Program-made: the position numbers and the translations under genes
Notes under the pieces: model-generated
Seen by the model: the letters and a program-made list of their open reading frames with translations, nothing else
Told to the model about the DNA's origin: nothing
Database searches by the model: none
Source: Catellatospora paridis
GTDB lineage: Bacteria; Actinomycetota; Actinomycetes; Mycobacteriales; Micromonosporaceae
DNA length: 64,000 nucleotides
Assembly: GCF_009720365.1 (NCBI RefSeq)
Contig: NZ_ML769314.1
Location: forward strand, 177,264-241,263
Direction: 5' to 3'
Shown: positions 1 through 64,000 of the stretch, one piece after another
Numbering within the stretch: position 1 is the stretch's first letter
How the letters are laid out: the number at the start of each line of letters is the position of its first letter

Positions 1-1
1 C

Positions 2-1564
<1,563 letters not shown>

Positions 1565-1568
1565 CGGA

Positions 1569-1624
1569 GGAAAGGAGGGGCGCCTTCACATCGCCATGTG
1601 TGGTGGCAGGTGCCCTTCCTTTCC
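1569..1624. repeat. Hairpin repeat, copy 1 (terminator-like, behind ppdK)
   Basis: Arms 1569-1585 and 1608-1624 form a 17-bp stem with two G-T pairs. Inside is a second perfect stem, CACAT (1587-1591) / ATGTG (1596-1600). The same two-stem design with nearly the same bases recurs at 63342-63387, so this is a dispersed element, not just a private terminator. It sits directly after the ppdK stop and probably also ends transcription. Confidence 0.7.
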
Positions 1625-1704
1625 GCCAGGTTTACGGGTGGTGGCAGACGGGAATCCGGGGGCGTACGCTTTCGGCACTCTGTCCACACCGGCAGGAGGC
1701 GGCG

Positions 1705-2052
1705 ATGGGGCTGCGCTGGCATGGCACCGCAGTGGACGCCGGGGATCCGGCGCGGCTGGCTCGCTGGTGGGCTGAGGTCCTCCATTTCCAGATACTGGAG
1801 GAGCGGCCCGACGCGGTGGCGATCGCACCCGACCAGGCGAGCTATCCGGGCATGCTGTTCGTGCAGGCGCCGGCCGCGAAGGTCGGCCGCAACCGGCTGC
1901 AGGTAGAGCTGGACTGCGACGATCTCGTGTCCGACATCGAGCGGCTGATGGACATGGGCGCGCGCCACGTGCCGGCCGAGACGCCGAGCACGCCGTGGAC
2001 GCTGCTGGCCGACCCGGAGGGCAACGAGTTCCGGCTGCGCGCCCGGCCGTGA
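1705..2052 (+). CDS. Small VOC (glyoxalase-like) protein
   Basis: A 115-residue single-module protein of the vicinal oxygen chelate fold, cytoplasmic, substrate unknown. Seen: an N-terminal beta-strand with DPARLARWWAEVLHF, typical of the first beta-alpha-beta unit, and the C-terminal LLADPEGNEFRL that in this family carries the metal-ligand Glu and closes the barrel. The ATG at 1705 is chosen because AGGAGG sits seven bases before it; the frame is open further upstream only as a shadow of ppdK. The closest local relative is the VOC half of the fusion at 49111, which ends in ADPEGNEACV. It may be a resistance or lyase-like VOC member; nothing here decides. Confidence 0.8.
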   Translation: MGLRWHGTAVDAGDPARLARWWAEVLHFQILEERPDAVAIAPDQASYPGMLFVQAPAAKVGRNRLQVELDCDDLVSDIERLMDMGARHVPAETPSTPWTLLADPEGNEFRLRARP

Positions 2053-2090
2053 ATCCCGAGCGATGAAAGTTCCATCGCGACGGGTCGATA

Positions 2091-2104
2091 TGGGAGCGTT
2101 TCCA
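2091..2104. promoter_or_regulatory. CebR-like operator, distal copy
   Basis: TGGGAGCGTTTCCA at 2091-2104 differs at two bases from the CebR/CelR consensus TGGGAGCGCTCCCA known from Streptomyces and Thermobifida. It lies 230 bp before the GH9 cellulase start, with a better copy 87 bp downstream. Confidence 0.6.
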
Positions 2105-2107
2105 TAG

Positions 2108-5164
<3,057 letters not shown>

Positions 5165-5237
5165 CGTCCTCGGCCCGCGCCGCCGCCAGGGGGTGGCGGC
5201 GGCGCGGGCACACCGGTCCGAGCCCAAGCGGACCGTC

Positions 5238-5266
5238 GGGGGTACGCGAGTGCGGCGCGTACCCCC
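5238..5266. terminator. Hairpin 1 of a tandem pair
   Basis: GGGGGTACGCG (5238-5248) pairs perfectly with CGCGTACCCCC (5256-5266) around a 7-base loop. It lies between the convergent cellulase and DUF1996 genes. The identical 11-bp stem is repeated 78 bases further on. Confidence 0.7.
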
Positions 5267-5315
5267 GCCCGGCCCCGCTCCTCCCGCCGGTCGCCACCGC
5301 CCGGACACAGCAAGA

Positions 5316-5345
5316 GGGGGTACGCGGATGCGGTCGCGTACCCCC
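5316..5345. terminator. Hairpin 2 of a tandem pair
   Basis: The same arms GGGGGTACGCG (5316-5326) and CGCGTACCCCC (5335-5345) as in the upstream hairpin, with an 8-base loop of related sequence and a short TT tail. It faces the minus-strand gene ending at 5362, so the pair probably works as a two-way terminator. Confidence 0.7.
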
Positions 5346-5361
5346 TTGATCCGGCCCCGGG

Positions 5362-6489
5362 TCAGCAGCGGCGGCCCCGGTTGATGCAGTCGGTGGCGAA
5401 CGTGGTCAGCTGCGCCGGCATCACGTTGACGAAGTCGGCGTGGTCGGTGAGCGGGTTGTGGTTCTGCTCGGGGAAGGTGTCCAGCGCGAACGACCGCCCG
5501 CGCGGCACGCTGTAGGTCAGCGTCATGCGCAGCTGCGCGATCGGCTTGGTGCCCTCCGGGCAGCGCCCGTCCGCGGCGGGGAAGACCACGTGCGCGCGGT
5601 GGTTGGCGCTGTCCGTGTTGACGCCGTCCCAGCAGCTCGGGAAGTCCAGGATGCGCTGCACCTGGCTGCCCTGCGGGCACAGCGGGTACTTCGCGGTGCG
5701 CCGGTTCGTGAAGCCGGTGCAGGTCCACTGGGCCTTGGCGTTCGCCGGGCCGTTGGTGACGGCCTTGGCGTCGCCGGTGATCAGCCGGATGAAGTCCGGC
5801 ATCGCGGTCACCTTCGCGAACCGGTTGCCGCGGAACTCCAGCCGCACCGACGCCGGACGCAGGATGCGGCCGATGTTGCCGTCGTTCCCGCCGCCGTCGG
5901 CGGTCGCGTCGTTGCCGACGGTGCCGCGCTGGCGCAGCACCGGCCAGTAGTAGGTGGAGCGGTCGTCACGCCGGCAGGTGGTGCCCGCCGCGGCGAGGCT
6001 CTCGTTGGTGGAGTTGCCGTCCGCGGACAGGTTGCCGACGTAGTCGTGCGTGTGATGAGCGCCGTTGAACACGCCCGGCGCGACGATGAAGTTGTCGGGG
6101 TTGCGGTGGTCGTTGAGATTGCGACCGCACTGCGAGGTGAACGTGCCCGCCGAGCCCTCCGCGGTCGTACGGCGCTCGCGCACGTTGGGCGGGATCGAGC
6201 GGATGTCGACGAAGTCGCCGGCGACAGGCGGACCGGTCGGGGCGTGGCAGCGCGCGGGCGCGCGCGGCTTGGTGCACTCGGCGTCGGGACCCTGGTCGTT
6301 CGGGATGCGGGCGGCCGCCGCGAGCGCCGCCGGGACCTCGGCGGCGGGTTTGGCGCCGTCGCCCGTCGCGGCCTGCGAGACCTGGCTGATGGTGGCCAGC
6401 ACGGTCGCGGCGATCAGCACGATCACCGCGGCCAGTAATCGCACTGCGCGAGGTTCCATGCGGTGCCGGGGGGAGTGACTGCGTGCCAT
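5362..6489 (-). CDS. Secreted DUF1996 protein
   Basis: 375 residues. N-terminal signal anchor or peptide about 12-40 (hydrophobic LLAAVIVLIAATVLATI), then the DUF1996 region from about residue 115. Seen: a Cys-rich secreted domain with FNGAHHTHDYVGN and FPSCWDGVN, motifs typical of DUF1996 proteins found in fungi and actinomycetes near polysaccharide-degrading genes. Biochemical role unknown. The ATG at 6489 is preceded by GGAAGGA on its strand and is preferred to an upstream ATG at 6546. The gene follows the DUF4142 gene on the same strand with a 61-bp gap and is probably co-transcribed with it. Extracellular location is inferred from the leader and paired Cys. Confidence 0.85.
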   Translation of the reverse strand: MARSHSPRHRMEPRAVRLLAAVIVLIAATVLATISQVSQAATGDGAKPAAEVPAALAAAARIPNDQGPDAECTKPRAPARCHAPTGPPVAGDFVDIRSIPPNVRERRTTAEGSAGTFTSQCGRNLNDHRNPDNFIVAPGVFNGAHHTHDYVGNLSADGNSTNESLAAAGTTCRRDDRSTYYWPVLRQRGTVGNDATADGGGNDGNIGRILRPASVRLEFRGNRFAKVTAMPDFIRLITGDAKAVTNGPANAKAQWTCTGFTNRRTAKYPLCPQGSQVQRILDFPSCWDGVNTDSANHRAHVVFPAADGRCPEGTKPIAQLRMTLTYSVPRGRSFALDTFPEQNHNPLTDHADFVNVMPAQLTTFATDCINRGRRC

Positions 6490-6550
6490 GGGGTGTCCTT
6501 CCGGGGAGGTGGGTTCCGGGTGCGCCGCTGTCGGCGGCGGGCGCACCGGG

Positions 6551-7261
6551 TCAGCGGGGGTGCCTGATGCGGGCCGCGGTGACCGCGCCGGCGGCCAGGG
6601 CGGCTGCCAGGATCAGCCAGATCAGCGGGGCGGGCGGGCCGCCGGTGCGGCGGGCCGCGGCGGCGACGGGTGTCGGCGGCGCGGGCAGGGACGTGTAGTC
6701 GACCAGTCCGGTGCTCTCCAGGTACGTCATGTGCCGCATCACGATCGTCACGGCCTGCTGGGCGAACTCGCGGATCACCTCGTTGCGGGTGCCCGCGCGG
6801 ACCGCCGCGACAACGCTGAAGACCTTGCCGTGCGCGACGCGCAGGCGGGCGGTGAAGACGTTGTCCCACGCCGCACCGCGCAGCCCGTTCAGCTCGTCGA
6901 GCCAGCTCTGCTGCTCGGCGTTGGGCCGGTCGGGCAGCGGCACCCCCAGCCGGTCGGCGACCTTGAGCACCTCGGCATCCAGCGCGATGTGCTCGCCACT
7001 GATGTGGTGGCCGATCTCCTTGACCTTCTCGCTGCGGGCGCGGTCCTGGGCCTGCTTGCCGGCGGGGGCCTCCCAGAGCCCGGCGAGGCGCACGCGGACC
7101 AGCAGGTCCCGGTCGGCGGGACCGAGCGGTCCGAACTCGGTGACGGTCCAGCCGGGCTCGAGTCCCTCGGCATGGGCGGCCGGCGGTGGGGTGAGCGTCA
7201 CCACGACGGCGAGGGCCGCGAGCGCTGCGATCGCCGCGGTCCGGGCGAGGCGAATGTCCAT
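6551..7261 (-). CDS. Exported DUF4142 protein with C-terminal membrane anchor
   Basis: 236 residues: signal peptide 1-31 (hydrophobic stretch ending PAAHAE), a helical ferritin-like DUF4142 domain about 38-185, a Pro/Ala linker, and a C-terminal transmembrane segment followed by a short basic tail (ARIRHPR). DUF4142 members are small exported four-helix proteins of unknown function, often stress-linked. Here the order signal, domain, single TM suggests surface display on the membrane. It starts divergently from the redox operon at 7554 and probably leads a two-gene unit with the DUF1996 gene. No metal-binding set of His/Glu could be assigned with confidence. Confidence 0.8.
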   Translation of the reverse strand: MDIRLARTAAIAALAALAVVVTLTPPPAAHAEGLEPGWTVTEFGPLGPADRDLLVRVRLAGLWEAPAGKQAQDRARSEKVKEIGHHISGEHIALDAEVLKVADRLGVPLPDRPNAEQQSWLDELNGLRGAAWDNVFTARLRVAHGKVFSVVAAVRAGTRNEVIREFAQQAVTIVMRHMTYLESTGLVDYTSLPAPPTPVAAAARRTGGPPAPLIWLILAAALAAGAVTAARIRHPR

Positions 7262-7553
7262 CAGACACCTTTCCGTGTTCGCCCGAATACTCGATGCGAC
7301 TACCTATTGGTAGCGACAGGAGCCTAGGCGCGACACGGGCTCCGGAGTCAATCCCCAGAGGCTTTGTTAAGCCGTTTTTAGGGTCCGCATAGGACGGACC
7401 TAAATTAGTGTGCCCAGTTCGCACAGGGCGTCCGCGATGTGGTCGCAGGCATTGACATTGAGCCGCAAACGGTTGAAGGTGTCGTCCCAAAGGGATCGTG
7501 GAAATAATTCACGGTGCCATTCACGCTTATTCGAGCAGAGTAGCGGGACGGTT
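7262..7553. promoter_or_regulatory. Divergent intergenic region with two inverted repeats
   Basis: 292 bp between the DUF4142 gene and the redox operon, less GC-rich than its flanks. It holds CTACC-TATT-GGTAG (7300-7313), close to the DUF4142 start, and a second inverted repeat with core GGTCCG (7382-7387) / CGGACC (7395-7400) extended by TTAG/CTAA. Both are placed where operators for the two divergent promoters would lie. I could not fix the -35 and -10 boxes. Confidence 0.4.
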
Positions 7554-8567
7554 ATGGAGAGTGCTCATGTCATCGCCGCGACGGTGGGATTCACCTCGTT
7601 CGGGCTGCTCTGGCTGGCAGTGCTCGGCGGCGTCGCGCTGCGCAACGGATGGGGTCTGAGCCGGATCCGCCGATCCGTGGCATACGCCGCCCATCAGGGC
7701 ATCGCCCTGATCGGGTTGACGCTGGGCCTGGTGCACGGGATCGCCCAGCTCGCCGTGCCGAACGGCACCATCAGCGTGGTCGAGGTCATCGTGCCGTTCG
7801 TGGACACGCACGACCCGGTCGGCGTCGGCGCGGGCGTGCTGGGCCTGGAGCTGGTGCTGGCCGGTGCGATCTCGATCGTGATCCAGCGCCGGCTCGGTTT
7901 CAGCCGGTGGCGCGCCGTGCACATGGCCACCTACGTCGGGTTCTCGCTGGTGTCGGCACACGTGCTGATCTCCGGCACGGACACCGGCCCGGCCTGGGTC
8001 TGGGGTCCGGTCTACACCGCCTGGCTGGCGACGGTCGCGCTGTGGTTCACCACCTGGCCGCGCCGCAACCGCCGGGTCGAATCCGACAACGTGCTGGCCA
8101 CCATGCGGCCGGAGCAGCCGCGCGACAGTCTGGTGGTGGACGTGGATCCGGTGCGCTGCGCCCGGTTCGGCTTCTGCGAGCAGGAGTCGCCCGCCGTGTT
8201 CAGCCTGCGCAGCGACGGGCGGCTCGACTACACCGCGGCCCCGCCCGCATACCGCCTGGAGGAGGTGGTCCGCGCGGTCGAGGTGTGCCCGGCACGGGCC
8301 ATCAGCGTCCGGCGTCCGGCCGGGACCGCGCCGGCCGCGCCCGTGCCGCCCGCGGCGCCGGTGACCCCGCTCATCACGCGCCAGCGCGAGCGAGAGCGCG
8401 TCGCCACGCCACCCGCCGACTACGACGACGACGATCGCCGCCCGGCCTTCGAGCCCGCCACCGAACTCGACGAGTTCCGGCAGCGGGCACGCCACAGCCG
8501 GGCCCAACACCGCCCAGCCCGCGACCGCTTCCATGTCGCCGACCTGACGAGCGAGGACCAACCGTGA
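7554..8567 (+). CDS. Ferric-reductase-like haem membrane domain fused to a ferredoxin
   Basis: 337 residues. The first 170 form a membrane domain with about five to six helices and two spaced His pairs, His47/His61 and His123/His136, the pattern of two b-haem sites in ferric-reductase/NOX-like domains. From about 190 follows a small ferredoxin: Cys202 and Cys208 in CARFGFC, then Cys245 in VCPARAI, the three-cysteine arrangement of 3Fe-4S ferredoxins of P450 and oxygenase systems. A Pro/Ala and then acidic/basic low-complexity tail ends the protein. Likely passes electrons from the reductase encoded next to haem and across the membrane. The start at 7554 is chosen because the membrane domain begins there; its ribosome site is weak. 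It overlaps the next gene by four bases. Confidence 0.8.
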   Translation: MESAHVIAATVGFTSFGLLWLAVLGGVALRNGWGLSRIRRSVAYAAHQGIALIGLTLGLVHGIAQLAVPNGTISVVEVIVPFVDTHDPVGVGAGVLGLELVLAGAISIVIQRRLGFSRWRAVHMATYVGFSLVSAHVLISGTDTGPAWVWGPVYTAWLATVALWFTTWPRRNRRVESDNVLATMRPEQPRDSLVVDVDPVRCARFGFCEQESPAVFSLRSDGRLDYTAAPPAYRLEEVVRAVEVCPARAISVRRPAGTAPAAPVPPAAPVTPLITRQRERERVATPPADYDDDDRRPAFEPATELDEFRQRARHSRAQHRPARDRFHVADLTSEDQP

Positions 8568-9823
8568 GGCACCGCACATCAGACCTGGACCGGGTCGTCG
8601 TCGTCGGCGGCGGACGCGCCGCGGTGGCGGCGGTCGAGGAGTTGGAGCGGCTCGGGTTCACCGGCGCGGTCACCGTGCTGGCCGGTGAGTCGCGCCCGCC
8701 GTACCACCGGCCCGCCTGCTCGAAAGGGCTGCTCACCGGACAGCGGCCCGCCGACGTGCTGCTGTCCACCGCGTCCTCCGCGCGTTGGCTGACGGGCCGG
8801 GTCGCCGCCGAACTGGATGCCAAGCGCCAGATCGTCTACGCCCAGACCGGCGAGATGTACGTGTACGACGCGCTGATCGTCGCGACCGGCGCCCGGCCGG
8901 TCATGCCGGACGCCTGGCCGGTCGGCGAGCCCGGCCTGCACAGCCTGCACAGCATCGACGACGCGCTGAGCCTGGCCGCCGATCTGCGCAAGGCGCAGCG
9001 GGTCGCGGTCGTCGGCGCCGGGCTGACCGGCTGCGAGGCCGCCTACGTGGTGCGCTCGCTGGCCCGCGAATGCATCATGATCGACTCGAACCCGCAGGTC
9101 ATGACACGCGCCGTCGGGTCCGTGACGGGCGGGCTGATCGCCGACACGATGCGGCACGAAGGCGTGCGCATGCGTCTCGGCCGCCGGGTGAAAGGCCTGG
9201 CCCGCGGACGCCGCGGCTGGCGGCTCGACCTCGACGACGGCTCGCACGTCGACGCCGACGTGGTCATCGCCACGCTGGGGGAGCGGCCGGACACCGACTG
9301 GTTCACCGCCCGCCACGCCGACACCAGCGACGGCCTGCTCTGCGACGAGAGCCTGCGGGTACAGGGCGTGGACCAGGTGGTCGCCGCCGGTGCGGTGGCC
9401 CGCTGGCCCAACGCCTGGTACGGCGACAAGCCCGCCCGCGTCGACCAGTGGATCGCCGCCATGGAGCTGGGTCAGGCCGCCGCCCGCACGCTGCTGTCCG
9501 GCTCGCGCGCCGCGCCCGCCGTCGGGGTCCTGCCGCGCTACTGGTCCGACCTGTTCGGGCTGCGCATCCAGGTCTGCGGCCGGATCGACAAGGCCGAGGA
9601 GGTCGCCGTCACCGAACTGCGCCCCGGCCGCCGCGACATCGCCCGCGGCGGGGTGCTCGCCGCACACCGCCGCGACGGTGTGACCTCCGGGGTGGTCGCG
9701 GTCAACGCGCCGCGGCAGTTCACCACGCTCGCCCGCGCGATGCGGGAGGCGGGCCCGGCCCGCCCGCTCGTGTCGCTGCCCGCCGTCATCCCGAACCAGC
9801 GCCGCTTGAGCCTGGTCGGTTGA
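8564..9823 (+). CDS. NAD(P)H-ferredoxin reductase-like flavoprotein
   Basis: 419 residues, FAD-dependent pyridine nucleotide-disulfide oxidoreductase fold of the ferredoxin/rhodocoxin reductase type. Seen: N-terminal FAD-binding VVVVGGGRAA, the YHRPACSKGLL segment typical of this reductase class, the conserved ATGARP, a second Rossmann motif VVGAGLTGCEAA for NAD(P)H, and the second FAD segment near ATLGERPD. GTG start overlaps the stop of the haem-ferredoxin gene as GTGA, so translation is coupled. It likely reduces that ferredoxin domain. Oddity: the first dinucleotide motif is GGGRAA where GGGxAG is usual. Confidence 0.85.
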   Translation: MRHRTSDLDRVVVVGGGRAAVAAVEELERLGFTGAVTVLAGESRPPYHRPACSKGLLTGQRPADVLLSTASSARWLTGRVAAELDAKRQIVYAQTGEMYVYDALIVATGARPVMPDAWPVGEPGLHSLHSIDDALSLAADLRKAQRVAVVGAGLTGCEAAYVVRSLARECIMIDSNPQVMTRAVGSVTGGLIADTMRHEGVRMRLGRRVKGLARGRRGWRLDLDDGSHVDADVVIATLGERPDTDWFTARHADTSDGLLCDESLRVQGVDQVVAAGAVARWPNAWYGDKPARVDQWIAAMELGQAAARTLLSGSRAAPAVGVLPRYWSDLFGLRIQVCGRIDKAEEVAVTELRPGRRDIARGGVLAAHRRDGVTSGVVAVNAPRQFTTLARAMREAGPARPLVSLPAVIPNQRRLSLVG

Positions 9824-9843
9824 GAGAGAAGGGAAGTCCTCCG

Positions 9844-10509
9844 ATGCTGCGAAGTGTTCGCGTTGTACTCGCCGCCACGCTCCTGCTGGTCCCGATGGGC
9901 GCCATGACGGCGTGCGCGGGCCTGCGCGACGGGCCCGCGCCGATCAACCAGCCCGCACCGTCCCCGCTCGGGCCGGCGGAGAACGAGCCCGCCGCCGAGG
10001 TGATCGCCGCCGTCGGCAGCCCGACCGCGGAGCTGCGTGCCAAGAAGATCGCGAAGATGGGCGACATCGTCACCGACGCCGACGGCTTCGTGCTCTACCG
10101 GTTCGACAAGGACACCGCCGACCCGCCGGCCAGCAACTGCTCCGGCGACTGCGCCGCGGTCTGGCCGCCGGTGCTGGTCGACGAGAACCTGAAGCTGACC
10201 GGGCTCGACGCCAAGCTCGTCGGCACGGTCGAGCGGGAGGACGGCGCCACCCAGGTCACCCTCGCCGGTTGGCCGCTCTACCGCTACCTGGGCGACAAGA
10301 AGGCCGGGCAGTGGAAGGGCCAGGCCGTCGGCGGAGTCTGGTTCGTCGTCGCGCCGACCGGCAAGAAGAACCTGTCCTGCCTGCCCACGGCGACCCCGGT
10401 GCCGGTGCCCCCGCCGGGCACGGCCGCATCCCCGGCCGCGGCTCCGCCCGCCTCGCCGGCGGCACCTGCCGCCGCCTCCCCGACCCCCGACGAGATTTAC
10501 ACCTACTGA
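9844..10509 (+). CDS. Lipoprotein with Lipoprotein_15 (secreted repeat) domain
   Basis: 221 residues. Lipobox GAMTAC puts the lipid on Cys24. The core, about 65-180, has two copies of the COG4315/PF03640 repeat: LYRFDKDTADPPASNCSGDC followed by AVWPP, and later GWPLYRYLGD with KGQAVGGVWFVV. A Pro/Ala tail follows. Function of the family is unknown, though members recur beside redox proteins. GGGAAG lies nine bases before the ATG and the gene is 20 bp after the reductase, so it belongs to the operon. In this context it may be the outward-facing electron acceptor or a surface redox partner; that is inference. Confidence 0.87.
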   Translation: MLRSVRVVLAATLLLVPMGAMTACAGLRDGPAPINQPAPSPLGPAENEPAAEVIAAVGSPTAELRAKKIAKMGDIVTDADGFVLYRFDKDTADPPASNCSGDCAAVWPPVLVDENLKLTGLDAKLVGTVEREDGATQVTLAGWPLYRYLGDKKAGQWKGQAVGGVWFVVAPTGKKNLSCLPTATPVPVPPPGTAASPAAAPPASPAAPAAASPTPDEIYTY

Positions 10510-10526
10510 CCAGGGCGTACGCGGTG

Positions 10527-10559
10527 CGGCGGGAGGGGCGGTTGCCGCCCCTCCCGCCG
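10527..10559. terminator. Perfect 15-bp bidirectional terminator hairpin
   Basis: CGGCGGGAGGGGCGG (10527-10541), loop TTG, CCGCCCCTCCCGCCG (10545-10559). It separates the convergent lipoprotein and GH16 genes. Confidence 0.75.
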
Positions 10560-10584
10560 ACCACACCGGGCAGGGTCTGCCGGC

Positions 10585-11988
10585 TCAGCGCCGGAACCGG
10601 AACCAGTCGATGTTGACGTAGTCGTTGGGCTGCCCGCTGGAGAAGGTCAGGTAGACCGTGTGCGTGCCGGTCACCGAGCCCACGTTCGCGGGTATCTCCC
10701 GCCAGCTCGTCCAGCCGCCCGTGTTGGCGATGGCGAAACTGCCGATGGGCGCGTTGGACAGGCTGTCGATCCGCACCTCGACCAGGCCGCTGATGCCGCC
10801 CGCGGCACCCGAGGCAGCTCTGGTGACGAAGTCCAGCGGCCTCGGCGAGCCGAAGTTCACGCCGTCGAAGCGCAGGTTGTCACCGTTGCCGATGGCGCCG
10901 ACGTAGTAGCCCTCGTAGATCGTGGTGCCGGTCTGGGCGTTGCGGCTCTCGGCCTGGATGTTGGCGTACGCGTCGCGGTTGCCCCCGCCCGGCGGCGGCG
11001 ACTGCGGCGGGCTGGCCGGCGGCGACGACGGCGGCGTGGTGCCGCCCGTGGTCTGGTAGACGGCCACGTAGTCGACCCGCATCGGCTGACCCGAGACGGT
11101 GCTGCCGGTCGGCGTCGCCGAACCCGCCACGCCGTTCGGGAACGCGCCGCCCATCGCCACGTTGAGCAGCAGGAAGTAGCCGGCGTGCGAGGTCATCGCG
11201 GACCAGTACGAGCCGACCTGGCTCTGGTTCACGGTGTGGTACAGCGTGCCGTCGACGTACCAGCGCAGCTGCTGGGCGTTCTCGTTGGTGCGGTCCCACT
11301 CGAACCGGTACGTGTGGAACGCCGACTGGCAGGTGCTGCCAGGGCAGGCGCGGCTCGTGCCGATGCCGTTGAACTCGTTGCACGGCCCGCCGGGTGCGAC
11401 GCCGCAGTGCAGCACGCCCCACACCGAGTTGATGCCGTTGACGTTCTCCATGATGTCGAACTCGCCGACGCCCGGCCAGTTCTGGTAGTTGCCCCGGTAC
11501 GGTGCGCCCAGCGCCCAGAACGCGGGCCAGTAGCCGGCGGCCGCGGCCCCGGTCACGTTGGGCATCTGGATGCGGCCCTCGATGCGCAGGACGCGCCCGG
11601 CCGCCGGCTTGAAGTCCGTGCGGACCGTCTCGATGCGCGACGAGGTCCAGCTGGAACCGTTGCGGATGGGCGTGATCAGCAGGTTGCCCGCGCCGTCGTG
11701 GCGGACGTTGTTGGTGCTGTTGGTGTACGTCTGGATCTCACCGGTGCCCCATTGGGCGGGGCCGCCGGGGTAGGACGTGCCGGTGTCGATGATCCAGTTG
11801 CCGGACGACGGCAGCGTGTTGTTCGCGCCGTTGAAGTCGTCGCTCCACACCAGCTGCCAGCCCGAGGGCGTGGACGGCAGTGAGGCGTGCGCGGGGATCG
11901 CGTTGACCGCGGCGGCCGCCGCGGCGACCAGGACGGCCAGACCGGCGGCGAACAGCGCCGTGCGGCGGCCGGAGAATCGCGTGCTCAT
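10585..11988 (-). CDS. Secreted GH16 endo-beta-1,3-glucanase with CBM6
   Basis: 467 residues. Signal peptide 1-35 (cleavage AHA/S). GH16 jelly roll about 40-315 with the catalytic signature EFDIMEN at 176-182, Glu176 nucleophile and Glu181 acid/base; the extra Met is the beta-bulge of 1,3-glucanases as opposed to lichenases. Pro-rich linker about 320-335, then a CBM6 about 336-467 (IQAESRNAQTG, GGWTSWREI, NIDWFRF). Acts on laminarin or fungal beta-1,3-glucan outside the cell. The ATG at 11988 follows AGGAGGAG on its strand. A palindromic LacI-type operator lies 85 bp upstream. Confidence 0.93.
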   Translation of the reverse strand: MSTRFSGRRTALFAAGLAVLVAAAAAAVNAIPAHASLPSTPSGWQLVWSDDFNGANNTLPSSGNWIIDTGTSYPGGPAQWGTGEIQTYTNSTNNVRHDGAGNLLITPIRNGSSWTSSRIETVRTDFKPAAGRVLRIEGRIQMPNVTGAAAAGYWPAFWALGAPYRGNYQNWPGVGEFDIMENVNGINSVWGVLHCGVAPGGPCNEFNGIGTSRACPGSTCQSAFHTYRFEWDRTNENAQQLRWYVDGTLYHTVNQSQVGSYWSAMTSHAGYFLLLNVAMGGAFPNGVAGSATPTGSTVSGQPMRVDYVAVYQTTGGTTPPSSPPASPPQSPPPGGGNRDAYANIQAESRNAQTGTTIYEGYYVGAIGNGDNLRFDGVNFGSPRPLDFVTRAASGAAGGISGLVEVRIDSLSNAPIGSFAIANTGGWTSWREIPANVGSVTGTHTVYLTFSSGQPNDYVNIDWFRFRR

Positions 11989-12073
11989 CAGGGCTTTCTC
12001 CTCCTGGGGAAGAGGGTGGCCCGCACGCCGTGGGCTCGGCATGGGCGGCGGACCGGGGACCGTGGACGGTTGT

Positions 12074-12085
12074 GAGAGCGCTCTC
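12074..12085. promoter_or_regulatory. Palindromic LacI-type operator of the GH16 gene
   Basis: GAGAGCGCTCTC is a perfect 12-bp palindrome sharing the GAGCGCTC core with the CebR-like sites at 2091 and 2178. It is 85 bp upstream of the glucanase start and about 130 bp from dgt. Confidence 0.6.
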
Positions 12086-12202
12086 TTGTCCCATCACTTA
12101 ACGTCCCCGCAACATGAATGTCAATAACCATCGATGCCAACGTGGACGATGCCGGTCGGCTGACGTTCACCGCGCGTGCGCGATAAAGCGGGGCGCGGTC
12201 AG

Positions 12203-12208
12203 TAGTCT
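12203..12208 (+). promoter_or_regulatory. -10 box of dgt (leaderless start likely)
   Basis: TAGTCT at 12203-12208 is seven bases before the ATG at 12215, the distance expected for a transcript beginning at the start codon. No ribosome site is visible. The same hexamer occurs before the tRNA-Asn gene and before the roadblock cluster. Confidence 0.45.
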
Positions 12209-12214
12209 TGGCAG

Positions 12215-13432
12215 ATGGTTGATCCCAGCGAGCGGTTCATCCCCGAGCCTTCGAAGGACACCGGCTTCGGCCGCAGCCCGTACGAGCGCGACCGGGCGCG
12301 GGTGCTGCACTCGGCCGGGTTCCGGCGGCTGGCCGCCAAGACCCAGGTGCACACCGCGGGCAGTGGCGACTTCCTGCGTACCCGGTTGACGCACTCGCTC
12401 GAGGTGGCGCAGATCGCCCGCGAGATGGGCGCGCGGCTGGGCTGTGACGCCGATGTCGTCGACGTCGCCGGGCTGGCCCATGACCTGGGGCATCCGCCCT
12501 TCGGGCACAACGGCGAGGATGCGCTCGACGAGGTCAGCAGGGCCTGGGGCGGGTTCGAGGGCAACGCGCAGACGCTGCGGGTGCTCACCCGGCTGGAGGC
12601 CAAGGTGGAGGGCGCGGGGCTCAACCTGACCCGGGCCTCGCTGGATGCGACCTGCAAGTATCCGTGGCCGCGCCGGGAGGGCACCCGCAAGTTCGGGGTG
12701 TACGCCGACGACGGCCCGGTCTTCGACTGGGTGCGGCTGGGGGCGCCCGACGACGACCGGCGCTGCCTGGAAGCGCAGGTCATGGACTGGTCCGACGACG
12801 TGGCGTATTCGGTGCACGACGTCGAGGACGGCCTCTACTCCGGGTTCATCGAGCTGCAGCCGCTGCTGCTGGACGCCGACGAGCGGGCCGCCCTGTGCGC
12901 GGACGTGGCGCAGGTGTACTCACCCGAGTCGCCGGCGCTGCTGCACGAGGCGCTGATCGAGCTGCTGGCCGATCCGGTCGTCGCGCCGCTGGCCGGTTAC
13001 GACGGTTCGTTCAAGGCGCAGCTGGCGCTCAAGCGCTGCACCAGCGTCCTGACCGGACGGTTCGTGGCCGCCGCGGTCGACGCCACCCGCGAGAAGTACG
13101 GCGACGGCATGCTGCGCCGCTACGACGCCGACCTGATCGTGCCGCAGGCCGCCCGCATCCGCTGCGCCCTGCTCAAGGGCATAGCGCTGCGCTACGTGAT
13201 GCGGCGTCGCGGCATGGAGCCGTGGTACGACGAGCAGCGCCAGATCCTGCGCGACCTGGTGCGGGTGCTGGCCGAGCGGGCCCCGGCCGAGCTGGACCCG
13301 GTCTTCGCCCCGCTGTGGCGGGAGGCCGCCGACGACACGGCCCGCTGCCGCGTCGTCGTCGACCAGGTCGCCTCCCTCACCGACCCTGCGGCGCAGGCCT
13401 GGCATCAGCGGCTGACCATTGCCGGTGCCTGA
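12215..13432 (+). CDS. dgt: Deoxyguanosinetriphosphate triphosphohydrolase-like protein
   Basis: 405 residues, HD-domain dNTP triphosphohydrolase that removes tripolyphosphate from dGTP and related nucleotides. Seen: [17 protein letters not shown] with the first metal His, and [18 protein letters not shown] with the HD pair and the conserved GHPPFGH loop. Length and the start ([17 protein letters not shown]) fit the dGTPase family. It lies one gene before dnaG, a neighbourhood widely kept in actinobacteria. The start is supported by TAGTCT seven bases upstream rather than by a ribosome site. Confidence 0.93.
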
Positions 13433-13442
13433 CCGCTACGCG

Positions 13443-14168
13443 CTACGGAGTCAGGTGCGGCGCGGACTGGTCCGGGATTTCGGGGCGGGTGAGTCGGGGG
13501 AGGGGGCGGTCGGCGAGCAGGCGCTGGTTCCCGGCGAAGTTGGCCCGGACGGTGCGGCTGACCCACCACAGGTGCAGGGCCGCGGCGGCGGCGAACAACG
13601 CCAGGGCGAGGACGGTCACCGCCCAGCCGGGCGCTCGCGCGGCGGCGGCGAGCAGGCCGCCGCCCATCGCGAACAGGGCGCTGTTGACCAGGCCGATGGT
13701 GGCGGCCAGGCCGACCGCGTCGCGCATGCGCAGGTGGAAGCGGCTGGCCGGCGGCGGGAACAGCCCGTTGTCGTCGAGGGTGGGGAGCAGGACGAACGGG
13801 GCCAGGTCCGGGGCGCGCCGCACCAGGTAGGTGCGCAGCGTCTGCTCGGCGAGGCCGTAGCGCTGGGACGCGCCGGTGTAGCGCAGCTGGCGAGCGAACA
13901 CGGCCGGGCCCATCAGCAGCACCAGCGTGCCGAGCGTCGCGACGGCGCCGATCTTCACGTTCTGGTCGATGGCGCTGCCGAGCAGGCCGGCCGAGACCGC
14001 GGCCACGGCGGTGGCGATGACCAGGAAGAAGTTGTACCGGTTGTGGGCCTGGTCGCTGACCGCCCGGCGCATTTCAAGGATCTTGGTGTACTCGGCGAGC
14101 GCGACGGTGAGCTCGATGTCGTCGGCGGCGCGGCGGGCGGCGTCGGGCGCGGGGGTGGGATGGGCCAC
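13443..14168 (-). CDS. Four-helix membrane protein of unknown function
   Basis: About 241 residues from a GTG at 14168; an ATG at 14228 would overlap dnaG and is less likely. Layout: a charged N-terminal helix (about 10-45), two transmembrane helices close together (about 48-90), a soluble loop of about 60 residues, two more transmembrane helices (about 140-200) and a basic C-terminal tail. The paired N-terminal helices after an amphipathic segment recall SLATT-type membrane domains found in defence and stress proteins, but I cannot confirm it. It is convergent with dgt (10-bp gap) and divergent from dnaG (55 bp). Not recognised as a named family. Confidence 0.6.
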   Translation of the reverse strand: MAHPTPAPDAARRAADDIELTVALAEYTKILEMRRAVSDQAHNRYNFFLVIATAVAAVSAGLLGSAIDQNVKIGAVATLGTLVLLMGPAVFARQLRYTGASQRYGLAEQTLRTYLVRRAPDLAPFVLLPTLDDNGLFPPPASRFHLRMRDAVGLAATIGLVNSALFAMGGGLLAAAARAPGWAVTVLALALFAAAAALHLWWVSRTVRANFAGNQRLLADRPLPRLTRPEIPDQSAPHLTP

Positions 14169-14223
14169 GATCGCACGGTATCGGCTGTGCGCCCGCGTGG
14201 CGTCCCCTGGCAGGATGTACCGC

Positions 14224-16068
14224 ATGGCCGGGGGTCGGATCCGTGATGAGGACATCGCGCTCGTACGCGAGCGCAGCTCGATCGTGGACGTGGCCGGTGA
14301 GCAGGTCACCCTGAAGAACGCGGGCGGCGGCAACCTCAAGGGGCTGTGCCCGTTCCACGACGAGAAGACCCCGTCGTTCACCGTCTCCCAGGCGCGCAAC
14401 GTGTGGTTCTGCCACGGCTGCGGCGAGGGCGGCGACGTGATCAACTTCGTGCAGAAGATCGATCACCTGAGTTTCATCGAGTCGGTGGAGCGCCTGGCCG
14501 ACCGGGCGGGCATCCAGCTGCGCCGGATCGAGGGCGGCCCGGCGGTCGAACGTCCCCAGTACGGCCAGCGCCAGCGCCTGGTCGCCGCGCACGCCGCGGC
14601 CCAGGAGTTCTACGCCGAGCAGCTGCTCACGCCGGGGGCGCGGGCGGCCCGGGAGTTCCTGGCCGAGCGGGGCTTCGACCGGGACGCAGCCCAGCGCTAC
14701 GGCTGCGGGTTCGCGCCCGTGGAGTGGGACCTGCTGGTCAAGCACCTGCGCGGGCTCGGCTTCAGCGCGGCCGAGATGGAGACCGCGGGCCTGGCCCGGC
14801 AGGCACGCTCGGGCAGCCTGGTGGACCGGTTCCGCCGCCGCCTGCTGTGGCCGATCCGGGACGTGTCCGGCGACGTGATCGGCTTCGGGGCGCGCAAGCT
14901 GTTCGACGACGACGACGGCCCGAAGTACCTGAACACCCCCGAGACGCCGCTGTACAAGAAGTCGCACGTGCTCTACGGCATCGACCAGGCCAAGCGCGAG
15001 ATCGCCAAGCAGGGCCGGGCGGTGATCGTCGAGGGGTACACCGATGTGATGGCCTGCCACCTGGCCGGGGTGACCACGGCCGTGGCGACGTGCGGCACCT
15101 CGTTCGGCACGGACCACATCGGGGTGCTTCGGCGGCTGCTGCTGGACACCGACGCGTACGCCGGAGAGATCATTTTCACCTTCGACGGCGACGCCGCGGG
15201 GCAGAAGGCGGCGCTGCGGGCGTTCGGCGACGACCAGCGCTTCGTCGGGCAGACGTTCATCGCGGTCAGCCCGGACGGCATGGACCCCTGCGAGCTGCGC
15301 CTGGCCCGGGGCGACCTGGCCGTGCGGGACCTGGTGGCCCGGCGCGAGCCGCTGATCGCGTTCGCGCTGCGCTCCACGCTGACCCGCTACGACCTGGACA
15401 CGGTCGAGGGCCGGGTGGCCGCGCTGCGGGCCACCGCACCCATGGTCTCCAAGATCAAAGACAGGTCGCTGCTCACCGGGTACGCCCAGAAGCTCGCCGG
15501 TGACCTCGGCGTCGACGTCGACCAGGTGCGTACGGCGATCCGCAGCGCCGACGGCGCGAACGTGCCCGCGCCCCGGCCCGCCGCGGCCGCCCCGGACAAC
15601 CCGCGGCTGGTCGTCGAGCGCGAGGCGCTGAAGTTGGCGATCCAGCAGCCGGTGCTCGCCGGGCCGGTGTTCGACGCGGTCGACGAGACCCTCTACGCGC
15701 ACCCGCCGTACCGGGACATCCGGGTGGCGATCGCCGCGGCCGGCGGGGCCTGCGCCGGGGTGGCCGGGGCCGGCTGGGTCAACAGCGTGCGCGACGCCTG
15801 CTCGGATCTGGCCGCGCAGATGCTGGTCCTGGAGCTGGCGGTGGAACCGGTGCGCTACGACGGCGAGCCGGACTCGGGCTACCTGCACGTGGTCCTGGCC
15901 CGCCTCCAGCTCGCCGGGCTCAACCAGCGCATCGGCGAGGTGAAGTCGCGGCTGCAGCGCATCAACCCGGTGACCGAGTCCGACGAGTACCGGGCGCGTT
16001 TCACCGAACTCGTCGCCCTGGAGCAGCACTCCCGGGCGCTCAAGGAGAAGGCCGCCGGAGGGCTCTGA
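14224..16068 (+). CDS. dnaG: DNA primase DnaG
   Basis: 614 residues; makes RNA primers at the replication fork. Zinc-binding domain with Cys42, His45, Cys63 and Cys66 (CPFHDEKTPSF and FCHGCGEGG). RNA polymerase core with TOPRIM motifs: Glu270 in VIVEGYTDVM, and Asp321/Asp323 in FDGDAAG, which bind the catalytic metals. C-terminal helicase-interaction domain from about 450, following an Ala/Pro linker near 455. The ATG at 14224 gives the standard N-terminus (GRIRDEDIALVRERSSIVDV). It is followed without a gap by a conserved small gene. Confidence 0.96.
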   Translation: MAGGRIRDEDIALVRERSSIVDVAGEQVTLKNAGGGNLKGLCPFHDEKTPSFTVSQARNVWFCHGCGEGGDVINFVQKIDHLSFIESVERLADRAGIQLRRIEGGPAVERPQYGQRQRLVAAHAAAQEFYAEQLLTPGARAAREFLAERGFDRDAAQRYGCGFAPVEWDLLVKHLRGLGFSAAEMETAGLARQARSGSLVDRFRRRLLWPIRDVSGDVIGFGARKLFDDDDGPKYLNTPETPLYKKSHVLYGIDQAKREIAKQGRAVIVEGYTDVMACHLAGVTTAVATCGTSFGTDHIGVLRRLLLDTDAYAGEIIFTFDGDAAGQKAALRAFGDDQRFVGQTFIAVSPDGMDPCELRLARGDLAVRDLVARREPLIAFALRSTLTRYDLDTVEGRVAALRATAPMVSKIKDRSLLTGYAQKLAGDLGVDVDQVRTAIRSADGANVPAPRPAAAAPDNPRLVVEREALKLAIQQPVLAGPVFDAVDETLYAHPPYRDIRVAIAAAGGACAGVAGAGWVNSVRDACSDLAAQMLVLELAVEPVRYDGEPDSGYLHVVLARLQLAGLNQRIGEVKSRLQRINPVTESDEYRARFTELVALEQHSRALKEKAAGGL

Positions 16069-16586
16069 TGAAGATTCCACTGTTCGGCGGGCGGCGTGTG
16101 CTGCCCGCGGAGCGCCGCCCGCAGCTGGCGGCCGACGAGCGCGTGCTGGCCTGGGCCCCGGCGGGCGAGGACACGGTCGTGGCGACCAACCTCGGGCTGT
16201 GGTGGGACGAGCAGCGCACCGGCTGGCACCGCATCGACAAGGCGGTCTGGGACGGGGAGACGCTGGTGGTCACCCCGGCCGAGGTGCTCACGGAACGCGC
16301 CGGCTACGAGGTGGTCGCCGATGGCACGCCGGTGCGCCTCAAGCTCACCGATCCGCACCACCTGCCGCACCAGGTGCGCCTGCGGGTGACCAGCTCGGTG
16401 CAGCAGCCGCAGCACCACGAGCTGCCCGGCGGCGGCGCCTGGATCTTCGCCCGGCGGGTGTCCGGCGTCGACGGCCTGAGCTGGACCGTCCGCTACGACC
16501 CGGGCACCGACGGCGAGGACCCGGCGGTCGTCACCGCGACCGACGAGCTGATCGCGGCCGCCCGGGGCGACCTCGGCGACCTCTGA
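16068..16586 (+). CDS. Conserved hypothetical protein translationally coupled to dnaG
   Basis: 172 residues, no signal peptide or membrane segment. Its ATG shares a base with the dnaG stop (TGATG), so the two are co-translated. Composition is beta-strand rich with many Trp and His (GLWWDEQRTGWHRIDKAVWD), compatible with a small beta-barrel or PH-like fold, and a C-terminal helix (TATDELIAAARGDLGDL). Such a gene commonly follows dnaG in actinobacteria; function unknown. No catalytic motif recognised. Confidence 0.75.
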   Translation: MKIPLFGGRRVLPAERRPQLAADERVLAWAPAGEDTVVATNLGLWWDEQRTGWHRIDKAVWDGETLVVTPAEVLTERAGYEVVADGTPVRLKLTDPHHLPHQVRLRVTSSVQQPQHHELPGGGAWIFARRVSGVDGLSWTVRYDPGTDGEDPAVVTATDELIAAARGDLGDL

Positions 16587-16789
16587 CCCCCTGCGCCGCA
16601 GCCACCACACCGCGCCGCGCTTCCCCGCCCGGTAGATCGCTGTTTTGGGTCGAGAAGTGGAGTCTGACCACATGCTCTGACCCGTAACGGCGGTCATGCG
16701 CCAACGTGCGGGCGCAGTGGCAGCCAGGGTGATCGATGAATCGGGAAAAAGGCCGCGAGATTGTCGGGGCTCGGGGATAGGGTCGCCGC

Positions 16790-17724
<935 letters not shown>

Positions 17725-17725
<1 letters not shown>

Positions 17726-18480
17726 TGGACGGCACGCTCGCGGTGTTCAACCGGGCGCTGGTCTCGTACCGGCGGCTCTGGCAGGCCTCGGTGTTCTCGT
17801 CGTTCATCCTCCCGGTGCTGTTCGTGCTCAGCATCGGCATCGGGGTGGGCGGCTACATCAGCGACGTCGGCGGCGTCAGCTACCTCGACTGGATCGTGCC
17901 GGGCGTGCTCGCCTCGACCGCGTTCCAGATGGCGGTGGGTGAGTCCACCTTCCCGGTGCTGGGCGACTTCAAGTGGGTCCGCGGCTTCCATGCCATGCGG
18001 GCGACGCCGGTGCGCATCGCGGACATGATCTCCGGATACCAGCTGTACATCGTGTTCCGGGTGCTCATCGCCTCGGTCGTGTTCCTCGGGGTCAGCGCGC
18101 TGTTCGGGGCGATCCACTCGCCGTGGGTGGTGCTCACCCCGTTCGTGTGCGCGCTGCTCGGGGTCGCGGTGTCCGCGCCGACCTCGGCGTTCGCGGCGAC
18201 GATCGAGAACGACAGCTACTTCGCGCTGCTGTTCCGGTTCCTGGTGATCCCGTCGACGCTGTTCGCCGGGGTGTTCTTCCCGGTGTCGCAACTGCCGGAG
18301 CTGCTGCGGCCGCTGGCGTACGCGTCGCCGCTGTGGCACGCGGTGGAGCTGTGCCGGGCGGCCACGCTGGGCGTCGCGCCGCCGTGGCCGGTCGCCGCGC
18401 ACGTGGCATACCTGCTGGCCTGGGCCGGGCTGGGTTACCTGCTGGCGCTGCGCGCCTTCCGCCGACGGCTCTCGGACTGA
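17725..18480 (+). CDS. ABC-2 type permease 1
   Basis: 251 residues, six transmembrane helices of the ABC2_membrane family: helix 1 near 22-45 (SFILPVLFVLSIGIGVGG), then pairs at about 55-75, 100-130, 135-155, 165-185 and 220-245. It has the signature PVSQLPELLRPLAYASPLWH before the last helix. Its ATG overlaps the stop of the ATPase gene, and it is followed after 11 bp by a second permease, so the exporter is a heterodimer. Compare the single-permease exporter at 30564. Confidence 0.9.
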
Positions 18481-18491
18481 GGGGACTGACC

Positions 18492-19313
18492 ATGGTCACC
18501 ACGTATGCCGTCGCGCGGGTCGCCCGCGGCAACCGGCTCTCACCCGCCCGGGTGGGCGCGGTCATCAACCGCAACGTCGGGGCACTGCGCTCCGGTCCCG
18601 CGTACTGGCTGGTCCTGGCTTCAGGTTTCTTCGAGCCGGTGCTCTACCTGCTGTCCATCGGGGTCGGGGTCGGCGCGCTCGTCGGCGACCTGACCCTGAC
18701 CGACGGCGAGGTGCTGCCGTACGCCAACTTCGTCGCCCCGGCCATGCTGGCGGTCTCGGCGATGTCCGGCGCGCTGGCCGAGACGACCTTCAACTTCTTC
18801 TTCAAGTTCAAGTACGTCAAGACGTACGACGCCATGCTGGCCACCCCGCTGCGCCCGATGGAGATCGCGGCCGGCGAGCTGACCTGGGCGATGATCCGCG
18901 GCTCGCTCTACACCGGGGCGTTCCTGATCGTCATGGTGGCGCTGGGCCTGACCACGCCCGGCTGGGCGCTGCTGGCCTTCCCGGCGACCTGGCTGGTGGG
19001 CCTGGCGTTCGGCGCGGTCGGCATGGCGGTGAGCACGTTCATCCGCGGCTGGCAGGACTTCGACCTGATCAGCACCGGGCAGTTCGCGCTGTTCCTGTTC
19101 TCCGGCACGTTCTCGCCGGTGCAGGACTACCCGCTGCCGGTGGAGATCCTGATCGCGGCCACCCCGCTCTACCACGCGGTCGAGCTGATCCGGGGCATCA
19201 CCACCGGCATGCTCACCTGGTCGATGCTCGGCAACGTGGCATACCTGCTGGTCATGCTGGCCGTCGGCCTGTACGTGGCGAGCCGCCGCCTTACCTCGGT
19301 GCTCTGCCGTTAA
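18492..19313 (+). CDS. ABC-2 type permease 2
   Basis: 273 residues, six transmembrane helices, 30-residue basic cytoplasmic N-terminus (ARVARGNRLSPARVGAVINRN), and the family motif SGTFSPVQDYPLPVEILIAA before TPLYHAVELIRG. It is homologous to the preceding permease and completes the exporter. A 13-bp hairpin with a T-rich tail starts 16 bases after its stop, so the operon is three genes long. Confidence 0.9.
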   Translation: MVTTYAVARVARGNRLSPARVGAVINRNVGALRSGPAYWLVLASGFFEPVLYLLSIGVGVGALVGDLTLTDGEVLPYANFVAPAMLAVSAMSGALAETTFNFFFKFKYVKTYDAMLATPLRPMEIAAGELTWAMIRGSLYTGAFLIVMVALGLTTPGWALLAFPATWLVGLAFGAVGMAVSTFIRGWQDFDLISTGQFALFLFSGTFSPVQDYPLPVEILIAATPLYHAVELIRGITTGMLTWSMLGNVAYLLVMLAVGLYVASRRLTSVLCR

Positions 19314-19328
19314 ACCTGTTCGGGCGTG

Positions 19329-19366
19329 AATGAGCGCGTGAACTAGATCATGCTCACGCGCTCATT
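19329..19366 (+). terminator. Rho-independent terminator of the exporter operon
   Basis: AATGAGCGCGTGA (19329-19341) and TCACGCGCTCATT (19354-19366) pair perfectly over 13 bp and are followed by TTGTTAAGTTCTATTT, an unusually T-rich tail for this genome. Confidence 0.85.
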
Positions 19367-19440
19367 TGTTAAGTTCTATTTGTCTGATGTGGATCAGGCA
19401 GGTACGTTCTCGGCAACACGCCGCCGGGCGGAGGTGACCC

Positions 19441-20406
19441 ATGCGCCTACGACATCCCGACGGACAGACTGTGCACGTGGCGACCGTCGTGTCCGTCGAG
19501 AACGTCAAGGACGTGCGCGCACTCCTGAAGACGCTGGACGCCCGGGTCGTGCCGCAGCGCCAGCGCCTGTTCGCGGACGTGCTCAGCGTGAGTCTGCGGC
19601 TGAGCCCCATCCTCGCCACCACCCTCGCCTCCTCGCTCGGGCTGCGCCGACGGCTGCGCCACGAGTTGGCCACCCGCCGGCTCGAAGTGGTCACCCTCGA
19701 CACGGGCCCCGACCTGACGGCGCCCGACGGCAGCTGGCGCACCTGGTGGATGCAGACCCTCGACCTCGCGCGAGTGCTGGTCGACCTGCTGCCCGAGGAC
19801 AGCGCCCACGGCTCCATCTCCACCACGCTGCCGCGCTCGGCCGCGCCCGCGCTCACCGCAACCGGTGACGAGGCTGACGCGGAGACCGACACCGCCGCCG
19901 ACGAGGCCAGGCGCGAGCAGCGCGAACGCGAGTGGCAGGTGGCGACCCGGCTGATGGCCGACCTCAGCGGGGGCCTGACCGAGATCGCCTGGCACACCGG
20001 CCGGCTCGTCCGGGTCGCGGTCGAAGCCGCGCCGAAGACCCTGATCACCGGCTCGCAGGACGTCGTGCGCCTGCTGGAGCGCGCCGACCCGGCCCGGATC
20101 GGCGCCTGCCTGAGCGCCGCGCAGCTGGCCGATGCCAAGGAGAGCCCGGCCCAGGCGCTCACCAGGCTGCGCCGCGCGCGGCTGTCCGTGGTGAAGCTGC
20201 GACTGGGGCACCACGGCGACGACACCGATCTCGGCGCGGTGGCCCGCTCGATGCTGGCCGCCGTGCTCGGCGGCGTGCACGCGGGCTGCGACCACATCGA
20301 GGTCGGCGGCACCGAGGAGCTGGACGCCGCCCGCGACGAGCTGAGCGCGGTGGGACTCGACGGCGCGGCCGACCGCCCGATGCCGGGAGTGGGCCGCGCC
20401 GGTTAG
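19441..20406 (+). CDS. Hypothetical protein, 321 residues
   Basis: Soluble, no signal peptide. Start supported by GGCGGAGGTGA just before the ATG. Visible parts: an N-terminal beta-rich segment (RLRHPDGQTVHVATVVSVEN), Arg-rich helices at about 60-85, a linker rich in Thr/Asp/Glu/Ala around 140-160, then a long helical region to about 270 with REQREREWQVATRLMADLSG. The C-terminus contains HAGCDHIEVGG. I do not recognise the family. It stands alone between the exporter terminator and a convergent 68-residue gene. Confidence 0.65.
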   Translation: MRLRHPDGQTVHVATVVSVENVKDVRALLKTLDARVVPQRQRLFADVLSVSLRLSPILATTLASSLGLRRRLRHELATRRLEVVTLDTGPDLTAPDGSWRTWWMQTLDLARVLVDLLPEDSAHGSISTTLPRSAAPALTATGDEADAETDTAADEARREQREREWQVATRLMADLSGGLTEIAWHTGRLVRVAVEAAPKTLITGSQDVVRLLERADPARIGACLSAAQLADAKESPAQALTRLRRARLSVVKLRLGHHGDDTDLGAVARSMLAAVLGGVHAGCDHIEVGGTEELDAARDELSAVGLDGAADRPMPGVGRAG

Positions 20407-20423
20407 TTCCGCGCGAAGAGGCT

Positions 20424-20630
20424 TCAGGCCTGCTGGTTCAGCTTGCGTAGGCCCTCGTCGTACAGCTTCGCGGCCTGCGCCTGGACCAGGCCCGCCGCCT
20501 CCTGCACCGTGGGGTGCTCCATCACCTTGCGGGTGGTGGCCACCAGCTCGTCGTAGGTCTGGCGTCCGGCTCGGGTGCCGAACACGAACCCGACGGCCGC
20601 ACCCGCGGCGAACCACACCAGCTTCCCCAT
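20424..20630 (-). CDS. YtxH-like small membrane protein
   Basis: 68 residues. One N-terminal membrane segment (LVWFAAGAAVGFVFGTRAG) ending in the GxxxGTRAG turn typical of YtxH-like proteins, then a helical tail. The ATG at 20630 has AGGAGG five bases before it. Role in the family is unclear, with links to general stress. Convergent with the hypothetical gene at 19441, with 17 bp between stops. Confidence 0.75.
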   Translation of the reverse strand: MGKLVWFAAGAAVGFVFGTRAGRQTYDELVATTRKVMEHPTVQEAAGLVQAQAAKLYDEGLRKLNQQA

Positions 20631-20717
20631 CGTGCCTCCTTGACCTCGATCGCGTGATACGTCCCATCCTGCCTGTTGCGGGCACGCCGCGACACCAGAC
20701 CGGCCAGGGTTACCCGT

Positions 20718-20748
20718 TTGCCATACCCGGGGGACCGTCCTGTAGTCT
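20718..20748 (+). promoter_or_regulatory. Promoter of the tRNA-Asn gene
   Basis: TTGCCA (20718-20723) and TAGTCT (20743-20748) separated by 19 bp, with the mature tRNA beginning 50 bases later. Confidence 0.45.
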
Positions 20749-20798
20749 TGTCGAGGCGCGCCGCTGAGGAGAGATCCGCAGGGTCGCCAAGAGCACAT

Positions 20799-20871
20799 TC
20801 CCCTGTAGCTCAATTGGCAGAGCAGCCGGCTGTTAACCGGCAGGTTCTTGGTTCGAGTCCAAGTGGGGGAG
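20799..20871 (+). tRNA. tRNA-Asn (anticodon GTT)
   Basis: Complete cloverleaf: acceptor TCCCCTG pairs with TGGGGGA, D arm GCTC/GAGC, anticodon stem GCCGG/CCGGC around loop CTGTTAA with GTT at 20832-20834, T arm CTTGG/CCAAG around TTCGAGT, discriminator G. CCA is not encoded. A strong terminator starts seven bases later. Confidence 0.96.
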
Positions 20872-20877
20872 CACCGA

Positions 20878-20915
20878 AGTCGAAGGCCCCGGGCATTTGC
20901 CCGGGGCCTTCGACT
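20878..20915 (+). terminator. tRNA-Asn terminator
   Basis: A perfect 17-bp stem, AGTCGAAGGCCCCGGGC (20878-20894) with its complement 20899-20915, loop ATTT. Followed by an AT-rich stretch to about 20970 that is unusual here and leads into the next gene's promoter region. Confidence 0.85.
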
Positions 20916-21051
20916 ATTTAGGGCCCGTCGCATTGAATGCGAATAAAATATTTGTTTGCGCATTTCGCACCTTTTGTGCAGGTCAGGGCACATAAGCTCC
21001 GTCTCGGGTGTTTTCCACACCGTCCACCTCGCCCGTTCAGCGGAGGCAAGC

Positions 21052-22527
21052 ATGACGAAACGTCCCTACCACAAGGGCCGGCCGGTGACACGTGCCGCAA
21101 TACTGAGCCTCGGGCTCGCGGCCGTCCTGGCACCAGTGGCAACGAGCAGCGCACAGGCGGCGGCCCCCGCCCCCCACCTGCGCGCGGCGCTCCAGACGCT
21201 CACCACCGACGCAACGCCGGACACGGCGCCGATCAGCGACACCCTGGTGCTCACCGACACGGCCACGCTGACCGACGTCCCGGTGCCCGGCACGCTCGTG
21301 TTCCAGCTCTTCGGCCCGGATGACACGGACTGTTCGGGCACCGTGCTCGATGAGACGACGACGCCGGTGACGGTGGCGGACAGTGAAATCACTTCGAACC
21401 CGTTCGAGCCGACGACTGTCGGCACCTACCGGTGGACGGTCACCTACACGGCCGGTGACTTCGAGCTCGTCAGCGCGTGCAACGCGGAGAACGAGAGCAC
21501 GGTCGTCACCCAGGCCGCGCCGACGGTGAGCACCACCGTGTCCGATGACAGCATCACCGTGGGCAATCCGGTCATCGACACCGCCACGCTCACGGGCGGC
21601 TTCCAGCCCACCGGCACCATCACCTTCAACGTGTACGGCCCGGGCGACGACGTCTGCGAGAATGCTCCGGTCGACACCTCGACCAGGACGGTGGTCGCCA
21701 ACGCTTCGTACCAGTCCGACCCGTTCACGCCGACGGTGCCCGGCACCTACCGCTTCCGGGCCGACTACAGCGGTGACGCCAACAACGCCGGCGCCGGCAC
21801 CGCCTGCAGCGACCCGGCCGAGGACGTGGTCGTCACCCCGCGGGCGACGCCGACGATCACCACCCAGGCGTCTCCCGACGTGAACCTGGGCGGTTCGATC
21901 AGCGACACCGCGACCCTGGCCGGGGGCAACAGCCCCACCGGCGTCATCACCTTCACCCTGTTCGGACCGAACGACGCGAACTGTACGGGCGAGCCGGTGA
22001 CCGACGGCGTCACGGTGAACGGGAACGGCCCGTACCAGTCGGCCGGGATCACCCCGACGCAGCCCGGCACGTACCGGTGGATCGCCGCCTACGGCGGTGA
22101 CGCGAACAACGCCCCGGCCACCACCGCCTGCAACGACGCGGGTGAGAGCGTCGTCGTCCGCGCGGTGCCGGTGACGCCGACGCTGGTCACCGAGGCGTCG
22201 CGGGACACGTTCGTCGGCAAGCCGGTCTCCGACACGGCGACCCTGTCGGGCGGCGTGAACCCGACCGGCACCATCACCTTCAACCTGTACGGGCCGAATG
22301 ACACGACCTGCTCGCGGACCCCGGTCTTCACCTCCACCGTCACCGTCGACGGCAACGGCGTGTACCCGTCCGGAACCTTCCGGCCCGGCACGCCCGGCAC
22401 CTACCAGTGGGTCGCCGTCTACACCGGTGACTCCAACAACAGGGCCGTCAGCACCCGCTGCGGCGACCCGGCCGAGCAGGTGGTCGTGCGGAAGAAGACG
22501 CCGTACGGCGGCCGCCCCCGGCCGTAA
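21052..22527 (+). CDS. Secreted protein with four Ig-like repeats
   Basis: 491 residues. Signal peptide about 1-38 (twin Arg absent, ends SSAQAAA). Then four tandem bacterial Ig-like units of about 105 residues, each with a TGTITFNLYGPND-type strand, a Cys in the following turn, a GTYRW strand, a GDxNN loop and a second Cys before the linker; the two Cys per unit may form a disulfide. The units start near 21210, 21520, 21850 and 22180. The C-terminus is basic with no LPXTG and no membrane helix, so the protein is probably released or cell-wall associated. ATG at 21052 follows CGGAGGC. An adhesive or structural role is inferred only. Confidence 0.85.
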   Translation: MTKRPYHKGRPVTRAAILSLGLAAVLAPVATSSAQAAAPAPHLRAALQTLTTDATPDTAPISDTLVLTDTATLTDVPVPGTLVFQLFGPDDTDCSGTVLDETTTPVTVADSEITSNPFEPTTVGTYRWTVTYTAGDFELVSACNAENESTVVTQAAPTVSTTVSDDSITVGNPVIDTATLTGGFQPTGTITFNVYGPGDDVCENAPVDTSTRTVVANASYQSDPFTPTVPGTYRFRADYSGDANNAGAGTACSDPAEDVVVTPRATPTITTQASPDVNLGGSISDTATLAGGNSPTGVITFTLFGPNDANCTGEPVTDGVTVNGNGPYQSAGITPTQPGTYRWIAAYGGDANNAPATTACNDAGESVVVRAVPVTPTLVTEASRDTFVGKPVSDTATLSGGVNPTGTITFNLYGPNDTTCSRTPVFTSTVTVDGNGVYPSGTFRPGTPGTYQWVAVYTGDSNNRAVSTRCGDPAEQVVVRKKTPYGGRPRP

Positions 22528-22539
22528 GGCGTGATCATC

Positions 22540-22571
22540 CTGGTGGGCCCGGCGGTCGCCGGGCCCACCAG
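22540..22571. terminator. Perfect 14-bp bidirectional terminator
   Basis: CTGGTGGGCCCGGC (22540-22553), loop GGTC, GCCGGGCCCACCAG (22558-22571), between convergent genes. Confidence 0.8.
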
Positions 22572-22587
22572 TCTGTGTACGGCCAGG

Positions 22588-23403
22588 TCAGCCCCGTGCC
22601 GTCGCGGCTCGCCAGGCCACGGCGAGTTCGTCCACCGTGGCGTGGCGGAGTTCGGGGCGCTGCTCGGTCGCTCTGGCGATCACGGCCAGCTGGCGGTCCG
22701 TGCCACGCCAGGCGGCCTCGACGTCGCCGGCGTCCATTAGCAGCCGCAACGTGCGGCCCAGGTTGAACACCGTCGTCCGCTCGTCGATCACCGCGCCGCG
22801 GCGGAACTCCTCCGGCGCCATGAACCTGGTCGATCCGGGCAGCCGGTCCGCCTCCAGCGGGAACGGCCCTGGCCGGTACTCGTCCACGTCGACGACGTGC
22901 ATCCGAAACCCGGCGAAGTCGTAGAGCAGGCAGCCGTCGTAGAGGTCCACCGCGACGAACCCCGCCGCCGCCACCGCGACGTGCGCGTCGAGGACCGCGT
23001 CCAGCGCCGCTTCGACCCGGTCCGGCGGCAGCGCGCGGAACCGGGCCATCGCCCCGCCCGGATCCGTGCGCACCGCGGCCCCGCGCGGATCCGTCGGGTA
23101 CAGCACCCCGCCGTCCAGCCACGGATACACCAGCGCGTGCTCACCCGAGCGCAGCCGGTACGCGGCCAGCGGCGCGGCGATCGCCTCGTGCGCCACGGCC
23201 CCGTGCAGCGCCAGGGCACGGCGCAGCAACGAGTCCTGCCCGGCCCGGAAGGTCTTCACGAAGCGCCGCCCGGCAGGGGTGGCCACCCCGTACGAGACGC
23301 AGCCGGAGCCCTGCAGCTCGAAGGCGGCGAAGCGGGTGCCCAGGGCGTCGAGCCAGGCGGGCAGGTCGACGTCGACGGGAGCAGGGATCAGTGGGCGCGG
23401 CAT
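22588..23403 (-). CDS. Protein kinase-like protein of the actinobacterial Ser/Thr kinase type
   Basis: 271 residues from ATG 23403. The fold elements of a kinase are visible: GYG-like region GCVSYGVATPAGRRFVKTF with the ATP-binding Lys, a catalytic loop VAVDLYDGCLLYDF in place of HRDL, a metal-binding VVDVDEYRPGPF in place of DFG, and GSTRFMAPEEF, which matches the activation segment GTxxYMAPE of Ser/Thr kinases. The C-lobe has IDERTTVFNLGRTL. The usual HRD His is missing, so either an atypical kinase or a phosphotransferase. No membrane segment. It lies alone, convergent with the Ig-repeat gene. Confidence 0.75.
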   Translation of the reverse strand: MPRPLIPAPVDVDLPAWLDALGTRFAAFELQGSGCVSYGVATPAGRRFVKTFRAGQDSLLRRALALHGAVAHEAIAAPLAAYRLRSGEHALVYPWLDGGVLYPTDPRGAAVRTDPGGAMARFRALPPDRVEAALDAVLDAHVAVAAAGFVAVDLYDGCLLYDFAGFRMHVVDVDEYRPGPFPLEADRLPGSTRFMAPEEFRRGAVIDERTTVFNLGRTLRLLMDAGDVEAAWRGTDRQLAVIARATEQRPELRHATVDELAVAWRAATARG

Positions 23404-23559
23404 GTCACGACGGTAGGGGACCGCGTCCGCGGCGGCGATCGGATATCGCGCCCGGCCCTGGCGGACATGTCTGACCGGCCAGGAGTGTCGCACCGATATC
23501 GGGCGTGTAAGCAGCGGCGCAGATTCGCTACGCTATGCAGCGCCGGGATCATCCGGCGC

Positions 23560-23633
23560 GGGGCGGTAGCTCAGCAGGTTAGAGCAGGGGACTCATAATC
23601 CCTCGGTCGCGGGTTCGAGTCCCGCCCGCCCCA
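23560..23633 (+). tRNA. tRNA with CAT anticodon (Ile2 after lysidine modification, or elongator Met)
   Basis: Acceptor GGGGCGG pairs with CCGCCCC, D arm GCTC/GAGC, anticodon stem GGGGA-type pairs around ACTCATAA with CAT at 23594-23596, T arm GCGGG/CCCGC around TTCGAGT, discriminator A. CCA is not encoded. The segment GAGCAGGGGACTCATAATC and the GGTCGC variable loop resemble E. coli tRNA-Ile2 more than tRNA-Met, but CAT anticodons cannot be split by eye. It is clearly not an initiator because it begins with a paired G-C at 1-72. Confidence 0.88.
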
Positions 23634-23750
23634 CCGAGCGCCACCCCGTTTGGCCCGTCTGCATGCCGCTTTCCCGGTTGACATATCGTGATCAGTCGAT
23701 ACCTACGTGTCGCCCGACCGCGGCCCGCCGGTCACCGGGAATCAGGCGGG

Positions 23751-24422
23751 TCAGTGCTGGTCGAGCCAGATCACGATGCCGGTCAGGTCGTTGAGCACGG
23801 CCGCGACGCCAGCCCGGATGGCGGCCGCGCAGCGCTCGGCCGTGAACGAGGCGGCGTCGTACGTCGAGGACATGCCGAGTCCCTCGCCGCGGAACGAGGC
23901 GCCGGACCAGTCGACCGCGGTGACGTTGTGCGTGGGCTCGGCCAGTTCCGCGCCGACCACGAGGAACTGCTGCGACAGGTGGCTCGCGGTGACCAGCGCG
24001 AGCGGGTCGATGAGGTCGTTGCCGGCGCTGACGATGAGGTCCGGGGCCATCTCCAGGGCCCTGGTCACCGCGTGCAGGAGGTCGTGGGGCCCGTCGGGGG
24101 TCACCGTCCGCAGGTCGACGTGCTCCTCCTCGGCCCACTGCTCGACCGCCGCCACCAGGGCCTTGGTCGGGGCGTCGGCACCCGCGGTCAGCAGCACCAC
24201 GCGGTAGTCGGCCGACGGGTGGACGCCGGTCCAGGACCCGGGCCGGGGCGTGATGGTCGCCTCGGGGGCGGGCCGGGCGGAGGGGTCGACGAACCCCGGG
24301 CCGAGGGTGCCGACGGCGGTGGGCTTGGCGTGCGGCTGGGACCAGTCGTCGCCGGAGCTGCATCCGGTGACGAACGCGGCGACCGCGGCCAAGATGGCGA
24401 CGGCCCGAAGCGGAGGGCGCAA
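23751..24422 (-). CDS. Lipoprotein resembling a short BMP/PnrA-type binding domain
   Basis: 223 residues from a TTG at 24422, chosen because it places the lipobox VTGC with Cys21 after a proper leader and because AGGA lies about ten bases upstream. After a Pro-rich linker the domain (about 65-223) shows YRVVLLTAGADAPTKALV, then APDLIVSAGNDLIDPLALVT and QQFLVVGAEL, resembling one lobe of basic membrane protein/periplasmic-binding folds. It is much shorter than a full BMP protein (about 330). No transporter genes adjoin it. It is divergent from the HupE-like gene with 173 bp between starts. Confidence 0.65.
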   Translation of the reverse strand: MRPPLRAVAILAAVAAFVTGCSSGDDWSQPHAKPTAVGTLGPGFVDPSARPAPEATITPRPGSWTGVHPSADYRVVLLTAGADAPTKALVAAVEQWAEEEHVDLRTVTPDGPHDLLHAVTRALEMAPDLIVSAGNDLIDPLALVTASHLSQQFLVVGAELAEPTHNVTAVDWSGASFRGEGLGMSSTYDAASFTAERCAAAIRAGVAAVLNDLTGIVIWLDQH

Positions 24423-24595
24423 GGTGATCGTCCTGGGAGTGGGGAGGGGCTCGGTTCCCCGTATTCCTACCTCAGCGAAAGCCGCTTCCGGCCGCTCGCA
24501 GGCCGTCGCGGGCGTTTGTTCGCCAGTGGTTCGCCGCTGGTCGGGCTGGTGTTCACGCGCGCCGTGCAACGTGCACTGGCCAGCTAAGGAGCACC

Positions 24596-25813
24596 ATGTC
24601 ACGGCACATCCGCCATACCCTCGCCATCGCCGCCGCCGGCATCGCCGCGGCGGTCCTCACTTTCCTGGGCGCCGCCCCGGCGTTCGCCCACGGTTTCTCC
24701 TCGACCGCGTACGTCGACCTCACCTCGGGTGAGCAGGGCCACGTCCGGACGGAGCTCGGTCTCGAGTACGACCTGCTCGTCGTGTCCGCCGCCGACTTCG
24801 GACACGTCGACGCCCTGTTCCGGGCGGGCACCGCCGCGTTCGCCGACGGTGACGCCGCAGCACAGGCCGCGGTGCTCGACGCCCATGCGGAGCCGGTCGT
24901 CGCGTACGTCACCGAGCACCTGTCGGTCACCTCGGACGGCGCGGTCTGCGCCCCGGCGCGCGTCGGCGACTTCACGATCGGCGAGCGGGAGGGCGTGCCG
25001 TACGCCGGGCTGCTGCTCGACTGGGCCTGCCCGGACCGGGCCGGCGGCCACGAGGTGCGCAGCGAGCTGTTCCCCGACGGCGAGGACTTCGTCAAGGACA
25101 CCAAGACCATCGTCACGTATGACCTGGACGGCCACTCGGGCAGCGCCGCGCTCGACGCCGCGAGCCCGTCCTTCTCGACCGCGCAGACGTGGTACCAGAG
25201 GTTCGGCGAGTTCTTCGGCCTCGGCGCCGAGCACCTGCTCGGCGGCATCGACCACCTCCTCTTCCTGTTGGCGCTCATCGCCGGGTCGCGGCGCCTGCGC
25301 GAGATCGTGCTCACGGCCACGAGCTTCACCCTCGCCCACTCGGTGACCTTCCTGCTCGCCGCGCTCGGCCTGGTCCAGGTGCCGGCCGCGATCGTGGAGC
25401 CGGTCATCGCGCTGTCGATCGCGGTGGTGGCCGGTTGGCACCTGTGGTGCATCCGCCGCCGCGGCGATCACGCCGTCGACCTTGCGGAGTCTGGACGCGG
25501 CCACTTCAGCCTGGACCGTTCGGGGTGGCTGCGCCTGGCGGTGGTGTTCTGCTTCGGACTGGTGCACGGCCTGGGCTTCGCGGGCGCGCTGGGCATCGAC
25601 GAGGCGTGGTCGTGGACGCTGCTCTGGTCCCTGCTGGTGTTCAACGTCGGCATCGAGGTCGTCCAGCTCGCGATCATCGCGGCCGTCTTCCCGCTGCTGA
25701 TCGTGCTGCGCCGCCGTACGCCGCGGGGCGGCCTCTGGGTGACGGGCGCGGTTTCGGCCGGGGTGTCCGTGATGGGACTGGTCTGGTTCGTGGAACGGGT
25801 GTTCACGTCCTGA
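24596..25813 (+). CDS. HupE/UreJ-like membrane protein with large exported N-terminal domain
   Basis: 405 residues. Signal peptide 1-31 (cleavage AFA/HG, leaving an N-terminal His), an extracytoplasmic domain about 32-200, then six to seven membrane helices. The membrane part carries the HupE/UreJ signatures GAEHLLGGIDHLLFLLALI, TSFTLAHSVTF and FGLVHGLGFAGAL. The family is linked to Ni or Co handling and members are candidate metal permeases, the His-rich intramembrane motifs being the reason. No hydrogenase or urease gene is nearby, so the substrate is open. AAGGAG lies six bases before the ATG. Confidence 0.85.
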   Translation: MSRHIRHTLAIAAAGIAAAVLTFLGAAPAFAHGFSSTAYVDLTSGEQGHVRTELGLEYDLLVVSAADFGHVDALFRAGTAAFADGDAAAQAAVLDAHAEPVVAYVTEHLSVTSDGAVCAPARVGDFTIGEREGVPYAGLLLDWACPDRAGGHEVRSELFPDGEDFVKDTKTIVTYDLDGHSGSAALDAASPSFSTAQTWYQRFGEFFGLGAEHLLGGIDHLLFLLALIAGSRRLREIVLTATSFTLAHSVTFLLAALGLVQVPAAIVEPVIALSIAVVAGWHLWCIRRRGDHAVDLAESGRGHFSLDRSGWLRLAVVFCFGLVHGLGFAGALGIDEAWSWTLLWSLLVFNVGIEVVQLAIIAAVFPLLIVLRRRTPRGGLWVTGAVSAGVSVMGLVWFVERVFTS

Positions 25814-25858
25814 TACCGCAGTGACCTTCGGGGAAGGGCTACCGAGCCGCCCGACGGG

Positions 25859-25891
25859 GTTCACCGCGGGTTCATTTGGCGGGTCAAGCGT
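25859..25891 (+). promoter_or_regulatory. Probable PHO box
   Basis: Direct repeats at 11-bp spacing: GTTCACCGCGG (25859-25869), GTTCATTTGGC (25870-25880), and a degenerate third unit at 25881-25891 with GGTCA shifted by one base. Streptomyces PhoP binds such 11-bp GTTCA-type units. It lies 64 bp before the metallophosphoesterase, so induction by phosphate limitation is expected. Confidence 0.6.
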
Positions 25892-25954
25892 AAGGACCGC
25901 TCCACCAAGTTGGGGGTTGCACCTCCGCGCCTCCAGAAGCAAAGGAACAGAACC

Positions 25955-27931
25955 TTGAACCACTCGACACGGGCCTCCGGGCTTGTGCGGCACCGCATGG
26001 CCGCAGGGGCCACCGCGGCACTGCTGGGCCTGGCCGTCGCCGTCGGCAGCGGCCTGGCCAGTCCGGCCGCTGCCGCGGACACCGCCACGCTCACCGGCAT
26101 CGTCCTGGGTGTGGGCGCCGACCAGTCGCAGCGCGTCGTGAACTGGTACTCCTCCGCGGACACCGCGCAGAAGGTCCAGCTCGCCCCGACCGCAGCGATC
26201 GTCAACGGCGAGTTCCCGGCCGACGCCGTCAGCGTTGACGCCGTCGGTGCGGCGAACACCTCCACCACCGGTTTCAACCGGCACGCGACGCTCACCAGCC
26301 TGCGTGAGAACGTCGCGTACTCCTACCGGGTCGGCGCCGAGGGCAACTGGTCCCCGGCGTACTCGTTCAAGACGCAGGACTTCGAGGGCGACTACGACTT
26401 CCTGTTCTTCGGCGACCCGCAGATCGGCTCCTCCGGCGACCGGCTGAAGGACCAGGCCGGCTGGGAGGACACCCTCAAGGTGGCCACCGCGGCCAACCCG
26501 AACGCCGAGCTGCTGGTCTCCGGCGGCGACCACGTCGAGAGCGCCAACGACGAGGGCCAGTGGACCTCGTTCCTGGCTCCCGACCAGCTGCGCCAGTACC
26601 CGCTGGTGGCCACCATCGGCAACCACGACGTGGGCGGCAAGTCCTACGAGCAGCACCACTTCACCCCGAACACGGACCGCACGGCCCCGTACTACGACAA
26701 CGGGAACCCGGCGGGCACCAAGTCCGGTGGCGACTACTGGTTCGTCTACAAGGACGTGCTGTTCATCGACATCAACAGCAACAGCTACAAGGTGCCGGCG
26801 GGCGGCGGCAACGTCGGCGACTCGGCGCACGTCTCGTACATCACCGACGTGATCAACAAGCACGGCGCCGAGGCCAAGTGGAAGGTGCTGGTCTACCACC
26901 ACTCCATCTACTCCCCGGCCAGCCACTCCACCGACACCGACAACAAGGACCGTCGTGAGCACTTCACGACCGCGTTCTCGAACCTCGGCATCGACATGGT
27001 GCTGCAGGGTCACGACCACAGCTACTCGCGCAGCTACGCCATCAAGAACGGCCAGAAGGCCGACCCGGCGGAGCAGCCCGGCGCGGCTGAGGTGACCCCC
27101 GGCCCCGGCGGCGTCATCTACGTGACGGCGAACTCGGCCTCGGGCTCGAAGTACTACGACATCAAGACCCCGGACTCGTCCGGCACGGGCATCCGTGGCA
27201 ACGGTCCGGACCCGCTGAACCCGGGCAGCTTCTGGTACAACTCCGTGCAGAACCAGGAGCACGTCCGCAGCTACGTCCGGGTGCAGGTCAAGGCCGACAA
27301 GCTCGTGCTGGAGAACCTGCGCAGCGGCACCTGTGTGGCGCCGAACGCGGCGGTGGAGAACGGCAGCGAGACCTGTGCCAACACCACCGAGGCGCAGCCG
27401 GTCGGCTCGATCGTCGACAAGGTCACCGTGCACCCGTACCAGGGTGACGGCCAGTCCATCCAGGTCAACGTGCCCAACCCGGCTCCGGGCGAGTTCGGCT
27501 GGACCATCGACGGCTACAACGGCCTGGTGAACCTGGGCGTCGCGCAGGAGCGCAACGGCACGTCCTTCCAGGCGAGCGGCAAGATCAACCCGATCCTGGT
27601 GTCGGACAGCCGCCGCTCGCTCTCGCCGTGGTCGATCTCGGCCAGCGTGGGCGACTTCCGGGACGGCGACAAGTCGTTCTCGGGTTCCTACCTCGGCTGG
27701 ACGCCGAACGTGCTCGACGCCGGTGCGGGCGCCCAGGCCAACGCCCAGGTGCTCTCCGGCTTCCAGGACCAGGGGCAGGGCCTGTCGGTCTCCCGTGGTC
27801 TGAGCTGGGCCGACCAGGGTCACCCCCGTGGTTCGGCCAAGGTCGGTGCTGACCTGGATCTGCAGATCCCGGACAGCGTCGCGAAGGGCAGCTACCGCGC
27901 CACCCTCACGATCACTGCGCTGAGCAGCTGA
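25955..27931 (+). CDS. Secreted metallophosphoesterase with C-terminal WxL-like domain
   Basis: 658 residues from a TTG at 25955 placed nine bases after AAAGGA; an ATG inside the leader at 25997 is the alternative. Signal peptide to about 41. FnIII-like N-terminal domain (about 45-140) as in purple acid phosphatases, then the binuclear metal site: Asp154 in GDPQIG, Asp192 in GGDHVE, Asn223-His224-Asp225 in GNHDVGG, HHSIYSP, and His353/His355 in GHDHSYSR. The last 170 residues, from about 488, end in WSISASVGDF ... LDLQIPDSVAKGSYRATL, resembling WxL cell-wall-binding domains. Function: phosphomonoester or phosphodiester hydrolysis at the cell surface. A PHO-box-like sequence lies upstream; the next gene is a DUF916 protein. 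Confidence 0.87.
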   Translation: MNHSTRASGLVRHRMAAGATAALLGLAVAVGSGLASPAAAADTATLTGIVLGVGADQSQRVVNWYSSADTAQKVQLAPTAAIVNGEFPADAVSVDAVGAANTSTTGFNRHATLTSLRENVAYSYRVGAEGNWSPAYSFKTQDFEGDYDFLFFGDPQIGSSGDRLKDQAGWEDTLKVATAANPNAELLVSGGDHVESANDEGQWTSFLAPDQLRQYPLVATIGNHDVGGKSYEQHHFTPNTDRTAPYYDNGNPAGTKSGGDYWFVYKDVLFIDINSNSYKVPAGGGNVGDSAHVSYITDVINKHGAEAKWKVLVYHHSIYSPASHSTDTDNKDRREHFTTAFSNLGIDMVLQGHDHSYSRSYAIKNGQKADPAEQPGAAEVTPGPGGVIYVTANSASGSKYYDIKTPDSSGTGIRGNGPDPLNPGSFWYNSVQNQEHVRSYVRVQVKADKLVLENLRSGTCVAPNAAVENGSETCANTTEAQPVGSIVDKVTVHPYQGDGQSIQVNVPNPAPGEFGWTIDGYNGLVNLGVAQERNGTSFQASGKINPILVSDSRRSLSPWSISASVGDFRDGDKSFSGSYLGWTPNVLDAGAGAQANAQVLSGFQDQGQGLSVSRGLSWADQGHPRGSAKVGADLDLQIPDSVAKGSYRATLTITALSS

Positions 27932-27948
27932 CCGATCCGCTCCACCGT

Positions 27949-27982
27949 GGCGGGGTGAGCGCCTCCGGGTGCTCACCCCGCC
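27949..27982 (+). terminator. 12-bp hairpin between phosphoesterase and DUF916 genes
   Basis: GGCGGGGTGAGC (27949-27960) and GCTCACCCCGCC (27971-27982) around a 10-base loop. It may lower, rather than abolish, expression of the downstream gene, since the two genes appear functionally linked. Confidence 0.65.
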
Positions 27983-28022
27983 GATCGCTCCACAACTCGC
28001 TCCACTCGCGCAAGGACCCGAC

Positions 28023-29099
28023 ATGCACTCACCTGCCCCGCACCGCCGCTCCGCCGCCGCCCGGCTGCTGACCGCCGCGCTGACCCTGCTCGCCGCGCTC
28101 GCCCTGGTCGGCCTGGGCGCCGACCCCGCGCTGGCGGCCGAAGGCGACGTCGCCTGGACGGTCCGCACGGCGTCGAACAGCTACGGCGCCGACCGGTCCA
28201 GCTACAGCTACTCCGTCAACCCCGGCGGCACTGTCGAGGACGCCCTGGTCGTGGCCAACCGCGGCCCGGCCCCGCTGGACCTCGCGGTCTACGCGGCCGA
28301 CGGCTTCACCACCGGCGGGGGCCAGCTCGACCTGCTCCCCAAGGACGGCAAGTCGGTCGCGGTCGGCGTATGGGTCCACGCCGAGCGCGCCGGCATCGTC
28401 CTCAAGCCGGGCGAGTCCGTCCAGGTGCCCTTCAAGGTCACCGTGCCCGCCAACGCCACGCCCGGCGACTACGTCGGCGGCATCGTCAGCTCCCTGACGC
28501 AGTCAGGCGACGCGGCGGGCATCAACGTCGACCGCCGCCTCGGCATCCGGGTGAAGCTGCGGATCGGCGGCGAGCTCAAGCCGAGCCTCGCCGTCGAGGA
28601 CCTGCGGGTCGACTACGCCGGCACGGGCAACCCGCTGGGCAAGGGCGATGCCACCGTCACCTACCGGATCCACAACACCGGCAACGCCATGCTCTCGGCC
28701 CAGCAGGCGGTGTCAGTCTCGGGCCCGTTCGGGTGGCTGCGCGCCGAGGCGGGGCAACTCGCCCCGTCGCCGCAGCTGCTGCCGGGGGAGAGCTGGGAGG
28801 TGAGCGTGCCCGTGCACGGCGTGGCACCGGCGGTCAGCCTCACCGCTACCGCGACCCTCACCCCGCTGCTCGTCGACGCGTCGGGCACCACCTCGCCGCT
28901 GGCGCAGGTCGAGGCGACGGCGGGCGGCTGGGCCGTCCCGTGGACGCTGCTCCTGCTGATCGTCGTGCTGATCGCGGTCGCCGTGGGGGTGCGGGTGCTG
29001 TCGCGCCGCGGCCGCGCGCAGCGCACGCAGCGCGAGGACGCCCGCGTGCAGGAGGCCGTCGAGCAGGCGCTGCGCGACAAGGAGACGGACGCGAGCTGA
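28023..29099 (+). CDS. DUF916 (WxL-system) cell-surface protein with membrane anchor
   Basis: 358 residues: signal peptide 1-39, a DUF916-type Ig-like module (about 40-165; YSVNPGGTVEDALVVANRGP and ANATPGDYVGGIVSSL), a second Ig-like module (about 175-295; YRIHNTGNAMLSAQQAVSV), one membrane helix at about 303-326, and a basic cytoplasmic tail. In Firmicutes such proteins accompany WxL-domain proteins and bind peptidoglycan. Here the partner is the phosphoesterase 92 bp upstream, whose C-terminus looks like a WxL domain. ATG follows CAAGGA. Identification by layout and motif; partner role inferred. Confidence 0.85.
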   Translation: MHSPAPHRRSAAARLLTAALTLLAALALVGLGADPALAAEGDVAWTVRTASNSYGADRSSYSYSVNPGGTVEDALVVANRGPAPLDLAVYAADGFTTGGGQLDLLPKDGKSVAVGVWVHAERAGIVLKPGESVQVPFKVTVPANATPGDYVGGIVSSLTQSGDAAGINVDRRLGIRVKLRIGGELKPSLAVEDLRVDYAGTGNPLGKGDATVTYRIHNTGNAMLSAQQAVSVSGPFGWLRAEAGQLAPSPQLLPGESWEVSVPVHGVAPAVSLTATATLTPLLVDASGTTSPLAQVEATAGGWAVPWTLLLLIVVLIAVAVGVRVLSRRGRAQRTQREDARVQEAVEQALRDKETDAS

Positions 29100-29136
29100 C
29101 CACCGTCGCGGAACTCGGCGGGAATGCGTGGGCACC

Positions 29137-29187
29137 GTCGGCATCCTGACCTGCGAGCGGGACATCCTCGCAGGTCAGGATGCCGAC
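29137..29187 (+). terminator. Perfect 21-bp stem-loop
   Basis: Arms 29137-29157 and 29167-29187 are exact reverse complements over 21 bases with a 9-base loop; CATCCTGACCTGCGAG marks the left arm. Position, 38 bases after the DUF916 stop, suits a terminator, but there is no T-tract, and the length suggests it could also be a dispersed palindrome. Confidence 0.7.
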
Positions 29188-29377
29188 AAAACCGAGTGCG
29201 GTCGCCACTGTTGGCGCGCCTGTACGAACCTGGGCTATTGTGCCGCTCGGCGGAAATGAGGTCTCGGGTGCGTGCGGATAGGGTGGCGCTGGTGAAGGGC
29301 TCGCGATACCGGGTATGGCGGGTTGCGGACTCACCCCGGCTTCCTGGTTCAGCCGCAGCGCATGGCGGTGTGCGTCC

Positions 29378-30493
29378 GTGAGAGCCGTGATCGTCGCGGC
29401 GGCGGTGGCGTTTCTGTTGTCGCTGCTGGGAACGCCTCTGCTCATCAGGGTTCTGAACCGGTTGAAGGCCGGTCAGCCCATCAGAGACGAGTTGGCCCTC
29501 AAGTCCAACGAGGGCAAGCGCGGCACGCCGGGGATGGGCGGGTTGGCTTTCATCCTGGCCACCGTCATCGCCTACGTGGCCGGACACATCGCGCTGCGCG
29601 GGTTGCCGCAGGCCCAGATGGGCCAGGTCCGTCCGACCATCACCGCGCTGGTCGTGCTGGGAGTGTTCGTCTTCTGCGGCGCGATCGGCTTCGTCGACGA
29701 CTACATGAAGGTGATCGGCAAGAGCAGTGCCGGGCTCAGCGCCAAGGGCAAGCTGGTCGGCCAACTGCTGGTGGGCAGTGTCTTCGGCGTGATCGCGGTG
29801 TACTACCCGTCGTCCAACGGGCAGACGGTCGGCTCCACCAAGGTGTCGTTCGTCAAGGACATCTCGTGGCTGGACATCACCAAGGTCGGCGCGGTCGTGC
29901 TGTTCGTGCTGATGGTGATGTTCATGAGCAACGCGGTCAACCTGGCCGACGGCATGGATGGCCTGGCCACCGGCGCGTCGGTACTGGTCGTCGGCGCGTA
30001 CGCCATCATCGGTTACTGGCAGTACCAGCACTGGTGTGCCGACACCACCGGTTACGCGGCCAACCCGGACGCCTACTGCTACTCGGTCCGCGATCCGCTC
30101 GAAGTGGCGATGATCGCCGCCGCCGTCGCCGCGGCCTGCGTGGGCTTCCTGTGGTCGAACACCTCGCCGGCGAAGATCTTCATGGGCGACGCCGGCGCGC
30201 TGGGCCTCGGCGGACTGATGGCCGCCCTGGCCATGGCCACCCATACCCACCTGTTGCTGCCGCTCCTGGCGTTCCTGTTCGTGATCAGCCTGATGTCGGT
30301 GGTCATCCAGGTCATCTCCTTCCAGACCCGCGGCAAGCGAGTGTTCCGGATGTCGCCGATCCACTATCACTTCGAACTCGGCGGCTGGACCGAGGTCAAC
30401 GTCGTGATCCGGTTCTGGATCGTCGCGGCGATCAGCGTCGCCGTCGGCCTCGGCTTCTTCTACGGCGACTTCCTGCAGAACGTGCAGCGGTAG
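29378..30493 (+). CDS. MraY-type phospho-MurNAc-pentapeptide translocase, divergent copy
   Basis: 371 residues, ten transmembrane helices. Couples UDP-MurNAc-pentapeptide to undecaprenyl phosphate to make lipid I, or a related sugar phosphate. Seen: [12 protein letters not shown], Asp107-Asp108 in FVDDYMK, Asp191 in [10 protein letters not shown], Asp271 in [12 protein letters not shown], and the C-terminal [12 protein letters not shown]. The last motif is HHH in ordinary MraY; here the middle residue is Tyr330. A GTG at 29378 starts the first helix; no good ribosome site. No mur, fts or other division genes adjoin it, so this is probably a second mraY outside the dcw cluster. Confidence 0.88.
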
Positions 30494-30496
30494 CGC

Positions 30497-30536
30497 GGCG
30501 CCGCCCCGGCGAACCGAGGTTCGCGGAGGCGGCGCC
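30497..30536. terminator. Bidirectional terminator hairpin
   Basis: GGCGCCGCC (30497-30505) pairs with GGCGGCGCC (30528-30536), with an inner stem GCGAAC (30509-30514) / GTTCGC (30519-30524). Lies between convergent mraY and the exporter genes. Confidence 0.65.
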
Positions 30537-30563
30537 GGAAGAGCCGGAGTCAGCCGGTCGCGG

Positions 30564-31313
30564 TCATGCTCGCTTCTGGAACGTGGCACGCGCCCACAGG
30601 TACCCGACGAGCGCGATCACGACGCACCAGGAGACGGCGAGGACCACGTTGCCGGTGTCCGGTGCGCCGTTGATCAGCCCGCGCATCGTCTCGATGATGG
30701 GCGTGAAGGGCTGGTACTCCGCGAACTCCCGCAGGCCCGGCCCCATCTTCTCCGCCGGCACGATCGCGCTGCTGAAGAACGGCAGCATGACCAGCGGCAC
30801 GGCGGCCAGACCCGCCGTCTCCGGAGACTTCGCCGACAACCCCAGGGCGACCGTGATCCAACCGGCGGCGAACCCGAGCAGCACGACCACGCCGGCCACG
30901 CCGAGCCAGTCGAGCGGGCTCGCCGACGGGCTGAACCCCAGCAGGAAGGCCACGCCGAGCAGCGCCGCGATGGCGATCACGTTGGTCAGCACGCTGGCGA
31001 CCACGTGCCCGGTCAGCACCGCGCCACGGGAGACGTCCATGACCTTGAACCGGTTGATGATGCCCTTGGTCATGTCGGAGTTCACCGACGTCGCGGTGGC
31101 GCCCAGCCCGTAGCAGACCGCCAGCAGCATCAGCCCCGGCGTCGCGTAGTCGATGTAATCGACGCCGACGTCGAAGGCGTCTCCGAACATGTACACGAAC
31201 ATCAGCATGAGGATGATCGGCATCAGGACCGCGTTGAAGACCGAGGTCGGATTCCGGGCGATGTGCCGGAAGTTGCGGCGCAACATGACCAGCGAGTGCG
31301 ACTTGGCGCTCAT
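30564..31313 (-). CDS. ABC-2 permease of a DrrAB-type exporter
   Basis: 249 residues, six transmembrane helices (first about 28-48, IILMLMFVYMFGDAF). DrrB-like features: cytoplasmic SHSLVMLRRNFRHIARNPTS at the N-terminus, TPGLMLLAVCYG, and FSSAIVPAEKM before EYQPFTPIIETMRGL. Its ATG overlaps the ATPase stop by four bases (ATGA). Together the two genes resemble daunorubicin-type resistance exporters; the substrate is unknown and no biosynthetic cluster is nearby. Confidence 0.9.
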   Translation of the reverse strand: MSAKSHSLVMLRRNFRHIARNPTSVFNAVLMPIILMLMFVYMFGDAFDVGVDYIDYATPGLMLLAVCYGLGATATSVNSDMTKGIINRFKVMDVSRGAVLTGHVVASVLTNVIAIAALLGVAFLLGFSPSASPLDWLGVAGVVVLLGFAAGWITVALGLSAKSPETAGLAAVPLVMLPFFSSAIVPAEKMGPGLREFAEYQPFTPIIETMRGLINGAPDTGNVVLAVSWCVVIALVGYLWARATFQKRA

Positions 31314-32251
31314 TTCGCGTCCACCTCCGTGGTGTGGCCCGTCAGGGCGAGGAAAACGTCGTCGAGGTCGGGGGTGTGCACCGAGCACTCCTCGGCACTG
31401 AGCGAGTACTCGTCGAGCCGGTCCAGCAGCGCCCGCAGCGACTTCGTACCGCCGTCGCCGGGCACCCGCAGGGTCAGCGCCTCGGGGTCGGGGGTGGAGT
31501 CGGTCAGGACCCGCGCGGCCGCGTCGAGTTCGGCGGCGGTGGTGAACCGGAGCCGGACGTGGGTCCCGGGGATCTGGCGCTTGAGCTCGTCGGCGGTGCC
31601 CTGGGCGACCAGGCGGCCCTGATCGAGCACCGCGATGCGGTCGGCGAGCTGGTCGGCTTCCTCGAGGTACTGGGTGGTGAGGAAGATGGTCACGCCGTCG
31701 GCGACCAGGCCCCGGATGATCGACCACATCGTGCGGCGGCTGCGCGGGTCCAGCCCGGTCGTCGGCTCGTCGAGGAAGATGATCCGCGGGTTGCCGACGA
31801 GTGTCATCGCCAGGTCGAGCTTGCGGCGCATACCACCGGAGTAGGTCGACGCGGGCTTGTCCGCCGATCCGGTCAGCTCGAACCGTTCCAGCAGGTCCGC
31901 GACGACCCGGCTGCCGTCGCGGGACACCGCGCGGTTCAGGTCGACCATCAGCTGCAGGTTCTCCTGCCCCGTCAGCAGCTCGTCCACCGCCGCGAACTGG
32001 CCGGTGACGCCGATCGCCGCGCGCACCGCCTTGGCCTCGGTCGCGACGTCATGGCCGGCGACGCGGACCGTCCCACCGTCGGCGCTCATCAACGTGGTCA
32101 GCACGTTCACCGTCGTCGTCTTGCCCGCCCCGTTCGGGCCGAGCAGCGCGAACACCGTTCCTGCTCGGACCTCCAGGTCGATGCCGTCGAGCACGACCTT
32201 GTCCCGGTAGGCCTTTCGCAGTCCGGAGACCGCGATCGCTGAAGTTGTCAT
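31310..32251 (-). CDS. ABC exporter ATP-binding protein (DrrA family)
   Basis: 313 residues from ATG 32251. Walker A GPNGAGKTTT near 39, signature YSGGMRRKLDLAM, Walker B IIFLDEPTTGLDPRSR, switch region LTTQYLEEADQLADR. The C-terminal 90 residues are the DrrA-type regulatory extension (SVHTPDLDDVFLALTGH). The TTQYLEEADQLA variant instead of TTHYMDEAE separates it from the exporter ATPase at 16790. First gene of a two-gene operon. Confidence 0.92.
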   Translation of the reverse strand: MTTSAIAVSGLRKAYRDKVVLDGIDLEVRAGTVFALLGPNGAGKTTTVNVLTTLMSADGGTVRVAGHDVATEAKAVRAAIGVTGQFAAVDELLTGQENLQLMVDLNRAVSRDGSRVVADLLERFELTGSADKPASTYSGGMRRKLDLAMTLVGNPRIIFLDEPTTGLDPRSRRTMWSIIRGLVADGVTIFLTTQYLEEADQLADRIAVLDQGRLVAQGTADELKRQIPGTHVRLRFTTAAELDAAARVLTDSTPDPEALTLRVPGDGGTKSLRALLDRLDEYSLSAEECSVHTPDLDDVFLALTGHTTEVDAK

Positions 32252-32375
32252 GCGGACGACTATCGGGATCCGGCCTGTCACCGACCTGACGCGACCCTGA
32301 CACGGCGGTTCGAGCGCTGTCAGACCGGATCCACCGACGTGCTGTCCCCGTCTGCCCGGCCGACAGCGGCGCGGC

Positions 32376-32951
32376 TCAGCGGCGGTGCACGAAGTCGAGC
32401 ACCCGCTCGGCGACGAGCGCGGCGGCGTCGGCGTCGTATGTCGCCAGCGAGCTGTCGGTGAACAGGTGCCGCTCACCCGGATAGACGAACAACTCCCCGT
32501 CGTCGGCCTCCTTGACCAGCGCGCGGGCCGCGTCGATGTCGCCCTCCCCGGCGAAGAACGGGTCCGCGTCCATGCCGTGGACCTGCACCGGAACGTCGGC
32601 CGGCCAGGCACCGCCGAACTCCGCCGGCGGGACGCAGGATTCGAGCAGCACCGCGCCGCGGGCGCCGGGCCGGGTCTGCGCCAGCCGTTGCGCGGGCAGC
32701 ACGCCCAGCGAGAACCCGATGTACACCAACTCGGCGGGCAGGGCGTCGGCGGCGCGTACGCCCCGTTCCATGAGCTCGCCGAAGCCGACCTGGCGGGCGT
32801 AGGCCAGGCCCTCGTCCAGGGTCGGGAAGGTGTTGCCGTCGTACACGTCCGGGGTGTGCACCGTGTGCCCGGCCTGCCGCAGCCGGTCGGCGAAGGCCCG
32901 GATGCCCTCGGTCAGCCCCTGCGCGTGGTGGAACAGCAGCACTTCTGCCAT
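32376..32951 (-). CDS. Dienelactone hydrolase family protein
   Basis: 191 residues, alpha/beta hydrolase fold, cytoplasmic. Seen: EVLLFHHAQGLTEGIRAFAD at the N-terminus, the nucleophile elbow IGFSLGVLPAQ, Asp in GMDADPFF, and His in PGERHLFTDSS, giving a Ser-Asp-His triad. Classical dienelactone hydrolases use Cys in GYCLGG, so the nucleophile here is Ser and the substrate is unlikely to be dienelactone itself. The ATG at 32951 is preceded by AAGGAGA. Monocistronic. Confidence 0.85.
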   Translation of the reverse strand: MAEVLLFHHAQGLTEGIRAFADRLRQAGHTVHTPDVYDGNTFPTLDEGLAYARQVGFGELMERGVRAADALPAELVYIGFSLGVLPAQRLAQTRPGARGAVLLESCVPPAEFGGAWPADVPVQVHGMDADPFFAGEGDIDAARALVKEADDGELFVYPGERHLFTDSSLATYDADAAALVAERVLDFVHRR

Positions 32952-33074
32952 GCGAGTTCTCCTTGTCGATCGGGTGTCTGCCGGCACCCTAGAACCCATT
33001 GCGGACGTTATGCGTCCGGAATCGTGCCGCTGACGGCAGCGGATGTCCGGTTCGGCGGGATCGGCTGGGGTGAC

Positions 33075-34265
33075 TCAGCGCGGTGGCCACAGGGCGTCGA
33101 TGCGGGCGGCGGACCGGTCGATCTGCGCGGCGGTGATCTTCCCGGCACGGATCAGCCCGAGCACGTGGTCGACGGTCTCGGTGACGATCGCCGGGTCGTA
33201 GACCGCCTGGTTGCAGAAGACGAGCTGGTCCACCCCGGCCTCCAGGGCGTACGTGGTCGCCTCGTCACGGGCGTACCGGCTCGTGATCGCGACGGCCTGC
33301 ATGTCGTCGGTGACCACCACGCCGTCCCAACCCAGCTGGCCGCGGAGCAGGTCGGTGACGACGGCGTGGGACAGCGACACCGGCCGGTCGGGGTCGAGCT
33401 TGCGGTTGAGGAAGTGGGTGACCATCACGGTGTCGGCGGTGCCGGCGGCGATCAGGCGCTGGAACGGCACGATCTCGGCCCGTGTCCAGGTGTCGGTCAC
33501 GTCGACGGCCTCGAAGTCGGTGTTGCCGGTGGCGCTGCCGAGCCCGGGGAAGTGCTTGATCGAGGTGCGCACCTTCGCCTCGCGGTAGGTGTCGATGGTG
33601 TCGGTCGCGCAGGACACCACGACGTTCGGGTCGGCCGAGAAGCTGCGGCCGAGCAGGGCGATCGCCGGGTTCGACGGGTTCACCGCGAGGTCGGCGACGG
33701 GGGCGAAGTTGAAGTTCACCCCGATCTGGACCAGCGTCTGCGCCATGCCCCCGGCCCAGGCGCGGGTGGCCGGGGGCGAGTTGACCGCGCCGATCTCGGC
33801 CTGCGACTTGGTGGCGGGGAAGCCGTTCTGCGGCCCGAGCCGTGCGATCTTGCCGCCCTCCTGGTCGATGGAGACGATCAGGCCGTGCGGCGCCGCACCC
33901 TGCAGCGTCTTGATCAGGGCGGTGACCTGCGCCGGGGAGTTGATGTTGCGGCTCTCGCCGGTCAGCTGGTCGCGGTCGAACAGGATGACGCCGCCGAGCC
34001 CGCGCTCGCTGATGTCCTTCATGATCCAGTCGTCGGGGCCGACCTGCGCGCCGCGGAAGCCGACGATCATCATCCGGGCGATCTTCTTGCGCAGCGCGGC
34101 CTCGTCGAGGGTGGGGCTGGCAGCCACGGGTGTGGTGGGCGCGCCGGCGGACGCCGCCGGATCCGGTCGCTTGGCGCACGCGCCCAGGCCCGCGGCGGCC
34201 ACCGCGGCCCCGGCGGCGGCGAGCAGACCCCGGCGGGAGATTCCGTCCCCTGTCACCCCGTCCAC
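33075..34265 (-). CDS. GH3 family lipoprotein, NagZ-like
   Basis: 396 residues. Tat-like leader with Arg11-Arg12 (SRRGLL) and lipobox Cys30 (GLGAC), so exported and lipid-anchored. GH3 barrel about 60-396 with SIDQEGGKIARLGPQNGFPA, FNFAPVADLAVNP, KHFPGLGSATGN, and the nucleophile Asp320 in VVVTDDMQAVAI. Beta-N-acetylglucosaminidases of this family use a His-Asp dyad in KHFPGHG...DSH as acid/base; here that segment reads KHFPGLGSATGNTDF, with no such His. The enzyme may recycle peptidoglycan or chitin fragments, or be catalytically altered. Confidence 0.85.
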   Translation of the reverse strand: MDGVTGDGISRRGLLAAAGAAVAAAGLGACAKRPDPAASAGAPTTPVAASPTLDEAALRKKIARMMIVGFRGAQVGPDDWIMKDISERGLGGVILFDRDQLTGESRNINSPAQVTALIKTLQGAAPHGLIVSIDQEGGKIARLGPQNGFPATKSQAEIGAVNSPPATRAWAGGMAQTLVQIGVNFNFAPVADLAVNPSNPAIALLGRSFSADPNVVVSCATDTIDTYREAKVRTSIKHFPGLGSATGNTDFEAVDVTDTWTRAEIVPFQRLIAAGTADTVMVTHFLNRKLDPDRPVSLSHAVVTDLLRGQLGWDGVVVTDDMQAVAITSRYARDEATTYALEAGVDQLVFCNQAVYDPAIVTETVDHVLGLIRAGKITAAQIDRSAARIDALWPPR

Positions 34266-34353
34266 GTTACTGAGCGTTGTCCCTGCTCAAGCCGATTATC
34301 GGCGGACCCCGCCGCCCGCGGGCGATGCCCGGCCCGCTCCGCTCGTCGCGACG

Positions 34354-35205
34354 TCATCGGTGGGGCCCGTCGCCGTGCACGAAGTCGCGGACCGCGGCGG
34401 CGAAGGCGGCGGGCTGCTCCGCCCAGGGCAGGTGTCCGGCGTCCAGGCTGATCCGGGTGGCCTGCGGCAGCGCGTGGGCCAGGGAGTCCACGCAACGGCG
34501 CGGGCGGATGTCGTGCGCGCCGTCGATGATCAGCACGGGGGTGCGTACGGTCGCCGCGGCGGCGAGCGCCGCACCCGAGTCGACGTACTCGGCGGTCTGC
34601 GCGCCCATCGCGGCATGGTGGGCGAGGTTGATGCCGAGGAACGGGGTCGCCGCCCGCTCGGCGAACTCGAGCGCCGTCGCCGGTTCGGCGAAGTCGGCGG
34701 TCCACTGCAGCACCGCCAGCTCCCGGTCCTCGGCGCGGCTGCGCTCGCGGGCGCTGAGCTCGTCGAAGCGGGCCCGGTGGGGTTCGAGCCGGGCGAGCAG
34801 CCCCGCCTGGTAGTCGGCCCGCCAGGTGGCGGCGGGGTCCACGCCGACGCCGGACACGTACACCAGGTGGCTGACGTGCTCGGGGTGGGCCAGGGCGTAG
34901 CGCAGCGCGAGCAGGCCGCCCCACGAGTGGCCGAGCACGGCGACCGGCGACCGGCCCGTGCTGCGGACCACGGCATGCAGGTCGGCCACGTTCTGCTCGA
35001 TCGAGTACGGCCCGGGGGACGGGGACCGGCCGCAGCCGCGCTGATCCCACTGCACGACGGCGCAGTCCCCGCCGAGCAGCGCGGCCGGATCGTCGAAGTA
35101 GTCCCACAGCCCAGGCCCGCCGTGGCACAGCGCCAGCGCAGGGCCGTCGCCCGTCCGCCGCGTCCACAACTCTGCCCCGTCGTCCGTTCGCACCGTCTCG
35201 ATCAC
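34354..35205 (-). CDS. Alpha/beta hydrolase, prolyl-aminopeptidase type
   Basis: 283 residues from a GTG at 35205, where the fold's first strand starts; no strong ribosome site, so the start is tentative. Seen: oxyanion motif CHGGPGLWDYF, DQRGCGRSPSPG, nucleophile Ser94 in LGHSWGGLLALRYA, acid in IDGAHDIRP, and His in DAGHLPWAEQP. The HGGPG and DQRGxGRS pair is typical of proline iminopeptidases. Its upstream region is shared with the GH87 gene at 35637. Confidence 0.86.
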   Translation of the reverse strand: MIETVRTDDGAELWTRRTGDGPALALCHGGPGLWDYFDDPAALLGGDCAVVQWDQRGCGRSPSPGPYSIEQNVADLHAVVRSTGRSPVAVLGHSWGGLLALRYALAHPEHVSHLVYVSGVGVDPAATWRADYQAGLLARLEPHRARFDELSARERSRAEDRELAVLQWTADFAEPATALEFAERAATPFLGINLAHHAAMGAQTAEYVDSGAALAAAATVRTPVLIIDGAHDIRPRRCVDSLAHALPQATRISLDAGHLPWAEQPAAFAAAVRDFVHGDGPHR

Positions 35206-35636
35206 CCCGACATTGTCCGCCCACGGCGACGGTCTGGGGTGGATGCTCCACAAGGGTGCAAGGACTTGCGTGATACGGCGAGAAATTTGCGTAAACGCTG
35301 CTGTCGGCAGGCTGCCACAAGGACGAAACGCGCCCCAGATACAGCTTCTCATGGCCGCCGCGACCTCGAAAAGAACAGTACTACCAGGTATTACGCGTGG
35401 TCTGTCGATGGGCGCGGGGGATGCAAGAGAATCCTGGACGTTTGTTTGAATTTTGCGTACGGCTCTGGACGTGGCGACGGTCGCGGACCTAATCTGCTGA
35501 CATCTTCGGAACACGCTCGCGACGTGTCCGAAACAGCCGCCGAACACCGCCCGCGACGCGTGCCGGCCGCGATCCCATACCCCCGAATCCTTGAGCGCGC
35601 CCCCATCCGCGCGGATCATCCCGATAGGAGCCATTG
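35206..35636. promoter_or_regulatory. 431-bp divergent control region before the GH87 gene
   Basis: No gene. Contains TGCAAG-GA-CTTGCG (35257-35270), an inverted repeat whose half-sites match those before the transporter at 53147 and the LacI gene at 63560, and GCGT-AA-ACGC (35289-35298), another LacI-type palindrome. TAATCT at 35490-35495 is a possible -10 box. The stretch from 35340 to 35500 is less GC-rich than the coding DNA around it. Confidence 0.45.
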
Positions 35637-38090
35637 ATGAAGCTCCGCACCGCCCTGCTGGCCGCGACGACGGTCGCCGCGGCCGGCGTGCTGGCCGCGA
35701 CGAACGCCACGGCCGCCGTCGCCGGTCCGGCCCTGCCGACCGTGCCCACCCTGCCCGGCACCGCCCTGCCCCTGCCCGTGCTGTACGGCGCGCGTGGCGC
35801 GGCCGTGCCCTTCACCGAGTACGAGGCCGAGCACGCCCGCACCGACGGCCGGGTGCTCGCGGCGACGCGCGCGTTCACCCAGCTCGCCGCGGAGGCGTCC
35901 GGCCGCCGCGCGGTCGCGCTCGACGCCGGCGAGTGGGTCGAGTTCAACCTGGCCAAGCCCGCCAACGCGGTCGACGTGCGCTACTCCGTGCCGGACGGCA
36001 CGAGCGGCACGCTGACCGTGACGGCGAACGGCAAGACCGCCGGGCAGCTCGCCCTGACCTCGAAGTACGCGCACGTGTACGGCAACTACCCGTACACCAA
36101 CGACCCGGCCGACCGGGGTCAGCACCACTACTTCGACGACGTGCGCACCACGTTCGGCCGCACCCTGCCGACCGGCACCAAGGTGCGGCTGAAGGCGAGC
36201 GCCGCCACCGTGGTCGACCTCGCCGACTTCGAGGTCGTCGCCGCCGCCCCGGCCGGGCCCGCGGGTCACCTGAACGCGCTCGACTTCGGCGCGGACCCGA
36301 CCGGCGCGGCCGATTCGGGTGCGGCCTTGCAGGCGGCCATCGACGCCGCCCGCGACCAGCAGCGCGGCCTGTGGATCCCGCCGGGCGACTACACCGTGAC
36401 CCGCCACCTGCAGGTGGACCGGGTGACGGTGCGCGGCGCGGGCCCCTGGCACACCGTGCTGCGCGGCGCGGGCGTGGGCGTGTTCGGCAACGCCGCGCCG
36501 AACCCGAGCACCGACGTGCACCTGTCCGACTTCGCGGTCTTCGGCGAGACGGTGGTGCGCGACGACGCCACCATCGACAGCGGCTTCGGCGGCGCGCTGA
36601 GCGCCTCGACCATCAAGAACGTCTGGGTCGAGCACGTCAAGGTGGGCATGTGGTTCGACGGCCCGTCCGAGGGCCTGACCATCGACGGCGGCCGGATCAA
36701 GAACGTCTGGGCCGACGGGCTCAACCTGCACGACGGGGTCAGCCGCAGCACGGTCACCAACCTGTTCGTCCGCAACACCGGCGACGACGGCATGGCCATG
36801 TGGTCGGCGACCAACGCCGACACCGGCAACACCCTCACCCGCAACACCGTCTCCGTGCCGCTGCTGGCCAACGGCTTCGCGGTGTACGGCGGCCGGGACA
36901 ACACGGTCAGCGACAACGTCGCCGCCGACACCGTCACCCAGGGCGGCGGCGTGCACGTGGGCAACCGGTTCGGTGCGAACCAGCTCGCCGGGACCACCAC
37001 GATCAGCGGCAACCTGCTGGTGCGCACCGGCAGCCTGGTGCCCAACGAGCCGACGCAGATCGCCGCGCTGTGGTTCTGGGCCGCCGACGCCCCGATGACC
37101 GGGACCGTCCAGGTCCGCGACACCACGCTGCTGGACAGCTCGTACGCGGGGATGCAGTTCTTCGGCAAGGCCATCACGAACGTGTCCGTGGAGCGGGTGA
37201 CCGTCGCCGGGGCGGGCACGGTGGCCCTGCAGTTGCAGGCGCCCGGCGCGGCCTCTTTCGCCAAGGTCGTCGCGTTCGGACTGGGCGACAAGGGCGTCCA
37301 CGACTGCGCCAGTGGTTTCGCGGTGACCCGCGGTGCGGGCAACCTCGGCTGGACCGGCACCCGGTGCGGCTTCGCGCCGGCCGGTCAACTGGAGATCGCG
37401 CAGGCCACCGGGGTCGAGTACGGCTTCCAGCCGATCGGCGTCGAGGCGGTGCAACCCGTCGCGATCACCAACCCCGGTCCGAAGCCGGTCACGGTCGACG
37501 CGGTCGTGCCGCCGCGCGGGTACACCGTCGACAGCGGCTGCGCCGTGATCGCGGTCGGCGCGACCTGCACCCTCCAGGTGCGGTTCGCTCCGGCGACCTC
37601 GGGCAACTACGCGGGTCCGCTGACGATCCACAGCTCTTCGCCCGCCGGTCCGTACGTGGTGGGACTCAGGGGCATCGGGTTCGACCCGGAGGGCAACCTG
37701 GCGCTGGGCCGCGACATCACGTCCAGCTCGCAGGCCGGCTGGTGGATCGCGCCGCCGAACCTGGTGGACGGCGACTCCTCGACGTACTTCGAGAGCCTCA
37801 ACGGGGCCTTCCCGCAGACCGTGACGCTGGACCTGGGCCACCAGGTGTCGGTCAGCCGGATCGTGCTGAAGCTGCCCGCCAACTGGGGCGGCCGCTGGCA
37901 GACCATCGCCGTGTCGGCCGACGGCGCGCCGCTGGTCGACGCGGCCGAGCACCTGTTCGCGCCGGAGACCGGCAACATCGTCACCATCGCCTTCCCGGCC
38001 GTCGCGGCCCGCGAGCTGACGCTGACGTTCACGTCCAACACCGGCTGGCCGGCGGCGCAGATCTCGGAGTTCGAGGTCTACGCCCACTGA
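35637..38090 (+). CDS. Secreted GH87-type beta-helix enzyme (probable alpha-1,3-glucanase) with discoidin-like domain
   Basis: 817 residues. Signal peptide about 1-29. A beta-sandwich module about 62-200 (YEAEHARTDG, EASGRRAVALD, GNYPYTNDPAD) also present in the two other GH87-like proteins of the window, then a right-handed beta-helix about 215-590. Candidate triad Asp360 (WADGLNLHDG), Asp383 and Asp384 (NTGDDGMAMWS), with the 23-residue spacing of the GH87 catalytic Asp residues (1067/1090/1091 in Agl-KA). Then an Ig-like domain with SGCAVIAVGATCTLQVRF (about 610-680) and a C-terminal F5/8 type C domain. AGGAG lies six bases before ATG. Alternative: a GH28/55-like helix enzyme. Confidence 0.78.
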   Translation: MKLRTALLAATTVAAAGVLAATNATAAVAGPALPTVPTLPGTALPLPVLYGARGAAVPFTEYEAEHARTDGRVLAATRAFTQLAAEASGRRAVALDAGEWVEFNLAKPANAVDVRYSVPDGTSGTLTVTANGKTAGQLALTSKYAHVYGNYPYTNDPADRGQHHYFDDVRTTFGRTLPTGTKVRLKASAATVVDLADFEVVAAAPAGPAGHLNALDFGADPTGAADSGAALQAAIDAARDQQRGLWIPPGDYTVTRHLQVDRVTVRGAGPWHTVLRGAGVGVFGNAAPNPSTDVHLSDFAVFGETVVRDDATIDSGFGGALSASTIKNVWVEHVKVGMWFDGPSEGLTIDGGRIKNVWADGLNLHDGVSRSTVTNLFVRNTGDDGMAMWSATNADTGNTLTRNTVSVPLLANGFAVYGGRDNTVSDNVAADTVTQGGGVHVGNRFGANQLAGTTTISGNLLVRTGSLVPNEPTQIAALWFWAADAPMTGTVQVRDTTLLDSSYAGMQFFGKAITNVSVERVTVAGAGTVALQLQAPGAASFAKVVAFGLGDKGVHDCASGFAVTRGAGNLGWTGTRCGFAPAGQLEIAQATGVEYGFQPIGVEAVQPVAITNPGPKPVTVDAVVPPRGYTVDSGCAVIAVGATCTLQVRFAPATSGNYAGPLTIHSSSPAGPYVVGLRGIGFDPEGNLALGRDITSSSQAGWWIAPPNLVDGDSSTYFESLNGAFPQTVTLDLGHQVSVSRIVLKLPANWGGRWQTIAVSADGAPLVDAAEHLFAPETGNIVTIAFPAVAARELTLTFTSNTGWPAAQISEFEVYAH

Positions 38091-38100
38091 CCGGTCGGCG

Positions 38101-38144
38101 CCGCCGCGTCCGTCGTGCCCACACCGGCACGGCGGACGCGGCGG
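38101..38144. terminator. 19-bp bidirectional terminator
   Basis: Arms 38101-38119 and 38126-38144 pair over 19 bp with a single G-T pair, loop CACACC; it fills the 54-bp gap between convergent genes. Confidence 0.8.
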
Positions 38145-40235
38145 TCACGGGTTCAGGGCCGCCGCGGTCTGCGTCTGCACCGTGGCGCCACCCCGGCGGG
38201 TGGCGGGTTTGAGCGTGGTGCGCGCGGTGTCCTGCGCCTTGCGGATCTCGGCCATGAGCGCGTCGGCGGGCACCGGGTAGGCCAGCGCGAAGCCCTGCAC
38301 CTGGTCGCAGCCCAGCTCGTCGAGGATGGCCAGGGCGGTGAGATCCTCCACGCCCTCGGCCGTCACGAACAGGCCGAGGTTGTGCGCCAGCTCGATGGCG
38401 CTGCGCACCAGGATGGCGTCGCCGGGGTCGGTGGCCAGGTCGTGGATGAAGGTCCGGTCGATCTTCAGCTCGTCCGCGGCGAGCAGCTTCAGCTGGCTCA
38501 GCGAGCTGAAGCCGGTGCCGAAGTCGTCGATCGAGACCTGTACGCCGTCGCGTCGCACCCGGCGCAGCGCGTCCTGCGCCCGCCCCGGGTCGGTGGTCAT
38601 GCCGCTCTCGGTGATCTCCAGGCGGAGCAGGGTGGCCGGCAGCCCGTGCTCGGCCACCGCGGAGCGCACCTGGCCGACGAAGGCGTCGTCGAGCAGGCAG
38701 TTCGGCGACACGTTGACGGACACGGTCATCGGTCGGCCCTGGGCGCACCAGTGCGCGGCCTGCTTCACGGCGATGCGGAGCAGGTGGTAGGTGAGCGGGA
38801 TCTCCAGGCCGCCGGTCTCGGCGACGCCGAGGAACGCGCCGGGCGACAGCAGGCCGAGCTGCGGGTGGCGCCAGCGCACCAGGGCCTCGGTGGCGCCGAC
38901 GGTGGCGTCGGCGAGCCGTACCTGGGGCTGGTAGTACAGCACCAGCTGGCCGTCGGGGTCGCCGTCGGTGAGCAGCGCGCGCAGGTCGCCGAAGAGCGCC
39001 ATCCGGCCGGGCTGGTCGGTGTCGACCTCGGGGTCGTACAGGGCGACGCCCTTGCCGCTGGTCTTGGCCCGGTACATCGCGGCGTCGGCGTGGCGCAGCA
39101 TGTCCTCGGCGCACGTGCCGGGACGGCCCAGCACCATGCCCACGCTGCCGCTGACGGCCGCGGAGCCGGCTGGCAGCAGGTAGTTGCGCCGCAGCGCGCC
39201 GGTGGCCCGCTCGGCGATCTCGACGGCCCCCTCGGCCGACGTGACGCTGGGCAGCAGCACGGCGAACTCGTCGCCGCCGAGCCGGGCGACGGTGTCGCCG
39301 TCGCGGACCACCTTGCGCAGCCGGTGCCCGGTCTCCACCAGCACGTCGTCGCCGGCCTGGTGGCCGAGGGTGTCGTTGACGGCTTTGAACCCGTTCATGT
39401 CGATCAGCATCACGGCGAGCTGTTCGGCGTCGGGCCGGGACGGGTCCAGGGCGTCCTCCAGCCTGCGCTGGAACAGCAGGCGGTTGGCCAGCCCGGTGAG
39501 CGGGTCGTGCAGCGCCTGGTACTGGCTGACCTCGGCGTGCTGGAGCACTCGGCGCTGGTAGCCCAGCATGACCCGCCAGATCGCGGCGACCAGGCCGAGG
39601 CCGACGGCGAACCCGACGATCGTCGCGGCGAACATCCGGGTCTGCACCTTGCGCAGGTCGGCGACCAGCTTCTGGGCCTGGGTGTGGTGGTTTCGGGCGA
39701 CCTCGGTGATGTCGTGCTGGAGTGTGTAGTACGCCGGGGTGACCTCGAGCCGGTCCTGCTGGACGGCGTCGGGGTTGCGGTCGGTCACCATGATGATCAA
39801 CTCATCCGCGGCCTGCCGGTACGCCGACTGCTCGGCCTGCAGCCGCAGTGCGTCCTCCAGCGCCGCTCCGGTGCTCAGCTCGACCGCCCGGCGCAGCGTG
39901 GCGTCGGCCTGCGCGGCCGACTCCAGGTAGCGGGCGCGGCTGGCGACCGAGGGTTCGAGCTGGTAGTGGCGGGCCTGCATCTCCTGGACCGCCACGGCGG
40001 CGCTGGCCTCGCTGAAGATGGCGTCGAGCACGAGCGCCTGGCTCTGCACCTCGGTGGCCCGGGTGGCCTGCAGGGTGCCCCACAGCGTGAACGCGCCCAG
40101 CCCACAGAGAACCGCGGCGAGCGCGGCGGTCATGCCGAGGCTGCGGCGCGGCCGCAGCACCGGATCGGCCCGGCGGGCGGCCTTGCCCCGCCTGCCGAGC
40201 CGTTCGACGGCCCGCCTCCAAGACGGCCAATGCAT
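38145..40235 (-). CDS. Membrane GGDEF-EAL protein (cyclic di-GMP turnover)
   Basis: 696 residues from the ATG at 40235; GGAGGAGG lies upstream. Membrane helix about 34-54, an extracytoplasmic helical sensor domain about 55-200 (four-helix type), second helix 201-222, then GGDEF domain with RLGGDEF intact at 318-324 and EAL domain with TEALVRWRHP (Glu450), ESGMTTD, DDFGTGFSSL, KIDRTFI and AEGVED. Both halves keep their catalytic residues, so both synthesis and hydrolysis of c-di-GMP are possible. No product-inhibition RxxD was sought reliably. Starts divergently from an orphan substrate-binding lipoprotein, 123 bp away. Confidence 0.94.
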   Translation of the reverse strand: MHWPSWRRAVERLGRRGKAARRADPVLRPRRSLGMTAALAAVLCGLGAFTLWGTLQATRATEVQSQALVLDAIFSEASAAVAVQEMQARHYQLEPSVASRARYLESAAQADATLRRAVELSTGAALEDALRLQAEQSAYRQAADELIIMVTDRNPDAVQQDRLEVTPAYYTLQHDITEVARNHHTQAQKLVADLRKVQTRMFAATIVGFAVGLGLVAAIWRVMLGYQRRVLQHAEVSQYQALHDPLTGLANRLLFQRRLEDALDPSRPDAEQLAVMLIDMNGFKAVNDTLGHQAGDDVLVETGHRLRKVVRDGDTVARLGGDEFAVLLPSVTSAEGAVEIAERATGALRRNYLLPAGSAAVSGSVGMVLGRPGTCAEDMLRHADAAMYRAKTSGKGVALYDPEVDTDQPGRMALFGDLRALLTDGDPDGQLVLYYQPQVRLADATVGATEALVRWRHPQLGLLSPGAFLGVAETGGLEIPLTYHLLRIAVKQAAHWCAQGRPMTVSVNVSPNCLLDDAFVGQVRSAVAEHGLPATLLRLEITESGMTTDPGRAQDALRRVRRDGVQVSIDDFGTGFSSLSQLKLLAADELKIDRTFIHDLATDPGDAILVRSAIELAHNLGLFVTAEGVEDLTALAILDELGCDQVQGFALAYPVPADALMAEIRKAQDTARTTLKPATRRGGATVQTQTAAALNP

Positions 40236-40358
40236 GTTTCGGGGGTCCTCCTCCAAGTGGCCGGGCGGCCGCTCCGTTCGGGCTTGTCCGGTGGGTCAAC
40301 GCGATCTTCCACGCGGCAATTCCGGCTTATCCCGCGAACTCTGATAATAATTCACGAT

Positions 40359-41543
40359 ATGGACATCCTCCACGGACCGCGAATGCCGCGGCGGCTGCGC
40401 ACGGTGGTCGCACTGCTGGCCACCCTGCTGCTCGGCGGCGTGGCCGCCTGCAGCCAGCCGGAAGAAGCGGACAAGACGCCCGATGTCGTACGACTCGGCG
40501 CACTCGTCCCGCTGACCGGCGACAACGCGCCGACCGGGCAGCGCCTGCTGGAGGCGTTCCAGATCGCGATCAAGGACGTCAACGACGCGGGCGGGGTGCT
40601 CGGCCGAAAGGTCGAGCTGGTCGTGGGCGACGACGCCTGCGACCCCGGCACGGCCGTGGTGAAGGCGAACGAGATGACCGGGCGGGACATCACCGTCTCC
40701 GTCGGCGGCGGGTGCAGCGTGGCCGCTGTGCCGACGCTCAAGGTCTTCCGGACCGCCGGCATTCCGATGATCATCCCGGCGGCCAACTCGATCGATCTGC
40801 TCGCGCCCGGCTACGACAGCGTCTTCCTGCTCGCCGGCACCACCACGATCGAGGCCGAGCGGGCCGTCGACGCGATGGAGAAGCTCGGCCGGCGGCGGCT
40901 GCTGGTGATCGACGACGGCACCAGCTTCCCGCAGACCGTGGCCGCCGCGGCCGTCGCCAGCGTGCAGAAGAAGGGCGGTCCGCTGACCCTGGCCGGGCAG
41001 ATGCGGGTCAGCCAGGGCGCGACCAGCTACCCCCGGGTGCTGGACAAGGTCAAGGAGGTCGACGCCGACCTGGTCTTCTACACCGGGTACTACCCCGAGG
41101 CCGGCCGGATGATCCGCGACCTGCGCGACGGCGGTTACCAGGGCACGATCATGCTGTCCGACGCGGGCACCGACCCGACGCTGTTCGACGTGCTCAACGA
41201 TCAGCAGGAGGAGGGCGTCTACGGGATAACCCTGCCGCTGGCGCAGTTCGAGCCCAAGGCCAAGGAGTGGGCGGCCAAGTACCGGGCCTCCTACGGCCAC
41301 GAGCCGGGGCCGTTCACCATGCAGGGCTACGACGCCGTACGCCTGGCGGCCAACGCCATCCAGCGCGCGGGCACGACCGACCACGAGGCCGTACGCAAGG
41401 CGATCGCCGACACCAAGCCCGGCGACATCGAACTGCTGTCGGGACCGTCGCAGTTCACCGCGAACGGCACCCAGCCGAACCCCACCTTCATCCTGCTGCA
41501 GATCAAGAACGGCGCCTTCGTGCTGGTTCGCGAACTCAGCTGA
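40359..41543 (+). CDS. Orphan ABC-type substrate-binding lipoprotein (branched-chain amino acid type)
   Basis: 394 residues. Lipobox GVAAC with Cys31. Type I periplasmic-binding fold of the LivJ/peripla_BP_6 kind: VRLGALVPLTGDNAPTGQRL at the N-terminus, NDAGGVLGRKVELVVGDDAC, the hinge IPMIIPAANS and YDAVRLAANAI near the end. No permease or ATPase gene adjoins it. The ATG at 40359 has no clear ribosome site; ATG 40383 is an alternative. Being divergent from a GGDEF-EAL sensor, it could present a ligand to it, as some binding proteins do for membrane sensors; this is inference. Confidence 0.88.
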   Translation: MDILHGPRMPRRLRTVVALLATLLLGGVAACSQPEEADKTPDVVRLGALVPLTGDNAPTGQRLLEAFQIAIKDVNDAGGVLGRKVELVVGDDACDPGTAVVKANEMTGRDITVSVGGGCSVAAVPTLKVFRTAGIPMIIPAANSIDLLAPGYDSVFLLAGTTTIEAERAVDAMEKLGRRRLLVIDDGTSFPQTVAAAAVASVQKKGGPLTLAGQMRVSQGATSYPRVLDKVKEVDADLVFYTGYYPEAGRMIRDLRDGGYQGTIMLSDAGTDPTLFDVLNDQQEEGVYGITLPLAQFEPKAKEWAAKYRASYGHEPGPFTMQGYDAVRLAANAIQRAGTTDHEAVRKAIADTKPGDIELLSGPSQFTANGTQPNPTFILLQIKNGAFVLVRELS

Positions 41544-41571
41544 GTCGAACGGCGGTCGTATTCTCGATCGC

Positions 41572-42363
41572 GTGACGGATGTCTGGGCGGTCGCCCGCGC
41601 GTACGAGGTCTACATGGGCCGGTGGAGCGCCCCGGTGGCGGACGCCTTCGTGCGCCTGCTGGCGGTGCCGCCCGGTCGCAGCTGGCTGGACGTGGGCTGC
41701 GGCACCGGTGCGCTGACCGCCGCCGTGCTCGCGGCGGCGGAGCCGTCCCGGGTGACCGGTGTCGACCCCGCGGAGGGCTTCCTGGCCCACGCGCGGGCCC
41801 GCGTCGGCGATCCGCGGGTGACCTTCTACAGCGGCGACGCCCGCTCGCTGCCGGTGCCCGACCGCGCCTTCGACGCGGTCGTCAGCGGCCTGGCGCTCAA
41901 CTTCGTGCCCGCCCCTGAGCAGGCGGTCGCCGAGTGTGTGCGCGCCGCGGCGCCCGGCGGGACGGTCGCGGCCTACGTCTGGGACTACGCCGAGGGTATG
42001 GCGATGCTGCGGCACTTCTGGGACGCGGCCGTCGCACTCGATCCGGCGGCCGCCGACCTCGACGAGGGCCGCCGCTTCCCACTGTGCCGGCCCGAGCCGC
42101 TGCGGGACCTGTGGACCGGCGCAGGTCTGGCCGACGTGCTGGTGCGGGCGATCGAGACGCCCACCGTGTTCGCCGACTTCGACGACCTCTGGACGCCGTT
42201 CCTCGGCGGCCAGGGCCCGGCGCCCGGCTACGTCGCCGCCCTGCCCGCCGACCGCCGTGCCGCCCTGCGCGACCGGTTGCACGGCAGCCTGCCGCTCGCC
42301 GCGGACGGCTCCGTCGCGCTGACCGCACGCGCCTGGGCGGTCAGCGGCGTACGTCCGGGCTGA
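41572..42363 (+). CDS. Class I SAM-dependent methyltransferase
   Basis: 263 residues, UbiE/methyltransf_11 type. Motif I WLDVGCGTGALTAAVL near 40, acidic residue after GVDPAEG, motif at GDARSLPVPDRAFDAVVSGL, and YVWDYAEGMAMLRHFWD near 140. No domain for a specific substrate. GTG start; TATTCT at 41559-41564 lies at leaderless distance and no ribosome site is seen. Alone in its unit, 28 bp after the binding-protein stop but with its own promoter-like box. Confidence 0.88.
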   Translation: MTDVWAVARAYEVYMGRWSAPVADAFVRLLAVPPGRSWLDVGCGTGALTAAVLAAAEPSRVTGVDPAEGFLAHARARVGDPRVTFYSGDARSLPVPDRAFDAVVSGLALNFVPAPEQAVAECVRAAAPGGTVAAYVWDYAEGMAMLRHFWDAAVALDPAAADLDEGRRFPLCRPEPLRDLWTGAGLADVLVRAIETPTVFADFDDLWTPFLGGQGPAPGYVAALPADRRAALRDRLHGSLPLAADGSVALTARAWAVSGVRPG

Positions 42364-42506
42364 CCCACGCCGCGCGGAGCCCTCTCCCGCACGACCCGTC
42401 GCAATGTCCGCTCCGGACGGCGGTTAGCGCATCGCTGCGCGGGTATCCGGTTCGCAACGGGCCGCCGTTCCTTCAGGCGTGCTCGGCGCGATAGGAGGGC
42501 AGCTCA

Positions 42507-42932
42507 ATGGCTAAGAACAGCAACGGAGTCGCCGCTTCGGCGGAGCAGCTCAAGCAGACCCTGACCGAGTCGGGTCGTGCGGTGGCGGCGCAGGCCGGTG
42601 AGGTCGGGCAGACCCTGGCCGAGTCGGGTCGCACCGTCGCCGCGCAGGCCGGCGAGGTCGGACACACGCTGGCCGCGTCCGGCCGCACCGTCGCCGCGCA
42701 GGCCGGTGAGGTCAAGGACCAGGTCGCTGCGACGGCGGTGCTGGCCAAGGACAAGGCGGGCGAGGTCGTCCACGACCTGGCCGACCGGATGCCGTCCAGC
42801 TCGCAGGAGTGGGAGGAGATGGGCCGCGACGTGATGGACAGCGTCCGTCGCAACCCGCGACCCTGGCTCATCGGCGCGGCGGTGGTCACCGTCGTCTGGT
42901 GGCTGGGCCGCAAGTCGAAGCGGTCCCACTGA
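42507..42932 (+). CDS. Membrane protein with three 18-residue repeats
   Basis: 141 residues. After 16 residues come three direct repeats of 18 residues built on TLAESGRTVAAQAGEVGQ (about 18-71), then a helical segment and one C-terminal membrane helix (PWLIGAAVVTVVWWLG) ending in a basic tail. The repeats are nearly identical at DNA level (54-bp period), which suggests recent duplication and repeat-number variation. Helical periodicity suggests a coiled or amphipathic rod on the cytoplasmic side of the membrane. No known family assigned. AGGAGG is eight bases before the ATG. Confidence 0.72.
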   Translation: MAKNSNGVAASAEQLKQTLTESGRAVAAQAGEVGQTLAESGRTVAAQAGEVGHTLAASGRTVAAQAGEVKDQVAATAVLAKDKAGEVVHDLADRMPSSSQEWEEMGRDVMDSVRRNPRPWLIGAAVVTVVWWLGRKSKRSH

Positions 42933-42949
42933 CCGCGAGCAACACCGCA

Positions 42950-43042
42950 CCGGGCGGGGGGGGCGGGGAACCAGAGACCGCCCCCCCCCCCCGGGGGGGG
43001 CGGGCCGCCCCCCCCCCCCCCCCCCCCCCCCCGCCCGGTTTT
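42950..43042 (+). other. Extreme G/C homopolymer tract forming a hairpin
   Basis: Contains runs of 8 G (42956-42963), 12 C (42981-42992), 8 G (42993-43000) and 25 C (43008-43032). The ends CCGGGCGGGGGGGG (42950-42963) and CCCCCCCCGCCCGG (43025-43038) pair and are followed by TTTT, as in a terminator for the preceding gene. A 25-base homopolymer is rare in any genome; run lengths here may be unreliable. Confidence 0.6.
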
Positions 43043-43386
43043 CGGCGTATGCGACGGGCGTCGCCATAGGACAGTCGGGCGTGCGACGCAAGTCCGCGGT
43101 GACGGACAGCGTGTGCGATTCGCCGAGGTGGAACGTGCGTAACCTGCCGAACGGTCGGGGGTCGGCGCAGTATCCCTCGGCATCTCTGCCGTCGGACCGT
43201 CTATATACGACTTCAATGACCCTTTCGGGCAGAAGTTGCGAACGAATAGTTTTCACGCTAACCATCCTTTATCTCGGTCACCTGCTGTAGTCTTCATCGA
43301 GCTACCCGTTACCACCACGGCGTTTCCAGACGCTTCCGGCGGTGACGCGAGTCGTGGGTGGCGTCATGTTCTTCCGGGGAGCGGGT
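43043..43386. other. Gene-poor stretch before the roadblock cluster
   Basis: 344 bases without a convincing gene. A minus-strand frame from ATG 43265 runs 75 codons to the homopolymer tract, but it lacks a ribosome site and has unusual codons, so I leave it uncalled. TAGTCT at 43288-43293 is a possible -10 box for the downstream operon. GC falls locally around 43200-43270. Confidence 0.4.
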
Positions 43387-43764
43387 GTGCTTGACATCGA
43401 CGACTGTCTTCACCGTCTGATGGCCCTCCAGGGCGTCCACGGCGCCAGCCTCATCGATTTCCCCAGCGGCTCGATCATCGGCGCGGCCGGGCGCGGGCCG
43501 GGCAGCCGCGACGACACCCCTGCCGACGCGGTCGGCATGATCCACGCCACCATGCAGACCGCAGCTTTCGCCACGGTCGGCCAGCCCGCCCACGTCGAGG
43601 ACATCGTGATCACGGCGGGCAACGGATACCACGTCATGCGCCTGCTCTCGACGGACGTCGAAGCGCGCATGGTCCTCTACGTGTGGCTCGACCGCGCGGT
43701 CGGCAACCTGGTCATGGCGCAACGGCAGCTCAGCGTGATCGCCGCCCAGTTCAGCGCGAACTGA
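43387..43764 (+). CDS. Roadblock/LC7 domain protein 1
   Basis: 125 residues from a GTG at 43387 with GGGGAG five bases upstream; ATG 43366 would add seven residues. Single roadblock fold as in MglB and the Cvn regulators of small GTPases: LHRLMALQGVHGASLIDFPS at the N-terminus, ITAGNGYHVMRLLS in the middle strand, and RAVGNLVMAQRQLSVIA at the C-terminal helix. Such proteins bind Ras-like GTPases, but none is encoded here. It begins a four-gene set with two more roadblock genes. Confidence 0.82.
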   Translation: MLDIDDCLHRLMALQGVHGASLIDFPSGSIIGAAGRGPGSRDDTPADAVGMIHATMQTAAFATVGQPAHVEDIVITAGNGYHVMRLLSTDVEARMVLYVWLDRAVGNLVMAQRQLSVIAAQFSAN

Positions 43765-43772
43765 TCAGGCAC

Positions 43773-44762
43773 ATGTCGAAGAGCTCACGCCCGCCGTTGC
43801 TGCGGGAGTCCCTCGAACCGTGGTGCGCGGCCGGGGTCACCGGCGCGCTGCGCATCCTCGACCCGCCCGGCGGCGTGGTGTACGTCGTCGACGGTCGGAT
43901 CGCCTACGCCGAAACCCCCGTCGCCTCCGGCGTGGAACGCCTGCTCACCGCATCGGGCCGGCTGCCCGCCGACGCGTGGCGCGCCGCCGTCACCGCCGGA
44001 CGCGCCCAGCACCGCATCGGGCCCGAACTCGTCGACGCCGGCCTGGTCACCCAGGTCGAGCTGGAGGCGCTCGGCGTGATCGCCCTCTACGACGCGGCGT
44101 TCTTCCTGTTCGACCTGATGGTGTCGGCGCACTTCGAGCACCGTGCCCGCCATCCCGTCGGCCACCTGCGCACCCTCGACCTGCGTACGGTGTGTCAGGA
44201 GGTGGACCGGCGCAAGCGGCTGCTCGCCGACGCCTGGCCCGACGCGGCCATCGACACCGCGGCCGTGCTGCCCCAGCGCCGGCTGCGCTCGCAGTGCGTC
44301 GCGCTCACCGCGCTGCAGTGGGAGGTCGTGGCCAACGCCGACCGTCGCCGCAGCCCCATCGACCTGGCCCGGCTGCTCGGCCGCGACACGTTCACGGTCA
44401 TGCTCGAGGTGCGCCGGATGGCACGCACCGGTCTGGTCGAACCCGGCCGCCCCGGCGGCTCCGCGGCCGCGGAGTCCGTCGCCACGGTGCGGGCCAGGGC
44501 CGCCGCGGGTCTGACCGCCCCGCCTGCCGCGCAGCCGGGACGGCACGCGAAAGCCGTGGCCGAACCCATCGCCGAACCCGCGCCCGATCCGCCGCCGGAA
44601 CCGGCCGGAGAACCGGCCGGAGAACCGCCGCCGCACATTCCGCTGCCGCGCCGCGCCGTCCGGCAGGAATCCGCCCGGCGCACCGAACTCGCCGGCACGC
44701 CGGAGACCCGCGTGCCCGAGCAGATCCTCACCCGCCTCATCGCCGGGCTGGGGGCGCTGTGA
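43773..44762 (+). CDS. DUF4388 (PATAN-like) domain protein
   Basis: 329 residues. N-terminal PATAN/DUF4388 module about 8-115: TGALRILDPPGGVVYVVDGRIAYAETP followed by a helical segment, as in response-regulator-linked PATAN domains of motility systems. Then a winged-helix-like region about 180-235 (SPIDLARLLGRDTFTVMLEVRRMARTGLV) and a Pro/Glu-rich disordered linker with PEPAGEPAGEPPP. Cytoplasmic. It starts nine bases after the roadblock 1 stop, and the following gene overlaps its stop (GTGA). It may link roadblock signalling to transcription or GTPase control. Confidence 0.75.
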   Translation: MSKSSRPPLLRESLEPWCAAGVTGALRILDPPGGVVYVVDGRIAYAETPVASGVERLLTASGRLPADAWRAAVTAGRAQHRIGPELVDAGLVTQVELEALGVIALYDAAFFLFDLMVSAHFEHRARHPVGHLRTLDLRTVCQEVDRRKRLLADAWPDAAIDTAAVLPQRRLRSQCVALTALQWEVVANADRRRSPIDLARLLGRDTFTVMLEVRRMARTGLVEPGRPGGSAAAESVATVRARAAAGLTAPPAAQPGRHAKAVAEPIAEPAPDPPPEPAGEPAGEPPPHIPLPRRAVRQESARRTELAGTPETRVPEQILTRLIAGLGAL

Positions 44763-45196
44763 AACGAGACCTTCTGAGATCGCTCCTACGCGGTAGGAAG
44801 AGAGGAGTCATCCCCTTGGCCCCAGACAGTCCGGTGCTCGCCGAGATACGCGAGCTGCGCGTCCGCCTGCCACACGTGGTCGGTGTGCTCGTGGCGAGCG
44901 TCGACGGGCTGCTCATCGCGCAGGACGCCGAAGGCATCGAGCCGGAGGTCTTCGCCGCGATGTCGGCCGCTCAGCTCGGCCTGGGGCAGCAGATCATCGC
45001 CGCGGTGCGCTCGGGGGAGTTCCGGGAGACGGTCACCACCGCGACGAACGGCTACGTGGCGGTCTTCGCCGCCGGAGCATCGGCACTGCTCACCGTCATC
45101 GCGGGCCGGGAACTCAACGTCGCCCGCCTGCACCACGAGGCGCGTCCTGTCGCGGCGCGCATCGGAGAACTCGTACAACACGTAGAGATCCGCTGA
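44759..45196 (+). CDS. Roadblock/LC7 domain protein 2
   Basis: 145 residues; GTG start overlaps the DUF4388 stop by four bases. Basic N-terminal extension of about 18 residues (KRDLLRSLLRGRKRG) then the roadblock fold: LRVRLPHVVGVLVASVDGLLIA, TATNGYVAVFAAGASALLTVI and VARLHHEARPVAARIGELV. More like the classic MglB/Cvn2 form (DGLLIA) than roadblock 1. Probably forms homo- or heterodimers with the neighbours. Confidence 0.85.
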   Translation: MKRDLLRSLLRGRKRGVIPLAPDSPVLAEIRELRVRLPHVVGVLVASVDGLLIAQDAEGIEPEVFAAMSAAQLGLGQQIIAAVRSGEFRETVTTATNGYVAVFAAGASALLTVIAGRELNVARLHHEARPVAARIGELVQHVEIR

Positions 45197-45238
45197 ACCA
45201 TCTGACCATCCCTTGTCGAACGAAAACGAGGTTCCACC

Positions 45239-45610
45239 ATGGCTGACATGGAAAGCTCGCTCCAGGAAGCGATGCAGATCGAGGGCGCGGTGGGTGTCGC
45301 GCTCGTGGACTACACCAGCGGCATGGCCCTGGGCACGCTCGGCAGCGCCAAGGAGCTGGACCTGACCATCGCCGCCGCGGGCAACACCGATGTGGTCCGG
45401 GCCAAGCTGCGCACCCTGGAGATGCTGAAGCTGAAGGACTCGATCGAGGACATCCTGATCACGCTGGGCGTGCAGTACCACGTCATCCGGCCGCTGACCA
45501 GCCGGAACACCCAGGGGCTCTTCCTCTACCTGGTGCTCGTCCGGTCCCGGGCCAACCTGGCCATGGCCCGGCACAAGCTCAAGAACATCGAGGAGGGTCT
45601 GCAGATGTGA
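45239..45610 (+). CDS. Roadblock/LC7 domain protein 3
   Basis: 123 residues, ATG 45239 after AACGAGGT. Fold signs: LQEAMQIEGAVGVALVDYTS, LITLGVQYHVIRPLT and ANLAMARHKLKNIEEGL. Closest to roadblock 1 in having VALVDYTSG in place of VASVDGLL, and both end in NLxMAxxxL. Forty-two bases separate it from roadblock 2, so it is probably the last gene of the same operon. Confidence 0.85.
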   Translation: MADMESSLQEAMQIEGAVGVALVDYTSGMALGTLGSAKELDLTIAAAGNTDVVRAKLRTLEMLKLKDSIEDILITLGVQYHVIRPLTSRNTQGLFLYLVLVRSRANLAMARHKLKNIEEGLQM

Positions 45611-45925
45611 CCGTCGCCGATCTCGTCGTCGGTGGCCGAAAGCGTTGTGCGCCAGGCCATCGGCGGTGGGAAGGTCGCGATGGGACGTGATTCACTTTAA
45701 TGTTCGTTCAAATCTGCTGTACCGCAGAGTGCGGTATGGCGATCAACGTGTGTCCATCCCATACTGAGCAGTAAGGAAGCATCACGTTTCCTGGAACAGG
45801 AACAGCGCCCGGCTGGCACCGGGCGCCGCTCTTGGCCTCGTCCCACGCAGGGAAGGAGGACTGTCTCATGTCATCTATACCCCGCCGACTCCCTCCCTGC
45901 AAGGGCTGCTCAAGGGAGAGGGAGG
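45611..45925. promoter_or_regulatory. Intergenic region with promoter motif, hairpin and a short ORF
   Basis: 315 bases. Holds AATCTGCTGTAC (45711-45722), repeated exactly before the Scr1 regulator at 46433. A hairpin GCGCCCGG (45805-45812) / CCGGGCGC (45819-45826) follows, then the strong ribosome site GGAAGGAGG at 45851-45859 and a 41-codon frame. The area 45690-45800 is much less GC-rich than the flanks, as expected of a promoter. Confidence 0.5.
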
Positions 45926-45993
45926 ATGCCCGTCTACTACCGAGGTCCGTGGGCGCACATCGACCACCGGTACCTCCAGGTGTACGTGCCTGA
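45868..45993 (+). CDS. Possible 41-residue leader peptide
   Basis: ATG with GGAAGGAGG eight bases upstream, the best ribosome site in this region. The peptide has a CxxC pair (CKGC) and many Arg and Pro. Its codons (ATA, CTA, CTA, AGG, TCA) are rare here, so either it is not a normal gene or it is a regulatory leader. It overlaps the first 68 bases of the DUF6232 gene in another frame, so ribosomes on it would affect initiation there. Confidence 0.3.
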   Translation: MSSIPRRLPPCKGCSREREDARLLPRSVGAHRPPVPPGVRA

Positions 45994-46345
45994 ACCCCGC
46001 CGGTTCGCGCTCAGCGGACTGCACGGGGTGCACATCGTCTGCATCCCGTCCGAGCGGGGTGGTGGCACCACCACCCGGCTTTACGCGACGGGCACCGTCG
46101 GCGTCGCTGCGGCGACCGCCTGGCCGGTGCTCGGCACGGGTGCGATGTCGGTCGCGGCGACGATCGCCGCGGCGTTCCTGGTCGGAGCCCGGGGCTGCTG
46201 GGGGACCAGGACTCACTCGTACGAGTTGCGCGGGTTCTACCGAGGGTCGTACCAGGTGCTGTTCTCGACCACTGACGAGCGGATGTTCGAGCAGGTCAGG
46301 CGGGGTTTGGTGCGGGCGATGGAGTATCACGCGGACACGAATTGA
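45926..46345 (+). CDS. DUF6232-type membrane protein
   Basis: 139 residues. Beta-rich N-terminus beginning VYYRGPWAHIDHRYLQVY, typical of DUF6232 proteins, two adjacent hydrophobic segments around 55-90 (ATGTVGVAAATAWPVLG, AATIAAAFLVGA), then a C-terminal domain with ELRGFYRGSYQVLFSTTDERMFEQV. DUF6232 proteins are small actinobacterial membrane proteins, common near Scr1/DUF397 genes; function unknown. ATG at 45926 has GGGAG nearby. Confidence 0.7.
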   Translation: MPVYYRGPWAHIDHRYLQVYVPEPRRFALSGLHGVHIVCIPSERGGGTTTRLYATGTVGVAAATAWPVLGTGAMSVAATIAAAFLVGARGCWGTRTHSYELRGFYRGSYQVLFSTTDERMFEQVRRGLVRAMEYHADTN

Positions 46346-46432
46346 CATCGCTTTTCATCAGTGGTGTCCAACCGGGATGCCGCGGTGTAACGTCTGTGCG
46401 TTGCATCACACAGCGGCATCCCAATCTGCTGT

Positions 46433-46447
46433 ACAGCTAGATCACGG
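46433..46447 (+). promoter_or_regulatory. Palindrome in a repeated motif before the Scr1 gene
   Basis: AATCTGCTGTAC at 46433-46444 repeats the 12 bases at 45711-45722. Here it extends into the perfect palindrome GCTGTACAGC (46438-46447), 27 bp before the regulator start, a fitting place for autoregulation. Confidence 0.5.
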
Positions 46448-46473
46448 AACGGGAGACGATCGGGAGGGCCGCC

Positions 46474-47370
46474 ATGGTCTCAGGTGATCTGCCTGCAGTG
46501 GCCCGCCGTCGACTCCGCCTGGCACTGCGCGGTTGGCGTGACACGCGCGGGCTGACCCAGGGTGAGGTCGCCGAGGCGCTCGACTGGTCGCTGTCCAAGG
46601 TGCAGCGCATCGAGAGCGGCGAGGTGACCGTCTCCGGCACGGACCTGCGTGCCCTGTTGGACACCCTCGGGGTGGCTGATTCAGCCACCGTTGCCGAACT
46701 CGTACAGGATGCCAGGACGGCGCGTCGCCGAGTCGCCGGTTGGTGGGACACTCCCCGTTACCGCACGCAACTCACCCCGGCACTGATGCAGCTGATGCAG
46801 TTCGAGAGCCAAGCCACGACGATCCGGACCTTTTCCCCGGCCCTGCTTCCGGGAGTACTGCAGACGCCACGGCACGCCGAAGCGGTCCTCAATTTCTGGA
46901 ACAGCGAGCTTCGCATGATCACAGATGATCAGCGCGGGGCGCGGCTGGAGGTTCGGCTGCGTAGGCACGAACACATCTTCAACCGTGCGGATCAGCCGAC
47001 CTACATGCTGGCGATCGACGAGGCGGTCCTGCTTCGAACTGCCGGTGACCGTGAGACTGCTATCGAACAATTCCAACGTTTGATGCGACTCATCACCGAG
47101 GGAAAGCTAATCTTGAGGATCGTTCCCCTGGCACTGGCCGGGCTCGCCGTCACTCTCGGGCAGTTCAGCATTCTGGACCTCGGCAGTGAGCAGGACGCCG
47201 TCCTGTATCGGGAAAGCTGGGCGACGGACGAGATTCTCCACGACCCGGGTGTGGTCTCGCACCATCGCCAGATCTTTGATGCGATCGAGCGCTGGTCGTA
47301 CAGCGCCGAACGATCTAGTCGCCTGCTCGAGGCCCGTATCGCGGCCCTCCGTGCGGAGTCCGATGGCTAG
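46474..47370 (+). CDS. Scr1-family XRE transcriptional regulator (HTH + DUF5753)
   Basis: 298 residues. N-terminal HTH_31/XRE domain about 10-75 (RGLTQGEVAEALDWSLSKVQRIESG), then DUF5753 about 110-290 with FSPALLPGVLQTPRHAEAV and a C-terminal DEILHDPGVVSHHRQIFDAI. Typical Scr1-like antitoxin or activator of actinobacteria. Followed by two DUF397 genes at 57 and about 130 bp, the usual partners. ATG follows GGGAGGGCCGCC. A palindromic motif lies just upstream. Confidence 0.92.
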   Translation: MVSGDLPAVARRRLRLALRGWRDTRGLTQGEVAEALDWSLSKVQRIESGEVTVSGTDLRALLDTLGVADSATVAELVQDARTARRRVAGWWDTPRYRTQLTPALMQLMQFESQATTIRTFSPALLPGVLQTPRHAEAVLNFWNSELRMITDDQRGARLEVRLRRHEHIFNRADQPTYMLAIDEAVLLRTAGDRETAIEQFQRLMRLITEGKLILRIVPLALAGLAVTLGQFSILDLGSEQDAVLYRESWATDEILHDPGVVSHHRQIFDAIERWSYSAERSSRLLEARIAALRAESDG

Positions 47371-47427
47371 GCGGTGAGACCGCCTGAAAGACCACTCCTA
47401 CCACCATCAGAAGGGAACTGTTTCGTC

Positions 47428-47628
47428 GTGTCACATGTTCAGACAAGTGTCAGCTGGCGCAGGAGCACTCGTTGTGAATCCGGGGCCTGCGTGGAGGTGG
47501 CACAACTCGGGCCCGACGTCGGTCTGCGCGACTCGAAGGATCCGCAGGGGCCGGTTCTCCGCTTCTCCCGCCAGGAATTCGCCGCCTTTATCGCGGGGTT
47601 GAGGGCGGGAGATTTCGTCGCTGACTGA
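47428..47628 (+). CDS. DUF397 protein 1 (Scr2-like)
   Basis: 66 residues from GTG 47428, with AAGGGA 12 bases upstream. Full DUF397 pattern: SWRRSTRCESGACVEVA, VGLRDSKDPQGPVLRFS and QEFAAFIAGLRAGDF. DUF397 proteins partner with Scr1-type regulators; Scr2 in Streptomyces acts as toxin or effector of that pair. Followed by a strong terminator, so the regulator and this gene form one unit. Confidence 0.88.
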   Translation: MSHVQTSVSWRRSTRCESGACVEVAQLGPDVGLRDSKDPQGPVLRFSRQEFAAFIAGLRAGDFVAD

Positions 47629-47640
47629 CGTCGTCCGGCG

Positions 47641-47671
47641 ACAGGCCCGTTCCTCGACGGAACGGGCCTGT
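47641..47671 (+). terminator. Terminator after DUF397 gene 1
   Basis: ACAGGCCCGTTCC (47641-47653), loop TCGAC, GGAACGGGCCTGT (47659-47671), then TTTGTT: 13-bp perfect stem and U-rich tail. Confidence 0.9.
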
Positions 47672-47759
47672 TTTGTTGTGCCAACTGTTCTGCGGTACGT
47701 CGTAGGCAAGGGCCTTGCCTTGTACGCTGAGCTGCTAGTCACCGATGAAGGGTCAATCC

Positions 47760-47954
47760 ATGACATCGGACAGTCAGCACGTCACCTGGGGTGTGGGCTC
47801 CTACTGCGAAGGCGGTGCCTGTGTTGAGGTTGGCGTGAGCGGCGACGAGGTGCTCATTCGCCGCGCTCGAACGGAGGAACCCGTCGTCGTGTTCACCCGC
47901 GGCGAGTGGGCGGCGTTCCTGAGGTCCGCCAAAGACGGCGAGTTCGACCTCTAA
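47760..47954 (+). CDS. DUF397 protein 2
   Basis: 64 residues; ATG at 47760 has GAAGGG seven bases upstream and is preferred to ATG 47745. DUF397 features: TWGVGSYCEGGACVEVG, EEPVVVFTRGEWAAFLRSAKDGEFDL. More diverged than the first DUF397, without the usual RDSK motif, so the two are not recent duplicates. Being behind the terminator of the first, it has its own promoter in the 88 bp between. Confidence 0.85.
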   Translation: MTSDSQHVTWGVGSYCEGGACVEVGVSGDEVLIRRARTEEPVVVFTRGEWAAFLRSAKDGEFDL

Positions 47955-47973
47955 CGGCCCGGAGCGGGCCGTT
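47953..47973 (+). terminator. Hairpin overlapping the DUF397-2 stop codon
   Basis: AACGGCCCG (47953-47961), loop GAG, CGGGCCGTT (47965-47973). The stop codon's last bases are in the left arm. No T-tract. Confidence 0.55.
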
Positions 47974-48112
47974 CACGATCGGGCACAGCAGCAGCCGGCG
48001 GTCAGCGGTGACCGCCGGGACCCGGTAGTGGCATGAGCTGAAACGTCCTCTCTCGTTCGGTGGTCTGACGACACGGCCGCCCAGCGGTTCTCGCTCGGTC
48101 AGGCGGCGTGCG

Positions 48113-49039
48113 TCACCAGCTCTTCCAGAACTGGAAGAGGTAGTTGCCGTAGGCGGCCAGTTCACGTGGGATGCCGGAGACGTCGAGGAAGAAGACGGTC
48201 GCGTCGCCGAACAAGCCCCGGGCCAGCGGGAAGTACAGCAGGGCGAAGACGATCAGGATGCCGAACGGCTTGATCTTGTTGCCCGCGTGGCGTGCGCCGG
48301 GGGACAGGTAGGGCTCGATCATCCCGTACCCGTCCAGGCCGGGCACCGGCAGCAGGTTGAGGATCGCGGTCGCGACCTGCAGGTAGGCGAGGAAGGTCAG
48401 CCCGGCCCAGAAGGTCAGATGCGGCGCGTCCCAGTTGAGGAAGGCCGGGCCGCCGAGCGCCACGGCCGCCAGCAGCCCGATGGCGGCGACGATGTTCACG
48501 GCGGGGCCGGCAGCGGAGACCAGCGCGTCGCGGAAGCGGTTGCGCAGCCGGTGACTCTCGATCATCACAGCGCCGCCGGGCAGCGGCAGACCGCCGATGA
48601 GCAGCCAGAGCATCGGCAGCAGCAGTGTGAGCACCGGGTGGCCGTACTTGCGGGGGTCTAGCCGCAGGTAGCCCTTCTCGGCGACGGTGTGGTCGCCGCC
48701 GCGGTGCGCGGTCAGCGCGTGGGAGAACTCGTGCAGGCAGAGGGTGACCAGCCAGCCGGAGAGCACGAAGAAGAACACGACCAGTGACGGATGTCCGACG
48801 CCGGTCCACGCCGCCACGGCGCTGACCAGCATGACGATGACGAGCGCGACGAAGATGAGGGAGATTCCGCCCCTCGGTTCGCGGTCGCGCCGCGGTCGCG
48901 GTGTGCGCGCCGGTCGCAGCGACGGTATGCGCCGTTCGCGTGCGACCTGGTTCTCGACCGCCTTGGCGCGGCGGCTCCAGTCCTCTTCGGCCGCGAGGCG
49001 GTCGAGTGGATCGTCGTGTTGCCCTTGCCCACCGCTCAT
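48113..49039 (-). CDS. Site-2 protease family (M50) membrane metalloprotease
   Basis: 308 residues from ATG 49039. About 65-residue basic cytoplasmic N-terminus, then six membrane helices. Zinc site HEFSH with His103, Glu104 and His107, and the second ligand Asp236 in NLLPVPGLDGYG; AAGPAVNIVAAIGL is the conserved GPxxN helix. Intramembrane proteolysis of an unknown substrate; anti-sigma factors are common targets in the family. None lies next to it. Confidence 0.9.
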   Translation of the reverse strand: MSGGQGQHDDPLDRLAAEEDWSRRAKAVENQVARERRIPSLRPARTPRPRRDREPRGGISLIFVALVIVMLVSAVAAWTGVGHPSLVVFFFVLSGWLVTLCLHEFSHALTAHRGGDHTVAEKGYLRLDPRKYGHPVLTLLLPMLWLLIGGLPLPGGAVMIESHRLRNRFRDALVSAAGPAVNIVAAIGLLAAVALGGPAFLNWDAPHLTFWAGLTFLAYLQVATAILNLLPVPGLDGYGMIEPYLSPGARHAGNKIKPFGILIVFALLYFPLARGLFGDATVFFLDVSGIPRELAAYGNYLFQFWKSW

Positions 49040-49110
49040 GGCGGGCAAGGCTACCCGAGTCGACCCCATGAACGCTGTACGCGCGTCTCGCGCCCTGGCA
49101 GCATCGGGGC

Positions 49111-49791
49111 ATGCGCGATGAGGTCCTCACCCGGCAGCAGGCATCCGATGCGGTCACCGGTCACGGCTGGCGGTTCGTGCTCGGCTCGTTGTGCACCGCC
49201 GTCGAGGTGTCGTCGCTGGCGCAGGCGGCGGAGGTGGCTTCGCTCGCGGTGGCGGCCGCGGGTCGGGGCGCGGAGCGTCAGCTGCTGCTCGACCTGCGTG
49301 GAGATCGGGTCCTGCTGACGGTGCAGGTGCCCGGCGCGATGCGGGTGACCGGCCGGGAGACGGAGCTGGCGGTGCGGGTGTCGGCCGCGTTGACCGCGGC
49401 GGGGCACGCGACCGATGCCGTCAGCGGGTCGCCACGCACCGTCCAGCTGTTGGAGATCGCCATCGATGCGCTCGACATCGCCTCGGTGCGCCCGTTCTGG
49501 CTGGCGGTGCTCGGTTACGCCGAGGTGGGCGACGATCCGGGGGCCGCTGTCGTCGATCCGTACGGTCAGGGTCCGACGGTGTGGTTCCAGCAGATGGACC
49601 GGCCGCGTACCGAGCGCAATCGCATCCACCTGGACATCTCGGTGCCGCACGACGAGGCGGACCGCCGTGTCGCGGCGGCCGTGGCCGCCGGCGGGCGGGT
49701 GGTCTACGACAAGGAGGCGCCCGCGTTCCGGGTGCTCGCCGACCCCGAGGGCAACGAAGCGTGCGTCACCACCTGGCTCGGCCGCGACTGA
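49111..49791 (+). CDS. Pterin-4a-carbinolamine dehydratase-like domain fused to a VOC domain
   Basis: 226 residues. N-terminal half, about 1-105, looks like a PCD/DCoH fold: LTRQQASDAVTGHGWRFVLGS, then LAQAAEVASLAVAAAG and strands of the form LLLDLRGDRVLLTVQ. The catalytic HHP-type motif [EDKH]xxxHH is absent. The C-terminal half, about 115-226, is a VOC unit (LLEIAIDALDIASVRPFWLAVLG, NRIHLDISVPHDEADRRV, RVLADPEGNEACV). The fusion is known in actinobacteria under the VOC name; the dehydratase part may only bind. Starts 71 bp after the divergent protease gene. Confidence 0.8.
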   Translation: MRDEVLTRQQASDAVTGHGWRFVLGSLCTAVEVSSLAQAAEVASLAVAAAGRGAERQLLLDLRGDRVLLTVQVPGAMRVTGRETELAVRVSAALTAAGHATDAVSGSPRTVQLLEIAIDALDIASVRPFWLAVLGYAEVGDDPGAAVVDPYGQGPTVWFQQMDRPRTERNRIHLDISVPHDEADRRVAAAVAAGGRVVYDKEAPAFRVLADPEGNEACVTTWLGRD

Positions 49792-49836
49792 CCACCGCGT
49801 CGTGGACCCTCGGCCCGGACGGCATCGCCGAGCGGA

Positions 49837-50394
49837 TCAGGTGGCGGCCATGCCGCGCAGCGCGGTGAGGATGGACGGGGTCGGGTCGAAGTCGGGCTCC
49901 GGGCAGGCGAGCTGGATGGCCACCAAGCCGTCGAGCAGGGCGAGCACGGTCAGGTAGTCGGCCTGCGGCGCGGTCGAACCGAACTGCGCCAGCCACGGTT
50001 CGCCCCAGGTCGCCAGCCGCTGCCGCGCCGTCCTGATCCGCTCCTGCAGGACCGGATGGAACGCCGCCTCGTGGAAGATCGCGTGCCGGGCCAGCGTCAG
50101 TGCCTTCGCCGGGCCGGTGACCTCGCGGACCATGTCGCCTATGAGCTGGGCGAACTCCTCCAGCGAGGCGGGCGGGCGCTGGCCGGCCAGGCGCTGCCAC
50201 ACCGCTGTCTCGATCTCGACGAGCCGGTCGAGGATGCCGCCGACCAGGGCCTCCCGGGTGCGGAAGCTGTTCGACGTCGAGCCCTCCGGCAGTCCGGCCT
50301 GCGCGTCGACCGCGCGGTGGGTCAGCGCGCGCAGCCCTTTCGTGCCGAGTACGGCGATGGCGCCGTCGAGCACCTGCTCCCTGCGGTCGGACAT
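49837..50394 (-). CDS. TetR-family repressor
   Basis: 185 residues from ATG 50394 (50403 is possible). N-terminal HTH: REQVLDGAIAVLGTKGLRALTHRAVDAQAGLPEGSTSN-type pattern, then a helical ligand domain with a C-terminal TPQADYLTV/LDGLVAIQLA. Divergent from an FAD monooxygenase with two perfect palindromes between, so it likely represses both its own gene and that enzyme until a small aromatic inducer binds. Confidence 0.9.
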   Translation of the reverse strand: MSDRREQVLDGAIAVLGTKGLRALTHRAVDAQAGLPEGSTSNSFRTREALVGGILDRLVEIETAVWQRLAGQRPPASLEEFAQLIGDMVREVTGPAKALTLARHAIFHEAAFHPVLQERIRTARQRLATWGEPWLAQFGSTAPQADYLTVLALLDGLVAIQLACPEPDFDPTPSILTALRGMAAT

Positions 50395-50403
50395 GAGACC
50401 CAT

Positions 50404-50438
50404 ACTACAGCTGTAGTCATGCCCACTACAGCTGTAGT
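50404..50438. promoter_or_regulatory. Twin perfect operators of the TetR regulator
   Basis: ACTACAGCTGTAGT occurs exactly at 50404-50417 and 50425-50438, each a perfect 14-bp palindrome, centres 21 bp apart, i.e. two helical turns. The second overlaps TAGTAC, a possible -10 box (50435-50440) for the monooxygenase, whose ATG is nine bases on. Confidence 0.85.
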
Positions 50439-50449
50439 ACGTTCGGGGC

Positions 50450-51511
50450 ATGACGAGAACGGCGGCCGTCGTGGGTGGCGGCATCGGCGGTCTGGCGACC
50501 GCCATCGGCTTGCGGGCGGCGGGCTGGCGGGTCTGCGTGTACGAGCGCAGCGACACCTTGCCGACCACCGGCACCGGCCTGGGCATCTGGCCGTCGGCGC
50601 TGCGCGCGCTCGACGAACTCGGCGTCGGCGGGGCGGTGCGCGCGGCCGGGCTGCCCCAGCGCAACGGCGCGATCCGCCGGCCCGACGGGTCGCGCATCGC
50701 CACCCTCGACGTGGACCGGGTGCGGGACCGCCATGGCGAGCCGGTCCAGCTGGTGTCGCGGCCGGCCCTGCTCGGCGCGCTCAGCCAGGCGTTGCCCGCC
50801 GGTGTCGTCCGCTTCGGCCGCAGCGTCGACGACGTCACCGCGTTGCGCCGCGACCACGATGTGGTGGTCGCGGCCGACGGCATCGGCAGCCGGATCCGTA
50901 CGGCGCTGTTCGGCGACCGGCACGGCCTGCGTTACGCGGGCGCGACCGTCTGGCGCGGCACCGCCGACCTGGACACCGACATGGGCGGCGAGACCTGGGG
51001 AGTCGGCGCCCGCTTCGGAGTCACCCCGCAGGGGCCGGGCCGCACCAACTGGTACGCCGTGCTGACCGCCCCCGAGCATCACCGTCCCGCCCTCGACGAC
51101 CCGGACGAGCTGCGCCGCGTCTTCGGGCACTGGCACGACCCGATCCCGGCGGTGCTCGACCGGTATGCCACCTCGCACGTCATCCGGCACGACATCCACC
51201 ACCTCGCCCCAGCGCTGCCGTCGTACACGGCGGGCAACGTGGCGCTGCTCGGCGATGCGGCGCACGCGATGACGCCCGACCTGGGCCAGGGCGCCTGTCA
51301 GGCGATCATCGACGGGGTCGCGCTGGCACGCTGCCTGTCCGGCGGCGACGTGGCGGCCGGGCTGCGCGCCTACGACCGCGAACGCCGCCGCCCCACCCAG
51401 CGCATGGCCGCCACGGCCCTCATGGTCAACCGCATGTCCCAGGCCAGGCGTCTCCTCCCGCTCCGCGACGCCGTCCTGCGCCTCGCCCTCTCCTTCGGTC
51501 CACCCGCCTGA
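50450..51511 (+). CDS. FAD-dependent monooxygenase
   Basis: 353 residues, PHBH/PheA-type flavin hydroxylase, cytoplasmic. FAD-binding GGGIGGLATAIGLRAAG, then TGTGLGIWPSALRAL, DGIGSRIRTALFG (the DG motif), and GDAAHAMTPDLGQG, the second FAD motif. Closest to salicylate or kynurenine-type hydroxylases. Length 353 fits the single-component class. Starts 12 bases after the TetR palindrome and seems leaderless. Probable function: oxygenation of a small aromatic that also induces it. Confidence 0.92.
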   Translation: MTRTAAVVGGGIGGLATAIGLRAAGWRVCVYERSDTLPTTGTGLGIWPSALRALDELGVGGAVRAAGLPQRNGAIRRPDGSRIATLDVDRVRDRHGEPVQLVSRPALLGALSQALPAGVVRFGRSVDDVTALRRDHDVVVAADGIGSRIRTALFGDRHGLRYAGATVWRGTADLDTDMGGETWGVGARFGVTPQGPGRTNWYAVLTAPEHHRPALDDPDELRRVFGHWHDPIPAVLDRYATSHVIRHDIHHLAPALPSYTAGNVALLGDAAHAMTPDLGQGACQAIIDGVALARCLSGGDVAAGLRAYDRERRRPTQRMAATALMVNRMSQARRLLPLRDAVLRLALSFGPPA

Positions 51512-51541
51512 CCCCACCATGAGCTGGGCGTTCGTGAGCGT

Positions 51542-51591
51542 GCAACAGGTTGCGCAGGCCGTCTTGGTTTTTGCACTACTTCCTGTAAGAT
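51542..51591 (+). promoter_or_regulatory. Operator and promoter of lacI-1
   Basis: GCAAC-AG-GTTGC (51542-51553), a LacI-type inverted repeat, then TTGGTT (51564-51569) and TAAGAT (51586-51591) with 16 bp between: a -35/-10 pair. The start codon GTG is eight bases after the -10 box. Confidence 0.6.
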
Positions 51592-51598
51592 CCCGGAG

Positions 51599-52609
51599 GT
51601 GACGACGAGCAGGCTTTCGGCGGTGGCGAAGTTCGCGGGCGTGTCCGAGGCGACCGTGAGCCGGGTCTTACGCGGCAAGCCGGGGGTCTCCCAGGCCACC
51701 CGCGACACGGTGCTCACCGCGCTGGACGTGTTCGGCTTCGCCCGGCCGGAGCCCGTGCGCAGCGAGCGCGCCCGGCTGATCGGGCTGGTCGTGCCCGACC
51801 TCAGTAACCCGATCTTCCCGGCGTTCGCCGAGGTCATCGGGGTGTCGCTGATCCAGCGCGGGCTGGTGCCGGTGCTGTGCACGCGCACCTCCGACGGGGT
51901 GTCCGAGGCGCACTACATCGAGATGCTGCTGGCCCAGCAGGTCGGCGGGATCGTGTTCGTCGGCAGCAGCTACGCCGACGCCGGGCCCGCCGCGATCAAG
52001 CAGCTCACCGAGCGCAGGCTGCCCATAGTGCTGATCAACGCGGCCGACGAGAACCTCGGCGTGGCCCGGATCTGCGTCGACGACACCGGCGCGGCCGAGC
52101 AGGCGCTGGCGCACCTCGCGGGGCTGGGCCACGAGAAGATCGGGCTGATTCTGGGGCCCGTCGGGCACGTGCCGTCGGCCCGCAAGCTGGCCGGGTTCGC
52201 GAAGTTCTGGGAGGAACGCGGTGAGACCCGCTGGCGGCGCTGGGTGGACCACACGGTGTTCACCGTGGAGGGTGGCCGTGGCGCGGCGAACCGGCTGCTC
52301 GCGGCAGGGGTGACCGGGCTGGTGTGCGCCAGTGACGCGCTGGCGCTGGGCGCCGTTCGAGCGGTACGCAAGCAGGGCCTGGAGGTCCCGGACGACGTGT
52401 CGGTGGTCGGCTTCGACGACTCGACCTTCATGGGCGTGACCGACCCGCCCTTGACCACGGTGCGCCAACCGGTGCGAGCCATGGCCGGTGCGGCGGTGAT
52501 CTCCCTGTTGTCACAGCTGGAGGGCCGTCCGGCGGCGGCCGAAGAAGTGCTGTTCGACCCCGAGCTGATCGTCCGCAGCACCACCGGCCCGTGCCCGGTG
52601 CGCGCTTAG
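51599..52609 (+). CDS. LacI-family regulator 1 of the alpha-glucan locus
   Basis: 336 residues, GTG start behind GGAGGT. DNA-binding domain 1-50 with SEATVSRVLRGKPGVSQATR, and ligand domain with RARLIGLVVPDLSNPIFPAFAE, GIVFVGSSYAD, LAHLAGLGHEKIGLILG, and FDDSTFMGVTDPPLTTVRQP. Related to the LacI protein starting at 63560 across all overlapping residues (e.g. VPVLCTRTSDGVSE against TPVLCARTVDGVAE). The locus between them carries transporter, glucanases and glucosidase. Likely effector: an oligosaccharide of alpha-glucose; inferred. Confidence 0.92.
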   Translation: MTTSRLSAVAKFAGVSEATVSRVLRGKPGVSQATRDTVLTALDVFGFARPEPVRSERARLIGLVVPDLSNPIFPAFAEVIGVSLIQRGLVPVLCTRTSDGVSEAHYIEMLLAQQVGGIVFVGSSYADAGPAAIKQLTERRLPIVLINAADENLGVARICVDDTGAAEQALAHLAGLGHEKIGLILGPVGHVPSARKLAGFAKFWEERGETRWRRWVDHTVFTVEGGRGAANRLLAAGVTGLVCASDALALGAVRAVRKQGLEVPDDVSVVGFDDSTFMGVTDPPLTTVRQPVRAMAGAAVISLLSQLEGRPAAAEEVLFDPELIVRSTTGPCPVRA

Positions 52610-52755
52610 GCCCACCCGTGCACTCCGGTCCCCGCCCGCAACGCCGCCGGCGGCAAGCCCCGACTGCCACGCACCCGGCCCCCGGGTGCGCCGCTGCTGC
52701 GCGCCTTCGCCCGGATCGCGCCGTCACCACGGGCCGCGCCCTGGGGTCGGTGGAT

Positions 52756-52830
52756 GATCGTTCGACTTGCCTGGCACATGGGCGTATGAGTGTGCAAGAT
52801 ACGCACACCTGCCGGGCAAGTCGGGCGATC
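52756..52830. repeat. 75-bp palindromic repeat, copy A
   Basis: Arms 52756-52776 and 52810-52830, 21 bases each, pair at 18 positions with G-T at the other three. Core CAAGATACGCACA is shared with copy B at 61435, which is the same length to the base. Both begin GATCG and end CGATC and contain ACTTGCC/GGCAAGT arms. No ORF or transposase. Probably a mobile or REP-like palindrome. Confidence 0.8.
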
Positions 52831-52919
52831 TTGGGGTGGGACGGGCGTCACGGGGTGGCGGCGATCTAGCGATCGGGCAGGTCGCGCCCTTCTTGAGCGA
52901 TCATATCGATGAGTCACGA

Positions 52920-52939
52920 ACTTGCGGGGCTGTGCAAGT
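52920..52939. promoter_or_regulatory. Inverted repeat with CTTGC/GCAAG half-sites before the transporter
   Basis: ACTTGC (52920-52925) and GCAAGT (52934-52939), spacer eight bases, about 210 bp before the binding-protein start. Same half-sites as at 35257 and 63522. Confidence 0.5.
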
Positions 52940-53146
52940 GGATGGCAAACGAGCCATCACGTTTTTGCGTCATCCTCTGGACTTCCGGGCGCGAGCGCGC
53001 CTATCCTTCTGCTCACGCCACGGCGCTGTAACCCCCGAGCGACGCGGCCGCAATGCGCGATTAACAAACCCGGAGCGCCCGCCGCTGCCGGAGCAGCCGG
53101 GCCGGCTGAGGTCCGGGATGTGCATACAGAAGGGATCGGAGAACCG

Positions 53147-54505
53147 ATGAACCGACGTTTGCTCGGCAAGTCGCTGGCGCTCGCGCTGGTGGCCGGCACG
53201 ACGATGCTCGGCGCGGCCTGCGCCAGCGAGGAGCCGGCGACCCCCAGCGGTCCGGTGACCATCACCGTCAACGGGATGCCCCCGGCGACGGACGCGGTCA
53301 ACCGCAAGAACTTCGAGGACGATGTCAAGGCGTTCGAGGCCAAGTACCCGAACATCAAGATTGACGCCAAAGAGGGGTTCATGGACCCCCAGCAGTTCGC
53401 TACGAAGCTGGCCGGCGGCCAGCTGGAGGACGTCTTCTACGTCTACCTGACCGACCCGGCGAGCCTGATCGCCAAGCGCCAGGTCCAGGACATCTCCGCA
53501 CAGCTGGCGGCGTTCCCGTCGATCAAGGACGTCAAGCCGGACCTGATGAAGGTCTTCACCGGCGGCGACGGCAAGATCTACGGCGTTCCGGTGGCGAACT
53601 ACTCGCTGGGCCTGGTCTACAACCGGACGCTGTTCACCAAGGCCGGCCTCGACCCGGCGAGCCCGCCCAAGACCTGGGAAGAGGTCCGTGAGGCGGCCAA
53701 GAAGATCGCGGCGCTGGGCAACGGCACCGTCGGCTACGGCGACTACAGCAAGAACAACACCGGCGGCTGGCACTTCACCGCGGAGATGTACTCCATCGGT
53801 GGCGACGTCGCCGTCAAGGAGGGCGAGGCCTGGAAGGCCGCCTTCAACAACGACAAGGGCAAGCAGGTCCTGCAGCAGCTGAAGGACATGCGCTGGACGG
53901 ACAACACGATGGGCCAGCGCCAGCTGCTCGAGTGGGCCGACCTGCTGCAGATGATGGCGTCGGGCAAGCTCGGCATGTACATCGGCTCGGCGGACAACTT
54001 CCCCGTCATCGTGAACCAGTACAAGGCCAAGTACGAGGACTTCGGTCTCGGCGGCATCCCCGGCGGCCAGGGCACCCTGGGCGGCGGCGACGGCTACATG
54101 TTCAAGGCCGGCCTCAGCCCCGAGAAGATCAAGGCCGGTCTGACCTGGCTGTCCTTCAAGGGCGGCGCGCTCGACCCGGACCGCATCGCGGCCGACAACG
54201 AGAAGGCGGCCGCCAAGGGCCAGCCGGTGGGCCTGCCCCAGCCGAACATCTGGACCGGCGCCTCGCTGGCCAAGTGGGAAGAGGCGACCAAGAAGCACGC
54301 CAACATCCCGTCGCAGAACTTCGGCCCGTTCCTGGCCACCTCCACCACCATCCCGCTGAAGCTCGAGCCGCCGCTGGCGCAGCAGATCTACGCGGTGCTG
54401 GACACGGCGATGCAGAAGGTGCTGACCGACCAGAACGCCGACATCAGCAAGCTGCTGGCGGACGCCGAGAAGCAGGTCAACACCATCCTGTCGACCGTCA
54501 AGTGA
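53147..54505 (+). CDS. Sugar ABC transporter substrate-binding lipoprotein
   Basis: 452 residues. Lipobox LGAAC with Cys25. CUT1-type extracellular solute-binding fold: DDVKAFEAKYPNIKIDA, DVFYVYLTDPASLIAKRQVQDI, IYGVPVANYSLGLVYNRTLF, SKNNTGGWHF and AIT-like LGGIPGGQGTL at the closing segment. Expected ligand an oligosaccharide, here probably nigero- or maltooligosaccharides, judging from the hydrolases around. GGAG seven bases before ATG. No ATPase is encoded with it; such actinobacterial systems share the MsiK ATPase. Confidence 0.93.
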   Translation: MNRRLLGKSLALALVAGTTMLGAACASEEPATPSGPVTITVNGMPPATDAVNRKNFEDDVKAFEAKYPNIKIDAKEGFMDPQQFATKLAGGQLEDVFYVYLTDPASLIAKRQVQDISAQLAAFPSIKDVKPDLMKVFTGGDGKIYGVPVANYSLGLVYNRTLFTKAGLDPASPPKTWEEVREAAKKIAALGNGTVGYGDYSKNNTGGWHFTAEMYSIGGDVAVKEGEAWKAAFNNDKGKQVLQQLKDMRWTDNTMGQRQLLEWADLLQMMASGKLGMYIGSADNFPVIVNQYKAKYEDFGLGGIPGGQGTLGGGDGYMFKAGLSPEKIKAGLTWLSFKGGALDPDRIAADNEKAAAKGQPVGLPQPNIWTGASLAKWEEATKKHANIPSQNFGPFLATSTTIPLKLEPPLAQQIYAVLDTAMQKVLTDQNADISKLLADAEKQVNTILSTVK

Positions 54506-54512
54506 CGCGGTA

Positions 54513-54593
54513 GGGTCCCGGACCGCGGGGGCGCCGGTAGGAAGTCCAGGTGCCAAGCCACCAGGACGAATGACCGGCGCAGGTCCGGGACCC
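54513..54593 (+). terminator. 81-base stem-loop between binding protein and permeases
   Basis: Nested pairing: GGGTCCCGGACC (54513-54524) with GGTCCGGGACCC (54582-54593), GCGCCGGT (54531-54538) with ACCGGCGC (54573-54580), and an inner imperfect pair GTCCAGGTG (54544-54552) / CACCAGGAC (54559-54567). No T-tail. It likely reduces read-through and stabilises the upstream message so that the binding protein exceeds the permeases. Confidence 0.7.
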
Positions 54594-54645
54594 ACCTGCC
54601 GACCAGGCACACCGGGTTCAGCACAGCAGGAGAGGAAGCACGACG

Positions 54646-55608
54646 ATGACGGTGATCGCGCCGGAGACCACGGCAGCGGTGACACGGGGGACGGGGCGCG
54701 ACGGCGGGCCAGGGGGGCCGGGCTCGGCCCGCATGGCGAGGCTGCGTCGTAAGATCGGCGACAACGTACAGGCGTACATCTTCCTGGCGGCAGGTCTGCT
54801 CTGCTTCGGCCTGTTCTCCTGGTGGCCGCTGGTCAAGGGCATCATCCTCAGCTTCCAGCAGGACAACTTCGTCACCGACCCGATCTGGGTCGGGTTCGAC
54901 AACTACCAGGCGGTGCTCGACGACCCGCTGTTCGCCACCGCATGGCTGAACACACTGGAGTTCACCGGCCTGGCGCTGCTGTTCGGGTTCGCGGTGCCGT
55001 TCGTGCTGGCGCTGGTCATCAACGAGTTCCGCCACGCCAAGGGCTTCTTCCGGTTCGCGGTGTACCTGCCGGTGATGCTGCCGCCGATCGTCAGCGTGCT
55101 GCTGTGGCAGTACTTCTACGACCCCGGCACGGGCCTGTTCAACGCGATCCTGTCCGGCGTGGGCCTGCCCACCTCCGACTGGACGCAGTCGCCGAAGATG
55201 GCGATGATCTCGCTGGTACTGGTCTCGACCTGGGCCAACATGGGCGGCGCGACCATCATGTACCTGGCCGGCCTGGCCGGCATCCCCGGTGAGCTGTATG
55301 AGGCCGCCGAACTCGACGGCGCGTCGGTCTGGCAGCGCATCAGGCACGTGACCATCCCGCAGATGCGCTTCATCATGCTGGTCTTGCTGCTGCTGCAGAT
55401 CGTGGCCACGATGCAGGTCTTCATCGAGCCCTATCAGCTCACCGGCGCCACCAACCCCGAGACGATCACGGTGATGATCCTCATCTACCGGTACGCGTTC
55501 ACCGTCAACAACGACTTCGGCATGGCCGCGGCGATGAGCGTGCTGCTGTTCATCGTGCTCGGTGCGTTCTCGGCCCTCTACCTGCGGCTCACCCGCAAGG
55601 CCGACTGA
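54646..55608 (+). CDS. Sugar ABC permease 1 (MalF type)
   Basis: 320 residues, six membrane helices, first at about 45-65. EAA loop EAAELDGASVWQRIRHVTIPQM, contacting the ATPase, near 225. A 35-residue Gly/Arg N-terminus precedes helix 1. The ATG at 54646 is preceded by GAGAGGAAGCACGACG. Followed by permease 2 after 12 bp with GAGGAGG, so the two are co-translated. Confidence 0.92.
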   Translation: MTVIAPETTAAVTRGTGRDGGPGGPGSARMARLRRKIGDNVQAYIFLAAGLLCFGLFSWWPLVKGIILSFQQDNFVTDPIWVGFDNYQAVLDDPLFATAWLNTLEFTGLALLFGFAVPFVLALVINEFRHAKGFFRFAVYLPVMLPPIVSVLLWQYFYDPGTGLFNAILSGVGLPTSDWTQSPKMAMISLVLVSTWANMGGATIMYLAGLAGIPGELYEAAELDGASVWQRIRHVTIPQMRFIMLVLLLLQIVATMQVFIEPYQLTGATNPETITVMILIYRYAFTVNNDFGMAAAMSVLLFIVLGAFSALYLRLTRKAD

Positions 55609-55620
55609 GGAGGATCCCAG

Positions 55621-56508
55621 ATGAGCTCGATGACGCGATCCCTGATCTCGGAGGCCGACCTGCGCCGCGGCCACGGCCGCCTGATCTACCGGCTGGTGCT
55701 GGGCGCGATGGCGGTGGCCTTCGTGCTGATGTTCATCGGCCCGCTGTACTGGATGGTCATCGGCGCTTTCAAGACGCCGATCGAGCTGGCCCAGACGCCG
55801 CCGACCATCCTGCCGACCGAGTGGCACCCGGAGACCTACCTCGACGCGTGGAACCGGCTCGAGATCGGGCGCTACATGGTCAACACGGCGTTCTACGCGC
55901 TCGGCGGCTGGCTCATCCAGCTGATCGTCGACGTCGCCGCCGCGTACGCCCTGTCGAAGTTGCGGCCGGTGCTCGGCAACGTGGTGCTGGGCGGCATGCT
56001 GGCCAGCCTGATGCTGCCGGCCGCGGCGCTGCTGGTGCCCGCCTACCTGACCGTGGCCGAGGTGCCGATCTTCGGGGTCAACCTGCTGAACACCCCGTGG
56101 GCGCTGTGGCTGCCGGGCGCGGCCAACGCGTTCAACATCTACGTGCTCAAGCGGTTCTTCGACCAGATCCCCAACGATCTGCTGGACTCGGCGGGCATCG
56201 ACGGCGCGGGCAGGTTCCGTCTGCTCTGGCACATCATCCTGCCGCTGTCGCGGCCGGTGCTGGCGGTGGTCTCCATCTTCGCGATCATCGGTTCCTGGAA
56301 GGACTTCATCTGGCCGCTGCTGGTGCTGCAGGACCCGGAGGGTCAGACCATCAGCGTGGCGCTGAGCCGGCTGGCCGAGACCGGGCGGGTGACCAACAAC
56401 GAGATGTTCGCGGGCCTCGCCATCGCCAGCATCCCGATGGTGGTCCTGTTCATGATCTTCCAGCGCAGCATCCTCAACGGCCTGTCCGCGGGAGCCCTCA
56501 AGGGGTAG
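55621..56508 (+). CDS. Sugar ABC permease 2 (MalG type)
   Basis: 295 residues, six membrane helices; N-terminal cytoplasmic part about 25 residues. EAA loop DSAGIDGAGRFRLLWHIILPL and the C-terminal QRSILNGLSAGALKG, typical of MalG. With the preceding genes it completes an importer that lacks its own ATPase. Confidence 0.92.
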   Translation: MSSMTRSLISEADLRRGHGRLIYRLVLGAMAVAFVLMFIGPLYWMVIGAFKTPIELAQTPPTILPTEWHPETYLDAWNRLEIGRYMVNTAFYALGGWLIQLIVDVAAAYALSKLRPVLGNVVLGGMLASLMLPAAALLVPAYLTVAEVPIFGVNLLNTPWALWLPGAANAFNIYVLKRFFDQIPNDLLDSAGIDGAGRFRLLWHIILPLSRPVLAVVSIFAIIGSWKDFIWPLLVLQDPEGQTISVALSRLAETGRVTNNEMFAGLAIASIPMVVLFMIFQRSILNGLSAGALKG

Positions 56509-56702
56509 GCCGCACCCAGATTTCCGGCCGCCCCGCCCGGTGGCGGCCGGATCAGAGATCCGCTCACGCATCGCCGCCCGGTTCCCATGCCCGGGGGCCG
56601 GTCGGTGCTGCCCGGAACACGGCCCGCCCGCCATCGCGCGAGGCAGGCGGCCGGGTTCCACCGCCACGGGGGACACACCCACGCAAGTGAAGGGAGTACG
56701 CA

Positions 56703-59666
56703 ATGACGCTGCACCATCGCACCGCTCCACGCATCCCCGCTCGCACCCTGCTGGCCGCGCTCGCCGCGACCGTGCTCACCCTCGGCGCAGGCCTGCTCAC
56801 GGCCCTGCCCGCGTCCGCCGCGACCACGACGTACCAGGCCGAGTCGGCCGCGCGGTCCGGCGGGACCGTGGTCGCCACCGACCACACCGGCTACACCGGT
56901 TCCGGTTTCGTGGGCGGCTACACCGACACGAACAAGGGCAACGCCAACCTGACGTTCACGGTGAACGTGTCCGGGACGGCCAACCGCACGCTGACCATGC
57001 GCTACGCCAACGGCACCACGGCCACCAAGACGCTGTCGCTGTACGTCAACGGCACGAAGATCAAGCAGATCAGCCTCAACGCCACCGCCAACTGGGACAC
57101 CTGGGGCACCCAGGTCGAGACCGTGTCCCTGGCCAACGGCAACAGCACGGTGTCGTACAAGTTCGACACGGCCGACTCCGGCAACGTCAACCTGGACAGC
57201 CTGACCGTCGCCGACATCGCGGCCCCGCCCGCGGGCCAGTACGAGGCCGAGTCCGCCTCGCTGTCCGGCGGCACGACGGTCGCCACGGACCACCCCGGCT
57301 TCACCGGTTCCGGTTTCGTGGGCGGCTACACCGACGGCAACAAGGGCAACGCGAACACGTCGTTCACTGTGAACACCGCGAGCGCGGGCACCGCCACGGT
57401 GACCGTGCGCTACGCCAACGGCACCGGCGCGAACATGACGCTGTCGCTGTACGTCAACGGCGGCAAGCTGCGCCAGATCAATCTCCCGGCCACCGCCAAC
57501 TGGGACACCTGGGGCACGATCGCCGAGGCCGTGACGCTCAACGCGGGCAACAACACGGTCGCGATCAAGTTCGACAGCACCGACTCGGGCAACATCAACC
57601 TGGACAACATCAGCGTGTCCGGGACGACCCCGCCGAGCAGCCCGAGCCCGACCCCGAGCACCAGCCCGACCCCGCCGCCCACGGGCGTGAGCTACGAGCT
57701 GGAGACCGGGTTCACCTCCGGTGGCGCGTCGACCGCGACCAGCACCGGCGGTTACACCGGAAGCGGCTACGTGACCGGCCTGACCACGGCCGGCGCGCGC
57801 GTGATCCGGACCGTCAACGCCACCGCGGCGGGGGCGACCACGGTGACACTGCGCTACACCAACACCAACGGCGCGGCTCGCACCGTGTCCGTGCATGTCA
57901 ACGGTCTCAAGACCGGCCGGCTCTCGCTGCCCGCCGGTGCGGGCTGGCTCAACGCCGCGCAGAGCATCACGCTGCGCGCCGGGCTGAACATCATCGGCTA
58001 CCAGTACGACTCGGGCGACTCCGGCAACGTGCTGCTGGACAACGTCACCGTCGGCAGCGGCACGGCGCTGGCCACACGCGGCGCGACCCTGCCGTACACC
58101 GTCTACGAGGCGGAGTCGGGCAGCACCAACGCGGCGCTGATCGGGCCGAACCGGGCCTACCTGACCGAGCCGTCGGAGGCGTCCGGCCGCCGGGCCGTGA
58201 AGCTGTCCTCGACCGGCCAGTACGTGCAGGTCACGCTGAGCAAGCCGGCGAACGCGTTCGTGATCCGCTACTCGATCCCGGACAACGCGGCGGGCACGGG
58301 CAACACCAACCCGCTGGCGCTGTACGCGGGCAGCACGAAGATCCAGGACGTCAGCCTCAGCTCGACCTACAGCTGGGTGTACGGGGCGTACCCGTACAAC
58401 AACAACCCGGCGGGCGGCGAGCCGCACCGGTTCTTCGACGACGTGCGGGTGCTGCTGGGCACCACCTACCCGGCGGGCACGGTCATCAAGCTGCAGAAGG
58501 ACGCGTCCTCGTCGGCGGCGTACTACACGATCGACCTGATCGAGGCCGAGGTCGCCCCGGCGGCCCTGTCCGCCCCGGCCGACTTCCTGTCGGTGACCTC
58601 GTACGGCGCGGTCGCCAACGACGCCGGTGACGACACCAACGCGTTCAACAGCGCGATCTCCGCGGCGCAGAGCCAGGGCAAGGGCCTGTGGGTGCCGGCC
58701 GGCACGTTCGTCACGAACGCGCGGCTCAACATCCAGAACGTCTCCCTGCGCGGCGCGGGCGTGTGGCACACCGTCATCAAGGGCACGAACGGCAAGGGCG
58801 GCTTCTTCGCCACCGGGTCCAACGTGCGGCTGGCCGACTTCACCCTGTCCGGCGACGTGCGCTACCGCGACGACAGCGCGTTCGACGCGGGCATCGAGGG
58901 CAACTTCGGCACCGGCTCGCTGGTCAGCAACGTCTGGCTGGAGCACACCAAGGTCGGCATGTGGCCGTCCACCGGCACCAACGGCCTGTACGTCGTCGGC
59001 ACCCGGATGCGCAACATCTTCGCCGACGGCGTGAACGTCAACGGCGGCGCGACCAACGTGCGCGTCGACCAGAGCACGCTGCGCAACACCGGCGACGACG
59101 CGCTGGCCATGTGGTCCAACTCGGCGCCCGTCACGAACAGCGCGTTCACCTTCAACACGGTGGCGCTGCCGATGCTGGCCAACGGTGCGGCGATCTACGG
59201 CGGCAACGGCAACCGCATCGAGGACAACCTGATCAGCGACTCGGTGTACGCCGGGTCCGGCATCGCCATCAGCACCTGGCACGGGGCGCAGCCGTTCAGC
59301 AACACCACCTCGGTGCAGCGCAACACGCTGACTCGCACGTCCAGCTTCGAGCGCAACTGGAACTCGTCGCTGGGCGGCCTGTGGATCTACGCGGAGGCCA
59401 CCGACATCACGGCCCCGGTCCTGGTCAAGGACGTCGACATCATCGATTCCACGTACCAGGGCATCCTGCTCAGCTTCCAGCGCAACATCACCAACCTCAC
59501 GCTCGACCACGTCACCGTCAACGGCGCCGGGACGTACGGGATCGAGCTCAACGCCGCGGGCAGCGCGTACGTCACGTACGTCACCGTCTCCGGCGCCGCG
59601 AGCGGCGGGTTGATCAACCGTCTGGGCTACACGCTCAACCGCGGCCCCGGCAACAGCGGTTTCTGA
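56703..59666 (+). CDS. Secreted GH87-type enzyme with three CBM35-like modules
   Basis: 987 residues. Signal peptide 1-40. Three tandem CBM35-like modules: about 41-175 (YQAESAARSGG), 179-310 (YEAESASLSGG), a Pro/Ser/Thr linker, and 331-455 (YELETGFTSGG), the first two almost identical in sequence. The catalytic part about 466-987 has the same beta-sandwich lead (YEAESGSTNAALIG, EASGRRAVKLS) and beta-helix as the 35637 protein. Candidate triad Asp775 (FADGVNVNGG), Asp798 and Asp799 (NTGDDALAMWS), again 23 residues apart. Extracellular degradation of alpha-1,3-glucan or nigeran is proposed. AGGGAG seven bases before ATG. Confidence 0.82.
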   Translation: MTLHHRTAPRIPARTLLAALAATVLTLGAGLLTALPASAATTTYQAESAARSGGTVVATDHTGYTGSGFVGGYTDTNKGNANLTFTVNVSGTANRTLTMRYANGTTATKTLSLYVNGTKIKQISLNATANWDTWGTQVETVSLANGNSTVSYKFDTADSGNVNLDSLTVADIAAPPAGQYEAESASLSGGTTVATDHPGFTGSGFVGGYTDGNKGNANTSFTVNTASAGTATVTVRYANGTGANMTLSLYVNGGKLRQINLPATANWDTWGTIAEAVTLNAGNNTVAIKFDSTDSGNINLDNISVSGTTPPSSPSPTPSTSPTPPPTGVSYELETGFTSGGASTATSTGGYTGSGYVTGLTTAGARVIRTVNATAAGATTVTLRYTNTNGAARTVSVHVNGLKTGRLSLPAGAGWLNAAQSITLRAGLNIIGYQYDSGDSGNVLLDNVTVGSGTALATRGATLPYTVYEAESGSTNAALIGPNRAYLTEPSEASGRRAVKLSSTGQYVQVTLSKPANAFVIRYSIPDNAAGTGNTNPLALYAGSTKIQDVSLSSTYSWVYGAYPYNNNPAGGEPHRFFDDVRVLLGTTYPAGTVIKLQKDASSSAAYYTIDLIEAEVAPAALSAPADFLSVTSYGAVANDAGDDTNAFNSAISAAQSQGKGLWVPAGTFVTNARLNIQNVSLRGAGVWHTVIKGTNGKGGFFATGSNVRLADFTLSGDVRYRDDSAFDAGIEGNFGTGSLVSNVWLEHTKVGMWPSTGTNGLYVVGTRMRNIFADGVNVNGGATNVRVDQSTLRNTGDDALAMWSNSAPVTNSAFTFNTVALPMLANGAAIYGGNGNRIEDNLISDSVYAGSGIAISTWHGAQPFSNTTSVQRNTLTRTSSFERNWNSSLGGLWIYAEATDITAPVLVKDVDIIDSTYQGILLSFQRNITNLTLDHVTVNGAGTYGIELNAAGSAYVTYVTVSGAASGGLINRLGYTLNRGPGNSGF

Positions 59667-59701
59667 CCGGACCCACTGCGAATCACTGAAGGCAGGTACC
59701 C

Positions 59702-61321
59702 GTGTTCCACAACGACACCCGTGACTGGTGGCACCACGCCGCCATCTACCAGGTCTACCCGCGCTCCTTCGCCGACGCGAACGGCGACGGCGTGGGCGAC
59801 CTGGCGGGTATCCGCGCCAAGCTCGGGTACCTGCACTCCCTCGGCATCAACGCCATCTGGTTCAGCCCCTGGTACCCGTCGCCGATGGCGGACGCCGGCT
59901 ACGACGTGGCCGACTACCGCGACATCGACCCGTCCTTCGGCACCCTCGAAGAGGCGGAGCTGCTGATCGCGGAGGCGCACGAGCGCGACATCCGCATCAT
60001 CATCGACATCGTGCCGAACCACTGCTCCGACGCCCACGCGTGGTTCCAGCGCGCGCTGGCCGAGGGGCCGGGCTCGCCGGCCCGGGACCTGTTCTGGTTC
60101 CGGGCCGGTCGGGGCGAGCACGGCGAGCTGCCGCCCAACGACTGGAGCTCCATCTTCAACGGCCCCGCCTGGACCCGCGTCGCCGACGGCGAGTGGTACC
60201 TGCACCTGTTCGCCCCCGAGCAGCCCGACCTGAACTGGGAGAACCCGCTGGTCCGGGCGGAGTTCGAGGACATCCTGCGGTTCTGGTTCGACCGCGGCAT
60301 CGACGGCATCCGCATCGACTCCGCCGCGCTGTGCGTCAAGGACCCGACGCTGGCCGACTTCGACCCGGCCGCGCCGCCGACCCCGCACCCGTTCGAGGAC
60401 CGCGACGCCATCCACGACATCTACCGCTCGTGGCGGGTCATCGCCGACTCGTACGAGCAGCCGCGGGCCCTCATCGGCGAGGTGCTGCTCGCCGACATCG
60501 ACCGGTTCGCGCTGTACCTGCGACCCGACGAGATGCACGCCGCGTTCAACTTCCACTTCCTGGGCTGCCCGTGGGACGCCAAGTCGCTGCGCCACTGCGT
60601 GGACGCGACGCTGGCCTCGCACGCCCCGGTCGGCGCGCCGAGCAGCTGGGTGCTGGCCAACCACGACGTCACGCGTACGGTGACCCGCTACGGCCGCACC
60701 GACACCGGCTTCGAGCACGCGCTGCGCCAGGCCCGCCACCTCATGCCCACCGACGCGACGCTCGGCCTGCGCCGGGCCCGCGCGGCGGCGCTGCTGACCC
60801 TGGCCCTGCCCGGCTCGGTGTACGTGTACCAGGGTGAGGAGCTGGGCCTGCCCGACGTCGAGCGGCTGCCCGATGACACCCGCCAGGACCCGATCTACCA
60901 CCGTTCCGGCGGCACCGACCCGGGCCGCGACGGCTGCCGGGTGCCGCTGCCCTGGTCGTCGACGGGCGCCTCGCACGGTTTCAGCCCTGAAGGCGGCGCA
61001 CCCGCCTGGCTGCCGCAGCCCGACTGGGCGCACCTGACCGTCGAGGCCCAGCAGGCCGACCCCGGCTCGATGCTGCGCCTCTACCAGGCCGCGCTGGCCA
61101 TCCGGGGCAGCGAGGCAGGGCTCGGCGACGGCCCGATGACTTGGCTGGACACCCCGGAGGCGGTGGTGGCGTTCACCCGGCCCGGCGGCTTCACCTGCGT
61201 GGTGAACCTGTCCGCCGAGCCGGTCGACCTGCCCCCGCACACCGCGGTGATGCTGACCAGCATCGACCTGACCGACGGTCGCCTGCCCGCCGACGCCTCG
61301 GCCTGGCTGCGCACCGTCTGA
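59702..61321 (+). CDS. Intracellular GH13 alpha-glucosidase
   Basis: 539 residues, no signal peptide, so acts on imported oligosaccharides. GH13 regions: DIVPNHCSD (region I), GIRIDSAA with nucleophile Asp206, IGEVLLAD with acid/base Glu260, and VLANHDVTRT with Asp322. QVYPRSFADANGDGVGDL at the N-terminus and the short QPDLNWENP loop are of the alpha-glucosidase/oligo-1,6-glucosidase subfamily. Substrate most likely short alpha-glucosides released by the GH87 enzymes. GTG start after AAGGCAGG, 35 bp behind the preceding gene, so part of the operon. Confidence 0.93.
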   Translation: MFHNDTRDWWHHAAIYQVYPRSFADANGDGVGDLAGIRAKLGYLHSLGINAIWFSPWYPSPMADAGYDVADYRDIDPSFGTLEEAELLIAEAHERDIRIIIDIVPNHCSDAHAWFQRALAEGPGSPARDLFWFRAGRGEHGELPPNDWSSIFNGPAWTRVADGEWYLHLFAPEQPDLNWENPLVRAEFEDILRFWFDRGIDGIRIDSAALCVKDPTLADFDPAAPPTPHPFEDRDAIHDIYRSWRVIADSYEQPRALIGEVLLADIDRFALYLRPDEMHAAFNFHFLGCPWDAKSLRHCVDATLASHAPVGAPSSWVLANHDVTRTVTRYGRTDTGFEHALRQARHLMPTDATLGLRRARAAALLTLALPGSVYVYQGEELGLPDVERLPDDTRQDPIYHRSGGTDPGRDGCRVPLPWSSTGASHGFSPEGGAPAWLPQPDWAHLTVEAQQADPGSMLRLYQAALAIRGSEAGLGDGPMTWLDTPEAVVAFTRPGGFTCVVNLSAEPVDLPPHTAVMLTSIDLTDGRLPADASAWLRTV

Positions 61322-61327
61322 CAGACC

Positions 61328-61364
61328 ACCCGCGGCGGCGGTTGAGCGGACCGCCGCCGCGGGT
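61328..61364 (+). terminator. Perfect 15-bp terminator after the glucosidase
   Basis: ACCCGCGGCGGCGGT (61328-61342) pairs with ACCGCCGCCGCGGGT (61350-61364); loop seven bases, then TCCTTCCTCC. Confidence 0.8.
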
Positions 61365-61434
61365 CCTTCCTCCAAGCCCGCCCACCATTCGCCCCGCGGC
61401 CCCGCCTTCCCCCGTGGGCCGCGACGCTCGTCAT

Positions 61435-61509
61435 GATCGCCGGACTTGCCTGGCAACCGGGCGAAAGCGCCTTCAAGATACGCACAGGTGCCAGGCAAGT
61501 CCGGCGATC
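61435..61509. repeat. 75-bp palindromic repeat, copy B
   Basis: Arms 61435-61455 and 61489-61509 are exact reverse complements over 21 bases; GGACTTGCCTGGCA marks the left arm. The 33-base centre shares CAAGATACGCACA with copy A. Lies between the glucosidase terminator and the GH87-2 gene start. Confidence 0.85.
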
Positions 61510-61566
61510 TCGGGCGGTCCGGCGGTGGGCGGCCACGGCGAGCGCACCTACTTCCAGGAGTCGCCG

Positions 61567-63339
61567 ATGTCCCGCAAAGTGTTGATTTCGCTGGTCGTGG
61601 CAGTGGTCGCGGTGGCCGGTGCCGCCGTGGCGGTCGCCTGGCCGCGGGAGGACAAGCCCGCGCCCGCGCCGCCGAGGCTGGCGACCGTCGGCGACATCAC
61701 CGGTCGTGGGGCGTCGCTGCCCTGGCGGGCGTACGAGGCGGAGCACGTGCGCACCGACGGCGCCGTCATCGGGCCGGACCGCCGCCACGGGACGCTCGCG
61801 GGGGAGGCCTCCGGCCGGATGGCGGTGACACTCCAGCCCGGACAGCGGCTGACGGTCACCCTGGCCGCCCCGGCGAACGCGGTCAACGTGCGCTTCTCGA
61901 TCCCCGACAGTGCGGACGGCAGGGGCCAGGACACCTCGCTCGCCATGGAGGCGGGCGGCGTGACCCTGCCCGCGCTCGCGCTGACCTCGCGCTACAGCTG
62001 GTTCTACGGCGGCTTCCCGTTCACGAACACCCCGGCGCAGGGCGGCGAGCGCCACCTGTACGACAGCGCCCGCACCCTGCTCGGCACCGACCTGCCCGCC
62101 GGCGCGACGGTCACGCTGCGCGCCGGCGGGCTGCCGACCACCCTCGACCTGGTCGAGTTCGAGCAGGTCGCGGATCCGCTGCCGCAGCCCGCCGGTGCCC
62201 TGTCGGTGGCCGACTTCGCGGCCGACCCGAGCGGCGCGCAGCCCGCCGGCGAGGCGTTCATCAAGGCGATCGCGGCGGCCCGTGCCCAGCGCAAGGTGCT
62301 CTACGTGCCCGCGGGCCGGTACGCGGTCGGGCAGCACCTGCCGGTCGACGGCGTCACCGTGCAGGGCGCGGGCATGTGGCACACCGAGCTGCGCGGCAAG
62401 GGCGTCGGCGTCTACGGCAACCCCGTCCCGAAGCCCTCCCAGCAGGTGCACGTGACCGACCTGGCGATCATCGGCGAGGTGGACGAGCGCGACGACCGGG
62501 CGGCGCTGGCCGGGGTCGGCGGTGCGCTCGGCGGCGGCTCGGTGCTGGAGCGCCTGTGGATCCAGCACGTCAAGGTCGGCATGTGGCTGGACGGCCCGTT
62601 CGACGGGCTGCGCATCACCGGATGCCGGATCATGGACGTCACCGCGGACGGCATCAACCTGCACCAGGGCGTCAGCAACACCGTGATCAGCGACAACCTG
62701 GTGCGCAACACCGGCGACGACGGCATCGCGCTGTGGTCGGAGGCCGGGCCCGACGGCTTCGACGGCGAGTACGGCGCGGACCGGCAGGTCACCGTCGAAC
62801 GCAACACCGTGCAACTGCCGATGCTGGCCAACGGCATCGCGATGTACGGCGGCCACGACAACACGGTCCGCGCGAACGTCGTCGCCGACATCCAGGTCGA
62901 GGGCGGCGGCATCCACGTCGGCAACCGCTTCTCCGCGACCCTGCTGCGCGGGGTCACCCGGATCGAGGGCAACACCACGCTGCGCGCCGGGGCCGACCAC
63001 CCGTTCCTGGCCACCCCGATCGGCGCGCTCTGGTTCTACGCCAAGGACGCCCCGCTCACCGGCGAGGTCCTGGTCACCGACAACGACCTGCTCGACAGCA
63101 CGCACGCCGCACTCCAGGTCCTCGGTTCCTCCGTCACCAACGTGACCATCACCGACCTGCGCGTGCACACCACCGGCACCCACCTCCTCCAGATCCAGTC
63201 CGCCGGCTCCCTGACCCTCTCCACCCTCACCGCCGAAGCCATCGGCGCCCAACCTCTCTTCCACTGCCCCGACGCCGTCACCTTCACCCTCACCGCCACG
63301 CCCCTAACCCCCACCTACTGCGGCCCCTTCCTCAAATGA
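61567..63339 (+). CDS. GH87-type beta-helix enzyme, membrane-anchored or secreted
   Basis: 590 residues. N-terminal hydrophobic segment about 6-26 (VLISLVVAVVAVAGAAVAVA) without a clear cleavage site, so a signal anchor is possible. Beta-sandwich module about 55-205 (YEAEHVRTDG, EASGRMAVTL, GGFPFTNTPAQG), beta-helix from 210. Candidate triad Asp361 (VTADGINLHQG), Asp384 and Asp385 (NTGDDGIALWS), spacing 23. No extra carbohydrate-binding module, so the leanest of the three GH87-like proteins; it may act on shorter, surface-held glucan. Closest to the 35637 protein (e.g. ERLWIQHVKVGMWLDGPFDG against WVEHVKVGMWFDGP). AGGAG eight bases before ATG. Confidence 0.82.
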   Translation: MSRKVLISLVVAVVAVAGAAVAVAWPREDKPAPAPPRLATVGDITGRGASLPWRAYEAEHVRTDGAVIGPDRRHGTLAGEASGRMAVTLQPGQRLTVTLAAPANAVNVRFSIPDSADGRGQDTSLAMEAGGVTLPALALTSRYSWFYGGFPFTNTPAQGGERHLYDSARTLLGTDLPAGATVTLRAGGLPTTLDLVEFEQVADPLPQPAGALSVADFAADPSGAQPAGEAFIKAIAAARAQRKVLYVPAGRYAVGQHLPVDGVTVQGAGMWHTELRGKGVGVYGNPVPKPSQQVHVTDLAIIGEVDERDDRAALAGVGGALGGGSVLERLWIQHVKVGMWLDGPFDGLRITGCRIMDVTADGINLHQGVSNTVISDNLVRNTGDDGIALWSEAGPDGFDGEYGADRQVTVERNTVQLPMLANGIAMYGGHDNTVRANVVADIQVEGGGIHVGNRFSATLLRGVTRIEGNTTLRAGADHPFLATPIGALWFYAKDAPLTGEVLVTDNDLLDSTHAALQVLGSSVTNVTITDLRVHTTGTHLLQIQSAGSLTLSTLTAEAIGAQPLFHCPDAVTFTLTATPLTPTYCGPFLK

Positions 63340-63341
63340 AA

Positions 63342-63387
63342 GGAAGGGCACCTTCACATCGCTATGTGTTGTAGAAGGTGCCCTTCC
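63342..63387. repeat. Hairpin repeat, copy 2
   Basis: GGAAGGGCACCTTC (63342-63355) and GAAGGTGCCCTTCC (63374-63387) pair perfectly; the inner CACAT/ATGTG stem (63355-63359, 63364-63368) is as in copy 1 at 1569. It starts three bases after the GH87 stop. Confidence 0.8.
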
Positions 63388-63450
63388 CCACCGCGCCGTA
63401 GAGCGGACCTGCGGATCTGCGGTTCGGCCGGGCCGCTCGCTCCATGGATC

Positions 63451-63505
63451 GATCATGAAGTTGTGCCGCCGACACGCCGCCGACCCGTGCCATAGGTTCA
63501 TGATC
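63451..63505. repeat. Partial palindrome with GATCATGAA ends
   Basis: GATCATGAA (63451-63459) and TTCATGATC (63497-63505) enclose a 37-base core with GCCGCCGAC repeated directly at 63467 and 63478. Size and ends resemble a small palindromic repeat unit; only one copy here. Confidence 0.45.
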
Positions 63506-63521
63506 AACGCAGGGAGATTTC

Positions 63522-63553
63522 TGCAAGTGGCTTGCACCCGAGTGTTCTACACT
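63522..63553 (+). promoter_or_regulatory. Operator and -10 box of lacI-2
   Basis: TGCAAG-TGG-CTTGCA (63522-63536) is a perfect inverted repeat, and TACACT (63548-63553) is at leaderless distance from ATG 63560. The operator covers the -35 area, as expected of autorepression. Confidence 0.6.
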
Positions 63554-63559
63554 TGCGCG

Positions 63560-64000
63560 ATGGCGCGGAGGCTGGCCGAAGTGGCCCAACATGTCGGAGT
63601 CAGCGAAGCCACCGTGTCGCGGGTGCTCAACAACAAGCCGGGCATCTCCGAGGCGACTCGGGCGGCCGTGCTGTCGGCGCTCGACGTGCTCGGGTACGAG
63701 CGGCCGACCAAGCTGCGCGGGGAGCGCGCCAGGCTGGTCGGCATCGTGCTGCCCGAGATGCAGAACCCCATCTTTCCCGGGTTCGCCGAGGTCATGGCGG
63801 GTGCACTGGCCAAGAAGGGGTTCACCCCGGTGCTGTGCGCGCGGACCGTCGACGGGGTGGCCGAGTCGGAGTACATCACCATCCTGCTGGAGCAGAACGT
63901 CTCCGGCGTGATCTTCGCCAGCGGCCTGTACCAGCAGACCCGCGCCGCGCACGAGCACTACGCGCGGTTGAGCGAGCGCGGCCTGCCCACGGTGCTGATC
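63560..64000 (+). CDS. LacI-family regulator 2 (3' end outside window)
   Basis: First 147 residues. HTH 1-50 (LAEVAQHVGVSEATVSRVLNNKPGISEATR-type), hinge, then RARLVGIVLPEMQNPIFPGFAE and VSGVIFASGLYQQ. Homologous to regulator 1 at 51599 throughout, but its hinge and ligand loops differ. Together they bracket the alpha-glucan locus, so they may sense different products of it. ATG at 63560 appears leaderless. Confidence 0.9.
   Translation, partial: MARRLAEVAQHVGVSEATVSRVLNNKPGISEATRAAVLSALDVLGYERPTKLRGERARLVGIVLPEMQNPIFPGFAEVMAGALAKKGFTPVLCARTVDGVAESEYITILLEQNVSGVIFASGLYQQTRAAHEHYARLSERGLPTVLI

What the first reader, a model, noticed from the sequence alone, without database searches (positions are those of the whole stretch)
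52756..61509. Two copies of an exactly 75-bp palindromic element inside the glucan locus
52756-52830 and 61435-61509 have equal length, 21-base arms that are perfect in copy B and 18/21 with three G-T pairs in copy A, and a shared CAAGATACGCACA core. The differences in the arms preserve RNA pairing, which suggests selection or recent spread of a foldable unit. It has no ORF and could be a REP/MITE-type element or an RNA structure.
Basis: seen in the sequence. Interest (0 to 1): 0.7.

Follow-up and report, generated by a model that had tools for sequence, protein, structure and literature searches.

The report
Genus-wide 83-bp palindromic repeat family
The two matching palindromes are copies of an 83-base DNA hairpin repeat, so far seen only in the soil bacterium genus Catellatospora, that sits roughly a hundred times in the genomes counted, mostly just past the ends of genes, and appears to be preserved there by natural selection, although what copies it and what reads it are unknown.

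Summary
Both copies (52756-52830, 61435-61509) belong to an 83-bp palindromic repeat with at least 93 copies in this genome and at least 135 in a single-contig relative. It is in 11 of 11 Catellatospora genomes, 0 of 30 genomes of other genera, and 0 of 289 other genomes of its family by exact arm pattern. Of 93 copies 89 are intergenic, a median 31 bp from a stop codon, with no strand bias relative to genes. Orthologous copies are held in place: conserved columns differ 2.6-3.9%, flanks 19%. Clades have shifted their consensus by matched changes in both arms. Half-elements are nearly absent. No consistent RAYT gene and no target-site duplication were found. Best reading: a REPIN-like family without RAYT, copied rarely as a unit by an unknown factor and kept as a sequence-specific, two-way hairpin or protein site at gene 3' ends. 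Seven other hairpin clusters share this niche. New variant of a known kind; function unproven.

The parts
52752..52834 (+). copy A, full 83-bp element (75-bp palindrome 52756-52830 plus CCWW/WWGG edges)
52756..52776 (+). copy A left 21-nt arm (pairs with 52810-52830: 18 WC, 3 G-T)
52810..52830 (+). copy A right 21-nt arm
52795..52807 (+). copy A conserved asymmetric core CAAGATACGCACA
61431..61513 (+). copy B, full 83-bp element; inner 75 bp identical in G000, G004 and G007 (read from the alignment)
61435..61455 (+). copy B left 21-nt arm (21/21 paired with 61489-61509)
61489..61509 (+). copy B right 21-nt arm
61474..61486 (+). copy B conserved asymmetric core CAAGATACGCACA
61329..61363 (+). 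separate terminator-like hairpin (14-nt arms) directly after the alpha-amylase-family stop codon; also in G003 and G001, which lack copy B
51623..52609 (+). LacI-family regulator; copy A's palindrome starts 146 bp past its stop codon
53159..54505 (+). sugar-binding ABC transporter protein (SBP_bac_1), gene downstream of copy A
59702..61321 (+). alpha-amylase-family enzyme; copy B's palindrome starts 113 bp past its stop codon
61567..63339 (+). second alpha-1,3-glucanase-like gene (CatAgl domains), downstream of copy B; start taken as the ATG at 61567 (my gene finder put it at 61525)

Best explanation
It is one family of short interspersed palindromes specific to Catellatospora as far as searched, built like a REPIN (two inverted, conserved arms around an asymmetric core) but with no consistent RAYT transposase. 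SHOWN: at least 93 dispersed copies; location past gene 3' ends; no orientation bias; presence/absence turnover at orthologous gaps; slow change of sequence and length in place; clade-wide matched changes of both arms; near absence of half-elements. INFERRED: the whole unit is recognised, as an extruded DNA hairpin or as paired half-sites on duplex DNA, by a sequence-specific protein that has changed its preference between clades, so that all copies follow; new copies arise rarely and as whole units; survivors are those landing between a stop codon and the next promoter, where they act in both directions as a 3'-end hairpin (terminating or trimming transcripts) or as a protein anchor between genes.
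For: Copy number and dispersal. Genus restriction. Context of 93 copies: 49 tandem, 29 convergent, 11 divergent, 3 over a predicted CDS, 1 at a contig end; 18 of the 29 convergent ones have under 50 bp on both sides; median 31 bp to a 3' end and 107 bp to a 5' end; strand 27:22 in tandem gaps. In-place constraint, 27 independent orthologous pairs: columns conserved at 90% or more differ 2.6% (3.9% outside the pattern used for fetching), variable columns 26%, 75-nt flanks 19% with 166 gap events in 54 flanks; 47 of 49 same-orientation pairs have equal length. Compensatory clade shifts. At orthologous sites column 54 is A in clade A and C in G008 in 11 of 12 same-orientation pairs. 172 full elements and 3 lone arms in 1.99 Mb, two of those at contig ends.
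Against: No candidate protein: Y1_Tnp is absent in 5 of 11 genomes and the RAYT model is over cut-off in 0 of 11; a nuclease-like gene flanked by two inverted copies is broken in G000 although its copies persist. No clean 83-bp insertion in 7 alignments at 5 sites: net differences were 118-432 bp in six, and in one the gap held other sequence. 11 of 93 copies are divergent, and copy B has an ordinary hairpin before it. No T-tract terminator was called at either copy. Two of the five covariation measures barely exceed or do not exceed shuffles (pairs with two-sided change 18 of 500 as high; pair types 146 of 500), and the rest count sequences, not events. Matched arm changes would arise equally from inverted protein half-sites. 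Orthologous copies of distant clades are no more alike at variable columns than random ones (0.697 against 0.682, 4 pairs), so independent insertion into the same gaps is possible.
Confidence: 0.6

Rival explanations
1. A family of strong two-way transcription terminators, not mobile: each copy simply ends the transcripts of one or both flanking genes.
For: Position past stop codons and convergent enrichment; both strands of copies A and B fold at -42 to -53 kcal/mol; in-place constraint and compensation. In Streptomyces, long stable hairpins with poor U-tracts end transcripts (PMC12207403, passages seen).
Against: A terminator needs a stem, not near-invariant letters in 40 of 83 columns; 11 divergent copies; 583 of 820 orthologous non-divergent gap sides without the family have no strong hairpin at all; copy B stands behind another hairpin.
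Confidence: 0.25
2. A chromosome-organising or topology site (such as the gyrase binding reported for E. coli BIME-2, PMC2817692 passage) placed between transcription units.
For: Sequence-level constraint, no strand preference, 3'-end preference; about 16 copies per Mb in G008 but only 7 of 135 in the 1.9 Mb around the point opposite dnaA.
Against: No binding data; terminus depletion not controlled for gene content; no replication-strand bias (74:61).
Confidence: 0.2
3. A MITE: deletion derivative of an insertion sequence, moved by that element's transposase.
For: Inverted arms, dispersed intergenic copies, presence/absence turnover.
Against: No target-site duplication around 92 copies for any of 169 border choices and no clean insertion in 7 alignments; no arm found bordering a longer element in 1.99 Mb; constraint after insertion.
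Confidence: 0.08
4. A true REP/REPIN family driven by a RAYT transposase.
For: Same two-arm architecture as REPINs and similar copy numbers (PMC8049555 passage).
Against: RAYT model NF047646: 0 of 11 genomes over cut-off, 3 weak hits at places of Y1_Tnp hits; Y1_Tnp PF01797 found in 6 of 11, 7 of its 9 hits in frames of 150-157 aa (IS200-like in size, from recall), and absent in 5 genomes that are full of copies; no GTAG/CGTC tag.
Confidence: 0.04
5. A structured RNA (small RNA or riboswitch) present in many copies.
For: Stable fold; conserved asymmetric core; covariation.
Against: No Rfam match at the copies; strand random relative to tandem neighbours; near 3' rather than 5' ends.
Confidence: 0.05

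Closest known systems
REPINs (two inverted REPs; PMC3116915, PMC8049555, passages seen)
   Same: Two inverted conserved arms with a spacer, hairpin-forming, extragenic, around a hundred copies per genome, vertical persistence
   Different: No consistent RAYT; no GTAG-type head; lone arms almost absent; another phylum (Actinomycetota); no excision footprint seen
REP and BIME elements of E. coli (PMC2817692, abstract and passages)
   Same: Extragenic palindromes
   Different: 83-bp single unit rather than 20-40 bp; mostly solitary (3 neighbouring pairs under 3 kb among 135 in G008); no binding protein known for it
MITE-like short repeats such as Correia/NEMIS and ERIC/RU (names partly from recall)
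   Same: Short, palindromic, intergenic, dispersed
   Different: No target duplication, no parent element found, sequence constraint in place
Terminators with poor U-tract in Streptomyces (PMC12207403, passages)
   Same: Long stable hairpin past the stop codon without T-run
   Different: Near-invariant sequence shared by about a hundred loci

Membership tests
REP (RAYT-type) | many extragenic palindromic copies | tested here: met
REP (RAYT-type) | unit of 20-40 bp tagged GTAG or CGTC at one end (PMC3733652, start of abstract in listing; tag names in its title) | tested here: not met
   83 bp, ends CCAWGATC...GATCWWGG; consensus
REP (RAYT-type) | rayt gene in the genome, flanked by inverted REPs (PMC2817692 abstract) | tested here: not met
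   NF047646 0 of 11 over cut-off, PF01797 absent in 5 of 11
REPIN | two inverted repeats around a spacer, able to fold | tested here: met
REPIN | singlet arms as decaying remnants (PMC8049555 passage) | tested here: not met
   3 lone arms, 2 of them at contig ends, against 172 full in 1.99 Mb
REPIN | clean excision or insertion footprints | tested here: inconclusive
   7 alignments at 5 sites, none clean; the compared species differ by about 5% in genes and no close strains were available
MITE | target-site duplication | tested here: not met
   92 copies, direct repeats of 2-8 bp at 169 border choices: at most 4 of 92 in the best-scoring choices for lengths 4-8; 7 empty-site alignments
MITE | parent transposon with the same ends | tested here: inconclusive
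   none in 1.99 Mb scanned; whole genomes could not be scanned for half-ends
Intrinsic terminator | GC-rich hairpin just past a stop codon | tested here: met
Intrinsic terminator | T-tract after the stem | tested here: not met
   one search lists no terminator at copy A or B (its model allows loops of 3-8 only, but the letters after the stems are not T-rich either)
Intrinsic terminator | transcripts end there | not testable with these tools
   needs Term-seq
Rfam RNA family | match to a curated model | tested here: not met
   window 52000-62500, E up to 5, one weak hit elsewhere

The most novel reading that the evidence does not exclude
Catellatospora runs a RAYT-independent REPIN-like system: an unknown sequence-specific protein recognises whole palindromes, its preference changed between clades, and about a hundred sites per genome followed it in concert, by matched changes in both arms. 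Several such hairpin families compete for the same gene 3' ends, so that one family can replace another at an orthologous gap (family 1 in G000, G008 and, inverted, G005; family 3 in G003 and G004 at the gap of G000 C3:61279).
Probability: 0.3. Interest if true: 0.7.

Novelty: new variant of a known kind. Interest (0 to 1): 0.5.

Why it matters
REPINs are known with their copying enzyme, RAYT. A family with the same architecture and in-place constraint but no consistent RAYT suggests that another copying or reading protein exists. The clade-specific consensus shifts give a handle to find it: a protein in all Catellatospora genomes whose DNA-contact residues differ between the G000, G008 and G005/G009/G010 clades. 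It also offers a natural set of about a hundred closely similar 3'-end hairpins for testing how high-GC actinomycetes end transcripts without U-tracts.

Tried and rejected
Extended hairpins: flanks beyond the element looked complementary in some copies, but not more than with shuffled partners (262 of 2000 shuffles as high); rejected. Covariation inside one genome: only 2 of 21 predicted pairs with a two-sided change in 31 copies, and 4 pairs at p below 0.03, uncorrected, in 84 copies. In 27 orthologous pairs 15 two-sided stem changes against 10.3 expected (29 of 1000 shuffles as high). The strong signal comes only from comparing clades and rests on few clade-level changes.

RAYT or Y1 transposase: not found as a consistent partner. 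Nuclease-like gene (284 aa, weak match to REase_MTES_1575 and DUF559, under Pfam's cut-offs) between two inverted copies in C. coxensis, C. sichuanensis, G008 and G009: considered as a RAYT analogue. In G000 that place holds only broken remains, yet G000 keeps at least 93 copies (whether G000 has another such gene elsewhere was not searched in the whole genome); more simply, each copy sits at a gene 3' end. Not claimed.

Replacement by other hairpin families: 6 of 16 one-sided comparisons hold family 3, but these are 3 of 9 distinct gaps, against a 13.5% background of gap sides with another family (111 of 820); not significant by my own reckoning, and at copy A's gap G004 has both families, so G003 may simply have lost one. 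Insertion with target duplication: not seen. Plasmids, phages, viral contigs: no match. Replication-strand bias: none. First alignment of loci on the wrong strand was redone. The regex scan for families 2-8 gave many chance hits and was not used. Literature: the lists showed no paper on such repeats in Catellatospora or Micromonosporaceae; papers were seen only as listings, abstracts or passages.

Limits: gene calls are from my own codon-usage finder; copy counts are lower bounds because the search scores at most 150 places, both strands counted; distinct copies were counted only in G000 and G008; one search used stricter filters; the 80 named loci were fetched by an exact 28-nt pattern, hence the check outside that pattern; 6 of the 55 orthologous pairs are 'flipped', some only because two copies lie close together. 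Named and numbered genomes overlap: G004 shares a contig length with C. sichuanensis.
Full report
OBSERVATION. Copy A (52756-52830) and copy B (61435-61509) are present as described: 75 bp each, 59/75 identical, arms of 21 nt that pair 18 WC + 3 G-T in A and 21/21 in B, and a shared CAAGATACGCACA. Aligning 31 genomic copies shows that the conserved unit is 83 bp, roughly CCAWGATCGYYCGACTTGCCNGGCA..TGGGCGAAWGCGNGNTCAAGATACGCACAGGTGCCNGGCAAGTCGGNCGATCAWGG. Of 93 copies 84 are 83 bp, 7 are 82, and two are 76 and 77. The weight matrix finds only these two in the window. They lie in an alpha-1,3-glucan locus: LacI regulator, sugar ABC transporter, CatAgl glucanase, alpha-amylase-family enzyme, second CatAgl gene.

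HOW MANY AND WHERE. A covariance model built from 31 copies gives 150 rows in the window's genome, which reduce to 93 distinct places, a lower bound because only 150 candidates are scored. The single-contig genome G008 has at least 135. All 11 genomes of the genus have matches (85-111 rows, both strands, capped at 111) and none of 30 genomes from 30 other genera, 14 of the same family and 16 of the order (stricter filters). The exact arm pattern is in 9 of 11 genus genomes and in 0 of the 289 other family members among the 300 scanned. A scan of the genome collection (84,980 species) with a 28-nt pattern gave 91 stretches; all 80 listed are Catellatospora, family Micromonosporaceae. No plasmid, phage or viral-contig match. 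The window's strain itself is unnamed; its genus follows from these neighbours.

CONTEXT. With my own gene finder, 49 copies lie in tandem gaps, 29 between convergent genes, 11 between divergent genes, 3 over a predicted CDS and 1 at a contig end, of 93. The palindrome starts a median 31 bp from a stop codon (n = 107) and 107 bp from a start codon (n = 71); in tandem gaps it is nearer the upstream gene's end in 43 of 49; in 18 of 29 convergent gaps fewer than 50 bp remain on both sides. The strand of the asymmetric core is unrelated to the direction of the genes in tandem gaps (27 same, 22 opposite, p = 0.57) and to replication in G008 (74:61, p = 0.30). In G008 copies are rare opposite dnaA: 7 of 135 between 4.85 and 6.75 Mb, dnaA being at 1.43 Mb; I had no control for gene content.

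EVOLUTION IN PLACE. Of 178 copies with flanks (93 from G000, 85 from five named species) 55 pairs are orthologous by both flanks, 49 in the same orientation. In 27 independent same-orientation pairs, columns conserved at 90% or more differ 2.6%, variable columns 26%, whereas the 75-nt flanks differ 19% with 166 gap events in 54 flanks; 47 of the 49 same-orientation pairs have equal element length. Because the named loci were fetched by a pattern inside the element, I repeated the count outside it: 3.9% against 26.6%; a synteny-based sample of 8 pairs (one site used twice) gives 1.6% against 19.1%. Random copies differ by 3.5% at conserved and 58% at variable columns, so orthologs keep their individual letters; wholesale gene conversion would have erased these. 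I read this as purifying selection on individual copies. Copy B is 75/75 identical in G000, G004 and G007; copy A's site is filled in 6 of 8 aligned genomes and empty in G003 and G001.

TURNOVER. In a contiguous 400-kb stretch of G000 with its counterparts in G003 (400 kb) and G004 (320 kb) there are 11, 9 and 8 copies. Of 436 orthologous non-divergent gap pairs, 26 hold the element in at least one genome: 10 in both, 16 in one only. In 7 alignments at 5 sites no clean 83-bp difference was seen: net differences of 118-432 bp in six, other sequence in the gap in one. Direct repeats at the borders of 92 copies are rare whatever border is chosen (at most 4 of 92 in the best-scoring choices for lengths 4-8, over 169 border choices). 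So neither simple transposition nor precise excision is shown. At three of nine one-sided gaps the other genome holds a different palindrome, family 3.

COORDINATED CHANGE. Clades differ in consensus. Clade A (G000, C. sichuanensis, C. vulcania, C. coxensis) has ATACGCAC; G008 has ATACGCCC (G000 A 87%, G008 C 95% at column 54). G005/G009/G010 have about CAAGTTGCCGGGCAATCGGGCG...CGCCCGATTGCCCGGCAACTTGG, with both arms changed to match (10-11 copies each). On 76 copies from the three groups the stem has 151 two-sided changes (shuffles 79 +/- 7; slid partners at most 24) and a covariation score of 0.187 (shuffles 0.107 +/- 0.006; slid at most 0.058); the number of pairs with a two-sided change (11 against 9.0, 18 of 500 as high) and of pair types (37 against 35.6, 146 of 500) hardly exceed shuffles, as expected if few clade-level changes make up the signal. 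At orthologous sites the clade letters are found in place: column 54 is A in clade A (here also C. methionotrophica and C. bangladeshensis) and C in G008 in 11 of 12 same-orientation pairs, and those pairs are closer at variable columns than random ones (0.474 against 0.566; 8 of 2000), while clade A against G005/G009/G010 are not (0.697 against 0.682; 4 pairs). One copy shows its core inverted in place: G000 C10:282954 and C. coxensis L133 share the inner 41 nt exactly, the outer arm GATCATCGGACTTGCC stays on the same genomic side and the core is flipped. In the cross-clade comparison, 3 of 15 and 2 of 6 unique pairs are flipped.

MECHANISM. A sequence this rigid in letters, length and symmetry, indifferent to transcription direction, changing in both arms together and almost never found as half (172 full, 3 lone arms of which 2 at contig ends, 1.99 Mb), fits recognition of the whole unit by a sequence-specific protein, on duplex or on an extruded hairpin. 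RAYT, the known enzyme for such units, is not consistently present. The location just past stop codons, also between close convergent stops, fits a two-way 3'-end hairpin; that step is inferred. Copy B shows that it need not be the first terminator: a 35-nt GC hairpin precedes it (61329-61363) and is also in species without copy B. In Streptomyces, term-seq hairpins are long, stable and poor in U (PMC12207403, passages), so the lack of a T-tract does not exclude termination.

COMPARISON. REPs are described as extragenic 20-40-bp palindromes, most in GTAG- or CGTC-tagged families (PMC3733652, start of abstract in the listings; its text holds none of the actinobacterial names I searched for); RAYT genes are flanked by inverted REPs (PMC2817692, abstract and passages); REPINs are paired inverted REPs copied by RAYT and persisting for long times (PMC3116915, PMC8049555, passages). 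The present family works like a REPIN population but fails the RAYT, tag and remnant tests, so I do not file it as one.

VERDICT. A real, sizeable, genus-specific palindromic repeat family, for which my literature searches (listed under Tried and rejected) showed no description; a new variant of the REP/REPIN kind, with in-place constraint and clade-wide matched shifts as its unusual features.

Noticed in passing
G008 C1 and other Catellatospora genomes; in G000 for example C3:285411-285457: A second hairpin family, AAGGGCACCTTC...GAAGGTGCCCTT (usually 18 nt between), with 190 exact copies in G008 (0 for the reversed pattern), 38-201 in 10 of 11 genus genomes, 1 in G010, 0 of 30 outside the genus.
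   Followed up: partly
G000 C3:1-400000, G003 and G004 counterparts (L257-L312): Six further intergenic hairpin clusters (for example CGCAACTCTTAAAGAGTCGCG, TGATCATGAACTTATGGCAC, GATCGCTGTCTCGTGTCAGAA, GACGATCTTGCGCG, TTGGCCTATCTGGATGA, TGCAGTTTCGGGGAAACTGC), mostly in convergent or tandem gaps.
   Followed up: partly
L088:5308-6499, L136:3890-5206, L357:1501-2669, L332:1501-2820: A nuclease-like gene of about 285 codons (weak REase_MTES_1575/DUF559 match, under cut-off) lies between two inverted copies of the element in four genomes of three clades; in G000 (L059) the gene is broken.
   Followed up: partly
G008 C1:4.85-6.75 Mb: Copies are scarce in the region opposite dnaA: 7 of 135 in 1.9 of 8.6 Mb; cause unknown.
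   Followed up: partly
G000 C10:282954 and L133:3649-3731: The element's core is inverted in place between two species while the outer arm stays.
   Followed up: partly
window 42948-43039 (G000 C3:220211-220302): Long G and C homopolymer runs, also seen as poly-C beside copy A's site in G007; may be real or sequencing error.
   Followed up: no
G000 C4:471406 and C4:472020; L099: Another inverted pair of copies around a small DUF3099 gene, kept in C. sichuanensis.
   Followed up: no
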